This document shows, piece by piece, positions 1 through 64,000 of a DNA stretch of 64,000 bases; position 1 is the stretch's first letter, and each line of letters begins with the position of its first letter. This DNA comes from Chroococcus sp. CMT-3BRIN-NPC107. Its GTDB lineage: Bacteria > Cyanobacteriota > Cyanobacteriia > Cyanobacteriales > Chroococcidiopsidaceae. The translations under genes were made by a program, and so were the position numbers. The notes under the pieces are model-generated. The model saw only the letters and a list, made by a program, of their open reading frames with translations, was not told the DNA's origin and ran no database searches. Location: contig JAHHGY010000010.1 in NCBI GenBank assembly GCA_019359635.1, positions 1-64,000 of the forward strand, given 5' to 3'.

Positions 1-105
1 CCTGTCAATTTTGCCGTTAACGTCCTGTGCGGTTTGATTGCCTACTGTTATCAGCCTAAAAAGCCTTCTCTTCATTTAGAATGGGCTTTACCTCCCTCTG
101 CTTAA
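1..105 (+). CDS. C-terminal tail of a probable transposase (partial)
   Basis: Frame 1 is open from the first base of the window to a TAA at 103-105 and encodes about 34 residues containing [14 protein letters not shown]. From memory this resembles the C-terminal end of IS982-type transposases (GLIAY...PKKPSL), but most of the gene lies outside the window, so the family cannot be confirmed. It converges on the GH57-like gene and overlaps its last 18 bases. If it is a transposase, an insertion sequence ended very close to the 3' end of that gene. Confidence 0.45.
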
Positions 106-1563
106 CCCGAACTCAGGTTCTGTTAGTATCTTTTCGCCGCGCCGATAAATTTCCCGTGCGTAATCTGTCCACACTCCTTGTCCCCAATAACGAAAGCAAC
201 TGGTTTGCAGCAATAGATTGTGTAGTAATGCTTGACGGTAGTTAAAATCTTGCGTATTTGTTGGATCTACCTTTTCGTGAAACAAGGCGCTAAGTTGATT
301 CATGGGGGTTAAAACATTTTCGTAACCTTTTACCCAACTTAAATTATTAGTCCAAGAAGCGCCATCTACATGAAAATTTGGGTTATCTTGTTTTAGTTGC
401 GCGATCGCATCATTAACTTTTTCTGGTCTATCTTGTACTTTTTCCCAAATCTGATGTTGTCCTACAGCCTGACAAGTGGGAAAGTCATCTGGCGTACAGC
501 CAATTGATTCAATTAATTCTAAATACTCTGTACCTGTAACACTAACAACATCGTTACCCATTTCTTCCCAAGCTCTCATAAATGCGCCGGGAAACTCATT
601 CATCATTACGCCACCATTTTCACCATCGCCAATTTGAGTAACTATTGGCGGTACGGAGACATTGCCTAAGTTTTGCCGTGACAGAGTTTTTGCTTCATAA
701 TAAGGCTGCATTTGCGCCACTAATTTAGTATCCGAGCCTTGGGTTTTAATTAAGGCTGTAATGCTTAGAGTTTCGCCTTGAGAATTACGCGCTACTAAAC
801 GATGGGGTAAATGCTTGTGCTGTATTGGTTGTCCGGTTAAAGTTTCAATTGAATGCTCTTGCACCATTACCCAACGATAGCCGCAGTCTAGCAACGCTTT
901 GACAAATTCAAATAAAGTATCTGGATGGTTAGGCAAATGCATCTCTGGCGGTGAAAAACCTTTAACTCTAGCTAACGCTTCCCAGCCAAAAATTGCCGCA
1001 AAATGATGTTGCCAAGCTCGAATATGCAGTTTAATATCGGGAATTGGGGTAGAAGGAACTACCGCATGACTCCACATTGTCCCCAGCCATTCTACATAAG
1101 GCTGATAAGTGCGATCGCACGTTATCCGTTTAAGATTGTCTATGACATCTCCCCGTCCCATTTTCCGCAATCCCCATAGCAAATTGCCGGAATAATCCAA
1201 CATTACACGCGGGTTTTTGCCTCTACTGACAAGATCGCAAATCATATCCGCCATGCGGCTATAGCAATGAGCAAAAGGCGCAGCATTATGGTTGTCGCCT
1301 TCTTGGGGATGCTCGAACATATACTGTAAATTGCTAATAAGTGCGCCATCATTTCCCGCCGGAATTATGGGTTGCTGCATATGTAAAGCGATCGCAAAGG
1401 TAGCTTTTACCTCTTGAATATTTATATTACTTGTGGGTAAAAATACTGGGCGATCATTTTTAACTACCGCTTCAACTAAGGATTCCGATCCACAAATATT
1501 TGGCAATCCATCAATTATTTCTGGCAAAGTTGGTAAGGTTCGCGCTTCTGAGGATGCAACCAT
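88..1563 (-). CDS. Glycoside hydrolase family 57-like protein
   Basis: A 491-residue soluble protein resembling the cyanobacterial branch of glycoside hydrolase family 57, which acts on alpha-glucans such as glycogen. HMQQP at residues 61-65 matches GH57 conserved region 1 (HxHQP-like). A later GFSPPEM segment resembles region 3, which holds the catalytic Glu in characterised members. No signal peptide is visible. The ATG at 1561-1563 is the natural start. Only seven bases upstream of it lies a perfect 15-bp inverted repeat, which could affect translation. The 3' end overlaps the convergent transposase tail. The exact substrate cannot be told; a role in glycogen metabolism is inference from the family. 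Confidence 0.7.
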
Positions 1564-1570
1564 TTTTATT

Positions 1571-1604
1571 GATATTAGTAAGATAGGTTTATCTTACTAA
1601 TATC
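1571..1604 (-). promoter_or_regulatory. Perfect 15-bp hairpin in the leader of the GH57-like gene
   Basis: The arms gatattagtaagata and tatcttactaatatc are exact reverse complements separated by the 4-base loop ggtt. The structure ends seven bases before the ATG of the GH57-like gene and occupies the place where a ribosome binding site is expected. It could be an operator palindrome for a dimeric regulator or an RNA hairpin that controls translation. It is A+T rich, and no poly-T run follows it in the gene's direction of transcription, so a terminator is less likely. Confidence 0.6.
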
Positions 1605-1689
1605 TTCAGTTAACCTACTAAAAACTTATTGAAAGTATGGGTAACGTAACGATGGCAGTCAAGATAACTCAATGGAAAATTAGCACTGA

Positions 1690-1880
1690 ATGAACAATAT
1701 TGATCAAAATTACATCAAAGAATTGATGCTAGTGTGAAGTTAGCGAGCGCCGAAGCCATAGAAAAGCACCGCAAACTCGGGAAATCAATCAGTATTTGGC
1801 AAGATGGTCAAATTATTACTTTGACGGCGGAGCAAATTCCTCCCTACGATCCAGAGAAAAGCCAAATTCAAGAAACTTAA
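1690..1880 (+). pseudogene. Small cyanobacterial hypothetical gene, frameshifted
   Basis: An ATG at 1690 opens a 15-codon frame (MNNIDQNYIKELMLV) that stops at 1735-1737. The +1 frame from GTG 1734 then reads 48 residues (KLASAEAIEKHRKLGKSISI...) to a TAA at 1878-1880. Together they look like one small protein of about 65 residues with a basic helix followed by a SI-WQDGQI-TLTAEQIPP tail, a pattern I associate with small cyanobacterial hypothetical proteins. The simplest reading is a small indel at about 1733. Alternatively the GTG frame alone is expressed. It lies just upstream of the broken NADAR gene and may have been co-transcribed with it. Confidence 0.45.
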
Positions 1881-1895
1881 TACTTAAGCGTTGCC

Positions 1896-2332
1896 ATGAC
1901 TATATATTTTTACAGCACCCGCGAACAATACGGCTGTTTTTCTAACTTTTCCCCGCACGGTTTCCAGTTAGATAGTGTTTGGTGGACAACAAGCGAGCAT
2001 TATTTTCAAGCTCAAAAGTTTGCTGGTACGCCTTATGTAGAGATAATTAAACCCATAAAAACCTCCAGAGAAGCAACAAATAAAGGACGCGATCGCACTT
2101 TACTTTTGCGTTTGGACTGGGAATAAGTAAAGGACAATATCACGAGCCAAGCGGTGCTACAGAAGTTTAAAACCCATACCGATATTTGCGAAACATTACT
2201 TTCAACTGGCGACGAATTGATAGTTGAAAATACCCCAGGAGACTATTACTGGGGTTATGGTGCGGATGGTAGGGGAAAAATATGTTGGGTAAAATTTTGA
2301 TGGAAGTACGAGAAATATTAGGCGACTTCTAA
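1896..2332 (+). pseudogene. NADAR/YbiA-family N-glycosidase, broken by a stop and a frameshift
   Basis: The 5' part (76 codons) encodes the NADAR/YbiA N-terminus: YFYSTREQYGCFSNFSPHGF, then SEHYFQAQKF. The frame meets TAA at 2124-2126, yet continues with homologous sequence (VKDNITSQAVLQKF, then STGDELIVENTPGDYYWGYGADG). CAA (Gln) to TAA is the simplest explanation. A second lesion follows near 2276-2280: the conserved GKNMLGKILMEVREIL tail is in the next frame, as if one A was lost from an A run. Family members of about 145-160 residues hydrolyse ADP-ribose-type or riboflavin-pathway N-glycosidic bonds. With two lesions the gene is very probably dead. Its end overlaps dnaE by four bases. Confidence 0.8.
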
Positions 2333-5300
2333 CTAAAATTTGCTAAAGGTTGAGCATAAGCCAAAAATCTCGCCGCCTTAAGAGACTCTACCGCACTGTT
2401 GCAGTTTTGTACCCAATACTGACGACCAAAACGGACTAATTGACGGTTATTTAGTGCTGTAACGATCGCAAGTACGGGAGTATTAGCTTTTTCTTTGTCG
2501 CCAGATTGCTCTTGCAGAATGCTTCTTAGGTGGTTTTGTTGCTGGGAATCTATGGCTTGTTCGATAGTTAGTTCTACCATTACCATTTGCACTTTGTCGA
2601 TCAGTTGAGCATTTTCAATAATTAACTGAAGCCCGTCGTCATCTTTGCGATCGATTTTACCCCAGACAATTAGCCGCGCGTCAGGAATGAACAACGAGCC
2701 AACTTGCTCAAAGGTTCTCGGAAATACTACAGCTTCCGTTTGTCCTGTCAAGTCTTCGAGTTTGACAATCGCCATGCGATCGCCTTTTTTGGTAGTAATT
2801 GGTTTAACACTACTAATCATTACTACCGCACACAGCAAGGCTTTTTTATTTTGCGCTTCTAATTCGCTTAGATTTATTGGTGCTAAAACTTGTGCGGCGG
2901 AACGAACAGATTTTAGAGGATGATCGGAAACGTAAAAGCCAAGCAATTCTTTTTCTTTGGATAGCTTTTCTTGCTGGGAAAAATCCGCGACTGTTGCAGC
3001 TTTGGGAACAGAGTCAAACTTATTACTAACTTGCTCGTTATTTGCTAAACCACTCCAGTCAAACAGGTTTACTTGTCCGCTTGCGCGTTCTTTAAGGCGA
3101 GAAGCTGACCAATCTAAAACTATATCCAAGTCGTGAATTAACTGATTGCGATTAGGCTCAATTTTGTCAAAGCCACCGCATAAAATTAGAGTTTCCAAGG
3201 CGCGACGACTAACAGTACGCAAATCTACGCGATCGCACAAATCGGCTAAAGACTTAAATTCACCACCATTATTTCTTGCTTCTAAAATACATTCGCTTGC
3301 ACCTAACCCAAGATTTCGCACGGCACAAAATCCAAATAAAATTGAACTTTCAAGCGGCGTAAAATCTATAATTGAGCGATTAATATCTACTGTTTCTATA
3401 GGAATATTCATCGTCAAACAAGTAGCAATATATTTTTGCACCTTATCAGTATCGCCGCTATTTGATGTTAGTAGCGCCGCCATATATTCAACGGGGAAGT
3501 TTGCTTTTAAGTAAGCAGTTTGATAAGTTACATAACCGTAAGCTGTAGAATGGGATTTGTTGAAGCAATATTCCGCGAACTTAACCATTTGCTCAAACAA
3601 AAACTCAGCTACTTGTTGCCTTACGCCATTTTTTGCCGCTCCATCTACAAAAGTTTCTCGATGTTTCTGCATTTCTGATGCTTTCTTTTTACCCATCGCG
3701 CGTCTAAGTAAATCGGCTTGTCCTAAAGAGTAGCCAGCCACATCTTGAGCCTGTTTCATAATTTGCTCCTGATAGACTAAAACTCCATAAGTTTCTTCTA
3801 AAATTGGCTCTTGCAATGGAGTTTTATATTCTATTTTTTCTCTACCATGTTTGCGATCGATAAATTCAGGAATTAAACCCGCATCTAGTGGCCCTGGCCG
3901 ATATAATGCCAAAATTGAAGAAATATCTTCGATACAAGAAGGTTTCAAATCTCTAACTATTTGTCGCATTCCTGAAGATTCAAGCTGAAAAATACCTTCT
4001 AATTCCCCTGCTTCTAATATTTTGTAGGTCTTTTCTACATCTTCAGGCATTTTTTTAACTTCACCTTTAGCAAGAATCTTTTGTACTCTCCTTTCTTCTA
4101 AAGGTAAAGCATCGGGATCGATAGTTATATGACGATTTTGTTGAATTAAATCGACGGTTTTTTGGATCAATGTTAAATTTCTCAACCCCAAAAAGTCCAT
4201 TTTCAACAGTCCTAATGATTCCAAATCTTCCATGAAGTATTGAGTAATCACCGAACCATCATTATTTTTTTGCAAAGGTACAATTTCATCCAAAGGTTCG
4301 GAAGAAATTACAACTCCGGCGGCGTGAACTCCGTAGGTTTTATTAGTTCCTTCTACGCGCATTGCCATATCAACCCAATGATGCACTGTTGGATCGTTCT
4401 CATATTTTTCCTTAAATTCCGGTGCGGGGGTAGCACCAGAAATCATCACCGCTAACTTAGTTGGCTTGCCTCTAACTACAGGAATTAACTTCGCCATCTT
4501 GTCAGATTCCCCGTAAGGAATATCTAATACTCTGGCTACATCTTTTAATACAGACTTGGATGTTAAGCGGTTAAAAGTAATAATTTGAGCAACTTTATCT
4601 GCGCCATATCTTTCAGTTACATATTCAATAACTTTGCCACGTTTTTCAATACAAAAATCTGTATCAATATCTGGCATTGATTTACGTTCGGGATTCAAAA
4701 ATCGCTCAAATAGTAATCCATGATGTACGGGATCGATATTAGTAATTCGCAACGCGTAAGCTACTAAAGAACCTGCCGCCGATCCTCTTCCTGGACCTAC
4801 AGGGATGGCATTATCTCTAGCATATTTGATGTAATCCCATACAACTAAAAAGTAGGTAGCAAAACCCATTTGCTGCATCATTTTTAGTTCGTAATCTAGT
4901 CTTTCTCGATAAACTGGCTCGATTTCTTGGGGAGATTTGCGGTTAAATCTTTGTAGCAGTCCTTGCCAAGTAACGTATTCTAAATAAGTGTCCGCCGTAT
5001 GTCCTGGAGGAACTTTATAGTTAGGAATACGAGACTCACCCATAATATTGTAAGGCTCAATTTTTTCGGCAATTTCTACAGTTGTGGCGATCGCTTTGTT
5101 AATTACTTCTTCGGGTAGATGATCTCGAAACAACTGTCTCATTTCTTGAGCAGATTTGAGATATTCTGTACCGCTATAGCGCATCCGCTTGTCTTCACTG
5201 ATTAGCTTTTTAGTTTGAATACATAGCAATGCGTCGTGTGCTTCTACGTCGTAGCAAGAGACAAAATGCGAGTCATTGGTAGCAATAAATTTAATGTCTA

Positions 5301-5895
5301 ATTCACGAGCAATTTTAATAATTTCTACATTCACAATTCGGTCTTCTGGCGAACCGTGATCTTGAATTTCTAAGTAGTAATCATCGGCAAATATATCTTT
5401 ATATTCCTTTGCTACTTTCCTTGCTATATCTAATCTTCCGGCAAGAATTGCTTGGGGTATTTCGCCACCTAAACAAGCACTGGTGACAATTAAGCCTTCA
5501 TGGTATTGGGTAAGTAATTCTTTATTAATACAAGGACGAGCAAAAATACCGCTACCTTGCATTCCTTTAAGGTGAGAAATAGTAGTTAGTTTAACTAAAT
5601 TTTTATAGCCTTGAGTATTTTTTGCTAAAACAACTTGATGATATTTAGGGATTTTTCGACGATCTTTATTTTCAATATCGCCGTTCATGACATACATTTC
5701 ATTGCCAATAATTGGCTTAACATTTCTACTACGACAAACTTTAATAAGTTCAATTGCACCATACATAACACCGTGATCGGTAAGGGCGATCGCTTTCATG
5801 TCTAATTCAATTGCTCTATCTACTAGCGCAGGTAGTTGACTTGCGCCATCAAGCAAGCTGTAATCGCTGTGGATATGTAAACCAACAAAAGACAT
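2329..5895 (-). CDS. dnaE: DNA polymerase III subunit alpha, continuous (no intein)
   Basis: Replicative polymerase catalytic subunit, 1188 residues. The N-terminal PHP domain starts at [12 protein letters not shown]. The polymerase core carries [10 protein letters not shown] and the metal-binding MPDIDTDF, followed by [10 protein letters not shown] and [12 protein letters not shown]. Near the C-terminus is an OB-fold segment ([16 protein letters not shown]). The sequence [16 protein letters not shown] at Y776/C777 (bases 3565-3570) is exactly the extein junction where the split DnaE intein sits in many cyanobacteria; here it is uninterrupted. The protein elongates DNA within the pol III holoenzyme. 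The gene stands alone and is read toward the decayed NADAR gene. Confidence 0.98.
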
Positions 5896-6023
5896 AGGTT
5901 AATTAAATAGTTGTGATTAGCTTAATTTGTGTAATTCTTCACGCAATAGTCGGCGCAAAACTTCTTCTAATAGCTTGTTATACATACATTGTAGCCTAAA
6001 GGTATCTGAGGAATGCGATCGCA

Positions 6024-6887
6024 CTACCTAACTATTTGACTAACAAACTTTTTTACAGTCTCAAAGTATTTCAAGCCAGCAATTTCTGCCGTATTATTGT
6101 GTCCGGCATTAGGAACTATAAATAGTTGTTTAGGCTGAGGTGCAGCCGCATATAGTTGTTTGCTCATACCAACAGGAATTACATTATCATCTGTGCCATG
6201 AATAAATAAGACGGGCATTTTTAGAAACTTAATCTTTTTAATAGATTCAAAGCGTTGATTGAGAAGGAACTTAACAGGAAATAGTCTAAATTGCCCCCTA
6301 GTATTTACAACATCTGCAATAGAAGTAAAGGAACTATTGACAATTAATCCGGCGGCTTCGGGGTGCTGAGTGGCTAAATTAATTGCGATCGCTCCTCCCA
6401 AAGAATGCCCGTAAAGAATAATATTATTAGGCTGAATTTTTCGCTGTTTAACTAAATAGTCCCAAACTGTCGTTGCATCTTGATAAACAGTTTCTTCAGT
6501 CGGAAAACTACCCTCACTGAGTCCATAACCCCGATAATCGATAATTAACACTGCAAAACCCATCTGGTAAAAGCGATAAGCGTGAGCCGCATTTGCACCA
6601 ATATTGATCCCATTACCATGCAAATAAAGTAAGGTTTTGGCATTGGCTGTAGTGGCGGGAATCCACCAACCATGTATCTTTTCCACCTTCCCGGAAGCTG
6701 TAGTTACAGGTATCCATACCTCTTGAAAATCGAGGTTAAAAGCTTTGGGTGTAGTTTCAATCACCGAAGACGGAAAGAAGATAAAACGAGATTGCTGGCG
6801 AAATAAGTAGGTACAAGCAGCTAAATAAGCGATCGCAAATACAACCCCCGTACCCAATAGCAAATTAAATAAAGGTCTTTTCCGCAT
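6024..6887 (-). CDS. Membrane-anchored alpha/beta hydrolase
   Basis: A 287-residue protein with one N-terminal hydrophobic segment (residues 8-28, probable membrane anchor), then an alpha/beta hydrolase domain. The oxyanion region reads YLHGNG, the nucleophile elbow is YGHSLGG, the acid is in FIHGTDDNVIP, and the catalytic His is in PNAGHNN. This layout matches BEM46/YfhR-like serine hydrolases of unknown substrate. It lies between dnaE and gatA on the same strand as both, 44 bases downstream of the gatA stop, so co-transcription with gatA is possible. A more precise function cannot be given. Confidence 0.85.
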   Translation of the reverse strand: MRKRPLFNLLLGTGVVFAIAYLAACTYLFRQQSRFIFFPSSVIETTPKAFNLDFQEVWIPVTTASGKVEKIHGWWIPATTANAKTLLYLHGNGINIGANAAHAYRFYQMGFAVLIIDYRGYGLSEGSFPTEETVYQDATTVWDYLVKQRKIQPNNIILYGHSLGGAIAINLATQHPEAAGLIVNSSFTSIADVVNTRGQFRLFPVKFLLNQRFESIKKIKFLKMPVLFIHGTDDNVIPVGMSKQLYAAAPQPKQLFIVPNAGHNNTAEIAGLKYFETVKKFVSQIVR

Positions 6888-6931
6888 GATAGAGGGGGAA
6901 TTTTTACTTATTACCCCCTACATAACACAGC

Positions 6932-8383
6932 TTAAGTTAATTGTGGTGTATGGTTTTTCCACTCGGTAGATTGTTCGTAAGCATAAGCAACATGAAACAA
7001 TTGATCTTCGCGCAAAACGTTACTTATTAGCTGCAAACCAATGGGTAAACCATCGTTATCAAAGCCGCAAGGTAAGCTTAAACCTGGTAAACCAGCCAAA
7101 TTTACGGGAATAGTCATTAAATCGGTTAAATACATACTCATAGGATCGGCATTTCTTTCGCCAGCTTTAAAGGCGGTTGTTGGCGCTGTGGGAGATACTA
7201 ATACATCCACTTCTGCAAAAGCTTTTTCAAAATCTTGCTTAATTAAAGTGCGGACTTTTTGCGCTTTGAGATAGTAAGCGTCGTAATACCCCGCCGATAA
7301 GGTATAAGTTCCAAGCATAATCCGCCGTTTGACTTCTGCGCCAAAACCTTCGGCGCGAGTGTGAGTGTACATTGATAACAAGTTTTGGGGATCGGAAGTA
7401 CGCAAGCCGTATTTAACGCCATCGTACCGAGCTAAGTTTGCCGATACTTCTGACGGCGCAATAATGTAATAGCTGGGTAAACCGTAGCGAAAGCGAGGAC
7501 AAGAAATCTCTTTGATTTCTGCGCCTAATTGCTTGAGTTGTTCAATAGCTTTATGTACCGCTTCCGCAACTAGGGGATCTAAACCTTCGCCAAAGGTTTC
7601 CTTAATAATGCCGATTTTAAGATTTTTGAGGTCGGTTTTTAGAGATTGGGTATAGTCGGGGATTTCAACTTTTAAGCTTGTAGAATCTTTGGGATCGTAA
7701 GATGCGATCGCCTTTAACAATATTGCCGTATCTTCGACACTGCGTCCAAAAGGCCCAATTTGATCTAAAGATGAACCAAAAGCCACCAAACCAAACCGCG
7801 AAACTAATCCGTAAGTTGGTTTCATCCCCACAACCCCACAAAAAGAGGCTGGTAAGCGGATAGAACCCCCCGTATCCGAGCCAATCGATACGGTACATTC
7901 ATCGGCGGCTACGGCGGCGGCAGAACCCCCAGAGGAGCCACCAGGAACTCGCGTTATATCCCAAGGATTAGCGGTAGTTTGATAAGCAGAATTTTCTGTA
8001 GAACTTCCCATTGCAAACTCATCAAGGTTAGTTTTACCCACCATTACCGCACCCGCTTGAGCCAAAAGTTGGGTTACTGTAGATTCGTAAGGCGGTACAA
8101 AGTGTTCCAACATCTTTGAGGCGCAAGTTGTGGGAATACCTTTAGTACACATATTGTCTTTAATACCGATGGGAATTCCAGCTAATAAGCCAATGTCTTC
8201 CTTAGCGGCAATTTTGGCATCAACGGCTTTTGCTTGAGATAATGCTTGCTGGGCCGTGACACACAAAAAGCTATGTAGTTTGGGTTCTAAGGCTGCAATG
8301 CGGTTTAAAGTTTCTTGGGTAATTTCGACAGCAGAGCGTTCTTTGCTAACTAGCTGATGGTGCAACTCGCGGATAGATGCCAT
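6932..8383 (-). CDS. gatA: Asp-tRNA(Asn)/Glu-tRNA(Gln) amidotransferase subunit A
   Basis: A 483-residue amidase-signature protein. The catalytic Lys is in [12 protein letters not shown], the Gly/Ser-rich loop is [13 protein letters not shown], and the cis-Ser and nucleophilic Ser are in [16 protein letters not shown]. The length and the [12 protein letters not shown] motif identify GatA rather than another amidase. It releases ammonia from glutamine for GatB to amidate misacylated Glu-tRNA(Gln), an essential route in cyanobacteria, which lack GlnRS. The gatB and gatC genes are not in this window. The ATG at 8383 is the natural start. Confidence 0.97.
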
Positions 8384-8485
8384 ATAAGCGCGTTCCTCAA
8401 TAAGTCAATTTAGTATAGGCGATCGCATCTTATCACCGCCTTTGAAAGTTGCTAGGTTTAATAGTAAGTCAATCCTATAAATGTT

Positions 8486-9064
8486 ATGACTGCTTTAACT
8501 CTAAATCTCCACTCTGCTATGGAACTTACCGACGAGCGATTTGAGCAGATTTGTCAGTCAAATCGAGATTTAAGATTCGAGCGCACTTCTACTGGAGAAT
8601 TAGTTGTTATGTCACCAGCCGGAAGCGATACAGGAAAACAAAATTCGGGATTAAATGGGCAGTTGTGGCTGTGGAATCGGCAAGTGCGTCTGGGTGTAAC
8701 TTTTGATTCTTCGGCGGGTTTTACGCTCCCTAATGGTGCAATTCGTTCTCCCGATGCTTCATGGATAAAACAAGAGCGTTGGGATACCCTAAATACCTCT
8801 CAAAAGCGTAAATTTGCGCCTATTTGTCCTGATTTTGTGGTGGAATTATGTTCGCCCAGCGATCGCCTAACTGACGTACAAAGCAAAATGAAAGAATATT
8901 TAGATAATGGCACTCGCTTAGGCTGGTTAATTAATCCTGAAACTCGCCAAGTAGAGATTTATCGCCAAAATCAAACGGTAGAAGTTAAAAACGTTCCCAA
9001 CTCTTTATCTGGGGAAGATGTATTGCCAGGTTTCGAGCTAGATTTACAAGAGATTTGGGCTTAA
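8486..9064 (+). CDS. Uma2 family (DUF820) PD-(D/E)XK nuclease-like protein
   Basis: A 192-residue protein of the Uma2/DUF820 family, which is greatly expanded in cyanobacteria. Typical landmarks are FERTSTGELVVMSPAG near residue 35, SPDASWI, CPDFVVELCSPSDRL (Asp and Glu of the restriction-endonuclease-like core), and GWLINPETRQVEIYR. The fold is PD-(D/E)XK; the biological role is unsettled and many copies are thought to be mobile or in flux. The stop at 9062-9064 overlaps the first codons of the next ORF call, so the two genes may be co-transcribed. It is divergent from gatA. Confidence 0.88.
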   Translation: MTALTLNLHSAMELTDERFEQICQSNRDLRFERTSTGELVVMSPAGSDTGKQNSGLNGQLWLWNRQVRLGVTFDSSAGFTLPNGAIRSPDASWIKQERWDTLNTSQKRKFAPICPDFVVELCSPSDRLTDVQSKMKEYLDNGTRLGWLINPETRQVEIYRQNQTVEVKNVPNSLSGEDVLPGFELDLQEIWA

Positions 9065-9069
9065 TTTAC

Positions 9070-9900
9070 GTGACTTCTAAACCGCACCAACTTAATACTT
9101 ACATTCAAGGGCAAGGTTTCCCCATTCTTTGCTTGCACGGACATCCAGGATCGGGAAGTAGTATGTCAGTGTTTACGCAACCATTGTCTCAAAGATTTAA
9201 AACGGTTTCTCCCGACTTGCGCGGCTATGGCAAAAGTCGGTTTCAGGGCAATTTCGTCATGCAAGACCATTTGACCGACCTAGAGGCGCTGCTAGACCGT
9301 TTACAGATTGAAAAATGCCTGATTCTCGGATGGTCTTTAGGCGGTATCTTAGCGATGGAGTTAGCTTTAAAGTTACCCGAACGAGTTACCGGATTAGTTT
9401 TGATTGCTACGGCGGCGCGTCCTAAAGGTAGCCATCCACCCATTAGCTGGCAAGATAACTTATTTACGGCGATCGCCTCTATAATCAATCAAATTCAGCC
9501 TAGCTGGCAATGGAATATTGATAACTTTGGCAAAAAGTCCCTTTACCGCTACCTCGTCCAACAACATACATCCGCTACCTACCGCTATCTTGCCGCCGAT
9601 GCCATGTCAGCTTTTTTGCAAACTTCTCCGGCGGCTCATGGTGCGCTCAATCATGCCCTCAAAGCTGGCTACAACCGTTTAGAAGCTTTAGAGCAGATTC
9701 AAATTCCCTGCTTGATGCTGGCAGGGGCAGAAGACAGGCATATTACCGCCCAATCAAGCCTAGAAACTGCTCAACATCTTAAAAATTGTCAATGGCAGTG
9801 TTACGCCAACACCGCCCATTTATTTCCTTGGGAAATACCCCAGCAAGTGAATAACGATATTAATGCTTGGCTTGCGGCTCATCCTCAAGTAATAAAATAG
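9070..9900 (+). CDS. Alpha/beta hydrolase
   Basis: Probably 276 residues from GTG 9070. The ORF track starts at TTG 9055 inside the Uma2 gene, which adds only five residues unlikely to be needed. Landmarks are LCLHGHPGSG (oxyanion region), LRGYGKS, the nucleophile elbow LGWSLGG, MLAGAEDRHI (acid region) and NTAHLFPWE (catalytic His). This is the usual epoxide hydrolase/peroxidase-like alpha/beta hydrolase layout; the substrate is unknown. It follows the Uma2 gene with almost no gap on the same strand. The GTG start is inferred from spacing and alignment to family N-termini. Confidence 0.85.
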   Translation: MTSKPHQLNTYIQGQGFPILCLHGHPGSGSSMSVFTQPLSQRFKTVSPDLRGYGKSRFQGNFVMQDHLTDLEALLDRLQIEKCLILGWSLGGILAMELALKLPERVTGLVLIATAARPKGSHPPISWQDNLFTAIASIINQIQPSWQWNIDNFGKKSLYRYLVQQHTSATYRYLAADAMSAFLQTSPAAHGALNHALKAGYNRLEALEQIQIPCLMLAGAEDRHITAQSSLETAQHLKNCQWQCYANTAHLFPWEIPQQVNNDINAWLAAHPQVIK

Positions 9901-9927
9901 GGGCATCAGCCCCTAGCAAAAATTGCT

Positions 9928-10224
9928 TTAATTACTAAAAGCTGGCTTGATGTAGCTCTCTCTTTTTTCACTCAAATCTTCAGCAATAGTCAAGGATTGG
10001 GGTTTACAGCGTTTGACTTGTACTTTGATTCCTGTAGCACCTTCTTGTTCTAAGTCTTCTACATAACCAGTGAGGGCATTATTTGCTTCTTTGACACTCA
10101 AAAATGGTCCAAAGTAGTAAGTACAACCAGGACTTTGGGTAACAACTTCTACCCACCATGCCCAGCCGAAACCGTGAAAAAAGTTAGTTAGGATTTCTTT
10201 GAGATCGTGCCAAATATTTTTCAT
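9928..10224 (-). CDS. DUF1816 domain protein
   Basis: A 98-residue protein matching the cyanobacterial DUF1816 family: an aromatic segment (GWAWWVEVVTQSP) followed by CTYYFGPF-S-KEA and GYVEDLEQEGATGI. The family is small, restricted to cyanobacteria and of unknown function. Some members sit near phycobilisome genes, which is not the case here. It lacks membrane segments and a signal peptide. The gene ends 28 bases from the convergent alpha/beta hydrolase gene. Family assignment is by recalled motif only. Confidence 0.75.
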   Translation of the reverse strand: MKNIWHDLKEILTNFFHGFGWAWWVEVVTQSPGCTYYFGPFLSVKEANNALTGYVEDLEQEGATGIKVQVKRCKPQSLTIAEDLSEKRESYIKPAFSN

Positions 10225-10297
10225 GTTTTTGCTCTACTGCTACTTGCAATGTATTAGTTAATCTCTGTCAAGCTAATTTACAAACTGTTATACTTCT

Positions 10298-11542
10298 TTA
10301 CGCTTCTTTTTTCAATTTATCCAAATGAAGTTTAGTCCCCCAGCGTTGGCGATAGATTTCATACAAAGCCATACCTGTAGCAACTGAAGCATTCAAGCTA
10401 GGTGTATTTCCTGCTAGGGGAATAGACACTAGCACATCGCAACACCTTTGAGTTAATAAACTTAAGCCTTCTCCTTCAGCACCGACAACAAGAGCGATCG
10501 CGCCGCTAAATTGTACGGTATGCAATGGCTGACTTCCGGTGGCTGCTGTACCATAAATCCAAAAACCCGCAGCTTTTAATTCTTCCATGGCTCGGCTCAG
10601 GTTTACTACTCTAGCAACCGCAAAGGTTTCTAATGCCCCCGCCGCAACTTTCATCACTGTAGAAGTAATCCCTACAGCCCGTCTTTGAGGAATTACTAAG
10701 CCTTGAGCGCCAATGGCTTCAGCAGTACGAATAATTGCTCCTAAATTATGGGGATCGTTGATGCTGTCTGCCACAATAATTACTGGCTGCTCGGAACTCG
10801 CTTTGGCTTTGGCAATTAGTTCGCCAAGTTCGTTGTAATTATACGGAGCTATTTGAGCCGCTATGCCTTGATGGTTAGCGCGATTAGTAATTTGATCTAA
10901 ACGCTTAGGTTCAACTTCATCAACAACCGTGCCATTGTCTTTGGCTTGAGTAATCAAAGAAAGAAATCGGGGATCGTAACGCAGGCGCGATGTAATCCAC
11001 AACCGATTAAGTTGACGTTGATTTTCTAAGGCTGTTAGTACAGTGTGACGACCATAGAGCAAATCGCTGTCTTCTTCGCTACTTTCAGCCGATAAATTTG
11101 GTGAAGGTTTGTAACGATCTTCATTGTTATGACGATCTTCTTTATAGCGATCGCTTGACGAGGGAGCATCTTTAAAACGATCTTCTCTAGGACGATCGCT
11201 TTTTGGACTTGGATAACGATTTTCTTTATAGCGATCGCTTGACGAGGGAGAATCTTTAAGACGATCTTCTCTAGGATGATCGCTTTTTGGGCTTGAATAA
11301 CGTTCTTCGTAGCGATCGCTTCTCCCTTGTCCAACTTTTGGCAAACTTATTTTAAAGTTTTTTAGAGATTTTCTAGGATGCTCTGAAGCGTAGCTGTTGG
11401 GATTTCTTGATGGTTCTGAGGTGTAACTTTTATTTGTGGGATGCTTTAAAACAGGTTTGGTAGAACCTGTGCTAGATGTACTTCTGGGCTTACCTTGATA
11501 GGGTCTACCAGAAACTATTTTTTTAGAAGGTTTGTCAGCCAT
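10298..11542 (-). CDS. rlmB: 23S rRNA (guanosine-2'-O-)-methyltransferase RlmB with repetitive N-terminal extension
   Basis: A 414-residue SPOUT methyltransferase of the TrmH/RlmB type. Residues from about 160 hold the substrate-binding domain ([12 protein letters not shown]). The SPOUT knot motifs are [32 protein letters not shown] and [15 protein letters not shown]. It methylates G2251 of 23S rRNA in E. coli. The first 150 residues are a disordered, charged extension with a tandem 27-residue repeat ([26 protein letters not shown]). The repeat DNA contains GCGATCGC sites. mrnC lies just upstream on the same strand, the same pairing as in Bacillus. Confidence 0.93.
11145..11325 (-). repeat. 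Two tandem ~81-bp direct repeats inside rlmB
   Basis: Two copies of a roughly 81-base unit sit head to tail. Each contains cttgacgagggag, acgatcttctctagga, gatcgctttttgg and a GCGATCGC site. They encode about 27 residues each in the rlmB N-terminal extension and differ by a few substitutions and a short deletion near one end, so they arose by in-frame duplication some time ago. Unit edges are approximate. Confidence 0.75.
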
Positions 11543-11745
11543 TTGGTTTAGTTAATTTAGATTCTGGCGAACCGAATCAATAGTAGTGTATCGAAGTTCA
11601 AAATTTATTTTAGTAGCGAAAGATTGATTTTTAAGACTTTTTGATGTATATTAATAAACTTTTAATATTTGCTTGTCTAGCTTACCATTATTTCTCAGAC
11701 CCTCAAAATGCTTTTGGTGAATGGATTTTAAAGGTAAAGCCATGT

Positions 11746-12216
11746 CTACTTATGAGCATCAACTTCAATAAAATTTAGTTGTTGCAGCAACTGACTCAAG
11801 CGGGGAAAATTAGTCAAATAAAGGTAGCCAATTAAGGTTTCTAGGCTAGTAGCCCGTCCATAAATTTCCGCATTTACTCTTTTTGGCGGACGATTAGCGG
11901 CATTGCGTCCCCGCCGGACAATTTCGAGTTCTGTAGGAGTTAGCCAAGCAATTAAAGAAGCTAGTTGTTGTGCTTGAGTTTCGGCGCGTACTTGTGCTAC
12001 TACCCGTTGGTGATAAGCGTAAGCCGTCTTTGGTGGCAATAAGTAGTTTGTTCTAACATAAAGCTCGTATACCGCGTCACCGATATAAGCCAAAGCTGCG
12101 GGAGAAACTTGTTGTATTTGTGCTGGGTTTATTAGCGACAAGTTCATCAGCCTTTGCAAAGATTGAGTTGCCCATGCTTTTGACTCTTGAACTAAGCACT
12201 CATTCTCCTGGGTCAC
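11746..12216 (-). CDS. mrnC: Mini-ribonuclease III
   Basis: A 156-residue protein consisting of an RNase III catalytic domain without a double-stranded RNA-binding domain. The signature SPAALAYIGDAVYELYVRTNYL (residues about 38-59) carries the acidic metal ligands, and RRGRNAANRPPKRVNAEIYGRATSLETLIGYLYL holds the second conserved block. In Bacillus, Mini-III matures 23S rRNA ends; the same role is likely here because it is the upstream neighbour of rlmB, which modifies 23S rRNA. About 200 bases separate the two genes, so each may also have its own promoter. Confidence 0.93.
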   Translation of the reverse strand: MTQENECLVQESKAWATQSLQRLMNLSLINPAQIQQVSPAALAYIGDAVYELYVRTNYLLPPKTAYAYHQRVVAQVRAETQAQQLASLIAWLTPTELEIVRRGRNAANRPPKRVNAEIYGRATSLETLIGYLYLTNFPRLSQLLQQLNFIEVDAHK

Positions 12217-12431
12217 AAATTATTTATTCCTCTATAAACTCTTGGTTGGCGGTATTTGTCGTCTTACCTCTATAGCAGAGGCGATCGCATCTACGATCGA
12301 TCTTTAACTATTATGCTCGATCCCCTAATATTGGTAGATAACTACAGCTAACTTCACAATAAAAATACAAAAATTAAGCTATCCAGATTTGGTAATCGGA
12401 TAGCGATTTGTAAAGTTTCTAATCCAACGTT

Positions 12432-12803
12432 TTAGGACTGCTTAGTATTTTCTAAAGCTATGTCTACACTGGGGCGTAGAGATAAAAATTGTTCTAAGCG
12501 TACCAGCTTCACTGTTTGCGTAACACGGGCATTAGTGACTATTTGCGATGTACCTCCGGCGCTTTGAGCAAGTTTTGCAAGTTGCACCAAAGCGCCCAAG
12601 CCAGAGCTATCAATAAAATCAATTTGAGAAAGATCCAAAATAATATGTATGGGCCCTTCTTCTATATATTTGCCGATAACTTTGCGAAATGTTGGTTCGG
12701 AAAAAGCATCTAACAAACCTGTGAGGCGGAATAGCTGGTAGTTATCCTGGACTTCACGAGTACCTCTTAGGCTAACAGTTAGGTTTAGTGGTTCAGCGAT
12801 AAT
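12432..12803 (-). CDS. STAS-domain anti-sigma factor antagonist with apparent AUU (or AUC) start
   Basis: The ORF track begins at TTG 12716 (94 aa), but the frame is open to a stop at 12819-12821. The extra 29 codons (ATT ATC GCT GAA CCA CTA AAC CTA ACT ...) encode the first STAS beta-strand (LNLTVSLRGTREV...YQLFRLTG) that the family needs. A strong Shine-Dalgarno GAGGAG lies just before ATT 12803 and ATC 12800, and no ATG, GTG or TTG is available there. The DSSGLGALVQLAK motif carries the phosphorylatable Ser of SpoIIAA/RsbV-type proteins, which release anti-sigma factors in their unphosphorylated state. The start codon is inference. An ATG in another frame (12824) would need a frameshift. 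Confidence 0.8.
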   Translation of the reverse strand: MIAEPLNLTVSLRGTREVQDNYQLFRLTGLLDAFSEPTFRKVIGKYIEEGPIHIILDLSQIDFIDSSGLGALVQLAKLAQSAGGTSQIVTNARVTQTVKLVRLEQFLSLRPSVDIALENTKQS

Positions 12804-13025
12804 ACTCTCCTCGCGGTGTCATTCATAAAGTTGAGGATTAAGTATAAGTTTTTTTTAGAGATTTTGTCTACAACTGAAGGAGAGACAAAACCTTAAGGTG
12901 GTTCTTTCAGCCTTCAATTGAGCAAAAAGCATCAAGCTATGGGCATAGAAAAGGCTAAACTAACCTTAAGAGTAAAGCAAAGTTATTGCTGCTTTTAAGT
13001 ATCACATTATTACCCAAAATTAGAT

Positions 13026-13256
13026 ATGTCTGATTCTGATTCTCGCCCGTCATCTAAAGATGGCTTAGACTTAGGTGTATTGACGATCGCCAGCAACACC
13101 TTACTGCAACTAGGCACTCTCCCTCTATTAGCTGCCTTAGTAGCTGGAAAAGCTTTGACTCCCGCCATAAAGGCGATTTCTACGGGCAGCGAAGAAGTAT
13201 TTAGAGGCGATCGCCTGCCGATTCTGCCTTTTCCGGAAAAAAACGCCCAAAACTAG
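13026..13256 (+). CDS. Conserved small hypothetical protein
   Basis: A 76-residue protein with a polar N-terminus (SDSDSRPSSKDG) followed by one hydrophobic stretch (residues about 17-50, LTIASNTLLQLGTLPLLAALVAGKALTPA) that could be a membrane segment or amphipathic helix, and a short tail GDRLPILPFPEK. I do not recognise a named domain, but the composition looks like small conserved cyanobacterial proteins. It lies between the divergent STAS gene and ppc. A weak inverted repeat (ttcacaaa/tttgtgaa, about 13262-13296) follows and could end its transcript. Confidence 0.6.
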   Translation: MSDSDSRPSSKDGLDLGVLTIASNTLLQLGTLPLLAALVAGKALTPAIKAISTGSEEVFRGDRLPILPFPEKNAQN

Positions 13257-13364
13257 CTTAGGTTCACAAAGGTAAACAAATTTTTGTTGTTTGTGAAACG
13301 ACTTTAAATAGAATTAAACCCTAAAATTATTAGATTATTCCCGGCTTTACCCGAACAAATACTT

Positions 13365-16300
13365 ATGAGTTCGCTTCTCCACTCCTCTGATGAAGTATTA
13401 GGTGTTACCATCTCCCCTATCGATCTATTTTTGCGCGATCGCCTCCAAATAGTAGAAGATTTGTGGGAGTCGGTAATTCGGCAAGAATGCGGTCAACAAT
13501 TGGTCGATCTTTTAGGACAACTGCGCGACTTGTGTTCCCCAGAAGGACAAGCAAATAGTGATGAAACTTCCTCGGTAACTAAGTTAATTTCCCAATTAGA
13601 TTTTAACGAAGCTATCCGCGCCGCTCGTGCTTTTGCTTTGTATTTCCAGCTAATTAATATTGTCGAGCAGCATTACGAACAGCGTCAACAACTCCTTAGC
13701 CGTTTCCCGCAAAGATCGCAACAGATTTTACTAGAATCTTTGTCAGAAGAACCGCAATTTGTCAATGGAGGAGTAGGAGCAGATTTATTAGAAAAAAATT
13801 GGCAAGCTATTCATACCGAACCCCAAAACCAGCGTACCTTTCAGACATTGTTTCCTTACTTGCGCGCTATGAATGTGCCACCTCAGCATATTCAGCAACT
13901 AATTGACCAATTAGATATTCAATTAGTATTTACAGCGCACCCAACAGAGATTGTTCGCCATACGATTCGCGATAAGCAACGCCGGATGGCTAAATTGTTT
14001 CAGCAACTCGATCAATTAGAAGAAGGTAAAGCAATTGTCGATGAAGCAAGTTCTTGGGAAGCGGCAGAATTAAAAGAACAATTGACTGAAGAAATCCGGC
14101 TGTGGTGGCGTACCGATGAGTTGCATCAATTTAAACCCGCAGTTATAGACGAAGTAGAGTATGCTTTGCACTACTTCCAAGAGGTTTTATTTGATGAAAT
14201 TCCCAAACTGTATCAAAGCCTGAAACATTCAATTAATCAAAACTTTCCGCGTTTAAACCCGCCCAGCAAAAATTTTTGCAAGTTTGGTTCGTGGGTAGGT
14301 TCCGATCGCGATGGCAACCCGTCTGTAACCCCCGAAGTGACTTGGCAAACCGCCTGCTATCAACGGCAGATGGTGCTAGAAAAATATATCAAGTCCGTCA
14401 AACGGTTAACAGATTTATTGAGTTTGTCGCTGCATTTAAGCGATGTTTTGCCCGATTTATTAGAATCGCTAGAGCAAGAACAATCGCAGATGAACGAAGT
14501 GTACGAAGCGCAAGCCTTGCGTTATCGGCAAGAACCTTACAGGTTGAAATTATCTTACGTCTTGAAGCGATTAGAAAATACGCGCGCTCGCAATGCTAGT
14601 TTGTCTGGCAAAGACTTGAGCCAAAAAATAATTGCTGTCGATGCCAAAGGAATTTATCATTCCGCCGCCGAATTTTTAGCAGATTTGCGATTGATTCAAA
14701 GCAACCTCAAGGAAACGGGCATTACTTGTCGAGAATTAGAAAATTTAATCAGTCAAGTCGAAATTTACGACTTCACTCTAGCTCACTTAGATATTCGTCA
14801 AGAATCCTCTCGTCATGCCGACGCGATCGATGAAATATTAGCATACCTGCAAATCTTGCCCCGACCTTACCATGAACTATCAGAAAACGAGCGGGTGCTT
14901 TGGCTATCTAGCGAACTGCAAACTCGTCGCCCCTTGATACCTTCAGAGTTGCCCTTTTCACCAGCAACAAACGAACTAATTCAAACCTTCCGCGTGGTGC
15001 GAAGTTTACAACAAGAGTTTGGTACTAATATTTGTCAAACTTACATCATCAGCATGAGCCGGGAATTGAGCGACTTACTAGAAGTGCTGTTACTAGCTAA
15101 AGAAGCTGGGTTATTTGACCCTGGCACAGCTACTGGGACACTGAAAGTAGTGCCGCTATTTGAAACGGTGGAAGACTTACAACGCGCTCCATCGGTAATG
15201 AAAAAATTGTTTGAAATGCCCTTGTACCGCGCTTTATTAGCTGGTGGCTATGCAGCAAAAAAAGAGCATAGCTTCGACTTGCAAGAAGTCATGCTAGGTT
15301 ATTCTGACAGCAACAAAGATTCAGGCTTTTTAAGCAGTAACTGGGAAATTCATAAAGCCCAAAAAGCCCTACAAACTATCGCCGAAGATTATAGCGTACA
15401 CTTGCGAATTTTTCACGGACGGGGTGGCTCGGTAGGACGGGGTGGAGGCCCAGCTTACGAGGCGATTTTGGCTCAACCAGGTCACAGCATCAACGGGCGA
15501 ATCAAAATTACCGAGCAAGGAGAAGTATTAGCGTCTAAATACTCGTTGCCACAGTTAGCGCTTTATAATTTGGAAACGATCGCCACGGCGGTAATTCAAG
15601 CAAGTTTATTGCGGACGGGGTTTGATAATATTCAACCTTGGAATGAAATATTAGAAGAACTTTCAGCGCGATCGCGTTCTCATTATCGCAATCTAATTTA
15701 CGAGCAACCAGACTTTATCGATTTTTTCCACCAAGTCACTCCGATTGGTGAAATTAGTCAACTACAAATTAGTTCTCGTCCCGCGCGCCGTCAGTCGGGA
15801 AATAGAGATATAAGCGGTTTGAGGGCGATTCCTTGGGTATTTAGCTGGACACAAACTCGCTTTTTGTTACCTTCTTGGTACGGTGTGGGTACGGCTTTGC
15901 AAGAGTTCGTGCAAGAGAAGCCTGAAGATCACATTAAATTGCTGCGTTGTTTCTATGTCAAATGGCCATTTTTTAAAATGGTAATTTCTAAAGTAGAGAT
16001 GACTCTAGCTAAAGTAGATATTCAAATGGCGCAGCACTATGTAGAGGAGTTATCACAGCCAGAAGATAAGGCGCGTTTAGAACGGGTATTTGAGCAAATT
16101 GCTAATGAATATTACCTAACTCGCGACTTAGTTTTGACAATTACAGCCAACAAGCGGCTTTTAGATGGCGATCCGGTGTTGCAGAGGTCTGTACAGTTGC
16201 GAAATGGAACGATCGTTCCTTTAGGCTTTTTACAAGTGTCTTTGCTCAAGCGGTTGCGTCAATCGGGTAGTACAACTTCTGGGGTGATTCATTCTCGATA

Positions 16301-16376
16301 CAGTAAGGGAGAATTGCTCAGAGGCGCGTTGTTAACTATTAACGGTATTGCTGCGGGGATGCGAAACACAGGTTAA
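13365..16376 (+). CDS. ppc: Phosphoenolpyruvate carboxylase
   Basis: A 1003-residue PEP carboxylase, typical of cyanobacteria. [14 protein letters not shown] holds the first catalytic His. Other landmarks are [22 protein letters not shown], the second block [18 protein letters not shown], the glycine-rich [14 protein letters not shown], and the C-terminal MRNTG. It adds bicarbonate to PEP to make oxaloacetate, the main anaplerotic reaction and a large share of dark and light carbon fixation in these organisms. The gene appears to be a single transcription unit. It converges on uvrB across a 39-base gap containing a perfect hairpin. Confidence 0.98.
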
Positions 16377-16380
16377 AAAA

Positions 16381-16405
16381 AGAGACGTTGCACTGCAACG
16401 TCTCT
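16381..16405 (-). terminator. uvrB terminator formed by a dispersed AGAGACGTT palindrome
   Basis: The 12-bp arms agagacgttgca and tgcaacgtctct flank a single C. On the minus strand the hairpin is followed by seven T, giving a good intrinsic terminator for uvrB. On the plus strand no T run follows, so ppc is less well served. The same AGACGTT...AACGTCT palindrome recurs at 33566-33586, and the family is familiar as an intergenic repeat in many cyanobacteria. Confidence 0.75.
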
Positions 16406-16415
16406 ACAAATATAT

Positions 16416-18422
16416 TTAATGTCCTAATAACCGATCGCGCAAGCGTTTAATGCGATCGCGCGATTTTGCTGCTGCTTCAAATTCTAAGTTTTTCGCCGAT
16501 TCTTTCATCTGATTTTCTAGTTGCACAATCAAGTCGGGTAAAGCATCTAAAGGTAAGTCATCGGCTTGTTCGTCAACAATAGCTAATTCTTGAGCATTTA
16601 GTCGCCGCGATACTTCTAAAAAAGACAGTATTGAGTTGACGGATTTTTTGATAATCGATTTGGGCGTAATATTGTGCTTTTCGTTGTGAGCAATTTGGAT
16701 CTCTCGTCGGCGTTCGGTTTCTTCAATTGCTTTTGCCATGCTGTCGGTGAGGTTGTCGGCGTACATAATTGCTTGTCCGTTGACGTGACGCGCTGCTCTC
16801 CCAATTGTTTGAATGAGCGATCGCGTGGCGCGTAAAAAGCCTTCTTTGTCTGCGTCCAAAATTGCTACTAGCGATACTTCGGGCAAATCCAAACCTTCCC
16901 GCAATAAGTTCACGCCTACTAGCACATCAAAAACTGCTTCTCGCAATTCCTGCAAGATTTCAATCCTTTGAATTGAATTAATTTCTGAGTGCAGATAGCG
17001 AACTCTAATGCCCCGATCTTGCAGGTATTCGGTCAAATCTTCTGCCATGCGCTTAGTTAAAGTCGTGACTAGCACTCGTTCGCGCCGATCGACGCGATCT
17101 TTAATTTCTCCTAATAAGTCGTCTACTTGTCCTTCTGTTGGACGTACAAAAATTTGCGGATCGATTACCCCAGTCGGGCGAATTATTTGCTGAACAACTC
17201 GATCTTCTGATAATTCCAACTCCCATTCTCCCGGAGTTGCGGAAACAAAGATACATTGATTAACTTTTTGCCAAAATTCATCGGCTTTTAGGGGGCGATT
17301 GTCGGCGGCGCTGGGTAAACGAAAGCCATGCTCGATTAATACATTCTTACGAGCGCGATCGCCATTGTACATGGCGCGGGTTTGGGGAATGGTGACGTGA
17401 GACTCATCTACGACCAACAGCCAATCATCGGGAAAGTAGTCAACTAAGCACTCTGGCGGCTCTCCAGGGCTGCGTCCGGCTAAATGGCGCGAGTAGTTTT
17501 CTACGCCGTTGCAGTAACCTACTTCTTTGAGCATTTCTAAATCGTAGCGAGTGCGCTGATCTATACGTTGAGCTTCTAATAATTTGCCCTCAGCTTCTAA
17601 TTGACTCCGCCTTTGCTTCAATTCTTGCTCTATAGCTTCGCAAGCACTTTCTAGCTTTTCTTCAGGGGTAACAAAGTGTCTAGCTGGATAGATATTTATG
17701 GCTTCGATACTTTTAAGAATTTCTCCTGTTACGGGGTCTACGTAACGAATCGCCTCTACGACATCGCCAAAAAATTCTACTCTCACAATGCGATCGTCGT
17801 AAGCAGGGACAATTTCTAATACATCTCCCCGCACTCTAAACCGCCCTCGACTCATTTCTAAGTCGTTGCGGCGGTACTGTACGGTTACTAAATCGCGCAA
17901 TAATTCTCTTTGATTAACTTCTCTGCCTATCTGGAGAGGAATAGCGGCTTTTAAATATTCTCTTGGCGTACCCAAACCATAAATGCAGCTAATCGAAGCC
18001 ACAACGATCGCATCTCGGCGCTCAAAAAGGCTCCGCGTTGCCGAGTGGCGCAGCATATCTATTTCGTCATTAATTGAAGCGGTTTTTTCTATATAAGTAT
18101 CGGTAACGGGAATGTAGGCTTCGGGTTGATAGTAATCGTAATAACTAACGAAATACTCCACAGCATTGTCTGGAAAAAACTCCCGTAACTCGTTACAAAG
18201 TTGAGCGGCTAAAGTTTTGTTGTGAGCGAGAACTAAAGTAGGTTTGCCAATTTTTTCAATTACCGAAGCTACTGAGAAGGTTTTACCCGTACCTGTTGCC
18301 CCTAGTAATGTTTGATACCTTTGTCCAGCTTGAATATTTGCTGTTAATTGCGCGATCGCTTTTGGTTGATCCCCCGTTGGCGCAAAAGGTGCTTGGAGTT
18401 GAAAGGAGCTATTATTTTCCAT
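16416..18422 (-). CDS. uvrB: Excinuclease ABC subunit B
   Basis: A 668-residue UvrB. The Walker A motif is GATGTGKTF (residues about 39-47), the beta-hairpin that probes damaged DNA is [12 protein letters not shown], and the DEAD-like motif is VVDESHVT. Helicase motifs continue with [23 protein letters not shown] and [12 protein letters not shown]. The C-terminal UVR coiled-coil ([24 protein letters not shown]) contacts UvrC and UvrA. It loads at lesions during nucleotide excision repair. The minus-strand gene ends at the repeat-derived terminator at 16381-16405. Confidence 0.98.
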
Positions 18423-18634
18423 AATTGTTTTTTGCTAACTTTACTTTTATTAACATTAGTTTTAACTTAATTGTTGCCAATACTTTCCAGCTTTTCCATC
18501 TTTTAGCATAGAGAACTAATCCCTCTTCTGGCAGAAGTTTATTGATTCAAAAAATAGTTAGATTGTCAACAAGATAACAACTTAGCTTCAAATTTAATTT
18601 TGAAGTTCTCTAATAAATAAAACAGGAGAATATT

Positions 18635-18817
18635 ATGGGTTTAGATGATAAAGCAAAAGCTGCTGCTAAAAACATTGAAGGCAAAGCTCAAGAAGCTTTG
18701 GGTAACGTTACAGGCGATCCTGAAGATAAAGCCGAAGGTAAAACAAAGCAAGCTGAAAGCGAAGTACGTCAAGGCGTAGAAGACGTAAAAGACAAAGTGA
18801 AAGAGAAGCTTGACTAA
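18635..18817 (+). CDS. CsbD family stress protein
   Basis: A 60-residue, highly charged protein of the CsbD family: GLDDKAKAAAKNIEGKAQEALG, then DPEDKAEGKTKQAESEV. Members are often induced by general stress (sigma-B in Bacillus), but their molecular role is unknown. A good ribosome binding site (caggagaatatt) precedes the ATG. It opens a run of three same-strand genes of stress-protein character (18635-19974). A small inverted repeat (cttcaaat...attttgaag) lies in the leader at about 18587-18606. Confidence 0.92.
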   Translation: MGLDDKAKAAAKNIEGKAQEALGNVTGDPEDKAEGKTKQAESEVRQGVEDVKDKVKEKLD

Positions 18818-18940
18818 TCAGTTTATAACTCTTAGATATATCCTAACAAAAATCAAAGAGTTTTTATAACTAACGAGCAGCATATTATTACAACAGTATA
18901 CTGCTCAACCATACAACAATTCAGAGAAATTAAAACTAGC

Positions 18941-19366
18941 ATGATTCAGCAATTACGCCGAGTTTTAACGGCTTTAGTTTTAGTGTTGGTACTGACAACA
19001 ACCGCAGCTTGCAACGGTGCAGTACAAGCAAAGCAACCAAGCTTACCCAACGCTTCTATAACTAATAACTACGGACGGACAGAAAGAGGAAATAGCGCCA
19101 GCAGTCAAGATTTTGGTAACTGGGTTATCAGTAAAAGCAAAGGTTTAGTTAAAGATGCTTACGTGCGCGATAACAACAAATTAGGTGTTGTAGTTACGCC
19201 CGAAGTAAAACCAACAGAAGTAAAACCTTTAGCCAAATCTTTAGCTCAAGGCTTTCACAAAAACTTTCCTAACCAAGATTTAACAGTTTTGATGTACGCC
19301 CCTGATAAAAAACTAATTTTGACTGCAAAGTATGATGTTCAATCAAACCAGATTGAATACAAATAA
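18941..19366 (+). CDS. Probable lipoprotein of unknown function
   Basis: A 141-residue protein with a lipoprotein signal: positively charged start (MIQQLRR), hydrophobic core, then a lipobox-like TTAAC near residue 24. The mature part is polar with an NYGRTERGNSASSQDFGNW segment and a C-terminal domain (VVVTPEVKPTEVKPLAKSLAQGFHKNFPNQDLTVLMYAPDKKLILTAKYD) that looks like a compact alpha/beta fold. I do not recognise the family. It sits between the CsbD gene and another unknown, with 123 and about 80 bases of spacing, so a shared stress response is only a suggestion. Confidence 0.75.
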   Translation: MIQQLRRVLTALVLVLVLTTTAACNGAVQAKQPSLPNASITNNYGRTERGNSASSQDFGNWVISKSKGLVKDAYVRDNNKLGVVVTPEVKPTEVKPLAKSLAQGFHKNFPNQDLTVLMYAPDKKLILTAKYDVQSNQIEYK

Positions 19367-19446
19367 GTTGATAAGTATTTACTATTAACCGACTAAAAAT
19401 CGCAGTTAAAAGCATAGTTAAATTTTAAATGAGGAGAATAAATAAA

Positions 19447-19974
19447 ATGAGCAGTAGCGATCAATATAAACGTCAAATTATGAATGATTTGGCGCAAGGA
19501 AATAGTGAGAGCTTAGGCGATGCGGATGTGGGTTCCCAGTTGCAATATGAAAACTTTGACGACTTTGCAAATCGTTCATCTCACGAAGAACGCCGTCAAC
19601 TATTTGGACAATCTTTACATCACGATCGCATTCCTCCCGGGCAACTAGAGCCAGAATTGCAAAAAGCGATCGCTCAAATTAAGCCCAACGAACGGGATGA
19701 TGTAGCTAGAGCCTTCTTCAAGCATCTAGAAAAAAGAGGCTTGAAAGATCGTCAACTAGAACAAGAATTAGGTCTATCAACTCACCACCCTAGCAAGATG
19801 AGCATAGATGACGTAACTAAGCTTGCCTCCTTTGCTTACCACAGCCACCCCGATATTTTTCAAGAAGTATTAGCCGAAAAGCCTGGGGTAATCAAGTTTT
19901 TAAGCAATCCCTTAGTAGCCGCAGTTGTAGGAATAGCCGCAGCAAAATGGTTAGGCGATCGCCGCCATCAATAA
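19447..19974 (+). CDS. Unknown cyanobacterial protein with C-terminal hydrophobic helix
   Basis: The start is moved from 19429 to ATG 19447 because the first ATG forms part of the Shine-Dalgarno (atGAGGAG) that precedes the second. The resulting 175-residue protein is acidic and helical (YENFDDFANRSSHEERRQLFGQ, PNERDDVARAFFKHLEKRGLK) and ends in a single hydrophobic segment (NPLVAAVVGIAAAKWLG) before a basic tail (DRRHQ). The middle QLEQELGLSTHHPSKMSIDDVTKLASFAYHSHPDIF resembles a helix-turn-helix-like or four-helix fold, but no family is recognised. It lies downstream of CsbD and the lipoprotein and ends before a strong terminator. Confidence 0.75.
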   Translation: MSSSDQYKRQIMNDLAQGNSESLGDADVGSQLQYENFDDFANRSSHEERRQLFGQSLHHDRIPPGQLEPELQKAIAQIKPNERDDVARAFFKHLEKRGLKDRQLEQELGLSTHHPSKMSIDDVTKLASFAYHSHPDIFQEVLAEKPGVIKFLSNPLVAAVVGIAAAKWLGDRRHQ

Positions 19975-19993
19975 TTAGCAATTGAGATAATTA

Positions 19994-20032
19994 AATAAGT
20001 CCGCCAAGATCCTAGCTCTTGGCGGACTTATT
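19994..20032. terminator. Bidirectional intrinsic terminator
   Basis: A perfect 16-bp stem (aataagtccgccaaga / tcttggcggacttatt) with a 7-base loop lies between the unknown gene ending at 19974 and the convergent rpe gene ending at 20052. A+T-rich stem ends on both sides suit termination from either direction, although neither side has a long T run. Confidence 0.8.
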
Positions 20033-20051
20033 GCTTTAGCTAAATGAAAAT

Positions 20052-20759
20052 TTAAACGGCTGCAAGTTCTGGTGAGGGACGCTTGCTACTGCGAATACCT
20101 TTAATTGCTTCTGCATAATCGGGCGCATTAAATACCGCCGAACCTGCAACGATCGCATTTGCACCTGCTTCAATTACTTGCCAAGTATTATTAGCTTTTA
20201 GACCGCCATCAACTTCAATCCAAGGATCTAAGCCGCGTTCGTCGCACATAGCGCGGAGTTTGCGAATTTTGGGAAGTACGCCAGGAATAAAGCTTTGACC
20301 GCCAAAACCGGGGTTTACGCTCATAATCAAGACTAAATCGCATAATTCAAGCACGTAATCAATCAACTCTAAGGGAGAACCGGGGTTGAGTACCACTCCT
20401 GCTTTTTTACCAAGTTCTTTAATTTGTCCCAAAGTTCTATGCAAGTGAGGAGAAGCGTTGTGTTCGGCATGAACGTATATATGATCTGCTCCCGCTTTAG
20501 CAAAATCTTCTACATACTTTTCTGGTTCTACAATCATTAAGTGGACATCCAAAGGCTTTGTAGTCACCGGACGAATAGCTTCAACAATTAATGGGCCAAT
20601 GGTAATATTCGGGACAAAGCGACCATCCATGACATCAACGTGAATCCAATCGGCTCCGGCAGCATCTACCGCCCTAATCTCATCTCCCAAACGGCTAAAA
20701 TCAGCAGATAGGATAGATGGAGCAATTACAATCGGCTTGGGCGATGGCGTATTAGTCAT
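20052..20759 (-). CDS. rpe: Ribulose-phosphate 3-epimerase
   Basis: A 235-residue TIM-barrel enzyme. Landmarks are [32 protein letters not shown] (metal-binding His and Asp), [28 protein letters not shown], and [10 protein letters not shown] (second metal-ligand Asp). It interconverts ribulose 5-phosphate and xylulose 5-phosphate in the Calvin cycle and pentose phosphate pathway. The gene seems to be monocistronic: a divergent protease gene starts upstream and a strong terminator lies downstream. Confidence 0.98.
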
Positions 20760-20899
20760 AAATTAGTTCTCCTAAGTCCTCAATTGTTAAACATTTTAAC
20801 ATTGGCAGAGAGCTTGCACCCAATAGTTACACTTGCTATTGATAATTCAAAAATAACTAAAATAAATTGCTTGGGTGCAAAGGCGTTTGTAGACAGCAG

Positions 20900-22495
20900 A
20901 TGATAAAACAATTGGCGTGGACGATGGGGGGATTGAGTGCGATTTCTTTGGCTAGTAATCCAGTTTTGGCGCTACAAACTGCTACTTCTATTGGAGAATC
21001 AGGAATTGATGCTTTGCGTTTGCACCAACTACCTTACGATCTAATCGGGCGAAAAATTAGTATTGGACAAGTAGAAATTGGTCGTCCCGGACAGTATGGC
21101 TTAGATAAAGCAGTATCGGGAAGAGCGATCGCCTTAGCAGGAGTATTTTTGCGCGATCGCCCCGCCAAAGCAAACGCTAACTTAGATCCCCATGCTCAAA
21201 ACGTTGCCAGTGTCATGATTAGTTCTGATAAAGCTATTCGCGGCGTAGCACCAGGCGCTAGGCTTTACTCTACGGCGGTGGGTTCCCTCAAAACTGGAGG
21301 TCAACCAGAGGAATGTTTATCAGCGCAGCACGTAGCCATGCAAAATGGTGGCGATGTTAGAGCCATAAATTTTAGCTTTGGGGAAACTTTAGAGCGCGAC
21401 CCAAGACTCAATGCCCGTTTAGATGGTAATGCTTTATTAACTCAGTGTATCGACTGGTCTAGTCGCTTTCACAATGTTTTGTATGCGATCGCTGGGAATC
21501 AAGGCAAGGGGGGTATTCCCATACCTACCGACAATTACAACGGTATTAATGTCGCTTTTAGCAGCCGTAGAGATGGAATTAAAGATGGAGTTTTTGATAA
21601 AGTAGATGTCTCTAATATCAGTGACATCAAAGTTGGGTTAGCAGGGAGATTAAACGGCAAAGAAGTAAACCTTGGCATTCGTCGCGCGATTGGACTCGTC
21701 GCACCGGGAAGTAATATTTCCTTACTCAATCCCAATGGTAAAGTAACTAAGGTAACAGGTACGAGTTTTGCTGTGCCTCACGTTACAGCAACAGTTGCCT
21801 TATTGCAAGAATACGGCGACAAACAATTGCGTGCCAAAACAAATAATTGGAGTTTGAACGCTCGTCGCCAAGAAGTAATGAAAGCTGTGATGCTAAATTC
21901 TGCCGACAAAGTGCAAGATTCTGGCGACTCTCTGCGTTTGGGAATGACCAAAACTATTATTGATAAGCAAAATCAAGATTGGACGGCTTCCGATGCTTAT
22001 AGCGATCCCAAGATTCCCCTCCACGCCCAAATGGGAACTGGGCAACTCAACGCTTTTCGCGCCTTTCAGCAATTTAGTCTAGGAGAATGGCAACCGGCGG
22101 CGGCGATTCCTGCCATTGGGTGGGATTACGGTTCAGTTAGCGCCAATTCGGTGCAAGAGTATGTATTAGCTAAACCTTTAGGGCAGGGTAGTTTTGTATC
22201 GGTGACTTTAGCTTGGAATCGATTGGTCGAGCTAAACGATAATAATAAAAACCAGCAGTACGATCTCGGAGAGACTTTTAGCGATCGCGGTTTAAATAAC
22301 TTAGACCTTTATTTAGTTAGCACTGAATCTAATAACGCTGCTAGTAGTATCTGCACCTCTATTAGCGCTGTTGATAGTGTAGAGCATATTTTTTGCCCGG
22401 TTCCAACTCCTGGCAAATACAAAATCCGCGTTCAATATTCCCAACAAGTCAACGAAGCAACTCAAGCTTATGCTCTGGCTTGGTGGACTCCTTAA
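20900..22495 (+). CDS. Secreted S8 (subtilisin-like) protease homologue with Asp-to-Glu substitution
   Basis: From ATG 20900 (the track uses TTG 20867) the 531-residue protein begins with a signal peptide (MIKQLAWTMGGLSAISLASNPVLALQ), so it is probably exported. The S8 family signature is GTSFAVPHVTATVALL (catalytic Ser). The His block is HAQNVASVM in place of HGTHVAG, and the oxyanion Asn is in YAIAGNQGKGG. Where active subtilisins have the catalytic Asp (DTG), this protein has IGQVEIGRPG, so Asp seems replaced by Glu. Residues after about 400 form an accessory domain resembling a P-domain-like beta region (DLYLVSTESNN...CPVPTPGKYKIRVQY). Proteolytic activity is uncertain. Confidence 0.8.
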   Translation: MIKQLAWTMGGLSAISLASNPVLALQTATSIGESGIDALRLHQLPYDLIGRKISIGQVEIGRPGQYGLDKAVSGRAIALAGVFLRDRPAKANANLDPHAQNVASVMISSDKAIRGVAPGARLYSTAVGSLKTGGQPEECLSAQHVAMQNGGDVRAINFSFGETLERDPRLNARLDGNALLTQCIDWSSRFHNVLYAIAGNQGKGGIPIPTDNYNGINVAFSSRRDGIKDGVFDKVDVSNISDIKVGLAGRLNGKEVNLGIRRAIGLVAPGSNISLLNPNGKVTKVTGTSFAVPHVTATVALLQEYGDKQLRAKTNNWSLNARRQEVMKAVMLNSADKVQDSGDSLRLGMTKTIIDKQNQDWTASDAYSDPKIPLHAQMGTGQLNAFRAFQQFSLGEWQPAAAIPAIGWDYGSVSANSVQEYVLAKPLGQGSFVSVTLAWNRLVELNDNNKNQQYDLGETFSDRGLNNLDLYLVSTESNNAASSICTSISAVDSVEHIFCPVPTPGKYKIRVQYSQQVNEATQAYALAWWTP

Positions 22496-22606
22496 TTTAT
22501 TGCCGTTACCAAAATAGTAACTAAAGCGCGATCGTCTCATAAAAATGCCATAGTAAGAGCTTAATGAATTTTAACGTCCCGGTGGCGGTATAAATTTAAG
22601 GTACTT

Positions 22607-22810
22607 ATGAATCAGCAACCCCCAAGTCAAAAGACAAGTTTTTTGCATAGACGCTATGCAATTCGCTTAGGAAGACGGTACGCGCTATCGGCTGCAAGTG
22701 TAGTAATGCTGGGCTTTTCGGTCGCCGGGTACTCAAAGTTGGATGCTTCAACAGTCCTATTTACCAATCCTCCATCTTCAACACAACAGCAATTGCGCGA
22801 TCGCCTTTAA
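22607..22810 (+). CDS. Small single-helix membrane protein, hypothetical
   Basis: A 67-residue protein: a basic N-terminus (RRYAIRLGRRYALS), one hydrophobic helix (AASVVMLGFSVAGYSKL) and a short polar tail. I recognise no domain. It lies 111 bases after the protease homologue on the same strand and ends five bases before the convergent permease gene. The short length and common codon use make it plausible but not certain as a gene. Confidence 0.45.
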   Translation: MNQQPPSQKTSFLHRRYAIRLGRRYALSAASVVMLGFSVAGYSKLDASTVLFTNPPSSTQQQLRDRL

Positions 22811-22814
22811 CAAA

Positions 22815-23972
22815 TTAATCTGTTGCTAGTTTTTTTAGCTGTGGTGGTACTACTTCAACGGTAGTTTGACTTGCATCGCTTTCTAATTGACCTGTTTCTG
22901 TAGAAACCTCCCCATTATTGCGTCCGCGTAACGCGCTTAAAGCAGTTTTGATCACAACAGCCGAAGGTACGGCAACAATTACCCCCAATAACCCCCCAAC
23001 TCGCGCCCCAGTTAACACAGATATTAAGATCCAGACAGGATTTAACCCGGTAACGCTACCCAAAATTCGGGGAGCAACTAAGTTTTCGAGAATTTGTTGG
23101 ACAATTACCGCCGCAATTAATACCCGCGAACCCAACCAAAAATCTTGTAAAGCGACAAGTAAAGTAGTAGTAATAATTCCTACAGTTCCCCCAAAGGGAA
23201 TCAGCGCCATAATACCGATAGTTAAGCCAAATAGCAGCCCAAAAGGAACTTTTAGCCACAAAAAGGTCGGAATCAAGGCAAAAGCCATGCAAGTACCAAA
23301 AATTAGCTGTCCGATGAAGAAATTTTGAAAACTCAGGCGCAAGGTTTGCGAAAACGGTTGGCGAATTTTAGCTGGCAGCCATTCGATTAAACTTTGCCAC
23401 AAACTATCGCCATGCTGTAATAAATAAAAAGCCAAAACCATTGTCAGTACAAAGTCTAGCAAGCTAGTAACAGTAAGTACCGCTAAATTTAATACTTGCG
23501 ATGCGATTTGTTGCAACTGTCCTTTGAGGCGATCGTTAATTTGGACGAGTAACGCATCTAGATTGAGGGGAAAACCTTGATTATCTGCCCATTGATTCAA
23601 TAGTAGTAACTGATAGCGTCCCGAATCAATCCATTCTGGCAACCGAATTACCAATTGTTGAGCTTGGGTAAGCACTAAGGGAACTAAAGTTACTCCCAAT
23701 GCCAGCAAAATTGATAACGCTGCCAAAAATACCAAAATTGCCACTTGTTCGCGTTTAGCGCCTTTGCTTTCCATCCAGCTAACCGGATAATTGAGCAAAA
23801 ACGCCAATAGCGAAGCACCCACCAAAATTACGATTAGGGAGTTGAAATAGTTAAAAATAGAAGAAACTGCCCAAGCGTTAAGTACGATTAAAGGAGCTAC
23901 AAGCGCGATCGCGGTCAATCGCCCTCCTAGAGTCATTCCTTGCCACCATCCAAGTATTATGCGTTTCTGCAT
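22815..23972 (-). CDS. AI-2E family transporter
   Basis: A 385-residue polytopic membrane protein of the AI-2E/PerM family (PF01594-type). There are about eight hydrophobic segments in the usual pattern: two N-terminal helices, a soluble stretch (PEWIDSGRYQLLLLNQWADNQG...), then a C-terminal helix bundle with LIPFGGTVGIITTTLL and the conserved NLVAPRILG-VTGLNPVWILISVLTGARVGG. E. coli TqsA exports AI-2; most family members have unknown substrates, and some are Na+/H+ antiporters. A polar tail follows the last helix. The gene converges on the small ORF at 22607-22810. Confidence 0.9.
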   Translation of the reverse strand: MQKRIILGWWQGMTLGGRLTAIALVAPLIVLNAWAVSSIFNYFNSLIVILVGASLLAFLLNYPVSWMESKGAKREQVAILVFLAALSILLALGVTLVPLVLTQAQQLVIRLPEWIDSGRYQLLLLNQWADNQGFPLNLDALLVQINDRLKGQLQQIASQVLNLAVLTVTSLLDFVLTMVLAFYLLQHGDSLWQSLIEWLPAKIRQPFSQTLRLSFQNFFIGQLIFGTCMAFALIPTFLWLKVPFGLLFGLTIGIMALIPFGGTVGIITTTLLVALQDFWLGSRVLIAAVIVQQILENLVAPRILGSVTGLNPVWILISVLTGARVGGLLGVIVAVPSAVVIKTALSALRGRNNGEVSTETGQLESDASQTTVEVVPPQLKKLATD

Positions 23973-24065
23973 TTGCCTACTGCCGGATAAAAATCATCGA
24001 ATTTGCTCAAGCGGTCTTATTATCTCTAAATTCACCTCTTAAACTCATCCCCCCACTTCAGGATC

Positions 24066-24476
24066 TTGGCAAACAATATGAAAAATAACGTGGAACCCAC
24101 CGATAACCTAGACCTCAAGCACTTACAGTTATTTTTATATTTAATCCCAATATTTGGTTTTTTTCCGTCTTTATGGACGCTCTACCAAGGTGACGCTGCC
24201 AATAAAGAGCAATTAAAAGTCAGTCGTTTGTCTGTAACTCTAGCAGGTAGCTGGATGGCGGGTTATTTATTGCTGGGAATGGGAGCAGAAAATTTAGAAT
24301 TTTTATCTTTGCGGCTACTAATATTAAATACTTTTCTCACTTCTAGCTACTTTTTGGTCAGTATGATGTTAATGATTCGCCTCTATCAGCATAAACCTGT
24401 GCGTTTACCAGGGTTTAGCAAATTAGCGAACCAAATAGATCGGCCTTTGTCTTCAACCGATAGCAAAAATCTTTGA
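24066..24476 (+). CDS. Conserved cyanobacterial membrane protein
   Basis: A 136-residue protein with about four hydrophobic segments: FLYLIPIFGFFPSLWTLY, LAGSWMAGYLLLGMG, LSLRLLILNTFLTSSYFLVSMMLMI. A loop KEQLKVSRLSVTLA follows the first. This helix-and-loop pattern resembles small cyanobacterial membrane proteins of unknown function. It is divergent from the AI-2E family transporter and precedes the LCP-family gene by 175 bases, so it may take part in envelope processes; this is inference from position only. Confidence 0.7.
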   Translation: MANNMKNNVEPTDNLDLKHLQLFLYLIPIFGFFPSLWTLYQGDAANKEQLKVSRLSVTLAGSWMAGYLLLGMGAENLEFLSLRLLILNTFLTSSYFLVSMMLMIRLYQHKPVRLPGFSKLANQIDRPLSSTDSKNL

Positions 24477-24663
24477 AATTCTGCCCTATTTTACGTAAAA
24501 TTGCAGTTTGCTAGTCAAATATAATCCAAGTAAACTTTTTCTTGAAGGCATCCGTCGAATAGTTAAGCTTTCTGCTAAAGATTGCTTATTTAGCACGTTT
24601 AGCGAATAATTATTGGCTAAATGCTGCAATTATTTTTTGGTTTAATCAAGTGTGAGGAAGTCT

Positions 24664-26073
24664 GTGGCAGTTCAGAAACATTCAGAGCGGAAGTCTCCTT
24701 CAATAAATTCGGCAAAAGTTATTAAAAAATCGTCTCGTTCTCAGACTGGGCGCTGGTTGTGGTTTTGGGCAGGTTTAACGGGTGTCGCTATGGTTTCAGC
24801 CACCGCCGGAGCGCTACTTGCAGTTTCTTTGTCTAGTACGCCTTTGATGCAAGCCCAACTTAGCCCAGAGCAAGAAGCTATATTTGGTAAAGGCGATCGC
24901 TTCTCTCGCGGTGGTTTAAGGCTTTCGGAACTAACTCGCCCGGTAAACATCTTAGTTTTGGGGGTAAAAGTCCTCACCTCCGATGTTAGCAATCCTCCCA
25001 CTGGCAGCGATAAGTTGGGCTATCATGCCACGATTAATTCCTTTGAAGGGCTTTCCGATACAATGCTATTGCTGCGTTTTGACCCCGCAACCAAAAAATT
25101 AGCCGTCCTTTCAATTCCTAGAGATACCCGTGTAGCAGTGGAAGGACACAGCTTTAATAAGATAAATTCGGCAAACTATCGTGGGGGTCCGGCTCTTAGC
25201 GCTCAAGCTACTAGCGAACTATTAAACGGCGCACCGATAGATCGCTATGTCAGAATTAATGTCCAAGGGATAGAAAAGCTCATTGATGCTTTAGGTGGAG
25301 TAACGGTTTTCGTTCCCAAAGATATGAAGTATCAAGATGATAGCCAGCACTTGTACATCAACCTTAAAGCCGGAAAACAGCATCTTAATGGCGACCAGGC
25401 ATTACAGTTTCTCCGCTTTCGTTATGATGAAAATGGAGATATTGGGCGGATTCAGAGGCAGCAAATCCTCATGCGCTCTTTAATGGAACAGGCTCTAAAT
25501 CCTACTATTGTGACGCGAGTACCAAAAATATTAGAGGTGATTCAGTCACACATTGACACTAATTTGAATATTCAAGAATTAATGGCGTTAGTAGGTTTTG
25601 GCGTACAAACAAAACGCGCTGATGTTCAAATGTTGCTAGTTCCAGGGCGTTTTAGCACCCCAGGAGAATACAGCGCTAGTTATTGGCTACCCGATGGCGA
25701 TCGCATCGCAACGATGATGACTCAGTATTTTAATGTCCCCGCCGAGGGAATGCAAGCAACCACCGATCCGGCAAGGTTAAGGGTGGCAATCCAAGATAGT
25801 ACGGGGAGCGATCGCGCGGTTCAATCTTTGGTAAGCTCTTTAGCGGCAGCTGGCTATCGTAATGTGTATGTTGCTAGACGCTGGAGCGAACCCTTGGATG
25901 TAACTCATATTGTTGCCCAGCAAGGGGATGGTAATAGCGCTCAAACCATTCGTCAAGCGCTAAATCTCGGAGAAGTGCGCGTCGAAAGTACAGGCAATCT
26001 CCAATCTGACATCACAATTCAACTAGGACAAGATTGGCTAAAAAAACAAGCACAGCTTAGGCAAGTAAATTAA
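24664..26073 (+). CDS. LytR-CpsA-Psr (LCP) family cell-envelope ligase
   Basis: GTG 24664 is preferred over GTG 24652 because GAGG lies six bases upstream of it. The roughly 469-residue protein has a cytoplasmic basic segment, one membrane anchor (WLWFWAGLTGVAMVSATAGALLAVSL), and an LCP domain with SDTMLLLRFDP, SIPRDTRV, INSANYRGG, and GRIQRQQILMRSL (Arg residues that bind polyprenyl pyrophosphate). A C-terminal LytR_C domain follows (RLRVAIQDSTGSDRAVQSL...). LCP enzymes attach glycopolymers to peptidoglycan; in cyanobacteria the polymer is unknown. The stop overlaps the convergent hydrolase gene by four bases. Confidence 0.93.
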   Translation: MAVQKHSERKSPSINSAKVIKKSSRSQTGRWLWFWAGLTGVAMVSATAGALLAVSLSSTPLMQAQLSPEQEAIFGKGDRFSRGGLRLSELTRPVNILVLGVKVLTSDVSNPPTGSDKLGYHATINSFEGLSDTMLLLRFDPATKKLAVLSIPRDTRVAVEGHSFNKINSANYRGGPALSAQATSELLNGAPIDRYVRINVQGIEKLIDALGGVTVFVPKDMKYQDDSQHLYINLKAGKQHLNGDQALQFLRFRYDENGDIGRIQRQQILMRSLMEQALNPTIVTRVPKILEVIQSHIDTNLNIQELMALVGFGVQTKRADVQMLLVPGRFSTPGEYSASYWLPDGDRIATMMTQYFNVPAEGMQATTDPARLRVAIQDSTGSDRAVQSLVSSLAAAGYRNVYVARRWSEPLDVTHIVAQQGDGNSAQTIRQALNLGEVRVESTGNLQSDITIQLGQDWLKKQAQLRQVN

Positions 26074-26984
26074 TTTACCTTTTCTTCAATCCATTCTTGC
26101 AAAATTGGATTGACTAATTCCGGTGCTTCATCTTGGGGACAATGCCCTACCCCTTCTAAAGGAATAAACTTTTTGACTTGAGGAAACTTGGCTAATTCTC
26201 GCCCTAATTCTACTGGCTCCCAAGGGTCGGCAGTTCCCCAAAGCATAATAGCTGGGCATGGCAACACTGCTAATAGGTCTTCGGGTAAGGGGCCTTGTCC
26301 GTAAGCAGTAAAAGCAACAAACACCGCTAAAGCGCCAGGATCGCGGGCTGGAGCCATTAAAATATCTACTAATTCGTCGGTTACAGCTTCGGGGTGGGCG
26401 TAAGCTTGCAACAAAATTTTACGGACGGTTTGCGGTTTGGCGATTTGATTGAAAAAAAACTGACTAATAGGTTTAATTGATAGCAATTTTTGCACTAAAG
26501 GCGCTCCAAAACGGCGATACCAAGGCAAGTTTTGACGTTTGCGATCGTGCAGTAGTCGCAATGAACAATTGATTAAAGCAACTCCTAGGGTGTTTTCTGG
26601 TGCGTATACCGCCGCTTGCATTGCAGCAATACAGCCAATGGAGTTACCAATTAACAAAACTGGTTCGCCAACAACTTCAGTGCAAAAATCAGCAATTTGC
26701 CGTCCCCAAGTTTCAAAAGAGTAGGTTACTTGTTCTCCTGGTTTAAGTTCGCCGGGAATTGGCTTTGCAGACGTGCCAAAGCCAATTAAATCGATCGCAT
26801 ACACGCGGGCAAATTGAGCTAATACAGGGATATTATGCCGCCAGTGCCACCAAGAAGCGCCAAAACCATGAATTAGCACCACGGCAGGTCCTCGATCGCC
26901 TTGGGCTTGGTAACAAACAGGGAAACCTTGCCAAGTCCAAGTTTTAGTTGTGGTATTTGAGAGAATAGAAGTAGAAGTTGTCAT
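26070..26984 (-). CDS. Alpha/beta hydrolase
   Basis: A 304-residue alpha/beta hydrolase. Landmarks are VVLIHGFGASWWHWRHN, IDLIGFGTSAKP, the nucleophile elbow LIGNSIGC, LWGTADPWEPVELG (acid) and GVGHCPQDEAPE (His). The GNSIG elbow and GFGASWWHWR loop are shared with cyanobacterial and plastid hydrolases of the pheophytinase/chlorophyll dephytylase group, so a chlorophyll-related substrate is possible but unproven. No targeting signal is present. The gene converges on the LCP gene with a 4-base overlap. Confidence 0.88.
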   Translation of the reverse strand: MTTSTSILSNTTTKTWTWQGFPVCYQAQGDRGPAVVLIHGFGASWWHWRHNIPVLAQFARVYAIDLIGFGTSAKPIPGELKPGEQVTYSFETWGRQIADFCTEVVGEPVLLIGNSIGCIAAMQAAVYAPENTLGVALINCSLRLLHDRKRQNLPWYRRFGAPLVQKLLSIKPISQFFFNQIAKPQTVRKILLQAYAHPEAVTDELVDILMAPARDPGALAVFVAFTAYGQGPLPEDLLAVLPCPAIMLWGTADPWEPVELGRELAKFPQVKKFIPLEGVGHCPQDEAPELVNPILQEWIEEKVN

Positions 26985-27053
26985 GAAATGAATTAAGGTG
27001 CGATCGCTCTTTTCATTGTGACAAACTCCTAGCTTCTAAGAAAAAGCTCTAAG

Positions 27054-27887
27054 TTATTTCTCCACCGGAGCATCAGGAATGCGGCTCCACTGGTTCCAAG
27101 AACCATCGTAGTTACGAACGTTTGGATAACCTAGTAAGTATTTCAAGACAAACCACGTATAACCAGAGCGCCCACCAATAGCACAGTAGGGAAAGACTTG
27201 TTTATCTGCTGTAATTCCTTTACTGCGGTAAAGTGTCTGCAATTCGTCCATCGACTTAAAAGTTCCATCAGCGTTTAGAGTGTGGATAAATTCAAGATGA
27301 ACGGAGCTTGGAATATGCCCGGCGCGTTCTATTCCTTCTGGTGGCTGCATCATAAAATATTCGCCAGAGTATTCTTGCAACGATCGCACATCCAGTAATA
27401 CGCGATCGCTTTGACCAATTGACGAAAGAACTTCCTCTGGCAATACTCGTAAACTACTATCAACAGGTTTAGCATGATACTGAACCAGGAGAAAACTGGC
27501 TAATTCTGCACTAACTGGGCGACCTTCAGCTATCCATTTTTGATGTCCGCCGTTGAGAACTCGGACATCAAGATGTCCAAATAATTTTAAGAGCCAAAAG
27601 ATCCAGGCTCCGGTTCCTGGATAGCTACTGTAAGCAACAACTGTTGTATCGTTGGCAATTCCAGAACGTGAAAGTAATTTTTCTATAGAAACTGGGTCGA
27701 GATTTATGCTTAGATCAGGCAGTAGCAAGTCAGCAAAAATATGCCAAAAAACTGCTCCAGGAATATGAGCATTTGTATATAATTCTAGCCTAGTATCTAC
27801 TTCTACCACTCGGACATTAGGATCGCCCAACCGACTTGCAAGCCATTGAGTATCGACTAAAACTTCAGGATGAGCATACTGAGGCAT
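27054..27887 (-). CDS. Two-domain rhodanese-type sulfurtransferase
   Basis: A 277-residue thiosulfate/3-mercaptopyruvate sulfurtransferase. The N-terminal rhodanese domain (VDTQWLASRLGDPNVRVVEVD, HIPGAVFWHI) lacks the catalytic Cys, as is usual; the C-terminal domain carries VLLDVRSLQEYSGE and the active-site loop CAIGGRSGYT with the persulfide-forming Cys. It transfers sulfane sulfur to cyanide or thiols. A decayed duplicate of a regulator start lies just upstream, pointing the other way, so this gene and the regulator probably once shared a divergent promoter. Confidence 0.92.
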   Translation of the reverse strand: MPQYAHPEVLVDTQWLASRLGDPNVRVVEVDTRLELYTNAHIPGAVFWHIFADLLLPDLSINLDPVSIEKLLSRSGIANDTTVVAYSSYPGTGAWIFWLLKLFGHLDVRVLNGGHQKWIAEGRPVSAELASFLLVQYHAKPVDSSLRVLPEEVLSSIGQSDRVLLDVRSLQEYSGEYFMMQPPEGIERAGHIPSSVHLEFIHTLNADGTFKSMDELQTLYRSKGITADKQVFPYCAIGGRSGYTWFVLKYLLGYPNVRNYDGSWNQWSRIPDAPVEK

Positions 27888-27917
27888 AGGTTTTGGTGCG
27901 TTAGAGGACTAAGGCTA

Positions 27918-28050
27918 AAATAAGATTAATAGCCCTACTCAGCCCAGTCCTCGATCGGGTACACTTTGGCAATTATGACAAGTCTTCTCCAACTATTATT
28001 TCAAGCGATCGCCTAAGCAAAAAACGAACGCCAATGAGCGATCGCACCAT
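27918..28050 (+). pseudogene. Decayed duplicate of the promoter and first codons of the LuxR-type regulator
   Basis: This segment aligns with 29198-29328, the promoter and N-terminus of the LuxR-type regulator. The 27 bases ending in tcctcgatcgggtacactt (27940-27966) are identical to 29227-29253. The ATG at 27975 then reads MTSLLQLLFQAIA before TAA, against MTSFLQPLFQVIAQSKNEHQ in the intact gene: Gln CAA became TAA. Further on, AAAAACGAACGCCAA aligns, then an indel shifts the frame. Homology stops about 80 bases into the coding part, so only the 5' end was copied or survived. Confidence 0.85.
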
Positions 28051-28059
28051 CTCTACGGC

Positions 28060-28488
28060 TCAAACTGCCTCAGCCTCAATATGTTTGGACGATAAACTAC
28101 GCGATACACGATGAACAAGGCTTGAAGAAACATAGAGTAACGTGAATCCAATTAGAGGATGGAGTACTTCTAGGTGGAGAGGAGTTTTGAGATGAATGCT
28201 GGCAAATTGTAGTCCAAGCAACACGGGTAGACTGACAGTAAGCGATCGCACTTTGTTTGAAAAAGGGACGATAAACGCCCATCCCAGTAAGACTAAAGAT
28301 AGCCCACTGTACCCTCTCACTAGCCAAACATGAATATTCCACCACGCAGGATCGTTGAAGTAAGCAACCCCAACCGTTAATAACTGAGCAATCAAGCAGA
28401 GATTAAAGACGATTGAAGCCGCATAAAAACCGATTTGTACCCAAAGCGTGGAAGTGCGATCGCGGCTGGTTTCCGAATTTGTGGTCAT
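28060..28488 (-). CDS. DUF6220-type four-helix membrane protein
   Basis: A 142-residue protein with four hydrophobic segments (VQIGFYAASIVFNLCLIAQLLTVGVAYF, LVRGYSGLSLVLLGWAFIVPF, LTVSLPVLLGLQFASI, LEVLHPLIGFTLLYVSSSLVHR), with His residues in IHLKTPLHLEVLHPLIG that would sit near a membrane face. This matches the DUF6220 pattern as I recall it; function unknown. It follows the DJ-1/PfpI gene by 10 bases on the same strand, so the two are probably co-transcribed. Both lie between the regulator and its broken duplicate. Confidence 0.75.
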   Translation of the reverse strand: MTTNSETSRDRTSTLWVQIGFYAASIVFNLCLIAQLLTVGVAYFNDPAWWNIHVWLVRGYSGLSLVLLGWAFIVPFSNKVRSLTVSLPVLLGLQFASIHLKTPLHLEVLHPLIGFTLLYVSSSLVHRVSRSLSSKHIEAEAV

Positions 28489-28498
28489 ATCAAACTGC

Positions 28499-29164
28499 CT
28501 ATTTTATTTCTAAACCCAGTGTTCCCACAGCATATAATCTTGCCTTACTCACTAAATCAGCCCCCGCTTTTTCGGGTGAACCCACGTCGAATGGAGGCGA
28601 TGGATTGTACTCCAACATTAGTTGCGTCATTTTAGCGATTTCCTCACCACAAAGTATTCCAGCAATCGTTAGACCAAAATCAATGCCTGCTGTAACACCC
28701 CCGCCTGTGATGCGATTTCGGTCAATTACAACTCGCTCGGTTCCGACTTCAACTCCTAGCTGTGCCAGTTGTTCGCGCATCATCCAGTGAGTAGCCGCTC
28801 GATAGCCTTGGAGCAGTCCGGCTTTCGCTAGAAACTCAGATCCGCCGCACACAGAGGTTACAAATTTTGCGGTGCTACCTTGCTTCTGGAGAAATTCAAG
28901 CACTTTTGGATCGTCTACTACTGCCATTTGTCCTAAGCCGCCGCCGATACAGATAACGTCTAAGGACGGGCAATTTTCAAAAGTAGTATCTGGCAAAATC
29001 ATCATTCCGTCATCGGTTTCGATCGGGTCTAGCGTTTTCCACAGGCGGTGAAGCTGGACACCAGGGAGCGCACTAAAAACTTGTTGGGGACCCACAATAT
29101 CGAGGGTCGTCATGCCGGGATAAATTACTAAACCAATAACTATGTGTTTTTGTGAGTTAGTCAT
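28499..29164 (-). CDS. DJ-1/PfpI family protein
   Basis: A 221-residue protein of the DJ-1/PfpI superfamily, class-I glutamine amidotransferase-like. The conserved Glu position is in LVIYPGMTTLDIVGPQQVFSAL, and the nucleophile elbow is VTSVCGGSEFLAKAGLL with Cys. The pattern VIDRNRITGGGVTAGIDFGLTIAGILCG is shared with isonitrile hydratase (InhA-like) proteins. The substrate is unknown. The gene is divergent from the LuxR-type regulator across about 90 bases, so it is a natural candidate for control by that regulator. Confidence 0.88.
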   Translation of the reverse strand: MTNSQKHIVIGLVIYPGMTTLDIVGPQQVFSALPGVQLHRLWKTLDPIETDDGMMILPDTTFENCPSLDVICIGGGLGQMAVVDDPKVLEFLQKQGSTAKFVTSVCGGSEFLAKAGLLQGYRAATHWMMREQLAQLGVEVGTERVVIDRNRITGGGVTAGIDFGLTIAGILCGEEIAKMTQLMLEYNPSPPFDVGSPEKAGADLVSKARLYAVGTLGLEIK

Positions 29165-29253
29165 AAATCAATTGTCCTAATGGCGCTTATTGGGAATAAA
29201 ACTAGAATAGGAGTAATAACCCTGTTCAGCCCAGTCCTCGATCGGGTACACTT

Positions 29254-29928
29254 ATGACCAGTTTTCTGCAACCATTATTTCAGGTGATCGCACAATCAAA
29301 AAACGAACACCAATTGCGATCGCACGTTGTAGAAACAGGACGCGAATATTTCCAAGCGAAACGTTGTGGTGTATTTTTTTTCGACCGCCTCAATATCCCG
29401 AAAACGATGCAATTGGCGCTATCTATTGAATACAATCCTGTTGTACGCTACCTTGTAGAACGTCATGCTCCGATACATGATGGTTTAGTGGTATCTCCCA
29501 AAACCTGGCGATTGATTTGTCCTCGCGCCGATCATTGGTACGTTATGGCAGGTCCTATCGTTAGTAGCGGTCAATTAGTTGGAGCCGTAGGTTTTACCCG
29601 CGAACAGATTAGTCCTGCTTTTGATGACCAAAATCTAGCAGACTTGAGTGCGCTATGTTTGCATTTATCTACTTGGGTGGCAACAGTACGTTCTCAACCT
29701 CCACAAAAGCTAGAAAGCGATTTCTTAACTCCTCGTGAATTACAAATTGCCCAATTAGTTGCTCAAGGACGGACAAATGCAGAAATTGGGGTGGAACTTT
29801 GGATTACCGAAAACTCTGTCAAGCAAGCCCTCAAAAGGATGTTTCGCAAACTTGAGGTTTCTTCCCGCGCCCAGATGACAGCGAATCTCCATACAAGGTT
29901 GCTCTCATCTAACAGTGTAGAGGTCTAA
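29254..29928 (+). CDS. GAF-like plus LuxR-type HTH transcriptional regulator
   Basis: A 224-residue regulator. Residues 1-145 form a GAF-like sensor region (LRSHVVETGREYFQAKRCGVFFFD ... GPIVSSGQLVGAVGFTRE), and residues about 155-215 hold a LuxR-type HTH (LTPRELQIAQLVAQGRTNAEIGVELWITENSVKQALKRMFRKLEVSSRAQM). The ATG at 29254 follows the repeated promoter segment directly, with no obvious Shine-Dalgarno. A broken copy of the same promoter and first codons lies at 27918-28050. It probably regulates the adjacent DJ-1/DUF6220 genes and perhaps the sulfurtransferase. The signal is unknown. Confidence 0.88.
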   Translation: MTSFLQPLFQVIAQSKNEHQLRSHVVETGREYFQAKRCGVFFFDRLNIPKTMQLALSIEYNPVVRYLVERHAPIHDGLVVSPKTWRLICPRADHWYVMAGPIVSSGQLVGAVGFTREQISPAFDDQNLADLSALCLHLSTWVATVRSQPPQKLESDFLTPRELQIAQLVAQGRTNAEIGVELWITENSVKQALKRMFRKLEVSSRAQMTANLHTRLLSSNSVEV

Positions 29929-30013
29929 TCTATTGTTTCAATTTATGCAACTCGACACCTAAACTTCACAAGCTTTGGCTAGGCTAAACAAAAAAGCGGC
30001 TACTTTTGCCCTT

Positions 30014-31059
30014 ATGACTAAAGAATTAGCAATTAAAACTTGTGGAATAACTAAACGCTTCGCTCGCCATATTGCCGTTAATGACGTTGATTTAGAAATA
30101 GCTGTCGGTGAAGTTTACGGACTTATTGGACCAAATGGTGCGGGAAAAACTACGCTAATTCGGATGTTAGCGGCGGCAGAAGAACCGACAACGGGAGAAA
30201 TTTATATAAATGGCGATCGCTTATTATTAGACCAAAGCAACCCTTTACTTACAGCAGTTTTCAGTTTAGTAAGCCACGCTCTTTTTGAGGATAGTTAGCG
30301 ATTTACCTGATTACTGTTGTGGCTTACCCGTTTGGCAATGGCTGTAAGCGTCATCTTGGCTATTTACCCGACGATTTCCCTCTGTATAACGATCTGACGG
30401 TTTGGGACTATTTAGATTATTTTGCTCGTTTGTACTTACTAAAAAATCCCCGTCGCCGTCAACGCCTAAGCGAAGTATTAGAACTTGTCCAACTAACAAA
30501 TAAGCGCAATAGTCTTATTAGTACGCTCTCGCGGGGGATGAAGCAGCGCCTAAGTTTGGCGCGAACTATTATTCACGAACCGATTTTACTTTTGTTAGAT
30601 GAACCAGTTTCAGGACTAGATCCGATCGCGCGGCAGCAATTTCGGGAGATTATCAAAGTATTACAAGAAGCTGGGATGACTATCCTAATTTCCTCTCACG
30701 TCCTCAGCGACTTAGCAGAACTTTGTACCTCTGTCGGAATTATGGAGTTGGGCTATTTAGTAGAAAGCTGCGATTTAACTAACTTATATCAACGTCTTAG
30801 CCGTCAACAGATTGTTATATCAACTTTGGGCGACCTAGAAACCCTGAAGGCTCAATTAATCGAGCATCCATTAATCGAAGAATGGGAAATTGTACCGCAA
30901 ACTAATAGTATGCGAGTTTACTTTACAGGCGATTGCGCTCAGAGTGCAAAATTGTTGCGTTCTTTAATTAATGCCAATATCCCAATTACAGAGTTTCATT
31001 GCGCTCAGGAAGATTTAGAAACTATTTTTCTTAAACTCGGTCACAAGCAAGCATCCTGA
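30014..31059 (+). pseudogene. ABC transporter ATPase split by a small inverted-repeat element
   Basis: The 5' part (from ATG 30014) carries Walker A GPNGAGKTTL and ends in stop 30296-30298. The 3' part (open from 30319) carries GYLPDDFPLYNDLTV, the signature LSRGMKQRL, Walker B LLLLDEPVSGLDP and the switch SSHVL. The parts are separated by a 95-base insert with imperfect inverted-repeat ends. Joining 30250 to 30346 restores one frame (NPLL-KRHLGYLPDD). The intact protein would be about 315 residues, an ABC-2-type exporter ATPase. As the sequence stands no single polypeptide has both Walker A and B, so the gene is probably inactive. The permease gene follows. Confidence 0.85.
30251..30345. mobile_element. 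MITE-like 95-bp insertion with imperfect terminal inverted repeats
   Basis: The element starts acagc...gtaagccac and ends gtggcttac...gctgt. The two 27-base ends match at about two-thirds of positions as inverted repeats, including an exact 9-bp inner block. The flanking ctt and aag extend the symmetry by three bases. It contains no ORF of its own beyond the stops it introduces. Its removal restores the ATPase reading frame exactly, which fixes the boundaries well. No clear target-site duplication was found. It may be a miniature inverted-repeat element or the relic of an insertion sequence. Confidence 0.75.
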
Positions 31060-31105
31060 CAAAGTGCTTATTTCAGTGCGAAATAAACTAAACAATAGAC
31101 TCTTT

Positions 31106-32815
31106 ATGCAAAAAGTAAATTGGTTTGACTTTATCGGCGATTGGAATCCACAGCTACTAAGAGAACTCAAGGGACGACTTAAACCGCGCAACTTAATTCT
31201 AGCGGTAGGTCTATCGATTTTAGGGCAGTTTTTGCTATGGGTATCCTTTCTCATGCGTTTACCACACCCGACTACCGACCTCACCGTTTATCAAGGGGAT
31301 TTTCCAAAAAGCGAGCTTTACTGCACAGGCTCTATTGATTATGGCAAAAGTCGCACCTGTCTTGTAGATGGGTTAGGCAATTTGTTTGTAGATTGGCAAC
31401 GATGGTCGCTGGATTTATTTATAGTATTGAGTATCATCGGCATATTTAGTTTATTAGTAGCCGGAACTTACCTGCTAATTGACAACTTAGCTTACGAAGA
31501 ACGTAAAGGGACGCTAAACTTTATTCGCCTCAGTCCGCGGTCGCCCCAAAGTATTTTATGGGGCAAAATGTTAGGAGTCCCAATTTTACTTTATGTAGTT
31601 GCACTCTTAGCTGTACCCTTGCATTTGTGGGCTGGATTTGCCGCAAATATTCCTTTAATTCGGATTTTAAGCTTTTACGGCGTATTAGTAACCAGTTGCG
31701 TATTTTTCTATAGCCTCTCTTTGCTATTCGGCTTAATTAGCGCTGATGGATTGAAAGGTTTTCAAGCTTGGCTAGGAAGCGGTGCAGTTTTTCTGTTTAT
31801 CTTATTAATTGTCCCAGGCAGACCATTTTTCGTCGCTCCTCTTGATTGGATAGAGATTTTTTCCCCTAGGATAGTTCTCAGTTATTTAATTTCGAGTAAT
31901 GAGATAAAACCGAATTTATACTGGTTTAACTTGCCTGTAGACACAAGCATAGTAAGTATCGCCAGCATTTTGATATTAAATTACAGTTTGTGGACATACT
32001 GGAGTTGGCAAGCTATGCAGCGCCGCTTTCTTAGTCCTAATAAGACTATATTTAGCAAGCTTCAAAGCTATTTATTCGTTGCCTGCTTTGAAATACTTGC
32101 TTTAGGCTTTGCTATTAATAGCGATTTCGATCGCTATTACTTAGAATATGGCGATCGCTACAGCCTAACAGAGAACTTTCAAGTCCTCCTTACCTATAAC
32201 TTTGTGCTGTTTTTTGGCTTAATTATTACTCTTACACCTCAAAGACAATCTGTAATCGATTGGGCGCAATACAGAAAGCAAAAACCGAGTAGCGGTAAGG
32301 GTTTACTAAATTCATCGCTGCTGCGAGACTTGGTGATAGGAGAGAAAAGTCCAGCAACTGTTGCGATCGCACTCAACGCAGCAATTACAGCCATTATCTT
32401 AGTTCCCTCGATTATGTCCTCAGACAACAACAATAAATTGTTGGTTTTGATAGCTTTGGTTCTGAGTTTAAGCTTAATTGTGATGTGTGCAGCAATTTCT
32501 CAATTAATTGCCCTCATGCAGACGCAAAAACAAGAGTTTTGGATAATAGGCGCACTAGGTACGGTAGTTATTTTACCGCCACTAATTATTAGTTTGTTCT
32601 CTATAAGTTCTGTACAAACGCCGAATTTATTACTACTTACCGTTTTTGCTTTTGCCGCAATTGAAGATGCTGGAATATATAGTATATTTCTAGCGTTAGT
32701 AGCACAATTGAGCTTGCTAACTTTATGTTCTTGGCAAATAACTCGTCAGTTAAAAAAAGCGGGTGCTTCTAACTCCATTGGTTTATTTGCACCCCCTAAA
32801 GCCCAACTTCCCTAG
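31106..32815 (+). CDS. ABC-2-type transporter permease
   Basis: ATG 31106 is preferred over GTG 31064, giving about 569 residues (MQKVNWFDFIGDWNPQLLRELKGRLKPRN). About 12 hydrophobic segments follow, with a lumen/periplasm-facing loop rich in short acidic stretches after the first (YQGDFPKSELYCTGSIDYGKSRTCLVDG). The motif LAYEERKGTLNFIRLSPRSPQSILWGKMLG is typical of ABC-2 exporters. It is the membrane partner of the split ATPase immediately upstream. Because that ATPase is broken, this permease is probably without its own motor unless another ATPase substitutes. Substrate unknown. Confidence 0.85.
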   Translation: MQKVNWFDFIGDWNPQLLRELKGRLKPRNLILAVGLSILGQFLLWVSFLMRLPHPTTDLTVYQGDFPKSELYCTGSIDYGKSRTCLVDGLGNLFVDWQRWSLDLFIVLSIIGIFSLLVAGTYLLIDNLAYEERKGTLNFIRLSPRSPQSILWGKMLGVPILLYVVALLAVPLHLWAGFAANIPLIRILSFYGVLVTSCVFFYSLSLLFGLISADGLKGFQAWLGSGAVFLFILLIVPGRPFFVAPLDWIEIFSPRIVLSYLISSNEIKPNLYWFNLPVDTSIVSIASILILNYSLWTYWSWQAMQRRFLSPNKTIFSKLQSYLFVACFEILALGFAINSDFDRYYLEYGDRYSLTENFQVLLTYNFVLFFGLIITLTPQRQSVIDWAQYRKQKPSSGKGLLNSSLLRDLVIGEKSPATVAIALNAAITAIILVPSIMSSDNNNKLLVLIALVLSLSLIVMCAAISQLIALMQTQKQEFWIIGALGTVVILPPLIISLFSISSVQTPNLLLLTVFAFAAIEDAGIYSIFLALVAQLSLLTLCSWQITRQLKKAGASNSIGLFAPPKAQLP

Positions 32816-32824
32816 CGTTAGTAC

Positions 32825-33511
32825 TCAATCGCGCCTCATTAGCCCTAACATTGGTCCTAAAACTGCCCCAAATACAAAACCTCCAGCGTGCGCCCAATAA
32901 GCAATTCCGCCGCTTTCCATGCCTACACTTGTCCGCACTCCTAAACTTGCAACACCAAAAAAAGCTTGCTGAATAAACCAAAAACCCAGAAATAAATAAG
33001 CGGGAAGGTTAAAGGTCGTTAGAAAAAATCCCAGAGGAACTAAAGTTAAAACCTTAGCGTGGGGAAAGCGGAGAATATACGCCCCCATAATACCCGCGAT
33101 CGCCCCACTTGCCCCCAATGATGGAATACCTGAGTTTTGCGAGAAAAACCACTGCGCCAAAGCTGCTAATGCACCACAAGCTAAGTAAAAAACTAAATAC
33201 TTAAAGTGTCCTAGCCGATCTTCGATATTGTTACCAAAGATCCACAAAAACAACATATTACCTGCTATGTGCAGAAAACCACCATGCAGAAATTGGGAGG
33301 TAAATAACGTCGCCCATTCAGGTAATTGTCCCACTGCTGGGCAACTACCCGATAGTTCGCAGGGAACCATCGCCGCAACATGAAAGAACCTCTCTAATTG
33401 CGGTTCTGACAAACTTATTTGATAGACAAAAACAGCAACGTTGGCAATAAACAACCCGTAGGTAACATACGGGGTAATAGAGATCGGATTATTATCTCGT
33501 AATGGAACCAC
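32825..33511 (-). CDS. Rhomboid family intramembrane serine protease
   Basis: A 228-residue rhomboid protease with six transmembrane segments. The HGGFLHIAGNMLFLWIFG segment has the family's His/Asn motif, GASGAIAGIMGAYI carries the catalytic Ser (GxSG), and YWAHAGGFVFGAVLG the catalytic His. It cleaves transmembrane proteins within the bilayer. A close paralogue lies immediately upstream (33637-34353) with a dispersed palindrome between them. The pair shares almost all active-site blocks, so it arose by tandem duplication. Substrates unknown. Confidence 0.94.
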   Translation of the reverse strand: MVPLRDNNPISITPYVTYGLFIANVAVFVYQISLSEPQLERFFHVAAMVPCELSGSCPAVGQLPEWATLFTSQFLHGGFLHIAGNMLFLWIFGNNIEDRLGHFKYLVFYLACGALAALAQWFFSQNSGIPSLGASGAIAGIMGAYILRFPHAKVLTLVPLGFFLTTFNLPAYLFLGFWFIQQAFFGVASLGVRTSVGMESGGIAYWAHAGGFVFGAVLGPMLGLMRRD

Positions 33512-33560
33512 AGGTAGTTTTTCCTAAATAAATCTGGCTTTCTACATATATGAATTTTAT

Positions 33561-33590
33561 TGTAAAGACGTTCTGGTAGAACGTCTCTAG
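33561..33590. repeat. Dispersed palindrome (AGACGTTCT-GGT-AGAACGTCT)
   Basis: Nine-bp perfect arms, agacgttct and agaacgtct, around a GGT loop, in the gap between the tandem rhomboid genes. It shares the agacgtt...aacgtct core with the hairpin at 16381-16405 but has a different inner part, so it is a sequence family rather than a copy. Such AGAGACGTT palindromes are common intergenic repeats in cyanobacteria, from general knowledge. Confidence 0.7.
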
Positions 33591-33636
33591 CATTGGTGTT
33601 GAGATAGCGCAATTCTATAAATATTTCTACACCCCG

Positions 33637-34353
33637 CTACAAATAAGCTTTTTCCTCTGGTGTTGGTTCTAGTAACCCAAGTAACGGCCCTAAAATCGCT
33701 CCAAATACAAAGCCGCCAGCGTGCGCCCAATAAGCAATTCCGCCGCTTTCCATCCCAATATTGGTTGGGGCTTCAAAGCTGGCAAATCCGTAAAAAGCTT
33801 GTTGCAAAAACCAAAATCCCAAAAAGTAAAAGGCTGGAACCCTTACCGCCGGAAAGAATAAACCCAAAGGAATTAATGTTAAAACTTCGGCGCGGGGAAA
33901 GCGCAAAATATACGCTCCCATGACTCCAGCGATCGCCCCACTCGCCCCTAATGATGGAATACCGGAGTTTTGCGAGAAAAACCACTGAGTCAAGCCTGCT
34001 AGTACGCCACAAGCCAGATAAAAAATTAAATACTTAACATGACCTAAACGATCTTCGACATTATTGCCAAAAATCCACAAAAACAGCATATTACCGCCCA
34101 AATGTAATATCCCGCCGTGCAAAAATTGCGAAGTAAATAGAGTTATCCATTCTGGTACGGGTTGATTTACCGCTATACCGCCGAAACTTGCGGTTAATTC
34201 TCTTGGTACTACCGCCGCTAAATGAAAAAATCCATCTAATTCTTGAGGCGGTAAAGTTGCCTCAAATAGAAAAGCAAGAATATTTGCCGCAATTAGCCCA
34301 AAAGTTACGTAAGGAGTAATTGTTGTAGGATTATTGTCTCTAATTGGAACCAT
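33637..34353 (-). CDS. Rhomboid family intramembrane serine protease (paralogue)
   Basis: A 238-residue paralogue of the rhomboid at 32825-33511. It has the same blocks: HGGILHLGGNMLFLWIFGNN, GASGAIAGVMGAYI with the catalytic Ser, and YWAHAGGFVFGAILG with the catalytic His. Most differences fall in the first loop (PRELTASFGGIAVNQPVPEW here against PCELSGSCPAVGQLPEW) and in the C-terminal tail (LEPTPEEKAYL). The other copy's loop has two Cys residues that this copy lacks. Different loops suggest different substrates. The gene is upstream in the same direction, so the two could share a transcript. Confidence 0.94.
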   Translation of the reverse strand: MVPIRDNNPTTITPYVTFGLIAANILAFLFEATLPPQELDGFFHLAAVVPRELTASFGGIAVNQPVPEWITLFTSQFLHGGILHLGGNMLFLWIFGNNVEDRLGHVKYLIFYLACGVLAGLTQWFFSQNSGIPSLGASGAIAGVMGAYILRFPRAEVLTLIPLGLFFPAVRVPAFYFLGFWFLQQAFYGFASFEAPTNIGMESGGIAYWAHAGGFVFGAILGPLLGLLEPTPEEKAYL

Positions 34354-34454
34354 GCCGACTTATTTCCGGTTTTTTGAAACTGGAATCAGAATAACCAATT
34401 TTTATTTTTCTGCCTTCTAGCCTGCGGATGGATTTGTTAACTTAGTTTAAAAAC

Positions 34455-34799
34455 TTACCAGCCTTTTTTAGCTTGTTTTAATACATAGGCTGCAACTTCT
34501 TCAATTTGGGAATCGCTCAATCTACCTTTAAATGCTGGCATCGCTTTTTTGCCATGCTTTACTTGACATGCGATCGCATCAATAGAATCCATGTGGTATT
34601 TTGAAAGCGCTGAAGAGTGCAAATTTTTATCTTCAATCACAATATTACCGCCGCCCAGATGACAAGACGCGCAGTAGTTGCTAAAAATTGCTGAGGGGCG
34701 ATCACTTTGGAGTGCTAAAGCTGGAAAGTTACCTAAAAGTAAAGTGCTTAATCCTAGTTGCACTAACGCTAGCAGTAAGAATGTCAAAGATTTTCTCAT
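34455..34799 (-). CDS. petJ: Cytochrome c6 (cytochrome c553)
   Basis: A 114-residue precursor. A signal peptide (MRKSLTFLLLALVQLGLSTLLLGNFPALAL) directs it to the thylakoid lumen. The heme motif is CASCH at residues about 43-47, followed by LGGGN, and the axial Met is in GKKAMPAF. The mature size is about 85 residues, as usual. It carries electrons from cytochrome b6f to photosystem I or to cytochrome oxidase and substitutes for plastocyanin when copper is scarce. petE is its upstream neighbour on the same strand, but a strong terminator separates them. Confidence 0.95.
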   Translation of the reverse strand: MRKSLTFLLLALVQLGLSTLLLGNFPALALQSDRPSAIFSNYCASCHLGGGNIVIEDKNLHSSALSKYHMDSIDAIACQVKHGKKAMPAFKGRLSDSQIEEVAAYVLKQAKKGW

Positions 34800-34822
34800 A
34801 GCGTTGCACGGGTGAAAATTGT

Positions 34823-34860
34823 AAAAGGGAAAAGGTTGTACTTTTAACCTTTTCCCTTTT
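34823..34860 (-). terminator. Intrinsic terminator between petE and petJ
   Basis: A perfect 15-bp stem (aaaagggaaaaggtt / aaccttttccctttt) with an 8-base loop. On the minus strand it lies after the petE stop and 24 bases before the petJ start. The symmetric A/T ends would also allow termination on the plus strand. It makes petE and petJ separate transcription units, in keeping with opposite copper responses known in other cyanobacteria. Confidence 0.8.
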
Positions 34861-34906
34861 TATAGAACTATTAACTAAGTTTCAACCAACAAAGGCAACC
34901 AAAATT

Positions 34907-35323
34907 TTATTCGGCTACGGTGATTTTGCCAACCATTCCAGCGCCGCGATGGGGTTCGCAGTAGTAGGTATAATCTCCAGGAGTTGTTTCTGAAAAAGTT
35001 GTTTTCACAGTTTGTCCGGGAGTCATGAGCAATTGCTTGTGAGACAAGCCTTTAGCTACATCAGCGCTCTTGGTGGGGTTATTTGCGGCATCAAAAACAA
35101 CGTTATGAGGGGGAACTTTATTGTTTACCCATTCAACGGTATCGCCGGGTTTAATCGTGATTTTGGCAGGATCGAATACTAGCATCCCTTTATCAGAACC
35201 TAGTTTAACTTGGTAAGTTTCCGCCGCCGCCGGGGGTGTAAATAAAGCAAAGCTGCTCACTAGCGCCACCATTGCCAACACTACTAAACCGCAGCGCCGT
35301 AAAGTTGCAGCAATTAATTTCAT
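34907..35323 (-). CDS. petE: Plastocyanin
   Basis: The start is ATG 35323, since GGAG six bases upstream is its Shine-Dalgarno; the track's TTG 35335 overlaps that site. The 138-residue precursor has a signal peptide ending near AAAETYQVKLGSDKG. Copper ligands are His in VPPHNVVFD, and Cys, His and Met in YYCEPHRGAGMVGK. It is the lumenal copper carrier between cytochrome b6f and photosystem I. In other cyanobacteria petE is induced by copper while petJ is repressed. The two genes are adjacent here on the same strand. Confidence 0.96.
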   Translation of the reverse strand: MKLIAATLRRCGLVVLAMVALVSSFALFTPPAAAETYQVKLGSDKGMLVFDPAKITIKPGDTVEWVNNKVPPHNVVFDAANNPTKSADVAKGLSHKQLLMTPGQTVKTTFSETTPGDYTYYCEPHRGAGMVGKITVAE

Positions 35324-35403
35324 AGTTTTCTCCAAAAATATCGATCTCTATATATTCAATAATACCGTTTCTAGGCGATCACACTGTACTGAATTGATCG
35401 ATT

Positions 35404-35880
35404 TTATAGATTATCTGTACCCCAACCAGGGGCTTTTTGCGCCGCCGTCAAGACGAAGGCTGCTAAACTTTCAATTTGGTCTTGATTCATCCAACTTTCC
35501 GGCACTTGGCGACACCAAAAGGTTTCGCTGCTGCCATCGTAAACCATTGGTTGCCTCATATAAGCTACCAAGCTATTAATATTATCGCGGGGAGGGGTTG
35601 CGCCCTTGAGTTTGGGCAAAGATAACGAAGTTTGCGGATCGGGCAAGGTAGCGCCCCCGACATGACAGTTTAAACAACTGTTTTCAAATAATTCTTTACC
35701 GCGAGTTAAAGTTTCGGGGGAATAGGATCGGGTTTCACCATTATCGTTTAATGCCAAATCTATAGGTGCTGTTACGTGCAAAAAACGCACTAAATAGCGA
35801 TCGATATTGGCAGCACTAGCGGGATTCTGAACGATGAAAATTAAAATTACGGCAATAACGCAACACAATCGACGTAGCAT
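35404..35880 (-). CDS. psbV2: Cytochrome c550-like protein PsbV2
   Basis: A 158-residue precursor with an N-terminal signal sequence (LCCVIAVILIFIVQNPASAAN) and a single heme motif CLNCH. Downstream, GATPPRDNINSLVAYMRQPMVYDG aligns with the same region of PsbV (ATPPRNNIEGLVDYLHNPTTYDG), so it is a diverged paralogue of cytochrome c550. Thermophilic cyanobacteria have an equivalent psbV2 next to psbV. It can partly replace PsbV there; its usual role is unsettled. It follows psbV on the minus strand after a gap of about 110 bases containing a small hairpin. Confidence 0.87.
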   Translation of the reverse strand: MLRRLCCVIAVILIFIVQNPASAANIDRYLVRFLHVTAPIDLALNDNGETRSYSPETLTRGKELFENSCLNCHVGGATLPDPQTSLSLPKLKGATPPRDNINSLVAYMRQPMVYDGSSETFWCRQVPESWMNQDQIESLAAFVLTAAQKAPGWGTDNL

Positions 35881-35929
35881 TTATAGAATTCAACCCTTGA
35901 TTATTTTTTTAATATACCGCTTTAACCAA

Positions 35930-35961
35930 AGCCTCCAGCATTCCGAGGACGGCTGAAGGCT
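35930..35961 (-). terminator. Possible terminator after psbV
   Basis: An imperfect stem (agcctccagc / gctgaaggct) with a 12-base loop lies between psbV and psbV2. Only a short T-rich stretch follows on the minus strand, so it may attenuate rather than stop read-through into psbV2. Confidence 0.45.
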
Positions 35962-35990
35962 ATTGATTGCAACGCCTGTTTTAGCTGGCT

Positions 35991-36482
35991 TTAGTAGTAA
36001 ATTTTGCCGCCGCCCCACTTATCGCCAACAATTTTTGGTTGTAGCAAGACATGACCGGAAATAGCTACTAAGTCATCTTCTGATAGATTTCTCATGGCTG
36101 CGTAAATATCTGCACTCTTGGTACTGGGGTGCAATTCCGCAATTTCTTCCTCACCGTCGTAGGTAGTCGGATTATGCAAGTAATCTACTAATCCTTCAAT
36201 ATTATTTCGGGGAGGGGTGGCAAGAGCTAGAGCTTCGGGATCGAGTCCAACGTTTTGATTTGTTTTGGTTACGCCCCCAGCATGACACTGAGCGCAAGCA
36301 TAGTTAAATAAGCGTTTGCCTTCTTGAACTTGCTTGAGGCTAAGTACAGTAGTATCTCCTTGACCGTTTAATGGCACTGTCCGCACAGCTTCGCTAAGTT
36401 CAACGGCGGTTGCACGACCAACAACTAGCCCAAAAGCTAGTAGTAAAGTTGCCATCAATAGAGCGATCGTTTTTTTAAACAT
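35991..36482 (-). CDS. psbV: Photosystem II cytochrome c550
   Basis: A 163-residue precursor. A signal peptide (MFKKTIALLMATLLLAFGLVVGRATA) is followed by the mature start VELSEAVRTVPLN. The heme motif is CAQCH, with HAGGVTKTNQNVGLDPEAL downstream, the second axial His later in the chain (probably in LVDYLHNP), and the C-terminus WGGGKIYY typical of PsbV. It is an extrinsic lumenal subunit that stabilises the oxygen-evolving complex with PsbU and PsbO. The length matches the family. It heads the psbV-psbV2-petE-petJ gene series on the minus strand. Confidence 0.97.
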   Translation of the reverse strand: MFKKTIALLMATLLLAFGLVVGRATAVELSEAVRTVPLNGQGDTTVLSLKQVQEGKRLFNYACAQCHAGGVTKTNQNVGLDPEALALATPPRNNIEGLVDYLHNPTTYDGEEEIAELHPSTKSADIYAAMRNLSEDDLVAISGHVLLQPKIVGDKWGGGKIYY

Positions 36483-36677
36483 AGTTCCCCTTCAAAAGTT
36501 TCGACTCCGAATACAGCTATTTATCATGGGCTTAATTCTCTTGATTACTGTTTTCGAGCAAAAACCACAGGTAATAAATTCGGCTGCGGTTCTTATTTTT
36601 CGGCAAAGTTATTACTAGCGGGGCAAAATGCCATGTATCTTAATAACTTTTAGTATTTATGTAATTTTGAGCGCCTT

Positions 36678-36872
36678 TTAATCTTGCTCGTTACTTGAAG
36701 ATTGTAATTGCGTCAAGATGTGGGAAATGATTATTTTGGCATCTTCTAATGCTAGGCGAGTCTTAGAGGATTTATAAGCGATTCCCAACTGGTGGCACAG
36801 AGATAATACCTCTTGTTCGGAGAGGTTGTAGTCCGCCGCTATTTCAGCAATGGACAAGTCTGCAAAACCCAT
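36678..36872 (-). CDS. Small HTH-like conserved cyanobacterial protein
   Basis: A 64-residue helical protein: MGFADLSIAEIAADYNLSEQEVLSLCHQLGIAYKS, then ALEDAKIIISHILTQL. The segment SIAEIAADYNLSEQEVLSLCHQLG has the spacing of a small helix-turn-helix. I recall homologues among cyanobacteria, sometimes mislabelled as translation initiation factor fragments, but I cannot name a function. It lies 71 bases downstream of accD and upstream of psbV, all on the minus strand, so it may be the last gene of the leuB-pilD-accD unit. Confidence 0.7.
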   Translation of the reverse strand: MGFADLSIAEIAADYNLSEQEVLSLCHQLGIAYKSSKTRLALEDAKIIISHILTQLQSSSNEQD

Positions 36873-36942
36873 AATAAATAATTCAGTAATAAATAGAGAT
36901 TAAGCCGCTTTAATATCAATATCATGTAGCGAGCGCAATTTG

Positions 36943-37872
36943 TTAGTGAAACTCCGCAGTTAGATCGATTGTATTGTCCATCTGGCTATGCCACTGAGTT
37001 ATTGGCGGCGTTGTTGTAATTGGCTGATGCAAGCAAATTAATTGCGCCAAGGTTTTTTTCAATTGCGGGCGAGGAACGATCGCATCGACAAAGCCATGAC
37101 GCAATAAGTCTTCGGCAGTTTGAAACTCCTCTGGCAATTTTTCGCGGATAGTTTGCTCGATTACCCTACGCCCAGCAAAACCAATGGTAGCTTTGGGTTC
37201 GGCGATAATTAAGTCTCCCAGCATGGCAAAACTTGCGGTAACTCCTCCGGTAGTGGGGTTTGTTAGCACGGGAATGTATAGCAACTTGGCTTCCCGATGG
37301 CGTTCTAAAGCTGCCGATATTTTTGCCATTTGCATCAGGCTTAACATTCCTTCTTGCATTCTTGCGCCACCAGAGGCGCAAACAATAATTGCCGGATAGC
37401 GCCAATGGGTAGCTTGTTCAATTAAACGAGTAAGTTTTTCGCCAACTACCGAACCCATACTACCGCCCATAAAGCGAAAATCCATTACGCCTAAAGCAAC
37501 GGGCAATCCGTCTAATTTACCAATGCCTGTTTGTACCGCATCAATTAAGCCAGTTTTTTCTTGAGTTTCTTTCAACCTGTCGCTGTAGGGTTTGCGATCG
37601 CGAAATTGCAAAGGATCGAGGGGATACAAGTTTTGATCGATGGGGTTCCAACTATGAGTGTCAATTAGCTGGCGAATGCGCTCTTCGCTATCAACGCGGA
37701 CATGATGACCACATTCTAAACAAACCATTTGATTTGCTTTTAAGTCTTTGGTGTAAGCAAGGACACCACAAGCTACGCATTTATTCCAGAGTCCATCAGC
37801 AATATCACGTTGGGGTTCTTTAATAGTAGATTCAGTTTTGCGGCGATTTGCGAACCAATCAAACAGGGACAT
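36943..37872 (-). CDS. accD: Acetyl-CoA carboxylase carboxyltransferase subunit beta
   Basis: A 309-residue protein with the N-terminal zinc finger ([26 protein letters not shown], four Cys) and the crotonase-like carboxyltransferase domain: [56 protein letters not shown] and [12 protein letters not shown]. With AccA it transfers the carboxyl group from biotin to acetyl-CoA, the first step of fatty acid synthesis. It lies between pilD and a small HTH-like gene. leuB-accD proximity is common in cyanobacteria. Confidence 0.97.
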
Positions 37873-37932
37873 GGGATTAGAGAACTCAGGTTAAATTAAG
37901 CATTACGATCTTACTCGAAAGGGAGCAACAGT

Positions 37933-38754
37933 TTAGCTGAGAGGGAAAAACCAGCGCCAGTAAGTAGCTAACAAAAATTCACCCCAAAACAAAGAAATTA
38001 CCGCGCCCATTGCGAGGAAAGGCCCAAAAGGCATGGGTTGCCGCCGATTGATAATTTTAAGCACGATCGCACCGCCACCAATAAATGCTCCCAAAGCGCA
38101 AGCAATAAAGCCCGCTAAAAGTAAATATTTCCATCCTAACCAAGCTCCCATCATTGCCGCTAACTTACTATCTCCCCAACCCATCGCCGCCTGTCCGAGA
38201 AAAAAGGAGCCAAAGATAGTAATTAAGTTTAATAACCAAATTCCCAAAACTGCCCCAATAATTCCCGCCATTAACTGGTTTATAGCTCCCATGACGCTGT
38301 TTTGTGCTACGTACCTGACCGCAAACTGAAATATTAGCCCTAAAATTACTCCTGATTGCGTCAAGGGGTCGGGTAGGGTCATGGTATCGAGATCGATTAA
38401 CGACAGCGCTAGTAACCAACTACAAAACGTCCAATAACCAAGGGTTTGAATAGAGACATCAAACTGCCAGAATACGCACAAAAATATTATTCCGGTGACG
38501 GCTTCAACAATGGGGTAACGAGGAGAAATTTTAGTCCGACAATGACGACAACGCCCCCCTAGCGCCAACCAGCCAAAAACCGGGACATTTTCTCGCAAGC
38601 CGAGCTTATGCAAGCATTTTGGGCAACGAGAGGGGGGATAAAGTAGCGATAATCCGGCGGGGACTCGATAAATGACTACGTTTAAAAAACTGCCTATAGA
38701 TGCTCCCAATGCAAAGACAACGAAAGAGGCGGGTAATGCAAGTAAAGTATCCAT
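37933..38754 (-). CDS. pilD: Type IV prepilin peptidase
   Basis: A 273-residue polytopic protein. The N-terminal GSFLNVVIYRVP is followed by two CxxC pairs (CPKC ... CRHC, zinc-binding). Catalytic aspartates lie in LIDLDTMTLPDPLT and the GxGD-like AMGWGDSKLAAMMGAWLG. It cleaves prepilin leader peptides in the membrane and methylates the new N-terminus, so it is needed for pili, motility and DNA uptake. It starts two bases after the leuB stop, so the two are surely co-transcribed. Confidence 0.95.
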   Translation of the reverse strand: MDTLLALPASFVVFALGASIGSFLNVVIYRVPAGLSLLYPPSRCPKCLHKLGLRENVPVFGWLALGGRCRHCRTKISPRYPIVEAVTGIIFLCVFWQFDVSIQTLGYWTFCSWLLALSLIDLDTMTLPDPLTQSGVILGLIFQFAVRYVAQNSVMGAINQLMAGIIGAVLGIWLLNLITIFGSFFLGQAAMGWGDSKLAAMMGAWLGWKYLLLAGFIACALGAFIGGGAIVLKIINRRQPMPFGPFLAMGAVISLFWGEFLLATYWRWFFPLS

Positions 38755-38756
38755 AA

Positions 38757-39839
38757 CTAACTTAAAGCTTTGATTATTGCTTCACCCATAGCTTTACACC
38801 CCAATTGATTCATCCCTGGAGCCATAATATCCCCAGTGCGATCGCCCTTATCTAATACTTTCATCACTGCTTGCTCGATGCGATCGCTAGCTTGTGGTTG
38901 ATTTAAGGCGTAGCGTAACATCATTGCCGCACTCAATACTTGCGCTAGGGGGTTTGCCAAATCTTTCCCCGCAATATCTGGCGCTGAACCGTGTACGGGT
39001 TCAAATACTCCGGGAGTTCCAGCTATGCCTAAACTTGCCGATGGTAACATACCAATGCTGCCCGTAAGCATGGCTGCGGCATCGGATAGAATGTCGCCGA
39101 ACAAATTACTCGTCACAATCGTATCGAACTGTTTGGGATAGCGAATTAGCTGCATAGCGGCGTTATCTACATACAGATGAGATAGTTCCACACTGGGGTA
39201 TTCTTTGGCAAGTTCGCCCATGCGATCGCGCCACAATTGGGAAACGTCTAAAACATTTGCCTTATCTACCGAGCAAAGTTTGCCGCCGCGTTTAAGTGCT
39301 GTTTCAAATCCAACTCTACCAATGCGATCAATTTCGCTTTCGGTATAAGCCATTGTATTTACTCCCCGTTTTTCTCCAGTTTCGGTAGTAAAAATTCCCT
39401 TTGGCTGTCCAAAATACACGCCCCCTGTAAGTTCACGGATTACCATAATATCTACGCCTTCTACTATTTCTTTTTTCAAAGAAGACGCATTAACTAATTG
39501 GGGTAATATCTTAGCTGGGCGCAAGTTGGCAAATAATCCTAAACCCGCTCTTAATCCCAATAGTCCAGTTTCTGGACGCAAATGGCGCGGTAAGTTATCC
39601 CATTTATAACCGCCAATGGCTGCTAGTAAAACGGAGTCGCTATCTCGGCATTTATCTAGGGTTTCTGGGGGTAAAGGTTCCCCTGTGGCATCAATTGCCG
39701 CGCCGCCCGTTAAAGCTTCGGTAAATTCAAAACTGAGATCGAATTGTCGCCCAACTACTTGTAAAACTTGTTTGGCGATCGCCATGATTTCAGGTCCGAT
39801 GCCATCTCCTGGTAAAAGCGTAATTCTGTACTGTGTCAT
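38757..39839 (-). CDS. leuB: 3-Isopropylmalate dehydrogenase
   Basis: A 360-residue enzyme. Landmarks are [11 protein letters not shown], the substrate-binding [42 protein letters not shown], the metal-binding [28 protein letters not shown], and [21 protein letters not shown]. It oxidises and decarboxylates 3-isopropylmalate with NAD in leucine synthesis. The length matches the family. The gene heads the leuB-pilD-accD gene string on the minus strand. Confidence 0.98.
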
Positions 39840-39935
39840 TTTACTTTTTAGAAAACTCCGTTTTTTGAGAATAAGCGACTTTTGTTATCTTGATCGGGGT
39901 TTGTATAGCTAAATGGTTACTAAGAAAAACCAAGA

Positions 39936-39990
39936 CTTGGGGGCAGACCCCCCATTGGGGGACGAGTTGCCTCCCCCAAACCCCCTGCAA
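39936..39990. repeat. G/C-rich palindromic intergenic element
   Basis: Between leuB and pdxA lies a stretch far more G+C rich than its surroundings: ggggg-cagac-ccccc, then ttggggga...tcccccaa with a 9-base loop, then accccct. The arms form two adjacent hairpins. This composition (TTGGGGGC..., CCTCCCCCAAACCCCCT) is familiar from dispersed repeats in several cyanobacterial genomes. The rest of the 280-base gap shows no gene. Confidence 0.6.
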
Positions 39991-40121
39991 AAGTGTCTTA
40001 TCTGTAGGTGCGGAAGTTCCTGGACAATAGACTTATTTGTCTATGGTGCTAACTAATTTTTTTCTGGTCTTGTTTCTCGCTGCCCAAAGTTTCGATAAGC
40101 CCAGTTTTGTACTTTCTATTT

Positions 40122-41180
40122 TTAGAGATGCTGGCTAGTACATATTTCTGTTGCTAATAAAATTGCGGCTTTCATGCTGGTAGGATCGGCTATGCCTAAG
40201 CCTGCAATATCAAAAGCTGTACCGTGATCGGGAGAAGTACGAACAAATGGTAAACCAATGGAAGTATTGACGGCGCGATCGAAGGCTAATTGTTTAACTG
40301 GAATCAAACCTTGGTCGTGATACAAAGCTAAATAAGCATCGTGAGCTTTTGAATTATCAATACTCCCAAACCATGCTTGAGCAGGTTTTACCCACATTGT
40401 ATCGGGGGGTATAAGCCCATCTAAAACTAACCCTGGACGGCGATCGCGTTCTTGTTCTAACCAAGGTATCATCCATTCTTGTTCTTCAGTTCCTAATTGT
40501 CCTTGTTCCCCACTATGAGGATTTAATCCGGCGATCGCGATTCTTGGTTTTGTTATCCCAAAATATTTATCTAAGCACTCTACCAATAAATCGAGTTTAG
40601 CTGCCATTAGCTGCGGCGTGAGGGTGTCTGCAACTTGCCTTAAAGGTAGATGAGTGGTGGCAAGTAAGCTTCGCAGCGTCCAACCTGTATGGGGCGATTT
40701 TCCCACAAACAACATCCCAAACTTTTCTATTCCCGCTTTTTCTGCTAATAGTTCCGTTTGTCCCGGATAATTGTATCCCGCCGCCTTCCAAGCCGATTTA
40801 GCAATAGGTGCGGTCACAATCCCGTCAAATTCTCCGGCTAAAGTGAGGGCGATCGCTTTTTCTAAGTAACTAAAGCTTGCTTTCCCACTCGCTGCATTTC
40901 CTATACCAATAGTTATTTGTCCGCTACTCTCTACATGGCAAATATTTAGCTTGCTTGGATCGATATATTTTTGCCCTTCGCCTGTTAGCCGATTGTATTC
41001 GGTCAGTTGGGTGCGATCGCCAACTAACGTAACATCACAATTTGCCGTTACTTGGGGATCGTTTAGCGCTTGTAAAGTTACTTCTAATCCGATTCCGGCG
41101 GGATCGCCGATGGGAAGCGCCAAACGCGGACGAAAACTTTTTTTTGTAGTGATGCCCTTTGCTATCTCTAATGAATTCAT
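40122..41180 (-). CDS. pdxA: 4-Hydroxythreonine-4-phosphate dehydrogenase
   Basis: A 352-residue PdxA. Landmarks are [58 protein letters not shown] with the metal-binding His, [21 protein letters not shown] and [14 protein letters not shown]. It oxidises 4-phosphohydroxy-L-threonine in pyridoxal phosphate synthesis. The gene is divergent from petM with a 66-base promoter region between the two starts. In PLP synthase-containing cyanobacteria pdxA may act elsewhere; the presence of pdxJ elsewhere cannot be judged here. Confidence 0.95.
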
Positions 41181-41246
41181 GAAACTGTTTTAAGATAAGT
41201 TACGACTATCTAATTATTTCCCAAATCCAACAGGAGGATTTTTCTC

Positions 41247-41360
41247 ATGGGCGGAGAACTCTTTACAGCTACTATTTTGTCTTTTTCTTTGATTTTAGTA
41301 GGTATAGTTTTAGGCTACGCCTTGCTCAAAATTCAAGGTGACGAAGAAGAAGCGCTTTAG
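41247..41360 (+). CDS. petM: Cytochrome b6f complex subunit PetM
   Basis: A 37-residue gene too short for the ORF track. The protein (MGGELFTATILSFSLILVGIVLGYALLKIQGDEEEAL) has one membrane helix and the KIQG-acidic end typical of cyanobacterial PetM (subunit VII). A strong Shine-Dalgarno (aggagg) precedes the ATG. PetM is a small peripheral-helix subunit of the b6f complex and affects its assembly and electron-flow balance. It is followed by the PSII assembly gene ycf39, so two photosynthesis genes stand together here. Confidence 0.88.
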   Translation: MGGELFTATILSFSLILVGIVLGYALLKIQGDEEEAL

Positions 41361-41368
41361 TTTTGCCG

Positions 41369-41400
41369 AAGGGAGTAGGTATTTATTTTTCCCCTCCCTT
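41369..41400 (+). terminator. Possible weak terminator after petM
   Basis: A short stem (aagggag / ctccctt) with an 18-base loop begins nine bases after the petM stop, followed by a weak T-rich stretch. It could separate petM from ycf39, whose start is 70 bases further on. Confidence 0.35.
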
Positions 41401-41470
41401 CTCTATATTTGTCAAGCGGATTCTGATAAGATTTCATTAATAAAAATTAACATTCACAAAACCACCCCTC

Positions 41471-42451
41471 ATGACTTTATTGGTTGTCGGTTCCACAGGA
41501 ACATTAGGAAGACAAGTAGTTCGCCGCGCTCTTGATGAGGGGTATAAAGTACGCTGTCTAGTCAGAAGCCCGAAAAAAGCAGCTTTTTTAAGAGAATGGG
41601 GAGCCGAAATTGTCCAAGGAAACATCTGTTATCCCGATACTCTACCGCCATCTTTAGAAGGAATTACGATGGTAATAGATGCTGCTACTAGCCGTCCTAC
41701 CGATTCGTTGAGTATCAAACAAGTAGACTGGGATGGCAAAGTTTCACTAATTCAAGCAGCAAAAGCGGCGGGAGTTGAGCGATATGTGTTCTTTTCACTG
41801 CTAGATTCTGACAAATTTCCAGAAGTGCCATTAATGGAAATCAAGCACTGTACGGAACTATTTTTAGCTCAATCGGGCTTAAATTATACCGTTTTGCAAT
41901 TAAGCGGGTTTATGCAAGGCTTAATTGGTCAGTATGCTATTCCTATTTTAGAAAGGCAAGCAGTGTGGATTACTGGAGAATCTTCTCCGGTGGCTTACAT
42001 GGACACTCAAGATATTGCTAAATTTGCTGTCCGTGCTTTAAAAACACCTGCAACCGAAAACAAAACTTTTCCTTTAGTCGGTACTCGTGCTTGGAGCGCC
42101 GAAGAAATTATTAACTTGTGCGAACGCTTGTCAGGACAAGATGCGCGGATAACTCGATTGCCCCTCAACCTCTTGCGGACGGTGCGCCATGTATCGCGAT
42201 TTTTTGAATGGGGTTGGAATCTGTCAGATAGACTCGCTTTTGCTGAAGTATTAGCCACAGGAAAACCGATTACCGCATCAATGACTGAAGTATATCAAGC
42301 CTTTGAACTAAATCCTGATGAAACTACTACCTTAGAAAGCTATATGCAGGAGTATTTCAGCAGAATTATGAAAAAACTGAAAGAGTTAGACTACGAAAAA
42401 TTGAAAACTAAAAAGAAATCTCAAAAAAAGACTCCTTTTAACAAGTCCTAA
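41471..42451 (+). CDS. ycf39: Ycf39/Hcf244-type photosystem II assembly protein
   Basis: A 326-residue atypical short-chain dehydrogenase-like (NmrA-type) protein. The Rossmann motif is VVGSTGTLGRQVVRRALDEGYKVRCLVRS; further blocks are GAEIVQGNICYPDTLPPSLEGITMVIDAATSRP, VERYVFFSLLDSDKFPEVPLMEIKHCTE, and YTVLQLSGFMQGLIGQYAIPILE. In Synechocystis, Ycf39 with high-light-inducible proteins delivers chlorophyll to newly made D1 during PSII assembly. A basic tail (KKLKELDYEKLKTKKKSQKK) follows the domain. Co-transcription with petM is possible. Confidence 0.93.
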   Translation: MTLLVVGSTGTLGRQVVRRALDEGYKVRCLVRSPKKAAFLREWGAEIVQGNICYPDTLPPSLEGITMVIDAATSRPTDSLSIKQVDWDGKVSLIQAAKAAGVERYVFFSLLDSDKFPEVPLMEIKHCTELFLAQSGLNYTVLQLSGFMQGLIGQYAIPILERQAVWITGESSPVAYMDTQDIAKFAVRALKTPATENKTFPLVGTRAWSAEEIINLCERLSGQDARITRLPLNLLRTVRHVSRFFEWGWNLSDRLAFAEVLATGKPITASMTEVYQAFELNPDETTTLESYMQEYFSRIMKKLKELDYEKLKTKKKSQKKTPFNKS

Positions 42452-42565
42452 CATTTGTGATTTTTAGTTTGGAGAAATTAACAGGCGATCGCAGTCGTGC
42501 AATTTGCCGCAAAAATGTGCAAGGATCGATCTTAACGTCAAGCCTACTAGCTTTAATTTGGATGT

Positions 42566-43489
42566 GTGCAAGTGCCAAAAATAGGCATCATATACAATGA
42601 CGAAAAGCCCGTAGCGCGTCGCGTCGCTCACGAACTACAACACAAACTAATAGCTATTGGTTGCGATGTTTGTATGACCACTGGTGTAGGGGGTATTTTG
42701 GGCTACGCTACTCCCGAAAGCTCTGTATGTCATACACCCATAGAAGGCTTAACTCCTCCCGGTTTTGATTCATCGATGAGCTTTGCGGTAGTTTTAGGCG
42801 GCGACGGTACAGTGCTTTCGGCTTTTCGCCAAGTTGCCCCCGTTGGGATTCCATTATTAGCGGTCAATAGCGGTCATATGGGGTTTTTGACCGAAACCTA
42901 CGTCAACACGCTTCCCGAAGCCTTAGACAGCGTGATGGAGGGCGAATACGAGATCGAACAACGGGTAATGCTAACTGTGCGTGTATTTCGCAAAAATGCT
43001 GTCGCGTGGGAAGCTCTGTGTCTTAACGAAATGGTGCTGCACCGAGAACCATTGACAAGTATGTGCCATTTTGAAATTGCGATCGGGCATCACGCTCCGG
43101 TCGATATTGCCGCCGATGGGATAATTGTCTCTACACCCACAGGCTCTACAGCTTATTCTTTAAGTGCTGGCGGCCCGGTCGTAACGCCAGGAGTTCCGGT
43201 ATTGCAATTAGTACCGATATGCCCCCATTCTCTAGCTTCTAGAGCCTTAGTATTTGCGGATACTGAAGCTGTTACAGTTTTTTCGGCTAATCCAACTCGT
43301 TTAGTAATGGTAGTGGATGGCAATGCTGGATGCTACGTATTTCCAGATGATCGCGTCCTTGTCGAAAAGTCGCCCTACTTAGCCAAATTTATTCGCTTGC
43401 AATCTCCAGAGTTTTTTCGCATCTTACGGGAAAAACTAGGCTGGGGTTTAGCTCATATCGCTAAACCAACTTCGGTAGAACTTCCTTAA
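42566..43489 (+). CDS. nadK: NAD(+) kinase
   Basis: A 307-residue ATP-NAD kinase. The [15 protein letters not shown] motif (residues about 80-94) is the phosphate-binding loop, [10 protein letters not shown] follows, and the glycine-rich [18 protein letters not shown]-like segment ([19 protein letters not shown]) is the second conserved block. It phosphorylates NAD to NADP. Cyanobacteria usually have two NadK paralogues; which this is cannot be told. The start may be GTG 42566 or GTG 42572. A HIP1-bearing spacer of about 115 bases separates it from ycf39. Confidence 0.95.
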
Positions 43490-43618
43490 TTTTAGGAGTA
43501 TACTAGGTATTAATGCTCAAGCAATTTTAAATCTAGTTGGTTTGAATTATTGTATGAGTTAAATTAAACCCACAATCAATGAGCTTTGGCGGTTAGTCAG
43601 CCTCACCCCAATAAAATT

Positions 43619-44311
43619 ATGGTTACAACTATTGAACGCAATACCTGCGTGTTGGTAATTGAGACAGACGAAGTTTTAGCCTCGCAAGTAACTCTCGACC
43701 TGCAAGCATCGGGCTATGAGGCAGTAGTAGTACATGATGCCGATCGAGGCATTCTCGAAGCGCGCGATCGCCATCCGGCTTTAATTGTGGTAGATCGAAT
43801 GCTGGCAGGAGAATCAGGACTAAATTTGTGCGACTTCTTGCGAAAAACTGGCGCTAGAGAGCCAATGCTTGTATTGATGGCACGAGATACCGTTGACGAT
43901 CGCGTGGCTTGTCTAGAATCGGGGGCGGATGATTACTTTCTTAAGCCTTACCGCTCGGAAGAATTTCTAAAATTAGTGCGTTTGTACTTACAAGAACCCG
44001 CTACCACCGAACAATTAAGGTTTGGAGACTTGGCAATCGATTTAGCTACTCGCCGCGCTATTCGTCACGGCAGGGCAATCGATTTGACAATGAAGGAATT
44101 TGAATTGCTAAAATATTTAATGGAACATCCCCGTGAAGTATTGACCCGCGAACAAATATTAGAAAATGTTTGGGGCTACGACTTTATGGGAGAATCAAAT
44201 GTAATTGAAGTATATATTCGGTACTTGCGCTTGAAAATAGAAGATGAAGGTCAAAAACGCTTGATTCAGACAGTACGGGGTGTTGGCTACGTTTTACGCG
44301 AAGCTTATTAA
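43619..44311 (+). CDS. OmpR-family response regulator
   Basis: ATG 43619 (MVTTIERNTC) is preferred over the upstream TTG 43586, giving 230 residues. The receiver domain has the phospho-acceptor Asp in LIVVDRMLAGESGLNLCDF and the Lys in DYFLKPYRSEEFL. The winged-helix output domain reads LTMKEFELLKYLMEHPREVLTREQILENVWGYDFMGESNVIEVYIRYLRLKIE...GVGYVLREAY. It may be related to cyanobacterial NblR-type regulators, but that is not certain enough for a name. No histidine kinase gene is adjacent. Confidence 0.9.
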   Translation: MVTTIERNTCVLVIETDEVLASQVTLDLQASGYEAVVVHDADRGILEARDRHPALIVVDRMLAGESGLNLCDFLRKTGAREPMLVLMARDTVDDRVACLESGADDYFLKPYRSEEFLKLVRLYLQEPATTEQLRFGDLAIDLATRRAIRHGRAIDLTMKEFELLKYLMEHPREVLTREQILENVWGYDFMGESNVIEVYIRYLRLKIEDEGQKRLIQTVRGVGYVLREAY

Positions 44312-44366
44312 AAGGAAACTTTTGCGCTTTGTTTGGCAGTCGTTAAGTATTTTGGGGGCAATTTAG

Positions 44367-44855
44367 ATGAATCGCTGGTTAGCTGTAGTCGGAATAATGA
44401 TGAGTGTAACGTTGATTAGCTGTGATTCTACATCTACTGCCACCCCCAAAAACCTAGCTTTAGGGCAGAGTTTACCTATTTCGGCGCAAGTAACTATAGG
44501 AAGTCGCGTTTTGGAGCTAGAAGTTGCCAAAACTGTCGAGCAGCAAGCTACAGGGTTGATGTACAGAAATACTTTAGCCGACGATCGCGGGATGCTGTTT
44601 GAATTTTCACCGCCGCAAAGTGTCCGGTTTTGGATGCAAAATGTTGCTATTCCTCTAGATATGATTTTTATTAAAGACGGTAAAGTAAAAGCGATCGCCG
44701 CCGCCGTACCACCTTGCAATACCAATCCTTGTCCTACTTATGACCCTGGAGTATTAATCGATCGGGTAATTGAAGTTCGCGGCGGACGAGCTAAAGAACT
44801 TGGTTTGAAAGTAGGTACGCCCGTTGAGATTAAATTTTTGCCCGTTAAAAAGTAA
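44367..44855 (+). CDS. DUF192 lipoprotein
   Basis: A 162-residue protein with a lipoprotein signal peptide (MNRWLAVVGIMMSVTLISCDSTS, lipobox LISC). The DUF192 domain spans residues 50-160: ELEVAKTVEQQATGLMYRNTLADDRGMLFEF, SVRFWMQNVAIPLDMIFI, PCNTNPCPTYDPG, and the end RAKELGLKVGTPVEI. DUF192 folds are compact beta-barrels of unknown activity. It is on the same strand as the response regulator, 55 bases downstream, so the two may be co-transcribed. Two extra Cys in the domain (PPCNTNPC) could form a disulfide. Confidence 0.88.
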   Translation: MNRWLAVVGIMMSVTLISCDSTSTATPKNLALGQSLPISAQVTIGSRVLELEVAKTVEQQATGLMYRNTLADDRGMLFEFSPPQSVRFWMQNVAIPLDMIFIKDGKVKAIAAAVPPCNTNPCPTYDPGVLIDRVIEVRGGRAKELGLKVGTPVEIKFLPVKK

Positions 44856-45277
44856 CTTAATATACTTAGTTTTAATCGCTAAATAATTGCTCCAAGTAAA
44901 AGGCGATCGCCGCAAACCACTACGGAAACTTGTTTTAATCGTTGCAGCTAGTTAAGTTGAGAGTAAACTAGGTATAAGCCAACACAGCTTCTGTGTATAT
45001 AAAGTATTCCTTCCTATAGATAGGGAATATGGAAGTTCTGTTGTATAAAGAGATTTAATCGCTCGTGCTTTAATTAGAGCCAAGTTACGCTACAATTTTA
45101 TTCCACCATCGAACTTATAAAAGTTAAGTTGACCAGCAGTGGCTAAGAAATTGTCAGCATAAGTAGCGATTTCTAGAATCGCGGCAACAATACACAGCCA
45201 GTTTCTTAGCTTAAGACTAGAGAAATAGTCATCAAATCAAATTTAAAAATTAACTATTTTCAGGAGGTGAAAAGTTA
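44856..45277. other. 420-base intergenic region with predicted RNA structure
   Basis: No protein-coding ORF fits between the DUF192 gene and the DUF2949 gene. An 11-base inverted repeat (ctaagaaattg / cagtttcttag, 45143-45153 and 45199-45209) encloses a smaller hairpin gcgatt-tctag-aatcgc at 45166-45182. Nearer the DUF192 gene the segment tattcc...ggaata (about 45004-45030) also folds. The region could be a long leader of the DUF2949 mRNA or a separate small RNA gene. No tRNA was found. Confidence 0.4.
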
Positions 45278-45469
45278 ATGGCTCCCTCAACATACACTAG
45301 GTTTATCAATTTTTTGCAGGAGGATCTGGCAATTTCTACGGCGGCGATCGCTGTAGCTTTAAGGCATCGGGAACAAGATCCAGGTCCCTTACCAATGATT
45401 CTGTGGCAATACGGATTAGTTACGCTAGAACAATTAGATAGAATTTATGACTGGTTGGAAACTGCATAA
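45278..45469 (+). CDS. DUF2949 protein
   Basis: A 63-residue cyanobacterial protein of the DUF2949 type: FINFLQEDLAISTAAIAVALRHREQDPGPLPMILWQYGLVTLEQLDRIYDWLE. The pattern resembles the small helical domain found in cyanobacterial proteins that also bind phycobilisome or regulatory partners, but the function is unknown. A very strong Shine-Dalgarno (caggaggtg) precedes the ATG. It has the long structured leader described above and a strong terminator downstream, so it forms its own transcription unit. Confidence 0.85.
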   Translation: MAPSTYTRFINFLQEDLAISTAAIAVALRHREQDPGPLPMILWQYGLVTLEQLDRIYDWLETA

Positions 45470-45520
45470 ACTAGGCTAATTCTTCAGGAGTAAAAATGAA
45501 GACAAAATCTATCGAAACTA

Positions 45521-45551
45521 AAAAGCGGGTTGAATTATTCAACCCGCTTTT
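45521..45551. terminator. Intrinsic terminator between DUF2949 and the aminotransferase
   Basis: A perfect 14-bp stem (aaaagcgggttgaa / ttcaacccgctttt) with a 3-base loop and T run on the plus strand, A run on the other. It can terminate transcription from both convergent genes. Confidence 0.88.
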
Positions 45552-45567
45552 TCAATAAATAATTGTC

Positions 45568-46719
45568 TTACTCAGCAAAAATTCTCGCGGCAGCAGCGAT
45601 ACCCGCACCCGGCGTATACCCTTCATAACCGAGTTCTTGTAAAGCAACTTCGAGGGAAGAAATTGCACTTAAAATATCGCGATCGCTAACAAAACCCAAG
45701 TGTCCAATCCGAAATATTTTATTTGACAAATGATCTTGCCCGCCAGCTAGGGCGATATCAAACCGCTTCTTCAAAATTGAACGAATTTTGTCAGCTTCCA
45801 CTCCCTGGGGTGCTACCGCAGTAATGGCAGGACTTGCAAATTCATCAGCGCCAAATAGCGGCATATTTAAACCTTTAATAGCGGCACGAGTAGCTTTCAT
45901 TAGCCGTTGGTGGCGACTAAAAATAGCTTCTAATCCTTCCGCTTTCATCATTCCCAACGTAGTATGCAGCGCCATAATTAAATTTACTGGCGGTGTAAAA
46001 GGAGTAGTATTTTTAGCTGTAGATTTGCGATATTTACCTAAGTCTAAATAATAGCGGGGCAGTTTTGCAGTTTTGTAAGCTTCCCAAGCCTTAGAACTAA
46101 CAGCAACAAAACCTAAGCCGGGAGGAATCATGTAGCCTTTTTGCGAACCTGACGCTACTACATCTAAGCCCCAATCATCCATCGGCAAATTGACCGCGCC
46201 TAAACTTGTTACAGCGTCTACGATCATCAACGCCGAATCATGATTTTTGACATGGCGGTTGATGGTTTCTAAGTCGTTTAGTACCCCTGTAGAAGTTTCG
46301 CTATGGGTAACAACTACTGCTTTAATTTGCTTATCGGTATCGGCAGTAAGCTTGTCAGCAAACTGTTGAGGATCTAAAGGTTTTCCCCATTCAGCAGTAA
46401 TTTGTTCGACATTCAAACCGTAAGCTTCGCCGACTTCCGCCCAACGCTCGCCAAATTTGCCATTGCAGCCGACAATAATGCGATCGCCTGGACTCAAAAA
46501 ATTAATCATCCCAGCTTCTACCGCCCCCGTACCGCTTGTTGTAAGCATTAGTACATCGCTTTGGGTTTGGTGCAGCCATTTGAGGTTTTGAGTTACTTCG
46601 CCTAGCACATTACTAAATTCACTGGTACGATGACCAATTGGGTGCTTTGCCAAAGCTAGAAGTGCCGATTCTGGTACGGGAGTGGGGCCAGGAATCATTA
46701 GCATCAATTTGTCTTCCAT
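45568..46719 (-). CDS. Class V aminotransferase (serine/alanine-glyoxylate type)
   Basis: A 383-residue pyridoxal-phosphate enzyme. Landmarks are MIPGPTPVPESALLAL, GHRTSEFSN, LTTSGTGAVEAGMINFLSPGD, DAVTSLGAVNLPMDDWGLDVV and the PLP Lys in ASGSQKGYMIPPG. The family includes serine-glyoxylate and alanine-glyoxylate aminotransferases; in cyanobacteria the enzyme would act in photorespiratory glycine/serine metabolism. The exact amino donor cannot be told. Some databases call similar cyanobacterial proteins soluble hydrogenase subunit, a misnomer. It is followed by an efficient terminator. Confidence 0.92.
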   Translation of the reverse strand: MEDKLMLMIPGPTPVPESALLALAKHPIGHRTSEFSNVLGEVTQNLKWLHQTQSDVLMLTTSGTGAVEAGMINFLSPGDRIIVGCNGKFGERWAEVGEAYGLNVEQITAEWGKPLDPQQFADKLTADTDKQIKAVVVTHSETSTGVLNDLETINRHVKNHDSALMIVDAVTSLGAVNLPMDDWGLDVVASGSQKGYMIPPGLGFVAVSSKAWEAYKTAKLPRYYLDLGKYRKSTAKNTTPFTPPVNLIMALHTTLGMMKAEGLEAIFSRHQRLMKATRAAIKGLNMPLFGADEFASPAITAVAPQGVEADKIRSILKKRFDIALAGGQDHLSNKIFRIGHLGFVSDRDILSAISSLEVALQELGYEGYTPGAGIAAAARIFAE

Positions 46720-46833
46720 TGGTGTTGCCTCTGCTTTAAATAACAGTCCAGACTATTTAGGATTACATAATTGCGCTAACGATTGGATAATTCCCGAAAA
46801 ATAAGCAGGGCGATCGCATTATTGCCGCAATTA

Positions 46834-47571
46834 TTACAATTCTTGAGCCGTTGGACGCAACAAAATTTCATTGATGTCTACTTCCTTTGGCTGCTCGATG
46901 GCATAGGCGATCGCGCTGGCTATAGCCTCGGCTTCGATCGCTATTTCGTAAAGCTGGTTTGCGCCTTTAGATGCGGCTTCATCGGTGATATGGTCGGTTA
47001 ATTCTGTAGCAACGGCTCCGGGGGAAATAATTGTACACCGAATATCTTTACCTATTTCTTTGCGTAAGCCTTCAGAAATTGCTCTAACGGCGTATTTGGT
47101 TCCGCAATAAACGGCAGCATTAGGAAATACCACATGACCCGCAACCGAGGATATATTGATAATGTGACCGCTTTGCGCCGTTTGCATAGCAGGTAGTACC
47201 GCCGCAATGCCGTAGAGTACGCCCTTAATATTGATATCTATAGTGCGATCCCATTCTTCTACTAAGAGTTGGTCAAGCCTTGATAGAGGCATAATCCCAG
47301 CATTATTAATCATCACATCAATTTTGCCGTACAGCTTTAATGTCTCGTCAGCTAAAGCTTGAACTTGGCTTTGCTTAGTTACATCTACCACTTGATAAGC
47401 GGCGGTTCCTCCGGTGGCTTCAATTTCTGCCACTAATTTAGTTAGCTTATCTTCGCGGCGGGCAGCAAGCATGAGTTTAGCACCTCGTTCGGCTAACATT
47501 CTTGCTGTTGCTTCGCCAATTCCACTACTTGCGCCAGTAATAATAATGCTCTTTCCTGAAATTTGACTCAT
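46834..47571 (-). CDS. Short-chain dehydrogenase/reductase
   Basis: A 245-residue classical SDR. The cofactor motif is [19 protein letters not shown] (TGxxxGIG), with RR in the NADP-favouring region ([11 protein letters not shown]), NNAGIM, and the catalytic Ser and [18 protein letters not shown] (Tyr-xxx-Lys). It resembles the clavaldehyde dehydrogenase/YdfG-type group often annotated generally as SDR. Substrate unknown. On the minus strand, it lies between the aminotransferase and an unknown hydrolase-like gene, with no tight coupling to either. Confidence 0.93.
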
Positions 47572-47701
47572 ATTGTTCTATTGGAGTTGTCTATTTAGTG
47601 TTTGATAGCATTAAAAAGTCGCCTGTTATCTCTCCCCAAAGCTAGAAAGGCTGATAAATAGAGACTTTTAAGGCGATAACAAAACCGTGTAGCCGAATTT
47701 A

Positions 47702-48691
47702 TTACTTGGCTGACCAAATCGGTAATTGATTTACTGCTTGTAAAGTTAAATCTACGTAAGTAACGCCTTTACTTGCCAAATTTTCGCCAAAATAACCTTT
47801 CGCCCCATCGTGAGCGTGAGCGCCGGAACTTGCCACTCCATAACGATTTTGCAATCGAGCTTGATTGAAAGGAGATCCCACAGTCCAGGGCCATCTAGAA
47901 GGAAATACAATTGCGCCAATATTTTCTACCCAATCAAATTCGCCGTGCAGATGGTAAACGCGATCGCTTGCTGTAAAACCATTTGTGCCTGCAAACACGC
48001 CGCCTAAAGAAACTATGCTAATTTCTGCTTTTAAATTGCGTTTGAGATAATCGGCTGCACCCAAAGCTACTTGTACGCCGCCGCTAGTTCCTACCATCAC
48101 AACTTGTAATGGTTTTTCTGGTATGGGCTGTTGGGCATTCATGCGATCGATAATTGCTGTAGCAATGCCTTGATTGTAAATTGGGCCGTAACGAGGATCT
48201 GCTGAAATTGCAAATCGCCACAAATTACGAATTTTAATTATTACGTTTGATACTGCAAGCCATCCTTGGGCGCGATTGGCAAACTCCCATAAAGGCGCAA
48301 GTACGCGCTTTCCGCCTAAGCTTTCATTAGCGGCGGAGTAAGGAAAAACATCGCTAACCGCAATGCAGTTAGGATGCTCTGCAATTAAACTTTTTAAAAA
48401 TATTTCTTCCCCTGACGTTAATTGATTTGCCGAAAAATCTCCTACTCCTGGTAGAAAGACAATATAACAACTTAGCTGGGAAGATTTAGAAGTTGTATTG
48501 TTGGGGGTAACAGAGGTAATTTTAGGATTACTTTTCAAGCCCAGCAGTTGTACGCCTTCATCTGCCCACCAAATTAATGTTCCGACTGGTGAAAGCGTCC
48601 CCCAAACTAATAAAATCAATAAGGCTATAGTTAATAGTTTTAAGCTTCCACCCCGCAACCACAAAATAATTTTAGCTAATAGTTGCAACAT
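47702..48691 (-). CDS. Membrane-anchored alpha/beta-hydrolase-like protein, uncharacterised
   Basis: A 329-residue protein. It starts with one strong hydrophobic anchor (LLTIALLILLVWGTLSPVGTLIWWADEG). A domain with VFLPGVGDFSANQLTSGEE and an elbow-like VMVGTSGGVQVALGAADYL suggests an alpha/beta hydrolase fold, with VSLGGVFAGTNGF next and a late His-rich SSGAHAHDGAKGYFGE that could supply the catalytic His. No named family is recognised. It is divergent from a Yip1-like gene, so an envelope role is conceivable. The hydrolase call rests on motif shape only. Confidence 0.65.
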   Translation of the reverse strand: MLQLLAKIILWLRGGSLKLLTIALLILLVWGTLSPVGTLIWWADEGVQLLGLKSNPKITSVTPNNTTSKSSQLSCYIVFLPGVGDFSANQLTSGEEIFLKSLIAEHPNCIAVSDVFPYSAANESLGGKRVLAPLWEFANRAQGWLAVSNVIIKIRNLWRFAISADPRYGPIYNQGIATAIIDRMNAQQPIPEKPLQVVMVGTSGGVQVALGAADYLKRNLKAEISIVSLGGVFAGTNGFTASDRVYHLHGEFDWVENIGAIVFPSRWPWTVGSPFNQARLQNRYGVASSGAHAHDGAKGYFGENLASKGVTYVDLTLQAVNQLPIWSAK

Positions 48692-48753
48692 CTAAATTTA
48701 AACAAATTAATTAAACAGTATTTTAACTTAGCTATTAATATTAGGAACCAACA

Positions 48754-49308
48754 GTGAGGAATAAAGAGAAAGAAAAGGGTTTATGGAAAACTTTAGCTAG
48801 TGCTTTATCGTTAAATGCTAATTTTTATGAGAATGCTCCTATTAACGCTCTAACTAACCGTGTAGCTCAAACAATTGTAATTTTAGCAGCAATTTCTCAC
48901 GCCCTAGGTAGTTGGGTAGTTTTTATTGTTAACTGGACGGCAATTTCTATTTTGCCTTTAGCTCTTTTAATTGATGCGCTAAGTATTGTAGCCGGTTATT
49001 ATTTTTGGACGCTGACTATTTGGAGAATTGGTAGGTGGTTGAGAAGAAATTCGCCTAGTTATAGAGAATTGCTGATTCCTATTGGTTTTGCTTACGCTCC
49101 TCAAGTTTTAAACTTTTTAACGCTAATTCCTTTACTTGGAGAACCAATTGAGTTAATTTTGTCTGTTTGGAGTTTGTTAGCGGTAATTGTTGCCGTTCGT
49201 CAAGGGTTAGATATTAATACTATTTGGGCAACAGTTATTTCGTTGCTAGGATGGCCATTAATTCAAATAGCTATCAATTTTATTCAGGAGTCTTGGAGTA
49301 GATTTTAG
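48754..49308 (+). CDS. Yip1-like membrane protein
   Basis: A 184-residue protein starting at GTG 48754. It has four or five hydrophobic segments: VAQTIVILAAISHALGSWVVFIV, ISILPLALLIDALSIVAGYYFWTL, LLIPIGFAYAPQVLNFLTLIPLLG, ILSVWSLLAVIVAVRQGL, and a C-terminal VISLLGWPLIQIAINFI. The middle and the PIGFAYAPQVL... segment suit the Yip1 domain family, whose bacterial role is unknown. It is divergent from the hydrolase-like gene. Downstream is a gap of about 300 bases. Confidence 0.7.
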   Translation: MRNKEKEKGLWKTLASALSLNANFYENAPINALTNRVAQTIVILAAISHALGSWVVFIVNWTAISILPLALLIDALSIVAGYYFWTLTIWRIGRWLRRNSPSYRELLIPIGFAYAPQVLNFLTLIPLLGEPIELILSVWSLLAVIVAVRQGLDINTIWATVISLLGWPLIQIAINFIQESWSRF

Positions 49309-49309
49309 G

Positions 49310-49613
49310 ATAATAAATTAATTTATTATAACTACCTAACTAAGAAGTTTTAATGTTACTAAGATCGCATTGGTAATTAATAATTGTCTGCCTCAAGAGT
49401 TATAAAAGCAAAAGTATTTTACACCTCTAGCATGATAAATAACTCTAAAGCAGTTGTTAAATTTCTGTTAAAAGCGGGCAAAAGAAGTCTTTTTGCGATC
49501 GCACATAGCTAAACGTCTCAAAATTATTGTTGCCTTTGGCTAAAACCTTGGATCGACTGCTCGATTCAGGGTTTAACATTGGAAATTTTTTAGTCAAATA
49601 GGAGCTAAGTATC
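49310..49613. other. Intergenic region, 304 bases
   Basis: No gene is seen. The region is A+T rich with one HIP1-like gcgatcgc (about 49496). An imperfect hairpin (aaaccttggatcga / tcgattcagggttt, 49543-49556 and 49561-49574) lies 39 bases before the SDR start and could be an operator, attenuator or promoter palindrome. A Shine-Dalgarno (aggag) precedes the SDR ATG at 49614. Confidence 0.5.
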
Positions 49614-50468
49614 ATGCCTGAAGAACTACAACCGCCCCAATCTCAAAACAAACAGCCAGGTATTGAAGCAGAAATGACACCCAAGCCTCAATCAGACGAT
49701 CCGGGCTACAGAGGAAGCGGTAAATTAGCGGGGAAAGTTGCCCTAATTACTGGGGGAGATAGTGGCATTGGTCGCGCGGTGGCGATCGCCTTTGCCAAAG
49801 AAGGCGCAGACATAGTCATTGCTTACCTAAACGAACACGAGGACGCAAAAGAAACCAAACAGCTAGTAGAAGCCCAAAATCGCTGCGCGGTAGCGATTTC
49901 TGGAGATATTGGTAATGAAAGCTTTTGCCAGCAATTAGTTCAGCAAACTGTAGAAGAATTTGGCAAGCTAGATGTCTTAGTCAACAATGCCGCCGAACAG
50001 CATCCCCAAGAGAGCATAGAAGATATCAGTGCCGAACAATTAGAGCGGACTTTCCGCACAAATATTTTTGCAATGTTTTTCTTGACTAAAGCCGCTTTAA
50101 AGCACCTAAAAGAAGGTAGCGCGATCGTTAATACTACTTCTGTAACCGCTTACAAAGGGAACGAGCAATTAATTGATTATTCTTCTACTAAGGGTGCGAT
50201 CGTTGCTTTTACCCGTAGCTTATCTCAAAGCCTAATTGGCAAAAAAATTAGAGTTAATGCCGTAGCTCCGGGACCAATTTGGACACCTTTAATTCCGGCT
50301 ACTTTTCCCCCTGAAAAAGTTGCAAGTTTTGGCAAACAAGTACCAATGGAAAGAGCCGGACAGCCGGAGGAAGTTGCCCCAAGCTTTGTGTTTTTGGCTT
50401 CTGATGACTCCTCTTACATGAGCGGTCAAGTTTTACATCCCAATGGTGGTACGGTAGTTAACGGTTAA
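49614..50468 (+). CDS. SDR family oxidoreductase (YghA-like)
   Basis: A 284-residue SDR with an N-terminal extension (PEELQPPQSQNKQPGIEAEMTPKPQSDDPGYRGSGKLAGK) that is typical of YghA/general stress protein 39-like SDRs. The cofactor motif is TGGDSGIGRAVAIAFAKEG, followed by DVLVNNAAEQHPQ, and the catalytic YSSTKGAIVAFTRSL. The end (SYMSGQVLHPNGGTVVNG) is the usual SDR tail. Substrate unknown. A HIP1-containing hairpin follows the stop. Confidence 0.93.
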   Translation: MPEELQPPQSQNKQPGIEAEMTPKPQSDDPGYRGSGKLAGKVALITGGDSGIGRAVAIAFAKEGADIVIAYLNEHEDAKETKQLVEAQNRCAVAISGDIGNESFCQQLVQQTVEEFGKLDVLVNNAAEQHPQESIEDISAEQLERTFRTNIFAMFFLTKAALKHLKEGSAIVNTTSVTAYKGNEQLIDYSSTKGAIVAFTRSLSQSLIGKKIRVNAVAPGPIWTPLIPATFPPEKVASFGKQVPMERAGQPEEVAPSFVFLASDDSSYMSGQVLHPNGGTVVNG

Positions 50469-50517
50469 AAATAAGCGATCGCTTAACTAAAAATACAGTT
50501 TAAGCGATCGCGCTTAT
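50469..50517 (+). terminator. HIP1-containing hairpin after the SDR gene
   Basis: The arms aaataagcgatcgcttaa and tttaagcgatcgcgcttattt pair with a 2-base bulge; each includes a GCGATCGC site. The hairpin is A+T at the base and follows the stop directly, so it is a plausible terminator. Confidence 0.6.
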
Positions 50518-50552
50518 TTAGTAATTTATATAAAATCTAAGATAATTTAACA

Positions 50553-50990
50553 TTACGTAGCTGCTTGTAATTTATTTTTAATAGTTACAAACTCTTTACC
50601 TAATTGCTCTTGTTCTTGTTTACTTATTAATGTTTGCGCTCGTTCTAAAATAATATTTCCTTGTTGCAAATGAGCTTGAACGGCTTTTTTTAACTCTTGC
50701 AATCTTGTCTTAAATTCTGAAGATGTAGGACTAAAAGCTTCAATTTCTTCTAACAGCGCTGTTGCCACTTGGTGCGCTTTTTTTGCTTCATCAACTAATA
50801 ACTGGCTATCTTTATCTTTGCTTAATAATGAATATAACGTTAATTCTTCTGCTTGGTAATGAGTAATTATTTGGTGAGAAATTTGGTTAAAAAATTCATA
50901 CAACTTTTCTGTTTGCTGGGTATTTTCTATTTTTAGAAATAAACTTTGAATTATTTGATATTCTTGTGTAATTAAGTTTATAATATTCAT
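50553..50990 (-). CDS. Hemerythrin-domain protein
   Basis: A 145-residue four-helix protein of the hemerythrin HHE type. Putative ligands are in QISHQIITHYQAEELTLYSLLS (HxxxE spacing), KKAHQVATALLEEIEA and LKKAVQAHLQQGNIILERAQTL. It would bind a di-iron centre for oxygen, NO or iron sensing or storage; activity is unknown. Another hemerythrin-domain gene lies 147 bases upstream on the same strand, with a strong terminator between them. Confidence 0.8.
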   Translation of the reverse strand: MNIINLITQEYQIIQSLFLKIENTQQTEKLYEFFNQISHQIITHYQAEELTLYSLLSKDKDSQLLVDEAKKAHQVATALLEEIEAFSPTSSEFKTRLQELKKAVQAHLQQGNIILERAQTLISKQEQEQLGKEFVTIKNKLQAAT

Positions 50991-51050
50991 TTAATTTTAC
51001 CTCTTAATAACCTAATAGTTATAAAAGCAAATTTTAGCGCAATTTATAGT

Positions 51051-51088
51051 AAAAAACCTCACCATTAATATTTTTGGTGAGGTTTTTT
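51051..51088. terminator. Intrinsic terminator between the hemerythrin genes
   Basis: A perfect 14-bp stem (aaaaaacctcacca / tggtgaggtttttt) with a 10-base loop. It carries a T run on either strand and separates the two hemerythrin-domain genes. Confidence 0.85.
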
Positions 51089-51136
51089 ACTTAAGTTAAT
51101 TAATTAAGGATTCTAATGGACTGTAACTTGGCTAGG

Positions 51137-52168
51137 TTACATTTTTTGTTGAACTTCGCTCTTAGCAGCTTTGAATTGTGTAGCTAGTTGCTCGCTTTGT
51201 TCGCTGCTTAAGTTGTCGCGAATAGCAGCAAACATAGTGCTTTCTTCTTGACGAATGTGATCGCCAACAGCGTCCATCAAGCTTCTGATTTTAGACTTAA
51301 ATTCGTCGACGGCTGCGGGGTCGCTGGCTTTAATTTCATCTAAAACCTTTTTCATTTCAGCTTGCTCGTCATACAACTCTGTAGTGTCGTGTTCGCCATA
51401 AAAAGGACGCACCGCAGGGTATACAACTTGCTCCTCAGCGATCGAGTGAGCATTCAAGTCTTTGTAGATTTGACCGAAGTATTCTTGAAGCTTTTGGGGG
51501 TCGTCAGTGACTGCAACTTGGGTAAATAAAGTATTAACTTTAGCATGATCCATCCGAATAATATCTTGGATGTTCATGTCTTGTTTGTCAGTGGTGTGAG
51601 TAACTACACTACCAACTACACCGCTTACCGCCGCCATAGCGTCTTGTACTCGACTCCAAATACCTTGGTCTGCTTCTTCACCAGTTAGTTCGCGTACGCC
51701 CAAAACTTCTAGAACTCCTTTGAGTTGCTCTTGGTGAGCGCGGTTTTCAAAGTTTACAGTATTCAAGGGTGCGATCGCCGCCATTACGTCAGCGCCAATT
51801 TTTTGAGCTGCTTTGTGTACGGTTAAACCGCTCATTACTACCTGGTGCTTGAGCAATTCATGCTGAAATACTTTTTCGTAAATACTTAGTTCCGAACCGC
51901 TCATTAGTTCGTCAAGCTTGCCGATCATTTGGGTAATACTTTCTTTGGGTTCAGCTTGAACGCCGTACTGAACGATGATTGTGTCCAATACCCCTAAGTT
52001 TTTTTGGTCGTCGTTGAGCATATCTTGGAGGCGATCGCGAATATCTTGATCTTTGATTTCGCTTAGAAATTTTTGCTCGTTAGCAATTAGCAAGTTTTGG
52101 ATAGCTTTGATATCTGCTAATTTGCTACCTAGCGCTGTACGTTTGGCATTATCTAAAGTAACTGCCAT
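51137..52168 (-). CDS. Hemerythrin-domain protein with ferritin-like N-terminal half
   Basis: A 343-residue protein. Residues about 1-170 form a helical, ferritin-like half (LADIKAIQNLLIANEQKFLSEIKDQDIRDRLQDMLNDDQKNLGVLDTIIVQYG, later FQHELLKHQVVMSGLTVHKAAQ). Residues 200-340 hold a hemerythrin domain: IIRMDHAKVNTLFTQV, LNAHSIAEEQVVYPAVRPF, YDEQAEMKKVLDEI, VGDHIRQEESTMFAAI. The HHE ligands are visible in the last blocks. It may link iron binding with oxidative stress, as inferred from the two di-iron-type halves. It is divergent from the DUF2993 gene. Confidence 0.82.
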   Translation of the reverse strand: MAVTLDNAKRTALGSKLADIKAIQNLLIANEQKFLSEIKDQDIRDRLQDMLNDDQKNLGVLDTIIVQYGVQAEPKESITQMIGKLDELMSGSELSIYEKVFQHELLKHQVVMSGLTVHKAAQKIGADVMAAIAPLNTVNFENRAHQEQLKGVLEVLGVRELTGEEADQGIWSRVQDAMAAVSGVVGSVVTHTTDKQDMNIQDIIRMDHAKVNTLFTQVAVTDDPQKLQEYFGQIYKDLNAHSIAEEQVVYPAVRPFYGEHDTTELYDEQAEMKKVLDEIKASDPAAVDEFKSKIRSLMDAVGDHIRQEESTMFAAIRDNLSSEQSEQLATQFKAAKSEVQQKM

Positions 52169-52474
52169 TTTAAAATATCCTCTTTTTCTTTTTGGATCGT
52201 CTACACTTTTTAGGTTGTCATAAGCACCCTAAACATTCCATCTTTCTTTTGACGGATCGCCAGCTATATAAGTAGAAATAAACTTACATTATTTAAAATT
52301 TAGAGCAAACAATAAAACTCTATCTAGCGTCACTATTTTTTTTGTTAGATTACCCTATTCTACTAATACTAAACAATTAAAAAATAGCTTCCTCCACCAC
52401 AAGACAGATACCGGGCGGCTGGGCAAATCGCTAAATTTACTCAATCACCCTATAAAAACAAATAGCAACAAGCA
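52169..52474. other. Divergent promoter region, 306 bases
   Basis: Lies between the start of the hemerythrin gene (minus) and that of the DUF2993 gene (plus). It is A+T rich, without ORFs or hairpins of note. A purine-rich Shine-Dalgarno-like aaagagga precedes the hemerythrin ATG. No motif I can name as an operator is visible. Confidence 0.5.
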
Positions 52475-53212
52475 ATGCAAGATAAGCCCGGACTAGGAGA
52501 GCAAGCATTAGATAAGGCCGTAGAAATTGGTATATCTAGCCAGCTAGATGAAGTAGAAAACTTAGATGTAGATATAAAAACCGATCCGTTAAAGCTGGTT
52601 CAAGGGCAAGTAGATGATGTAAAAATTGCTGGTGATGGGCTAGTAATGCAAAAAGACTTGCGTGTAAGCCAATTAGATATGCACATGACAGGTGTAGCGA
52701 TTAACCCTCTTAGTATTGCTTTTGGCAAAATTGAACTAACTAAGCCTACCGATGCTAGTGTCCGCGCTGTACTTACAGAGTCAGATATCAATCGTGCTTT
52801 TAGTTCTGACTACGTGCGTAACCAGTTGCAAAACTTGCAAGTAAATGTCAACGGACAACCAACTACAATTAGCGCCCAGCAAGTCGATTTCCGTCTTCCT
52901 GGCGATCGCCAAGTCGCCCTAAACGCTGTAATATCATTACCTGACAATCAAACACAGCAAGTAGCGTTTTCTGCTGTACCAGTGGTTAGTGCTGACGGAC
53001 AAACCGTTGCGCTAGAAAATGTAGAGTATGGAGAAGGCGAGGAACTATCGCCAGAATTAACAAAGGCATTGATAGACCAAACCAGTGCAATTTTAAACCT
53101 CAGCAACTTCGATTTGGAAGGAATGACACTGCGAATCAAAAACTTGCAAGTGGATACGGGAAAATTGACAATCCAAGCCGAAGCCCATGTTGAGAAAATT
53201 CCCACCGCTTAA
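52475..53212 (+). CDS. DUF2993 domain (LmeA-like) protein
   Basis: A 245-residue protein with the DUF2993 pattern: LGEQALDKAVEIGISSQLDEVENLDVDIKTDPLKLVQGQVDDVKIAGDGLVMQKDLRVSQLDMHMTGVAINPLSIAFGKIEL, followed by TDASVRAVLTESDINRAFSSDYV and a C-terminal beta-rich part. The family shares a lipid-binding, tubular fold with LmeA; cyanobacterial members are of unknown function. No signal peptide is seen, so it is probably cytoplasmic or peripheral. It is followed by two further membrane-protein genes on the same strand. Confidence 0.85.
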   Translation: MQDKPGLGEQALDKAVEIGISSQLDEVENLDVDIKTDPLKLVQGQVDDVKIAGDGLVMQKDLRVSQLDMHMTGVAINPLSIAFGKIELTKPTDASVRAVLTESDINRAFSSDYVRNQLQNLQVNVNGQPTTISAQQVDFRLPGDRQVALNAVISLPDNQTQQVAFSAVPVVSADGQTVALENVEYGEGEELSPELTKALIDQTSAILNLSNFDLEGMTLRIKNLQVDTGKLTIQAEAHVEKIPTA

Positions 53213-53248
53213 AGTTTAGCTGCAAGCATACAACCTCTAGGAGAACTC

Positions 53249-53791
53249 ATGGAAACACAACAAACAAGTAGCTCACCATTTCCTAATATTCCACCAATTA
53301 TCGAAAGCGACGATCGCGAATACCGCGATACAGGTGTACCAAGTACCGTTGCGATCGCAGGTCATCCTTTGCACCCCTTGAGTGTAATTTTTCCCATCGC
53401 CTTTTTAGCGGGAGCTTTGGTAACTGATGCGGTTTACTGGCTAGTACGAGATGAATTTTGGGCGCGGGCATCTTTTTGGCTAATTGTTGCAGGTTTAGGC
53501 GGTGGAATAGTTGCGGCAATTATTGGCATGAGCGACTTTTTGCAAATTGAACGAGTCCGCAAACGTACGGCAGGCTGGGCGCACATGATTATCAATGTTA
53601 CTTTGTTAGTTTTGACTGCTGTTAATTTATCCTTGCGCTGGGGTAATCCAGTTGGTGGTGTATTGCCTTGGGGATTAGTTATCTCAACAATTGTGGGAAC
53701 TTTAACCAGTGTTTCTGGCTGGTTTGGTGCCGAACTATCTTATCGCCATAAAATCGGCGTGGTTGGTGCTGGTAGTCGCACAGAACCCTAA
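53249..53791 (+). CDS. DUF2231 membrane protein
   Basis: A 180-residue protein. A cytoplasmic N-terminus with many Ser and Pro leads to VAIAGHPLHPLSVIFPIAFLAGALVTDAVYWL, the HPLHP motif typical of DUF2231, then three more hydrophobic segments (SFWLIVAGLGGGIVAAIIGMSDFL, WAHMIINVTLLVLTAVNL, VLPWGLVISTIVGTLTSVSGWFGAEL). Two His residues in the first helix start and one in the third (WAHM) might bind heme or metal. It follows the DUF2993 gene by 36 bases and is probably co-transcribed with it. Confidence 0.88.
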   Translation: METQQTSSSPFPNIPPIIESDDREYRDTGVPSTVAIAGHPLHPLSVIFPIAFLAGALVTDAVYWLVRDEFWARASFWLIVAGLGGGIVAAIIGMSDFLQIERVRKRTAGWAHMIINVTLLVLTAVNLSLRWGNPVGGVLPWGLVISTIVGTLTSVSGWFGAELSYRHKIGVVGAGSRTEP

Positions 53792-53844
53792 AACTTATTG
53801 AAGATATGTTATGCAAGGCAAGTTAAGAATTAATTGCTTTTTGT

Positions 53845-54258
53845 ATGACATCTACTCAAAACAAACAGATAAAAATTATTATTTCACTGCTCATCGTTAT
53901 CGGGATGGGCTTTTTTTTCAAGTTTTATCATGGGTTGGGGCGGCAGTGGTTTAATAATAGTGGCGCAGCCGTATTTTATGAGATTTTCTGGTGTTTATTT
54001 GCTTATTGGTTTGTAAAAGGTCGCAGTGCTGTTAATCAAATTCCTTTGGGGGTTTTTATTATTACTTGTCTACTTGAAATTTTACAATTATGGCATCCAC
54101 CCTTGTTAGAACAAATGCGTTCTACTCGTATCGGTAGGTTGCTACTGGGTACTACCTTCTCGTGGTGGGATTTTCTTTATTATGCGATCGGTTGTATTTT
54201 CGGTTGGTTGTGGTTGTGGCAATTAGATAAAAGTAATGCAAAAAAGTATCAAAGTTAA
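53845..54258 (+). CDS. DUF2809 membrane protein
   Basis: A 137-residue protein with four hydrophobic segments: [48 protein letters not shown] and [22 protein letters not shown]. The block [42 protein letters not shown] is the DUF2809 signature. Function unknown. Its 3' end overlaps the start of the DUF167 gene by 23 bases, so translational coupling is likely. Confidence 0.88.
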
Positions 54259-54460
54259 ACCCAATTCTTCACAGCAAAAGATTACTGAAGAAACCGACGG
54301 TAGTCTAACTATAAGTTTAAAATCGCCTCCAGTAGATGGCAAGGCAAACGAAGAATTGGTTAAATTACTAGCTAAAAAATTTAACATCCCAAAATCTAAA
54401 ATTACGATTAAGTTAGGCTTGTCATCAAGGCAAAAGCTAGTAGTAATTAATACAGAATAA
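54236..54460 (+). CDS. DUF167 (YggU-like) protein
   Basis: A 74-residue protein of the DUF167/YggU family: [67 protein letters not shown]. The [19 protein letters not shown] and SRQKLVVI blocks are diagnostic. Function unknown. It starts 23 bases inside the DUF2809 gene in another frame. The ATG at 54236 fits the family N-terminus. Confidence 0.93.
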
Positions 54461-54474
54461 TAAAATTAATTCTA

Positions 54475-55077
54475 TTACCGATCGATGCTGATCTGTAGAG
54501 GTTGCGCTTCAACTCTTTTAATCCATGCTTGAATAGCAGGAAATCCTGTTAAATCAAAGTTGCCTTCATGAGCAACGTGAGTGTAAGCAAATAAACAAAT
54601 ATCTGCAATACTATACTGTTCGCCGACAAAGAAACTATGTTGCTGTAAATGCTTTTCCATTACTGCAAGCGCCGCATAACCAGGAGCGCGTTTTTGTTCT
54701 AGTGCTTCAGTGTATTCTTCAGCTTTGCCTAAATAAGTAATCCAAAATCTCGAAGTAGCAATAAAAGGTTCGTGGCTGTATTGCTCAAAAAATAACCATT
54801 GCAATACTTGAGCGCGTAAAAAACTATCCGATGGTAAAAATTGGGTTCCCTCACTGAAGTAAAAAATAATAGCATTTGACTCAGCTAAATATTGTCCAGA
54901 TTGGGTTTTTAAAACTGGTACTCTACCATTAGGATTTTTAGCTAAAAATTCTAGGGTTCTACTTTCACCCTTAAGAATATTTACTTCTATTTTTTCAAAG
55001 GGGATATCCAACTGAGTCAACAATAGACGGACTTTATAGCAGTTACCAGGAGGTAAAAAATTATACAGTTTGATCAT
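54475..55077 (-). CDS. Glutathione S-transferase family protein
   Basis: A 200-residue GST. The thioredoxin-like N-terminal domain has IKLYNFLPPGNCYKVRLLLTQL, NGRVPVLKTQSGQYLAESNAIIFYFSEG, with the cis-Pro (VPVL) and ESNAI glutathione-binding motif. The helical C-terminal domain ends in HSFFVGEQYSIADICLFAYTHVAHEGNFDLTGFPAIQAWIKRVEA. It probably conjugates or reduces substrates with glutathione. Which GST class cannot be said. It converges on the DUF167 gene. Confidence 0.92.
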   Translation of the reverse strand: MIKLYNFLPPGNCYKVRLLLTQLDIPFEKIEVNILKGESRTLEFLAKNPNGRVPVLKTQSGQYLAESNAIIFYFSEGTQFLPSDSFLRAQVLQWLFFEQYSHEPFIATSRFWITYLGKAEEYTEALEQKRAPGYAALAVMEKHLQQHSFFVGEQYSIADICLFAYTHVAHEGNFDLTGFPAIQAWIKRVEAQPLQISIDR

Positions 55078-55240
55078 AGAATTTTAGTTAAATTAAATTA
55101 CTAAATGCGATCGCGTTTAAATTATCTACCTAAATGATCTAAACTATTACAAAGCACGCAGTATACATCAAATAGGGTAAGAAATTAAGTGCCTATGAAA
55201 GCTAATATTTAAGTTGATTGCAACACCATTAAGATAATTT

Positions 55241-55909
55241 ATGTGCGGAAGATTTACTTTAAGTCAACCAACAGATGCGATCGCATCGGCGTTTAATCTC
55301 TCCCAAGTTCTACCCCTAGAACCTTGCTATAATATTGCTCCGACTCAGCTAATACCCGCCGTATTGTATCCTTCCGAACTAGGCGAAAGACAATTACAAA
55401 TGTTTCGTTGGGGCTTGATTCCTGCTTGGGCAAAAGATACAGCTATGGGAGCCAAATTGATTAACGCCAGGGCAGAAACTGTAAGCGAAAAGCCATCTTT
55501 CAAGGCTGCTTTTAAGCGGCGGCGATGTTTGATAATTGCTGATGGGTTTTATGAGTGGCAGCGTTTAGAAGGGAAAAAACAACCTTACTATTTTCGACTA
55601 AAAAGCAGTCAAATATTTGCCTTTGCAGGTTTGTGGGAGTATTGGAAATCCCCCGACGAACAAATAATTAATTCTTGTACTATTTTGACTACCGCAGCTA
55701 ACGATTTACTGCGTCCTATTCACGAGCGAATGCCAGTAATTCTCGAAGCGAAAAACTACGAGCTTTGGTTAGATCCGCAAGTAGAAAACCCAGAAAAATT
55801 ACAGCCACTTTTGCAACCTTATCAAGCTGATTTAATGACAAGCTACACAGTAAGCACGAAAGTTAATAACCCTAAAAATAATACTCCAGAATGTATTAAT
55901 AGTTTATAA
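55241..55909 (+). CDS. SOS response-associated peptidase (HMCES/YedK type)
   Basis: A 222-residue SRAP protein. The Cys directly after Met (MCGRFTLSQP) is the catalytic residue that forms a thiazolidine crosslink with abasic sites in single-stranded DNA. Further active-site blocks are YNIAPTQLIPAV, NARAETVSEKPSFK, CLIIADGFYEWQ and HERMPVILE (catalytic His). It protects abasic sites in ssDNA. The length is typical. The 3' end overlaps the DUF1823 gene by six bases. Confidence 0.94.
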   Translation: MCGRFTLSQPTDAIASAFNLSQVLPLEPCYNIAPTQLIPAVLYPSELGERQLQMFRWGLIPAWAKDTAMGAKLINARAETVSEKPSFKAAFKRRRCLIIADGFYEWQRLEGKKQPYYFRLKSSQIFAFAGLWEYWKSPDEQIINSCTILTTAANDLLRPIHERMPVILEAKNYELWLDPQVENPEKLQPLLQPYQADLMTSYTVSTKVNNPKNNTPECINSL

Positions 55910-56263
55910 ACTATTAATCTTTAAATAACTCAACAACCAATTAGCTGCTGTAGCGCGGCGGGTATGTCTGGGAGTAAATTCTCCTACTTTGTAACCTTTA
56001 AAGCCTAGTTCTTCTTTTAATAGCTGTTTGTTTTCCGCAGGAATAGAACGAGTTAGCTTTACTGTAGCTGGGCGACTTTCTAAAAAGCTTGGCGGTTCTG
56101 GATATTCATCACGCCAATCAGAAATAACGTTAGCATTATTCCAAGTTTCTGTTTGCCCATCGTAAGTGTACCCTAAGTAATGCCAAACTAGCTGATTTAC
56201 AGTATCGTCATCAATTTCATCCTTTAAAATAGCCCAAATAGTATCGGTATTTAGTGGCGGCAT
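55904..56263 (-). CDS. DUF1823 family protein
   Basis: The family start is more likely ATG 56263 (MPPLNTDTIWAILKDEIDDDTVNQLVWHYLGYTYD) than the track's start at 56374, whose extra 37 residues do not look conserved. The resulting 119-residue protein matches DUF1823 of cyanobacteria and plastids: WNNANVISDWRDEYPEPPSFLESRPATVKLTRSI. It ends with GEFTPRHTRRATAANWLLSYL. Function unknown. It overlaps the end of the HMCES-type gene. Confidence 0.82.
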   Translation of the reverse strand: MPPLNTDTIWAILKDEIDDDTVNQLVWHYLGYTYDGQTETWNNANVISDWRDEYPEPPSFLESRPATVKLTRSIPAENKQLLKEELGFKGYKVGEFTPRHTRRATAANWLLSYLKINSL

Positions 56264-56529
56264 AGACAAATTTTTTTCAAAGCTAGCTTGTACTACCAAA
56301 TCCTTATAACCCAACGGAGATGGCAAAATAATTAATTTTTTTAAATATATTTTAAAGCTCAATCTACATAGCAAACCCGCTATTTAGAGTTTCTCGACAA
56401 ATTTAACCAAAAATGACCAGGAGGCTACAAAACTGTTAAATTAGGAAAAGTACTTACTTATAGAGTTTTAGCCGATTGCAGCTAAAAATGCGATCCCATG
56501 ACCGAAAGTGCAGTTATCTACCTAAATTC

Positions 56530-56826
56530 ATGTCAAACTCACCCCAGAAAGACCAGCTAATTCGATATCATGTTTTGGTATCGGGAAAAGTGCAAGGAGT
56601 TGGTTATCGAATGTCAGTTCTGCAAGCAGCCCAAAAACTCAGCCTCAATGGATGGGTGCGAAATTTATCTGATGGTAGAGTAGAAGCCGTTTTTGAAGGT
56701 AATATTAGCGATACCAAACAGATGGTTGACTGGTGTCGCCAAGGAAACAAGATGGCGGTAGTTGAAGATATCGCCAGCAAACAAGAAACGCCAGAAGGTA
56801 TACAGGGCTTTGAAATTAGCCGTTAG
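56530..56826 (+). CDS. acyP: Acylphosphatase
   Basis: ATG 56530 (MSNSPQKDQL) is preferred over the track's 56476, giving 98 residues, the normal family length. The active-site loop is HVLVSGKVQGVGYRMSV (catalytic Arg), and WVRNLSDGRVEAVFEG carries the catalytic Asn. It hydrolyses carboxyl phosphates such as acetyl phosphate and 1,3-bisphosphoglycerate. It is monocistronic and divergent from the DUF1823 gene. Confidence 0.95.
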   Translation: MSNSPQKDQLIRYHVLVSGKVQGVGYRMSVLQAAQKLSLNGWVRNLSDGRVEAVFEGNISDTKQMVDWCRQGNKMAVVEDIASKQETPEGIQGFEISR

Positions 56827-56982
56827 TGCCACTTTACAGGTTGACGGCGCTAAAATAAAATATCCGAAAATATTTCATCAAAACCCCATATTTTTTTCAT
56901 GTAGTTAAAATTTTATTATTTTTCTAATCTCTAAAATAATAGTAATGCGATCGCACCCTAAATAAGCAAGGAATTAGTTACG

Positions 56983-58029
56983 ATGCACAATTATTTATCT
57001 AATACTCACATTGAAAATTCTCACACATTGATCACTCCCGAACAAATTAGAAAAATCTTGCCTATAAATGACGAAATAGAAAAAAGTATTTTAAGTTTCA
57101 GGCAAGAAATTGAGAAAATTTTAGAATTTCAAGATAGCAGAAAATTTATAGTAGTAGGCCCTTGCTCTATACACGATACCAAAGCGGCGGAAGAATATGC
57201 CCAGAAACTCAAACTTCTAGCCGAAAAAGTCGAAGATAAGCTCTTGCTAATTATGAGAGTTTATTTTGAAAAACCTCGTACAACCGTAGGCTGGAAAGGA
57301 TTAATTAACGATCCTGACTTGGATGATTCTTTTCAAATCGAAAAAGGGTTATTGACAGCGCGTAGACTGCTAATAAAACTTGCAGAATTGGGTTTGCCAA
57401 CGGCTACAGAAGCTCTCGATCCAATTATACCTCAGTACATTGGCGAATTAATTTCTTGGTCAGCTATTGGAGCGCGTACCACTGAGTCGCAAACTCATCG
57501 AGAAATGGCAAGCGGGTTATCTATGCCTGTAGGTTTTAAAAATGGTACAGATGGCAGTATTAAAGTGGCTTTAAATGCTTTAGAAGCTGCCAAAAGCCCG
57601 CACAATTTTCTTGGAATCAATCACAAAGGGCAGGTAAGTAGTTTTAAAACTAAAGGTAATGCCTACGGTCATGTTATCTTACGCGGTGGTGGCAGTAAGC
57701 CAAATTTTGAAGCCGAAAGTGTAAAAGAAGCTGAAGACAAATTAAAGCAAGCAAACTTACCGCCAAGAATTGTAATTGATTGCAGTCATGGCAATTCAAA
57801 TAAAGACTACAAGTTACAAGGTGGAGTTTTTGAAAACGTCATTCAGCAAGTTTTAGAAGGTAACACTTCTATAGTTGGGATGATGTTAGAATCCAATTTG
57901 TACGAAGGAAGTCAATCTATGCCTAGCGATTTACACCAGCTAAAATATGGTGTTTCCATAACAGATAAATGTATCAATTGGGCAGAAACCGAACGAATTA
58001 TTTTGGCTGCTTACGAGCAATTAAAGTAA
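56983..58029 (+). CDS. 3-Deoxy-7-phosphoheptulonate synthase
   Basis: A 348-residue type I (AroFGH-like) DAHP synthase. Landmarks are FIVVGPCSIHD, LIMRVYFEKPRTTVGWKGLINDPDLDDSF, EALDPIIPQYIGELISWSAIGARTTESQTHREMASGLSMPVGFKNGTDG, HVILRGGG and IDCSHGNSNKD. It joins PEP and erythrose 4-phosphate in the first step of the shikimate pathway. The N-terminal residues that in E. coli bind the feedback inhibitor are present in length (about 55 residues before GPCS), so feedback control by an aromatic amino acid is likely. It converges on the gamma-glutamyltransferase gene with a 4-base gap. Confidence 0.95.
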   Translation: MHNYLSNTHIENSHTLITPEQIRKILPINDEIEKSILSFRQEIEKILEFQDSRKFIVVGPCSIHDTKAAEEYAQKLKLLAEKVEDKLLLIMRVYFEKPRTTVGWKGLINDPDLDDSFQIEKGLLTARRLLIKLAELGLPTATEALDPIIPQYIGELISWSAIGARTTESQTHREMASGLSMPVGFKNGTDGSIKVALNALEAAKSPHNFLGINHKGQVSSFKTKGNAYGHVILRGGGSKPNFEAESVKEAEDKLKQANLPPRIVIDCSHGNSNKDYKLQGGVFENVIQQVLEGNTSIVGMMLESNLYEGSQSMPSDLHQLKYGVSITDKCINWAETERIILAAYEQLK

Positions 58030-58033
58030 ATAT

Positions 58034-59551
58034 TTATATAGATGCGATCGCCCCATTACGACGGCGATCGCCAGAACCTGTAATAATGCCTTCAAGCTCC
58101 ATCGTTGTATGGACTCCACCAAAAAACATATTTTGCTTATCCCACAAAATTAGGCGATCGTTTTGAGTAGTTACCAATTCTTGACTAAAGCCTGGTTCTA
58201 TACTTAATATATTATTTTCCCAGTGAATTCTAGGACTATTTACAGCCATCTCTACGGGCATTTTAAAATCAATTATATTTGATATTACTTGTAAAATTGC
58301 CGTTCTAATTCGGTTAGAACCGCCTGAACCTAAAGCAATTTCTGGCTGATTATTTTTAAGTACAATAGTAGGAGACATCATCGAAGATATTCTCACATTT
58401 TCTTGCCATTGATGAAACCCGTAAGGATTCAAATCTTCCTCTCCTAGCATATTATTCATCATTATGCCTGTACTAGGAATTACATAACCGCAACCTTCAC
58501 CGTGAGAAGTGGTTGTACTTGCAGCATTACCTTCAGCATCGATAACACTAATATGAGTAGTGCTTCCCCATTTATTTACATTAGTTAATTGCTGTTCGTA
58601 TTGGTTAATATGTTCGCTAGACAAAAAGCTTTCAATATTATCGAATTTATCTTTTCTAGCTGTATTTGTTAGTCGCATTACTTCTGCTAATATTTGCAAA
58701 TGATTGGGCGAACCAAACTCAATATTACTTAAGTCAATTTTTGCTAGTAATTCTAAAGCAAAAGCAATTAATGTACCGCCAGAACTAGGATAAGGATTAG
58801 TTAAAAGTAGATTGTTTCTGTAGTTTATTTGTAATGGTATTCGTTCTATAACTTGATAGTTTTTTAAATCTTCTAAAGTTAAATAGCCACCTTGTTCTTG
58901 ACAATCTTTGACTAACTGTTGGGCAATTGCACCTTGATAAAATTCTTCGATTCCTGCCTCTACTAAGTAAGCTAAAGTATTAGCAAAATCTTTCATAAAA
59001 AAAGTTTCGCCAGTTTTAAGCGTTTGTCCATTTGGCGCGTAGACATTCTTCATTTCTGAAGAAGCAAAAATAATCGGTTCGAGAATACTTGCAGAATAAT
59101 GTTGAAAATCATCTAATTTTACGCCATTTTGTCCATAGTAAATAGCAGGTTCAGCTACAACCTTAAAAGGTAATCTACCTAGCTTTTTATGTACGTGAAA
59201 GATACCGCCAATATTTCCCGGTACAGCCATTGAACCTAAACCAATATGAAACTCTTGAATCTCATTGCCAAAGTTGATGTCAACAGGATAGAAGTTGAGA
59301 TTAGCGTATAGTTTTTTAGAACGGGGAGTTTGAGAGAAAAAGTCAAATAAAATATTTTCGTTATCTTGAGTATGAGCTAATAAAAAGCCCCCACCCGCCG
59401 CCGATGTTAGGGTAGATTCAGTTACAAAAGATGCTAAAACTGCTGCCGTCGCCGCATCAAAAGCATTGCCTCCTAGTTGCAACATTTCGATTCCAGCAGC
59501 AGCAGTTTTTTGATTGCCGGCCGCAATCGTACCGCCAGTAGGTTTAAGCAT
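58034..59551 (-). CDS. Gamma-glutamyltransferase family protein
   Basis: A 505-residue Ntn-hydrolase. The conserved start GGTIAAGNQKTAAAGIEMLQLGGNAFDAATAA is followed by GGGFLLAHTQD and the maturation site in TTHISVIDAEGNAASTTTSHGEGCGYVIPSTGIMMNNML, where the second Thr block supplies the new N-terminal nucleophile. ALGSGGSNRIRTAILQV matches the family's glycine-rich loop. No signal peptide is seen, so it is cytoplasmic, unlike many GGTs. It would hydrolyse or transfer gamma-glutamyl groups from glutathione. It starts three bases after the aspartate aminotransferase gene, clearly in its operon. Confidence 0.92.
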   Translation of the reverse strand: MLKPTGGTIAAGNQKTAAAGIEMLQLGGNAFDAATAAVLASFVTESTLTSAAGGGFLLAHTQDNENILFDFFSQTPRSKKLYANLNFYPVDINFGNEIQEFHIGLGSMAVPGNIGGIFHVHKKLGRLPFKVVAEPAIYYGQNGVKLDDFQHYSASILEPIIFASSEMKNVYAPNGQTLKTGETFFMKDFANTLAYLVEAGIEEFYQGAIAQQLVKDCQEQGGYLTLEDLKNYQVIERIPLQINYRNNLLLTNPYPSSGGTLIAFALELLAKIDLSNIEFGSPNHLQILAEVMRLTNTARKDKFDNIESFLSSEHINQYEQQLTNVNKWGSTTHISVIDAEGNAASTTTSHGEGCGYVIPSTGIMMNNMLGEEDLNPYGFHQWQENVRISSMMSPTIVLKNNQPEIALGSGGSNRIRTAILQVISNIIDFKMPVEMAVNSPRIHWENNILSIEPGFSQELVTTQNDRLILWDKQNMFFGGVHTTMELEGIITGSGDRRRNGAIASI

Positions 59552-59554
59552 AAG

Positions 59555-60718
59555 CTAAGGCAAACTGTTAACAAACTTATGTAATCTATCCATGCCTTTC
59601 TCAATAGAGGTCAGGTCAGTAGAATAAGATAGGCGGATGTGGTCGTCTGCACCAAAAGCTACACCAGGAATTGCCGCTACTTGTTGAGTAGCTAATAGTT
59701 GCTTGCAAAATTCTAAAGAAGTTAAGCCAGTTTTGCTGATATTGACGAAAACGTAAAAAGCGCCATCGGGTTTAGCACAGGTAAGTTCGGGAATATCGTT
59801 AAGACGGTGCAGCATTACCCTACGACGTTCTATAAAAGCTTGACGCATTTGTTCGACGCAATCTTGAGAACTTTCCAGCGCTGCAATTGCCCCATACTGA
59901 GCAAAGGTGCATACATTAGAAGTACTATGTCCTTGAATTGTACTTACAGCTTTAATTATTTGGGTCGATCCTGCCAAGTAGCCAACCCGCCAACCAGTCA
60001 TAGAATAGGCTTTAGCAAATCCACTACTAATTAAAGTGCGATCGCATATTTCTTTGCCAAAGGAAGCAATACTAATATGTTGCGACCCATCGTAGATAAT
60101 TTTCTCGTAAATTTCATCAGAAACAACTAAGATGTTTCGTCTGACTACAACTTCCGCGATCGCTTCAATTTCGGATGGTGTATACACAACCCCTGTGGGA
60201 TTAGAAGGAGAATTCAAGACGAGTAACTTAGTTTTGGGTGTAATTACTAAATCTAAGTGTTCTGGAGTAATTTTATAGCCAGTATCCGTCGTATTGACAA
60301 TAATCGGTATTCCGGCGGCTAGTTTGACCATTTCAGGATAACTCAACCAGTAAGGCGCAGGGATAATTACCTCATCTCCCGGTTCTATCAGTGCCAACAT
60401 CAGGTTAAACAAGCTGTGTTTACCGCCATTGGTGACAATGATATTTTCCGCTTGATAGTCGATATTATTGTCTGTTTTCAGCTTTTGAGCGATCGCATTT
60501 CTAAGTGCTGGTTCTCCCGCCGCCGCACCGTACTTAGTTTTGCCTTCATCTAAAGCTTGTTTAGCTGCGGCTTTAATATGTTCTGGAGTGTCAAAATCTG
60601 GTTCTCCAGCGCTAAAACTATAAACCTCAATTCCTTCTGCTTTCATCGCCTTGGCTTTGGCGGCGATTTCTAAAGTTATTGATGGCGTTACCTCACCTAC
60701 TCTTGCGGCCAGCTTCAT
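59555..60718 (-). CDS. aspC: Class I aspartate aminotransferase
   Basis: A 387-residue aminotransferase. Landmarks are [109 protein letters not shown], and the PLP Lys in [21 protein letters not shown]. It interconverts aspartate and oxaloacetate; in cyanobacteria this group can also act on prephenate. It precedes the gamma-glutamyltransferase gene, three bases away. Confidence 0.95.
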
Positions 60719-60888
60719 ATCTACTTTACTTGTGGCGTATTTCTAATCTATTTAGGATAGCCCAGAGTTGCAGCCTGAGTTTGTGTTTTTTACTGCGGTA
60801 ATTGGGTAAGTGCGATCGCCATAATTAAATCTTTGGCAAAAAATGACAATAATTGCCATACTAAAAACAGGAAACTGGGCAAGTAAGT

Positions 60889-61152
60889 ATGAAAAGTATG
60901 AATATTTCACTACCGGATTCAATGCGGACTTATGTAGAGAATCAAGTAGCTAGTGGTGGTTACAGTACCGCCAGCGAGTATTTTCGGCAATTAGTACGTG
61001 CTGACCAAAAACGCCAAGCTAAGGAACGTCTAGAAGCATTATTATTAGAAGGGTTGGAATCTGGCACTGCTACCCCAATGACTGACAAAGATTGGCGTGA
61101 TATTAGTCAAGCTGTGCGCTCGGCAGTTGCCAAACGCACTGGATCGATTTAG
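60889..61152 (+). CDS. parD: ParD-type antitoxin
   Basis: An 87-residue protein. The N-terminal ribbon-helix-helix is NISLPDSMRTYVENQVASGGYSTASEYFRQLVRADQKRQ, the C-terminal part is helical and binds the toxin (LEALLLEGLESGTATPMTDKDWRDISQAV). It would repress its own operon and neutralise ParE. The cognate parE starts right after but contains a stop codon, so parD seems an orphan antitoxin. The operon is flanked by aspC and the arsenic genes, which suggests a later insertion. Confidence 0.93.
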   Translation: MKSMNISLPDSMRTYVENQVASGGYSTASEYFRQLVRADQKRQAKERLEALLLEGLESGTATPMTDKDWRDISQAVRSAVAKRTGSI

Positions 61153-61154
61153 TA

Positions 61155-61472
61155 GTGATGAGTGAGGTTAACAAAAAACCACAAGTTATCCGCGATTTGA
61201 TAGAACTTGCAACATACAAATTTGATGTGAGCGATCGCTTTCTTACCGCCGCAGAAGAAACATTTAAGCATTTAGCGAAGATGCCAGAGATAGGGAAAAT
61301 TTGCCAATTCGCTCATCCCAAGCTGGCTAATGTCCGACAGTAAGCTATCAAAGGATTCAAAAATTATCTTGTCTTCTACCGCTTAAAGGATTCAAAGGTT
61401 GAAATTATACGGGTGATTCATGGCGCACGAGATATCGCCGCCATCTTGGACGAGGACTTAGAAGATGATTAA
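61155..61472 (+). pseudogene. parE: ParE toxin, disrupted by an in-frame stop
   Basis: The frame starts at GTG 61155 or ATG 61158 and reads KKPQVIRDLIELATYKFDVSDRFLTAAEETFKHLAKMPEIG, a ParE-type N-terminus, then stops at TAA 61341-61343. The same frame continues with AIKGFKNYLVFYRLKDSKVEIIRVIHGARDIAAILDEDLEDD to a stop at 61470-61472, the ParE C-terminus. In homologues the stop position usually codes for Trp or another residue before (I/V)KGF. The single base-level lesion inactivates the gyrase-poisoning toxin unless the stop is read through. Confidence 0.88.
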
Positions 61473-61502
61473 TTATAAACTCAAACTTTTAAGTGTATTT
61501 GT

Positions 61503-61898
61503 TTAACTAAGCTTTGCTACTAACTTCTCCACTCGTTCTTTAACTTCATCGCGTACCCGGCGAAATGTCTCTATAGGTTGTCCTTCAGGATCGTCAAGTT
61601 GCCAATCAGCAAATACTTCTCTAAGTACCCATTCTTGGGGCAAATTTACGCCACAACCACAAAGAGAAATTACCGCGTTGTAGTCTTCGGCTTTAAAATC
61701 GCTTAATGGCTTAGATGTCTGATTGCTAATATCAATCCCAACTTCGGACATAATTTCTACAGTTTTGGGATCGGCATGGCTTGCTTCTAAGCCAGAACTT
61801 GCAACGGCTACTTTTCCTTTTCCCAAAGTACGAGCAAATCCTTCTGCCATTTGGGAACGGCGAGAATTTTTTTTGCAGACAAACATGATTTTTTTCAT
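61503..61898 (-). CDS. arsC: Arsenate reductase (glutaredoxin-linked, LMW-phosphatase fold)
   Basis: A 131-residue ArsC of the low-molecular-weight tyrosine phosphatase fold. The P-loop is CKKNSRRS, with Cys8 and Arg14 in the CX5R pattern. Two further Cys are at positions 80 and 82 (SLCGCGVN). Cys8/Cys80/Cys82 is the arrangement of the Synechocystis arsenate reductase, which uses glutathione and glutaredoxin. The enzyme reduces arsenate to arsenite. Its ATG overlaps the aquaporin stop (ATGA, 61895-61898), so the two are translationally coupled. Confidence 0.94.
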   Translation of the reverse strand: MKKIMFVCKKNSRRSQMAEGFARTLGKGKVAVASSGLEASHADPKTVEIMSEVGIDISNQTSKPLSDFKAEDYNAVISLCGCGVNLPQEWVLREVFADWQLDDPEGQPIETFRRVRDEVKERVEKLVAKLS

Positions 61899-62560
61899 AA
61901 TTTAGCAGTGGTTAGTTCTAAGGATTTATTTGTGGCTTCTTTTTGTGCGCCCATTATTGGTGCAAACCAATAAACCCATTGATGCTGCATATTTCCCCCT
62001 ACTAAAGCGGGTGCAAGACTCCGCACGGGGTTCATACTTGCGCCTGTAATCGCTCCCATACAAGCAGCTTCTAGCCCCACAGTTAAGCCAATAGCCAAGC
62101 CTGCAAACCCAGTGTGGGCGCGGCGGTCGAGTCCCGAACCTAAAATCACAAACATCAAAATAAAGGTTAAAACTGTTTCCAAAATCACAGCCTGCAACCA
62201 GTTATCATTTAGCGGCAAAGTTGCGCCTAATTGGGCGACATTTCCTAGACTGAGGAGTAATAAAGTTGAAGCGGCGATCGCACCTACACATTGCGCCAAT
62301 ATATAAGGCAGCACTCGCACTGTGGGAAATACCCCAATTGTCCAAAATGCTAGAGTTACCGAGGGGTTAAAGTGTGCGCCGCTTAGATGTCCCATCCCGT
62401 AAATTAAAGCTGCAACTACTGCCCCAAATACAAAGCTAATGCCTAAATGAGTCACTGCACCGTTACTGATGGAGTTTGTCATTACAGCGCCCGTACCTGC
62501 AAATACTAAGATAAATGTGCCTATTCCTTCGGCTAACGCTTCCCGCCAGCAACTCGTCAG
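61895..62560 (-). CDS. aqpS: Arsenite-type aquaporin (AqpS/AqpN-like), start codon uncertain
   Basis: A major intrinsic protein between arsR and arsC. The track starts at ATG 62482, but the sequence before it in the same frame (SLTSCWREALAEGIGTFILVFAGTGAV) is the conserved first helix, so the true start is upstream. No ATG, GTG or TTG is in frame; CTG 62560 is my best guess. The pore motifs are GAHFNPSVTLAF (NPS) and GASMNPVRSLAP (NPV) in place of NPA/NPA, the pattern of boron/arsenite-permeable plant NIP5;1-type channels. The C-terminal helix looks short (FAPIMGAQKEATNKSLEL). It would let arsenite leave by diffusion. Confidence 0.88.
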   Translation of the reverse strand: MTSCWREALAEGIGTFILVFAGTGAVMTNSISNGAVTHLGISFVFGAVVAALIYGMGHLSGAHFNPSVTLAFWTIGVFPTVRVLPYILAQCVGAIAASTLLLLSLGNVAQLGATLPLNDNWLQAVILETVLTFILMFVILGSGLDRRAHTGFAGLAIGLTVGLEAACMGAITGASMNPVRSLAPALVGGNMQHQWVYWFAPIMGAQKEATNKSLELTTAKL

Positions 62561-62672
62561 AGATTTAGAGAAAGTTAACTGAAAAGGAAGTTTTAGACCG
62601 TGCTTAAGCCTGGGCGGAACTCATTTCAAAAAAAATTGATACAAGATTATTATTGCAACTTTTTTTGATTTG

Positions 62673-62984
62673 TCAAGGACAACAACGGGCAGGTAGTAGT
62701 TGACTAAAGCGGCGGAACTCAGATAAATATTGTTCTAAAACAATAAATTGAACCAAATCGAGACGGTAATATATCCAGCGTCCTTCTTGGCGAGAGCAAA
62801 CCAAACCAGCATCCTTTAAGGTTTTGAGGTGAAATGAAAGTTTAGAGCCATTTACACCCAAAGCATCGATTAGTTCGCATACACAAAGTTCTTTCTGTTT
62901 AAGCACCTCTAAAATAGCTATCCGCAATGGATCGCTAAGGGCATGAAATCCTGAAATAATTGTTGAAGAAGTTTGTTGCATCAA
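62673..62984 (-). CDS. arsR: ArsR-family arsenite-responsive repressor
   Basis: A 103-residue ArsR/SmtB-type winged-helix protein. The metalloid site is KELCVCELIDALG with Cys34 and Cys36, the ELCV(C)DL pattern of As(III)-sensing repressors. The DNA-recognition helix is in SKLSFHLKTLKDAGLV, then SRQEGRWIYYRLD. The chain ends in LPARCCP, two extra Cys that might add to As(III) binding. It would repress the arsR-aqpS-arsC operon until arsenite binds. It is divergent from hisC. Confidence 0.94.
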   Translation of the reverse strand: MMQQTSSTIISGFHALSDPLRIAILEVLKQKELCVCELIDALGVNGSKLSFHLKTLKDAGLVCSRQEGRWIYYRLDLVQFIVLEQYLSEFRRFSQLLPARCCP

Positions 62985-63065
62985 TTTTTATTGAAATGAC
63001 CTTTATTTTATTTTGCCTCAAGAGCGATAATAAATAGACCTTTTGCCCAATAAATTTATTTAATT

Positions 63066-64000
63066 ATGTTTTTTCGTCCTGCGATCGCAAAAATGACAGG
63101 CTATACTCCCGGCGAACAACCAAAACCAGGAACACCAATTATTAAACTCAACACTAATGAAAATCCTTATCCACCTTCTCCTCAAGCTGTTGAAGTTTTA
63201 CGCAATTTAGATAAAGAGTGGCTTAGGCGTTATCCCGATCCCTACGCGCGAGAATTTTGCAGTGCTGTAAGCGACGCTTTAAAAATACCGTCAAATTGGG
63301 TAATTGTGGGTAATGGTAGCGATGATATGCTCAATTTGCTAGTACGGGCGTGTGCTGAAGGAGGAAGTCGCCCTTGTGTCTATCCAACTCCTACTTACGT
63401 TTTATATCGCACTCTAGCAGCTATGCAGCCTGCGGAGGTTGTAGAAATTCCTTACCCGGAAGATTTTAAGTTACCCGTCGATGAATTAGTTGCAGCCAAG
63501 GGTGCAATTACCTTTATAGCTTCTCCTAATAGTCCTTCTGGTCATTGCGTACCGCTAGAAGATTTGCGCCGACTTGCAAGTCAGCTATCGGGAGTATTGT
63601 TAATTGATGAGGCTTATGTTGATTTTGCTGAGTATTCTGCGTTGGCGTTGGTGCGAGAATTTGAGAATGCGATCGTACTAAGGACTTTATCGAAAGGCTA
63701 TTCTTTAGCAGGGTTACGTTTAGGCTTTGGGATTGCTAACCCTAAACTACTAGCTGGATTATTTAAGGTTAAAGATAGTTATAACGTAGATGCGATCGCG
63801 CAGTTAGTAGGTACGGCGGCAATCCGCGACCAAAATTATAAAAACCTTTGTGCAGAGAAGGTAAAAGTATCGAGAGCAAAGTTAACAATAGATTTAAGAA
63901 AGTTAGGCTTTACAGTCAGAGAGTCTCACGGTAATTTTGTGCTAGTAACTCCGACAAGTTCCGCCGAAAATATTTATCTGTTATTAAAAGAGCGCAATAT
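63066..64000 (+). CDS. hisC: Histidinol-phosphate aminotransferase (5' part; runs off the window)
   Basis: Open from ATG 63066 to the end of the window (311 codons) and absent from the track because it has no stop here. Landmarks are LNTNENPYPPSPQAV, RRYPDPYAREF, VGNGSDDMLNLLVRACAEGG, YPTPTYVLYRTLAAMQ, ASPNSPSGHCVPLEDL, LIDEAYVDFAEYSAL and the PLP Lys in LRTLSKGYSLAGLRLGFG. It transaminates imidazole acetol phosphate in histidine synthesis. About 50 more residues are expected beyond the window. It is divergent from arsR by 81 bases, so the two share a promoter region. Confidence 0.97.
   Translation, partial: MFFRPAIAKMTGYTPGEQPKPGTPIIKLNTNENPYPPSPQAVEVLRNLDKEWLRRYPDPYAREFCSAVSDALKIPSNWVIVGNGSDDMLNLLVRACAEGGSRPCVYPTPTYVLYRTLAAMQPAEVVEIPYPEDFKLPVDELVAAKGAITFIASPNSPSGHCVPLEDLRRLASQLSGVLLIDEAYVDFAEYSALALVREFENAIVLRTLSKGYSLAGLRLGFGIANPKLLAGLFKVKDSYNVDAIAQLVGTAAIRDQNYKNLCAEKVKVSRAKLTIDLRKLGFTVRESHGNFVLVTPTSSAENIYLLLKERN

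Follow-up and report, generated by a model that had tools for sequence, protein, structure and literature searches.

The ars operon of Sinorhizobium meliloti, given as arsR-aqpS-arsC-arsH in the accounts of Yang et al. 2005 contained in PMC6205960 and PMC4435449, carries an MIP, AqpS, instead of ArsB or Acr3, and a role in arsenite exit has been proposed for this channel (PMC6205960). A survey of MIPs encoded in ars operons found no other transporter in the operon in 18 of 18 cases (PMC4435449). In the cyanobacterium Synechocystis, the arsBHC operon, from which arsR is unlinked, encodes an exporter that is an Acr3 (PMC4284471, PMC4010505). In plants, NIP5;1 combines the pore motifs NPS and NPV with an A/I/G/R filter (PMC5539139). 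In the literature that we consulted, no aquaporin was described as part of a cyanobacterial ars operon.

The locus examined here lies in a 64 kb stretch of DNA (hereafter, the window) from a cyanobacterial draft genome of 3.44 Mb in 100 contigs, with an estimated completeness of 88%, whose nearest relatives are G002, a genome of the same genus, and Aliterella atlantica CENA595. A first-pass annotation had described it as a compact arsR-aquaporin-arsC operon, and Pfam and NCBIfam matches bore out an arsR, an MIP frame and an arsC on the minus strand (Table 1). The Cys8, Cys80 and Cys82 residues reported for ArsC are all present, as is the ATGA overlap between the MIP frame and arsC, and the NPS and NPV motifs of the aquaporin had been read correctly. 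The three genes therefore stand as placed, but the damage to the aquaporin had been missed, and the compact form appears to be secondary, with arsH lost by deletion. We consider it likely that the locus descends, through recent decay, from an Aliterella-type arsR-aqp-arsH-arsC operon. The listed start of arsR is a TTG with an ATG directly after it. ArsC, which is related to LMW-PTPases and contains a C-X5-R motif, scored well above the cut-off of the glutathione/glutaredoxin-type model TIGR02689 (E 4.9e-69; 230 bits against a cut-off of 157.6) and has the features of a Synechocystis-type ArsC.

Table 1. Features of the ars locus, in window positions, with the differences from G002 where these were compared
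Feature	Position	Strand	Remarks
Operator-like inverted repeat over arsR start	62978-62998	-	TCAA-N6-TTGA; conserved in G002
arsR (ArsR/SmtB repressor)	62673-62984	-	ELCVCEL motif; HTH_5 E 1.8e-15
aqp promoter region	62645-62677	-	TTGACA/TAATAA kept; first operator eroded, ATCAAAAAAAGTTGC vs ATCAACTTTTATTGA in G002
Second operator-like repeat before aqp	62623-62640	-	still TCAA-N6-TTGA
MIP reading frame	61895-62620	-	PF00230
Lost aqp start codon	62609-62611	-	AGG vs ATG in G002: CCCAGGCTTAAGCACGG vs CCCATGCTTAAGCACGG
Aquaporin-homologous part of frame	61944-62608	-	matches relatives up to ...WVYWFAPIMGAQ in TM6; NPS, NPV; ar/R filter F/A/A/R
arsH remnant, in-frame C-terminal tail	61895-61943	-	KEATNKSLELTTAKL; DNA alignment; G002 ArsH end SERKEATKALELTAKL
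arsC, Synechocystis-type arsenate reductase	61503-61898	-	TIGR02689; Cys8/Cys80/Cys82 intact

The operon is intact in both G002 and A. atlantica, where it reads arsR-aqp-arsH-arsC. As in the window, its neighbours are hisC on one side and aspC, ggt and aroG on the opposite side. The aquaporins of these relatives are orthologous and syntenic to that of the window (83-89% identical) but differ from it in having an ATG start, a complete TM6, the motifs NPA/NPV and an accompanying arsH. Alignment of the DNA with G002 showed that approximately 640 bp are missing from the window, between ...GGCGCACA in aqp and ...CAAAGAAGC near the 3' end of arsH, and that this deletion, which appears to have occurred in the window lineage, took almost the whole of arsH together with the latter half of the aquaporin's TM6. 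Aquaporin homology ends after WVYWFAPIMGAQ, the frame then reads KEATNKSLELTTAKL, and the last 15 residues of the fused frame are the C-terminus of ArsH, which in G002 ends SERKEATKALELTAKL; the two parts are joined in frame. Since the deletion fused aqp to the ArsH tail, the ATGA that the frame shares with arsC was originally the junction of arsH and arsC. The mean hydropathy of the residues following GAQ in TM6 is -1.0 in the window versus +2.1 in G002.

The start codon of the aquaporin has also been lost in the window lineage, where the ATG found in G002 (in the context CCCATGCTTAAGCAC) has become AGG. The first ATG, GTG or TTG of the frame is an ATG that occurs only at 62482, inside TM1, and a CTG at 62560, which would give a complete TM1, offers a possible weak start. 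With the start lost and TM6 truncated, the locus holds no intact gene for a six-helix MIP, and the channel is probably not made, or does not reach the normal six-helix fold; judged from these lesions, it is probably dead or nearly so in this genome. AlphaFold2 models built from shallow alignments were of no use for TM6, as the mean pLDDT was 51 for the window protein and 44 for the A. atlantica control.

The genes flanking the operon align over their full length with those of the relatives and are undamaged, so the lesions cluster in the operon. This bears on the reading that the operon is really intact and looks damaged only because two strains were joined, or the region was collapsed, in the draft, which we regard as very unlikely. 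An assembly of 100 contigs and 88% estimated completeness leaves room for such an error, and a deletion within an otherwise conserved operon is the typical pattern of a chimera, but the ATG-to-AGG change and an eroded operator both lie outside the deletion, the neighbouring genes are sound, and neither a second arsH nor a stray piece of one was found elsewhere in the 88% complete assembly of the window genome. Beside the operon, a ParE-like toxin frame (61155-61480, plus strand) follows a ParD antitoxin (60889-61152) and contains an in-frame TAA (KLANVRQ*AIKGFKNYLVFYRL...) that probably inactivates the toxin; the ParD/ParE pair is missing from the corresponding place in G002. In a metagenome-assembled genome of Scytonematopsis contorta, the orthologous aquaporin is split into two frames with approximately 22 residues missing (locus L015, 7956-8601), which is perhaps a second, independent decay or an error of that assembly.

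Upstream of aqp, both G002 and A. atlantica carry a pair of TCAA-N6-TTGA repeats, with a further one at arsR. Of these, the arsR repeat and one of the pair survive in the window, where the other is eroded. Over its 64 kb the window has six such repeats, where 1.4 would be expected, and two of the six lie at the ars locus. Their position and conservation suggest that these repeats may bind ArsR.

A test for an excess of substitutions in the aquaporin, as a sign of decay, gave a negative result. The aquaporin core has a dN/dS of 0.12 against G002, with 0.10 for ArsC and 0.04-0.12 for the flanking genes, and its two private changes at conserved sites are within the range of other orthologs, so the case for decay rests on the discrete lesions. 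The low dN/dS implies selection on the aquaporin that has only recently ended or that continues, and the damage thus appears to be recent and not the result of long drift. Unique amino-acid changes in ArsR number 11 in the window versus 2 in G002 (binomial p 0.02, for one of seven genes), and those in ArsC number 3 versus 9.

Against decay can be set the low dN/dS of the aquaporin core, the CTG start option, the in-frame fusion, the preserved arsC overlap and the 100-contig draft. A working minimal arsR-aqp-arsC operon, in which a shortened aquaporin made from a non-standard start still passes arsenite without ArsH, would accommodate the constrained core and the kept overlap, together with the promoter and the one operator that remain. 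It would also have parallels in loci of Nostoc, Desmonostoc and FACHB-63 (L007, L008, L014 and L016), where an intact aquaporin and arsC occur with no arsH nearby, and which indicate that an operon may lose arsH by itself without harm. We nevertheless hold this reading to be unlikely, as the conserved start codon is gone, a charged ArsH tail replaces half of TM6, and no intact ortholog of the aquaporin ends with a tail of this type. It is highly improbable that the fused gene is expressed from a non-AUG start as a retuned channel, with a half-length TM6, an ArsH-derived tail and an NPS pore, that serves another small solute or a slow exit of arsenite.

Pore positions follow the numbering of GlpF from E. 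coli, obtained by alignment. The ar/R filter is F/A/A/R in the window and in all full-length cyanobacterial orthologs. The first motif is NPS only in the window and NPA in all 15 of the other cyanobacterial orthologs that cover it; the second is NPV in the group of Aliterella, YX2bin18 and Scytonematopsis and NPA elsewhere. From NPS/NPV the first-pass annotation had proposed that the channel might conduct boric acid as well as arsenite, making the operon a mixed metalloid system. Both motifs are indeed present as in plant NIP5;1 (PMC5539139), and the filter is without the His of AqpZ, but NPS is confined to the damaged copy, whose orthologs have NPA, and an F/A/A/R filter is unlike the A/I/G/R with which NPS/NPV is combined in NIP5;1. 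The argument for boric acid fails on these two grounds, leaving a channel of this kind barely credible, and on the alignment the NPS is peculiar to this damaged gene and gives no sign of kinship to boric acid channels.

A grouping of the channel with water-selective AqpZ, against which the arsenite reading had been staked, was found in neither the tree nor the filter: AqpZ formed a separate clade (100/100), its filter is F/H/T/R versus F/A/A/R, and the match of the window protein to PRK05420 was below the cut-off. Nor is the channel an ortholog of S. meliloti AqpS, to which it is 31% identical and whose filter is T/A/S/V; in the tree AqpS fell outside, on a very long branch. The Aliterella trio was well placed; the depth of the tree lacked resolution, and long branches met. 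As to a place among bacterial NIPs (AqpN) and plant NIPs, the best sequence match among solved structures was rice NIP2;1 (39%), and AqpM was closer at 49% identity, within a deep tree that does not resolve these relations.

The ancestral cyanobacterial operon has the same gene content as that of S. meliloti, including an MIP instead of ArsB or Acr3. The MIP is a different one, the S. meliloti ArsC is annotated as plain glutaredoxin type, and in the window arsH is deleted and the channel damaged. With Synechocystis arsBHC it shares ArsH, the ArsC type and the order of arsenite-exit gene, arsH and arsC; in Aliterella the aquaporin takes the place of acr3, at a point where an arsenite pump serves in most cyanobacteria. 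Members of the family (G006, G010 and G013) have arsR-pstS-acr3-arsH-arsC, and Oscillatoria 7112 has arsR-pstS-aqp-DSP-arsH-arsC. In operons that are otherwise syntenic, the aquaporin thus stands where acr3 would be, which supports an AqpS-like arsenite exit in the intact relatives. The proposal that the channel replaces the pump in the manner of AqpS fits these relatives but not the present copy, with its AGG for ATG, truncated TM6 and deleted arsH. In the ancestor, As(III) would release the operon from ArsR, ArsC would reduce arsenate to arsenite with glutathione/glutaredoxin, and As(OH)3 would leave down its gradient through the channel, which would replace the Acr3 pump of the syntenic operons. 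In Calothrix NIES-4105, one region of a plasmid (L064), with MFS and GAPDH genes close by, holds both acr3-arsC and this aquaporin, which shows that channel and pump are not strictly exclusive.

In the window genome, ArsR and ArsC appear to remain intact, and the locus retains the make-up, on predicted operators and in an incomplete genome, of an ArsR-controlled MIP and ArsC operon without ArsB or Acr3. No match to ArsB was found in the genome at its estimated 88% completeness. The single SBF match, to a permease frame in contig C39, was weak and below the cut-off, and was rejected as an Acr3 because the sequence looks like another permease or carrier family. The reported lack of both pumps holds for the assembly and is provisional because that assembly is incomplete. 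The genome has one other MIP, an AqpZ with an F/H/T/R filter, and no other ars-type aquaporin elsewhere in the assembly. Without a channel or pump, arsenite would leak, use another channel or be metabolised; it probably leaks out or enters an arsenosugar route, and the arsenosugar ArsM and ArsS genes, which are present in contig C12, may provide an arsenite sink. Almost every genome of the family has arsenosugar-ArsM-like matches, and a special gain of arsM as a specific compensation was rejected on this account.

Once the relatives were aligned, both the "minimal" operon and the "boron-type" pore motif proved to be changes that only this damaged copy shows, and it is the intact relatives that are the useful part. 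At least two aquaporin lineages, with F/A/A/R and S/V/G/R filters, occur in cyanobacterial ars operons; the F/A/A/R lineage is in the Acr3 slot, and both are present within one genus, which offers naturally paired systems for asking under what conditions an arsenite pump can give way to a passive channel. In G003-G005, of the same genus (L052-L056), a different MIP with an S/V/G/R filter lies beside arsC, accompanied in most copies by arsH, and on these sequences ars operons of the genus have taken up MIPs of a second lineage.

Aquaporins with F/A/A/R filters and ars neighbours were also found in ars clusters of Deinococcus and Rubrobacter, and others in apparent arsinothricin clusters of Priestia and Alicyclobacillus. 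Where measured, they are 45-53% identical to the G002 ortholog, and their loci differ in another ArsC annotation or in radical SAM neighbours and in having NPA/NPA. On the Priestia and Alicyclobacillus plasmids (L058, L066 and L059), the aquaporin gene lies between genes for a radical SAM protein with an RCCLKC tail and a GTP-binding protein, and in two of the three an arsM or arsN1 annotated as arsinothricin-related is nearby. No open paper dealing with the aquaporins of arsinothricin clusters came up in our literature search; it is possible that the channel is the arsenite uptake step for arsinothricin synthesis in these bacteria.
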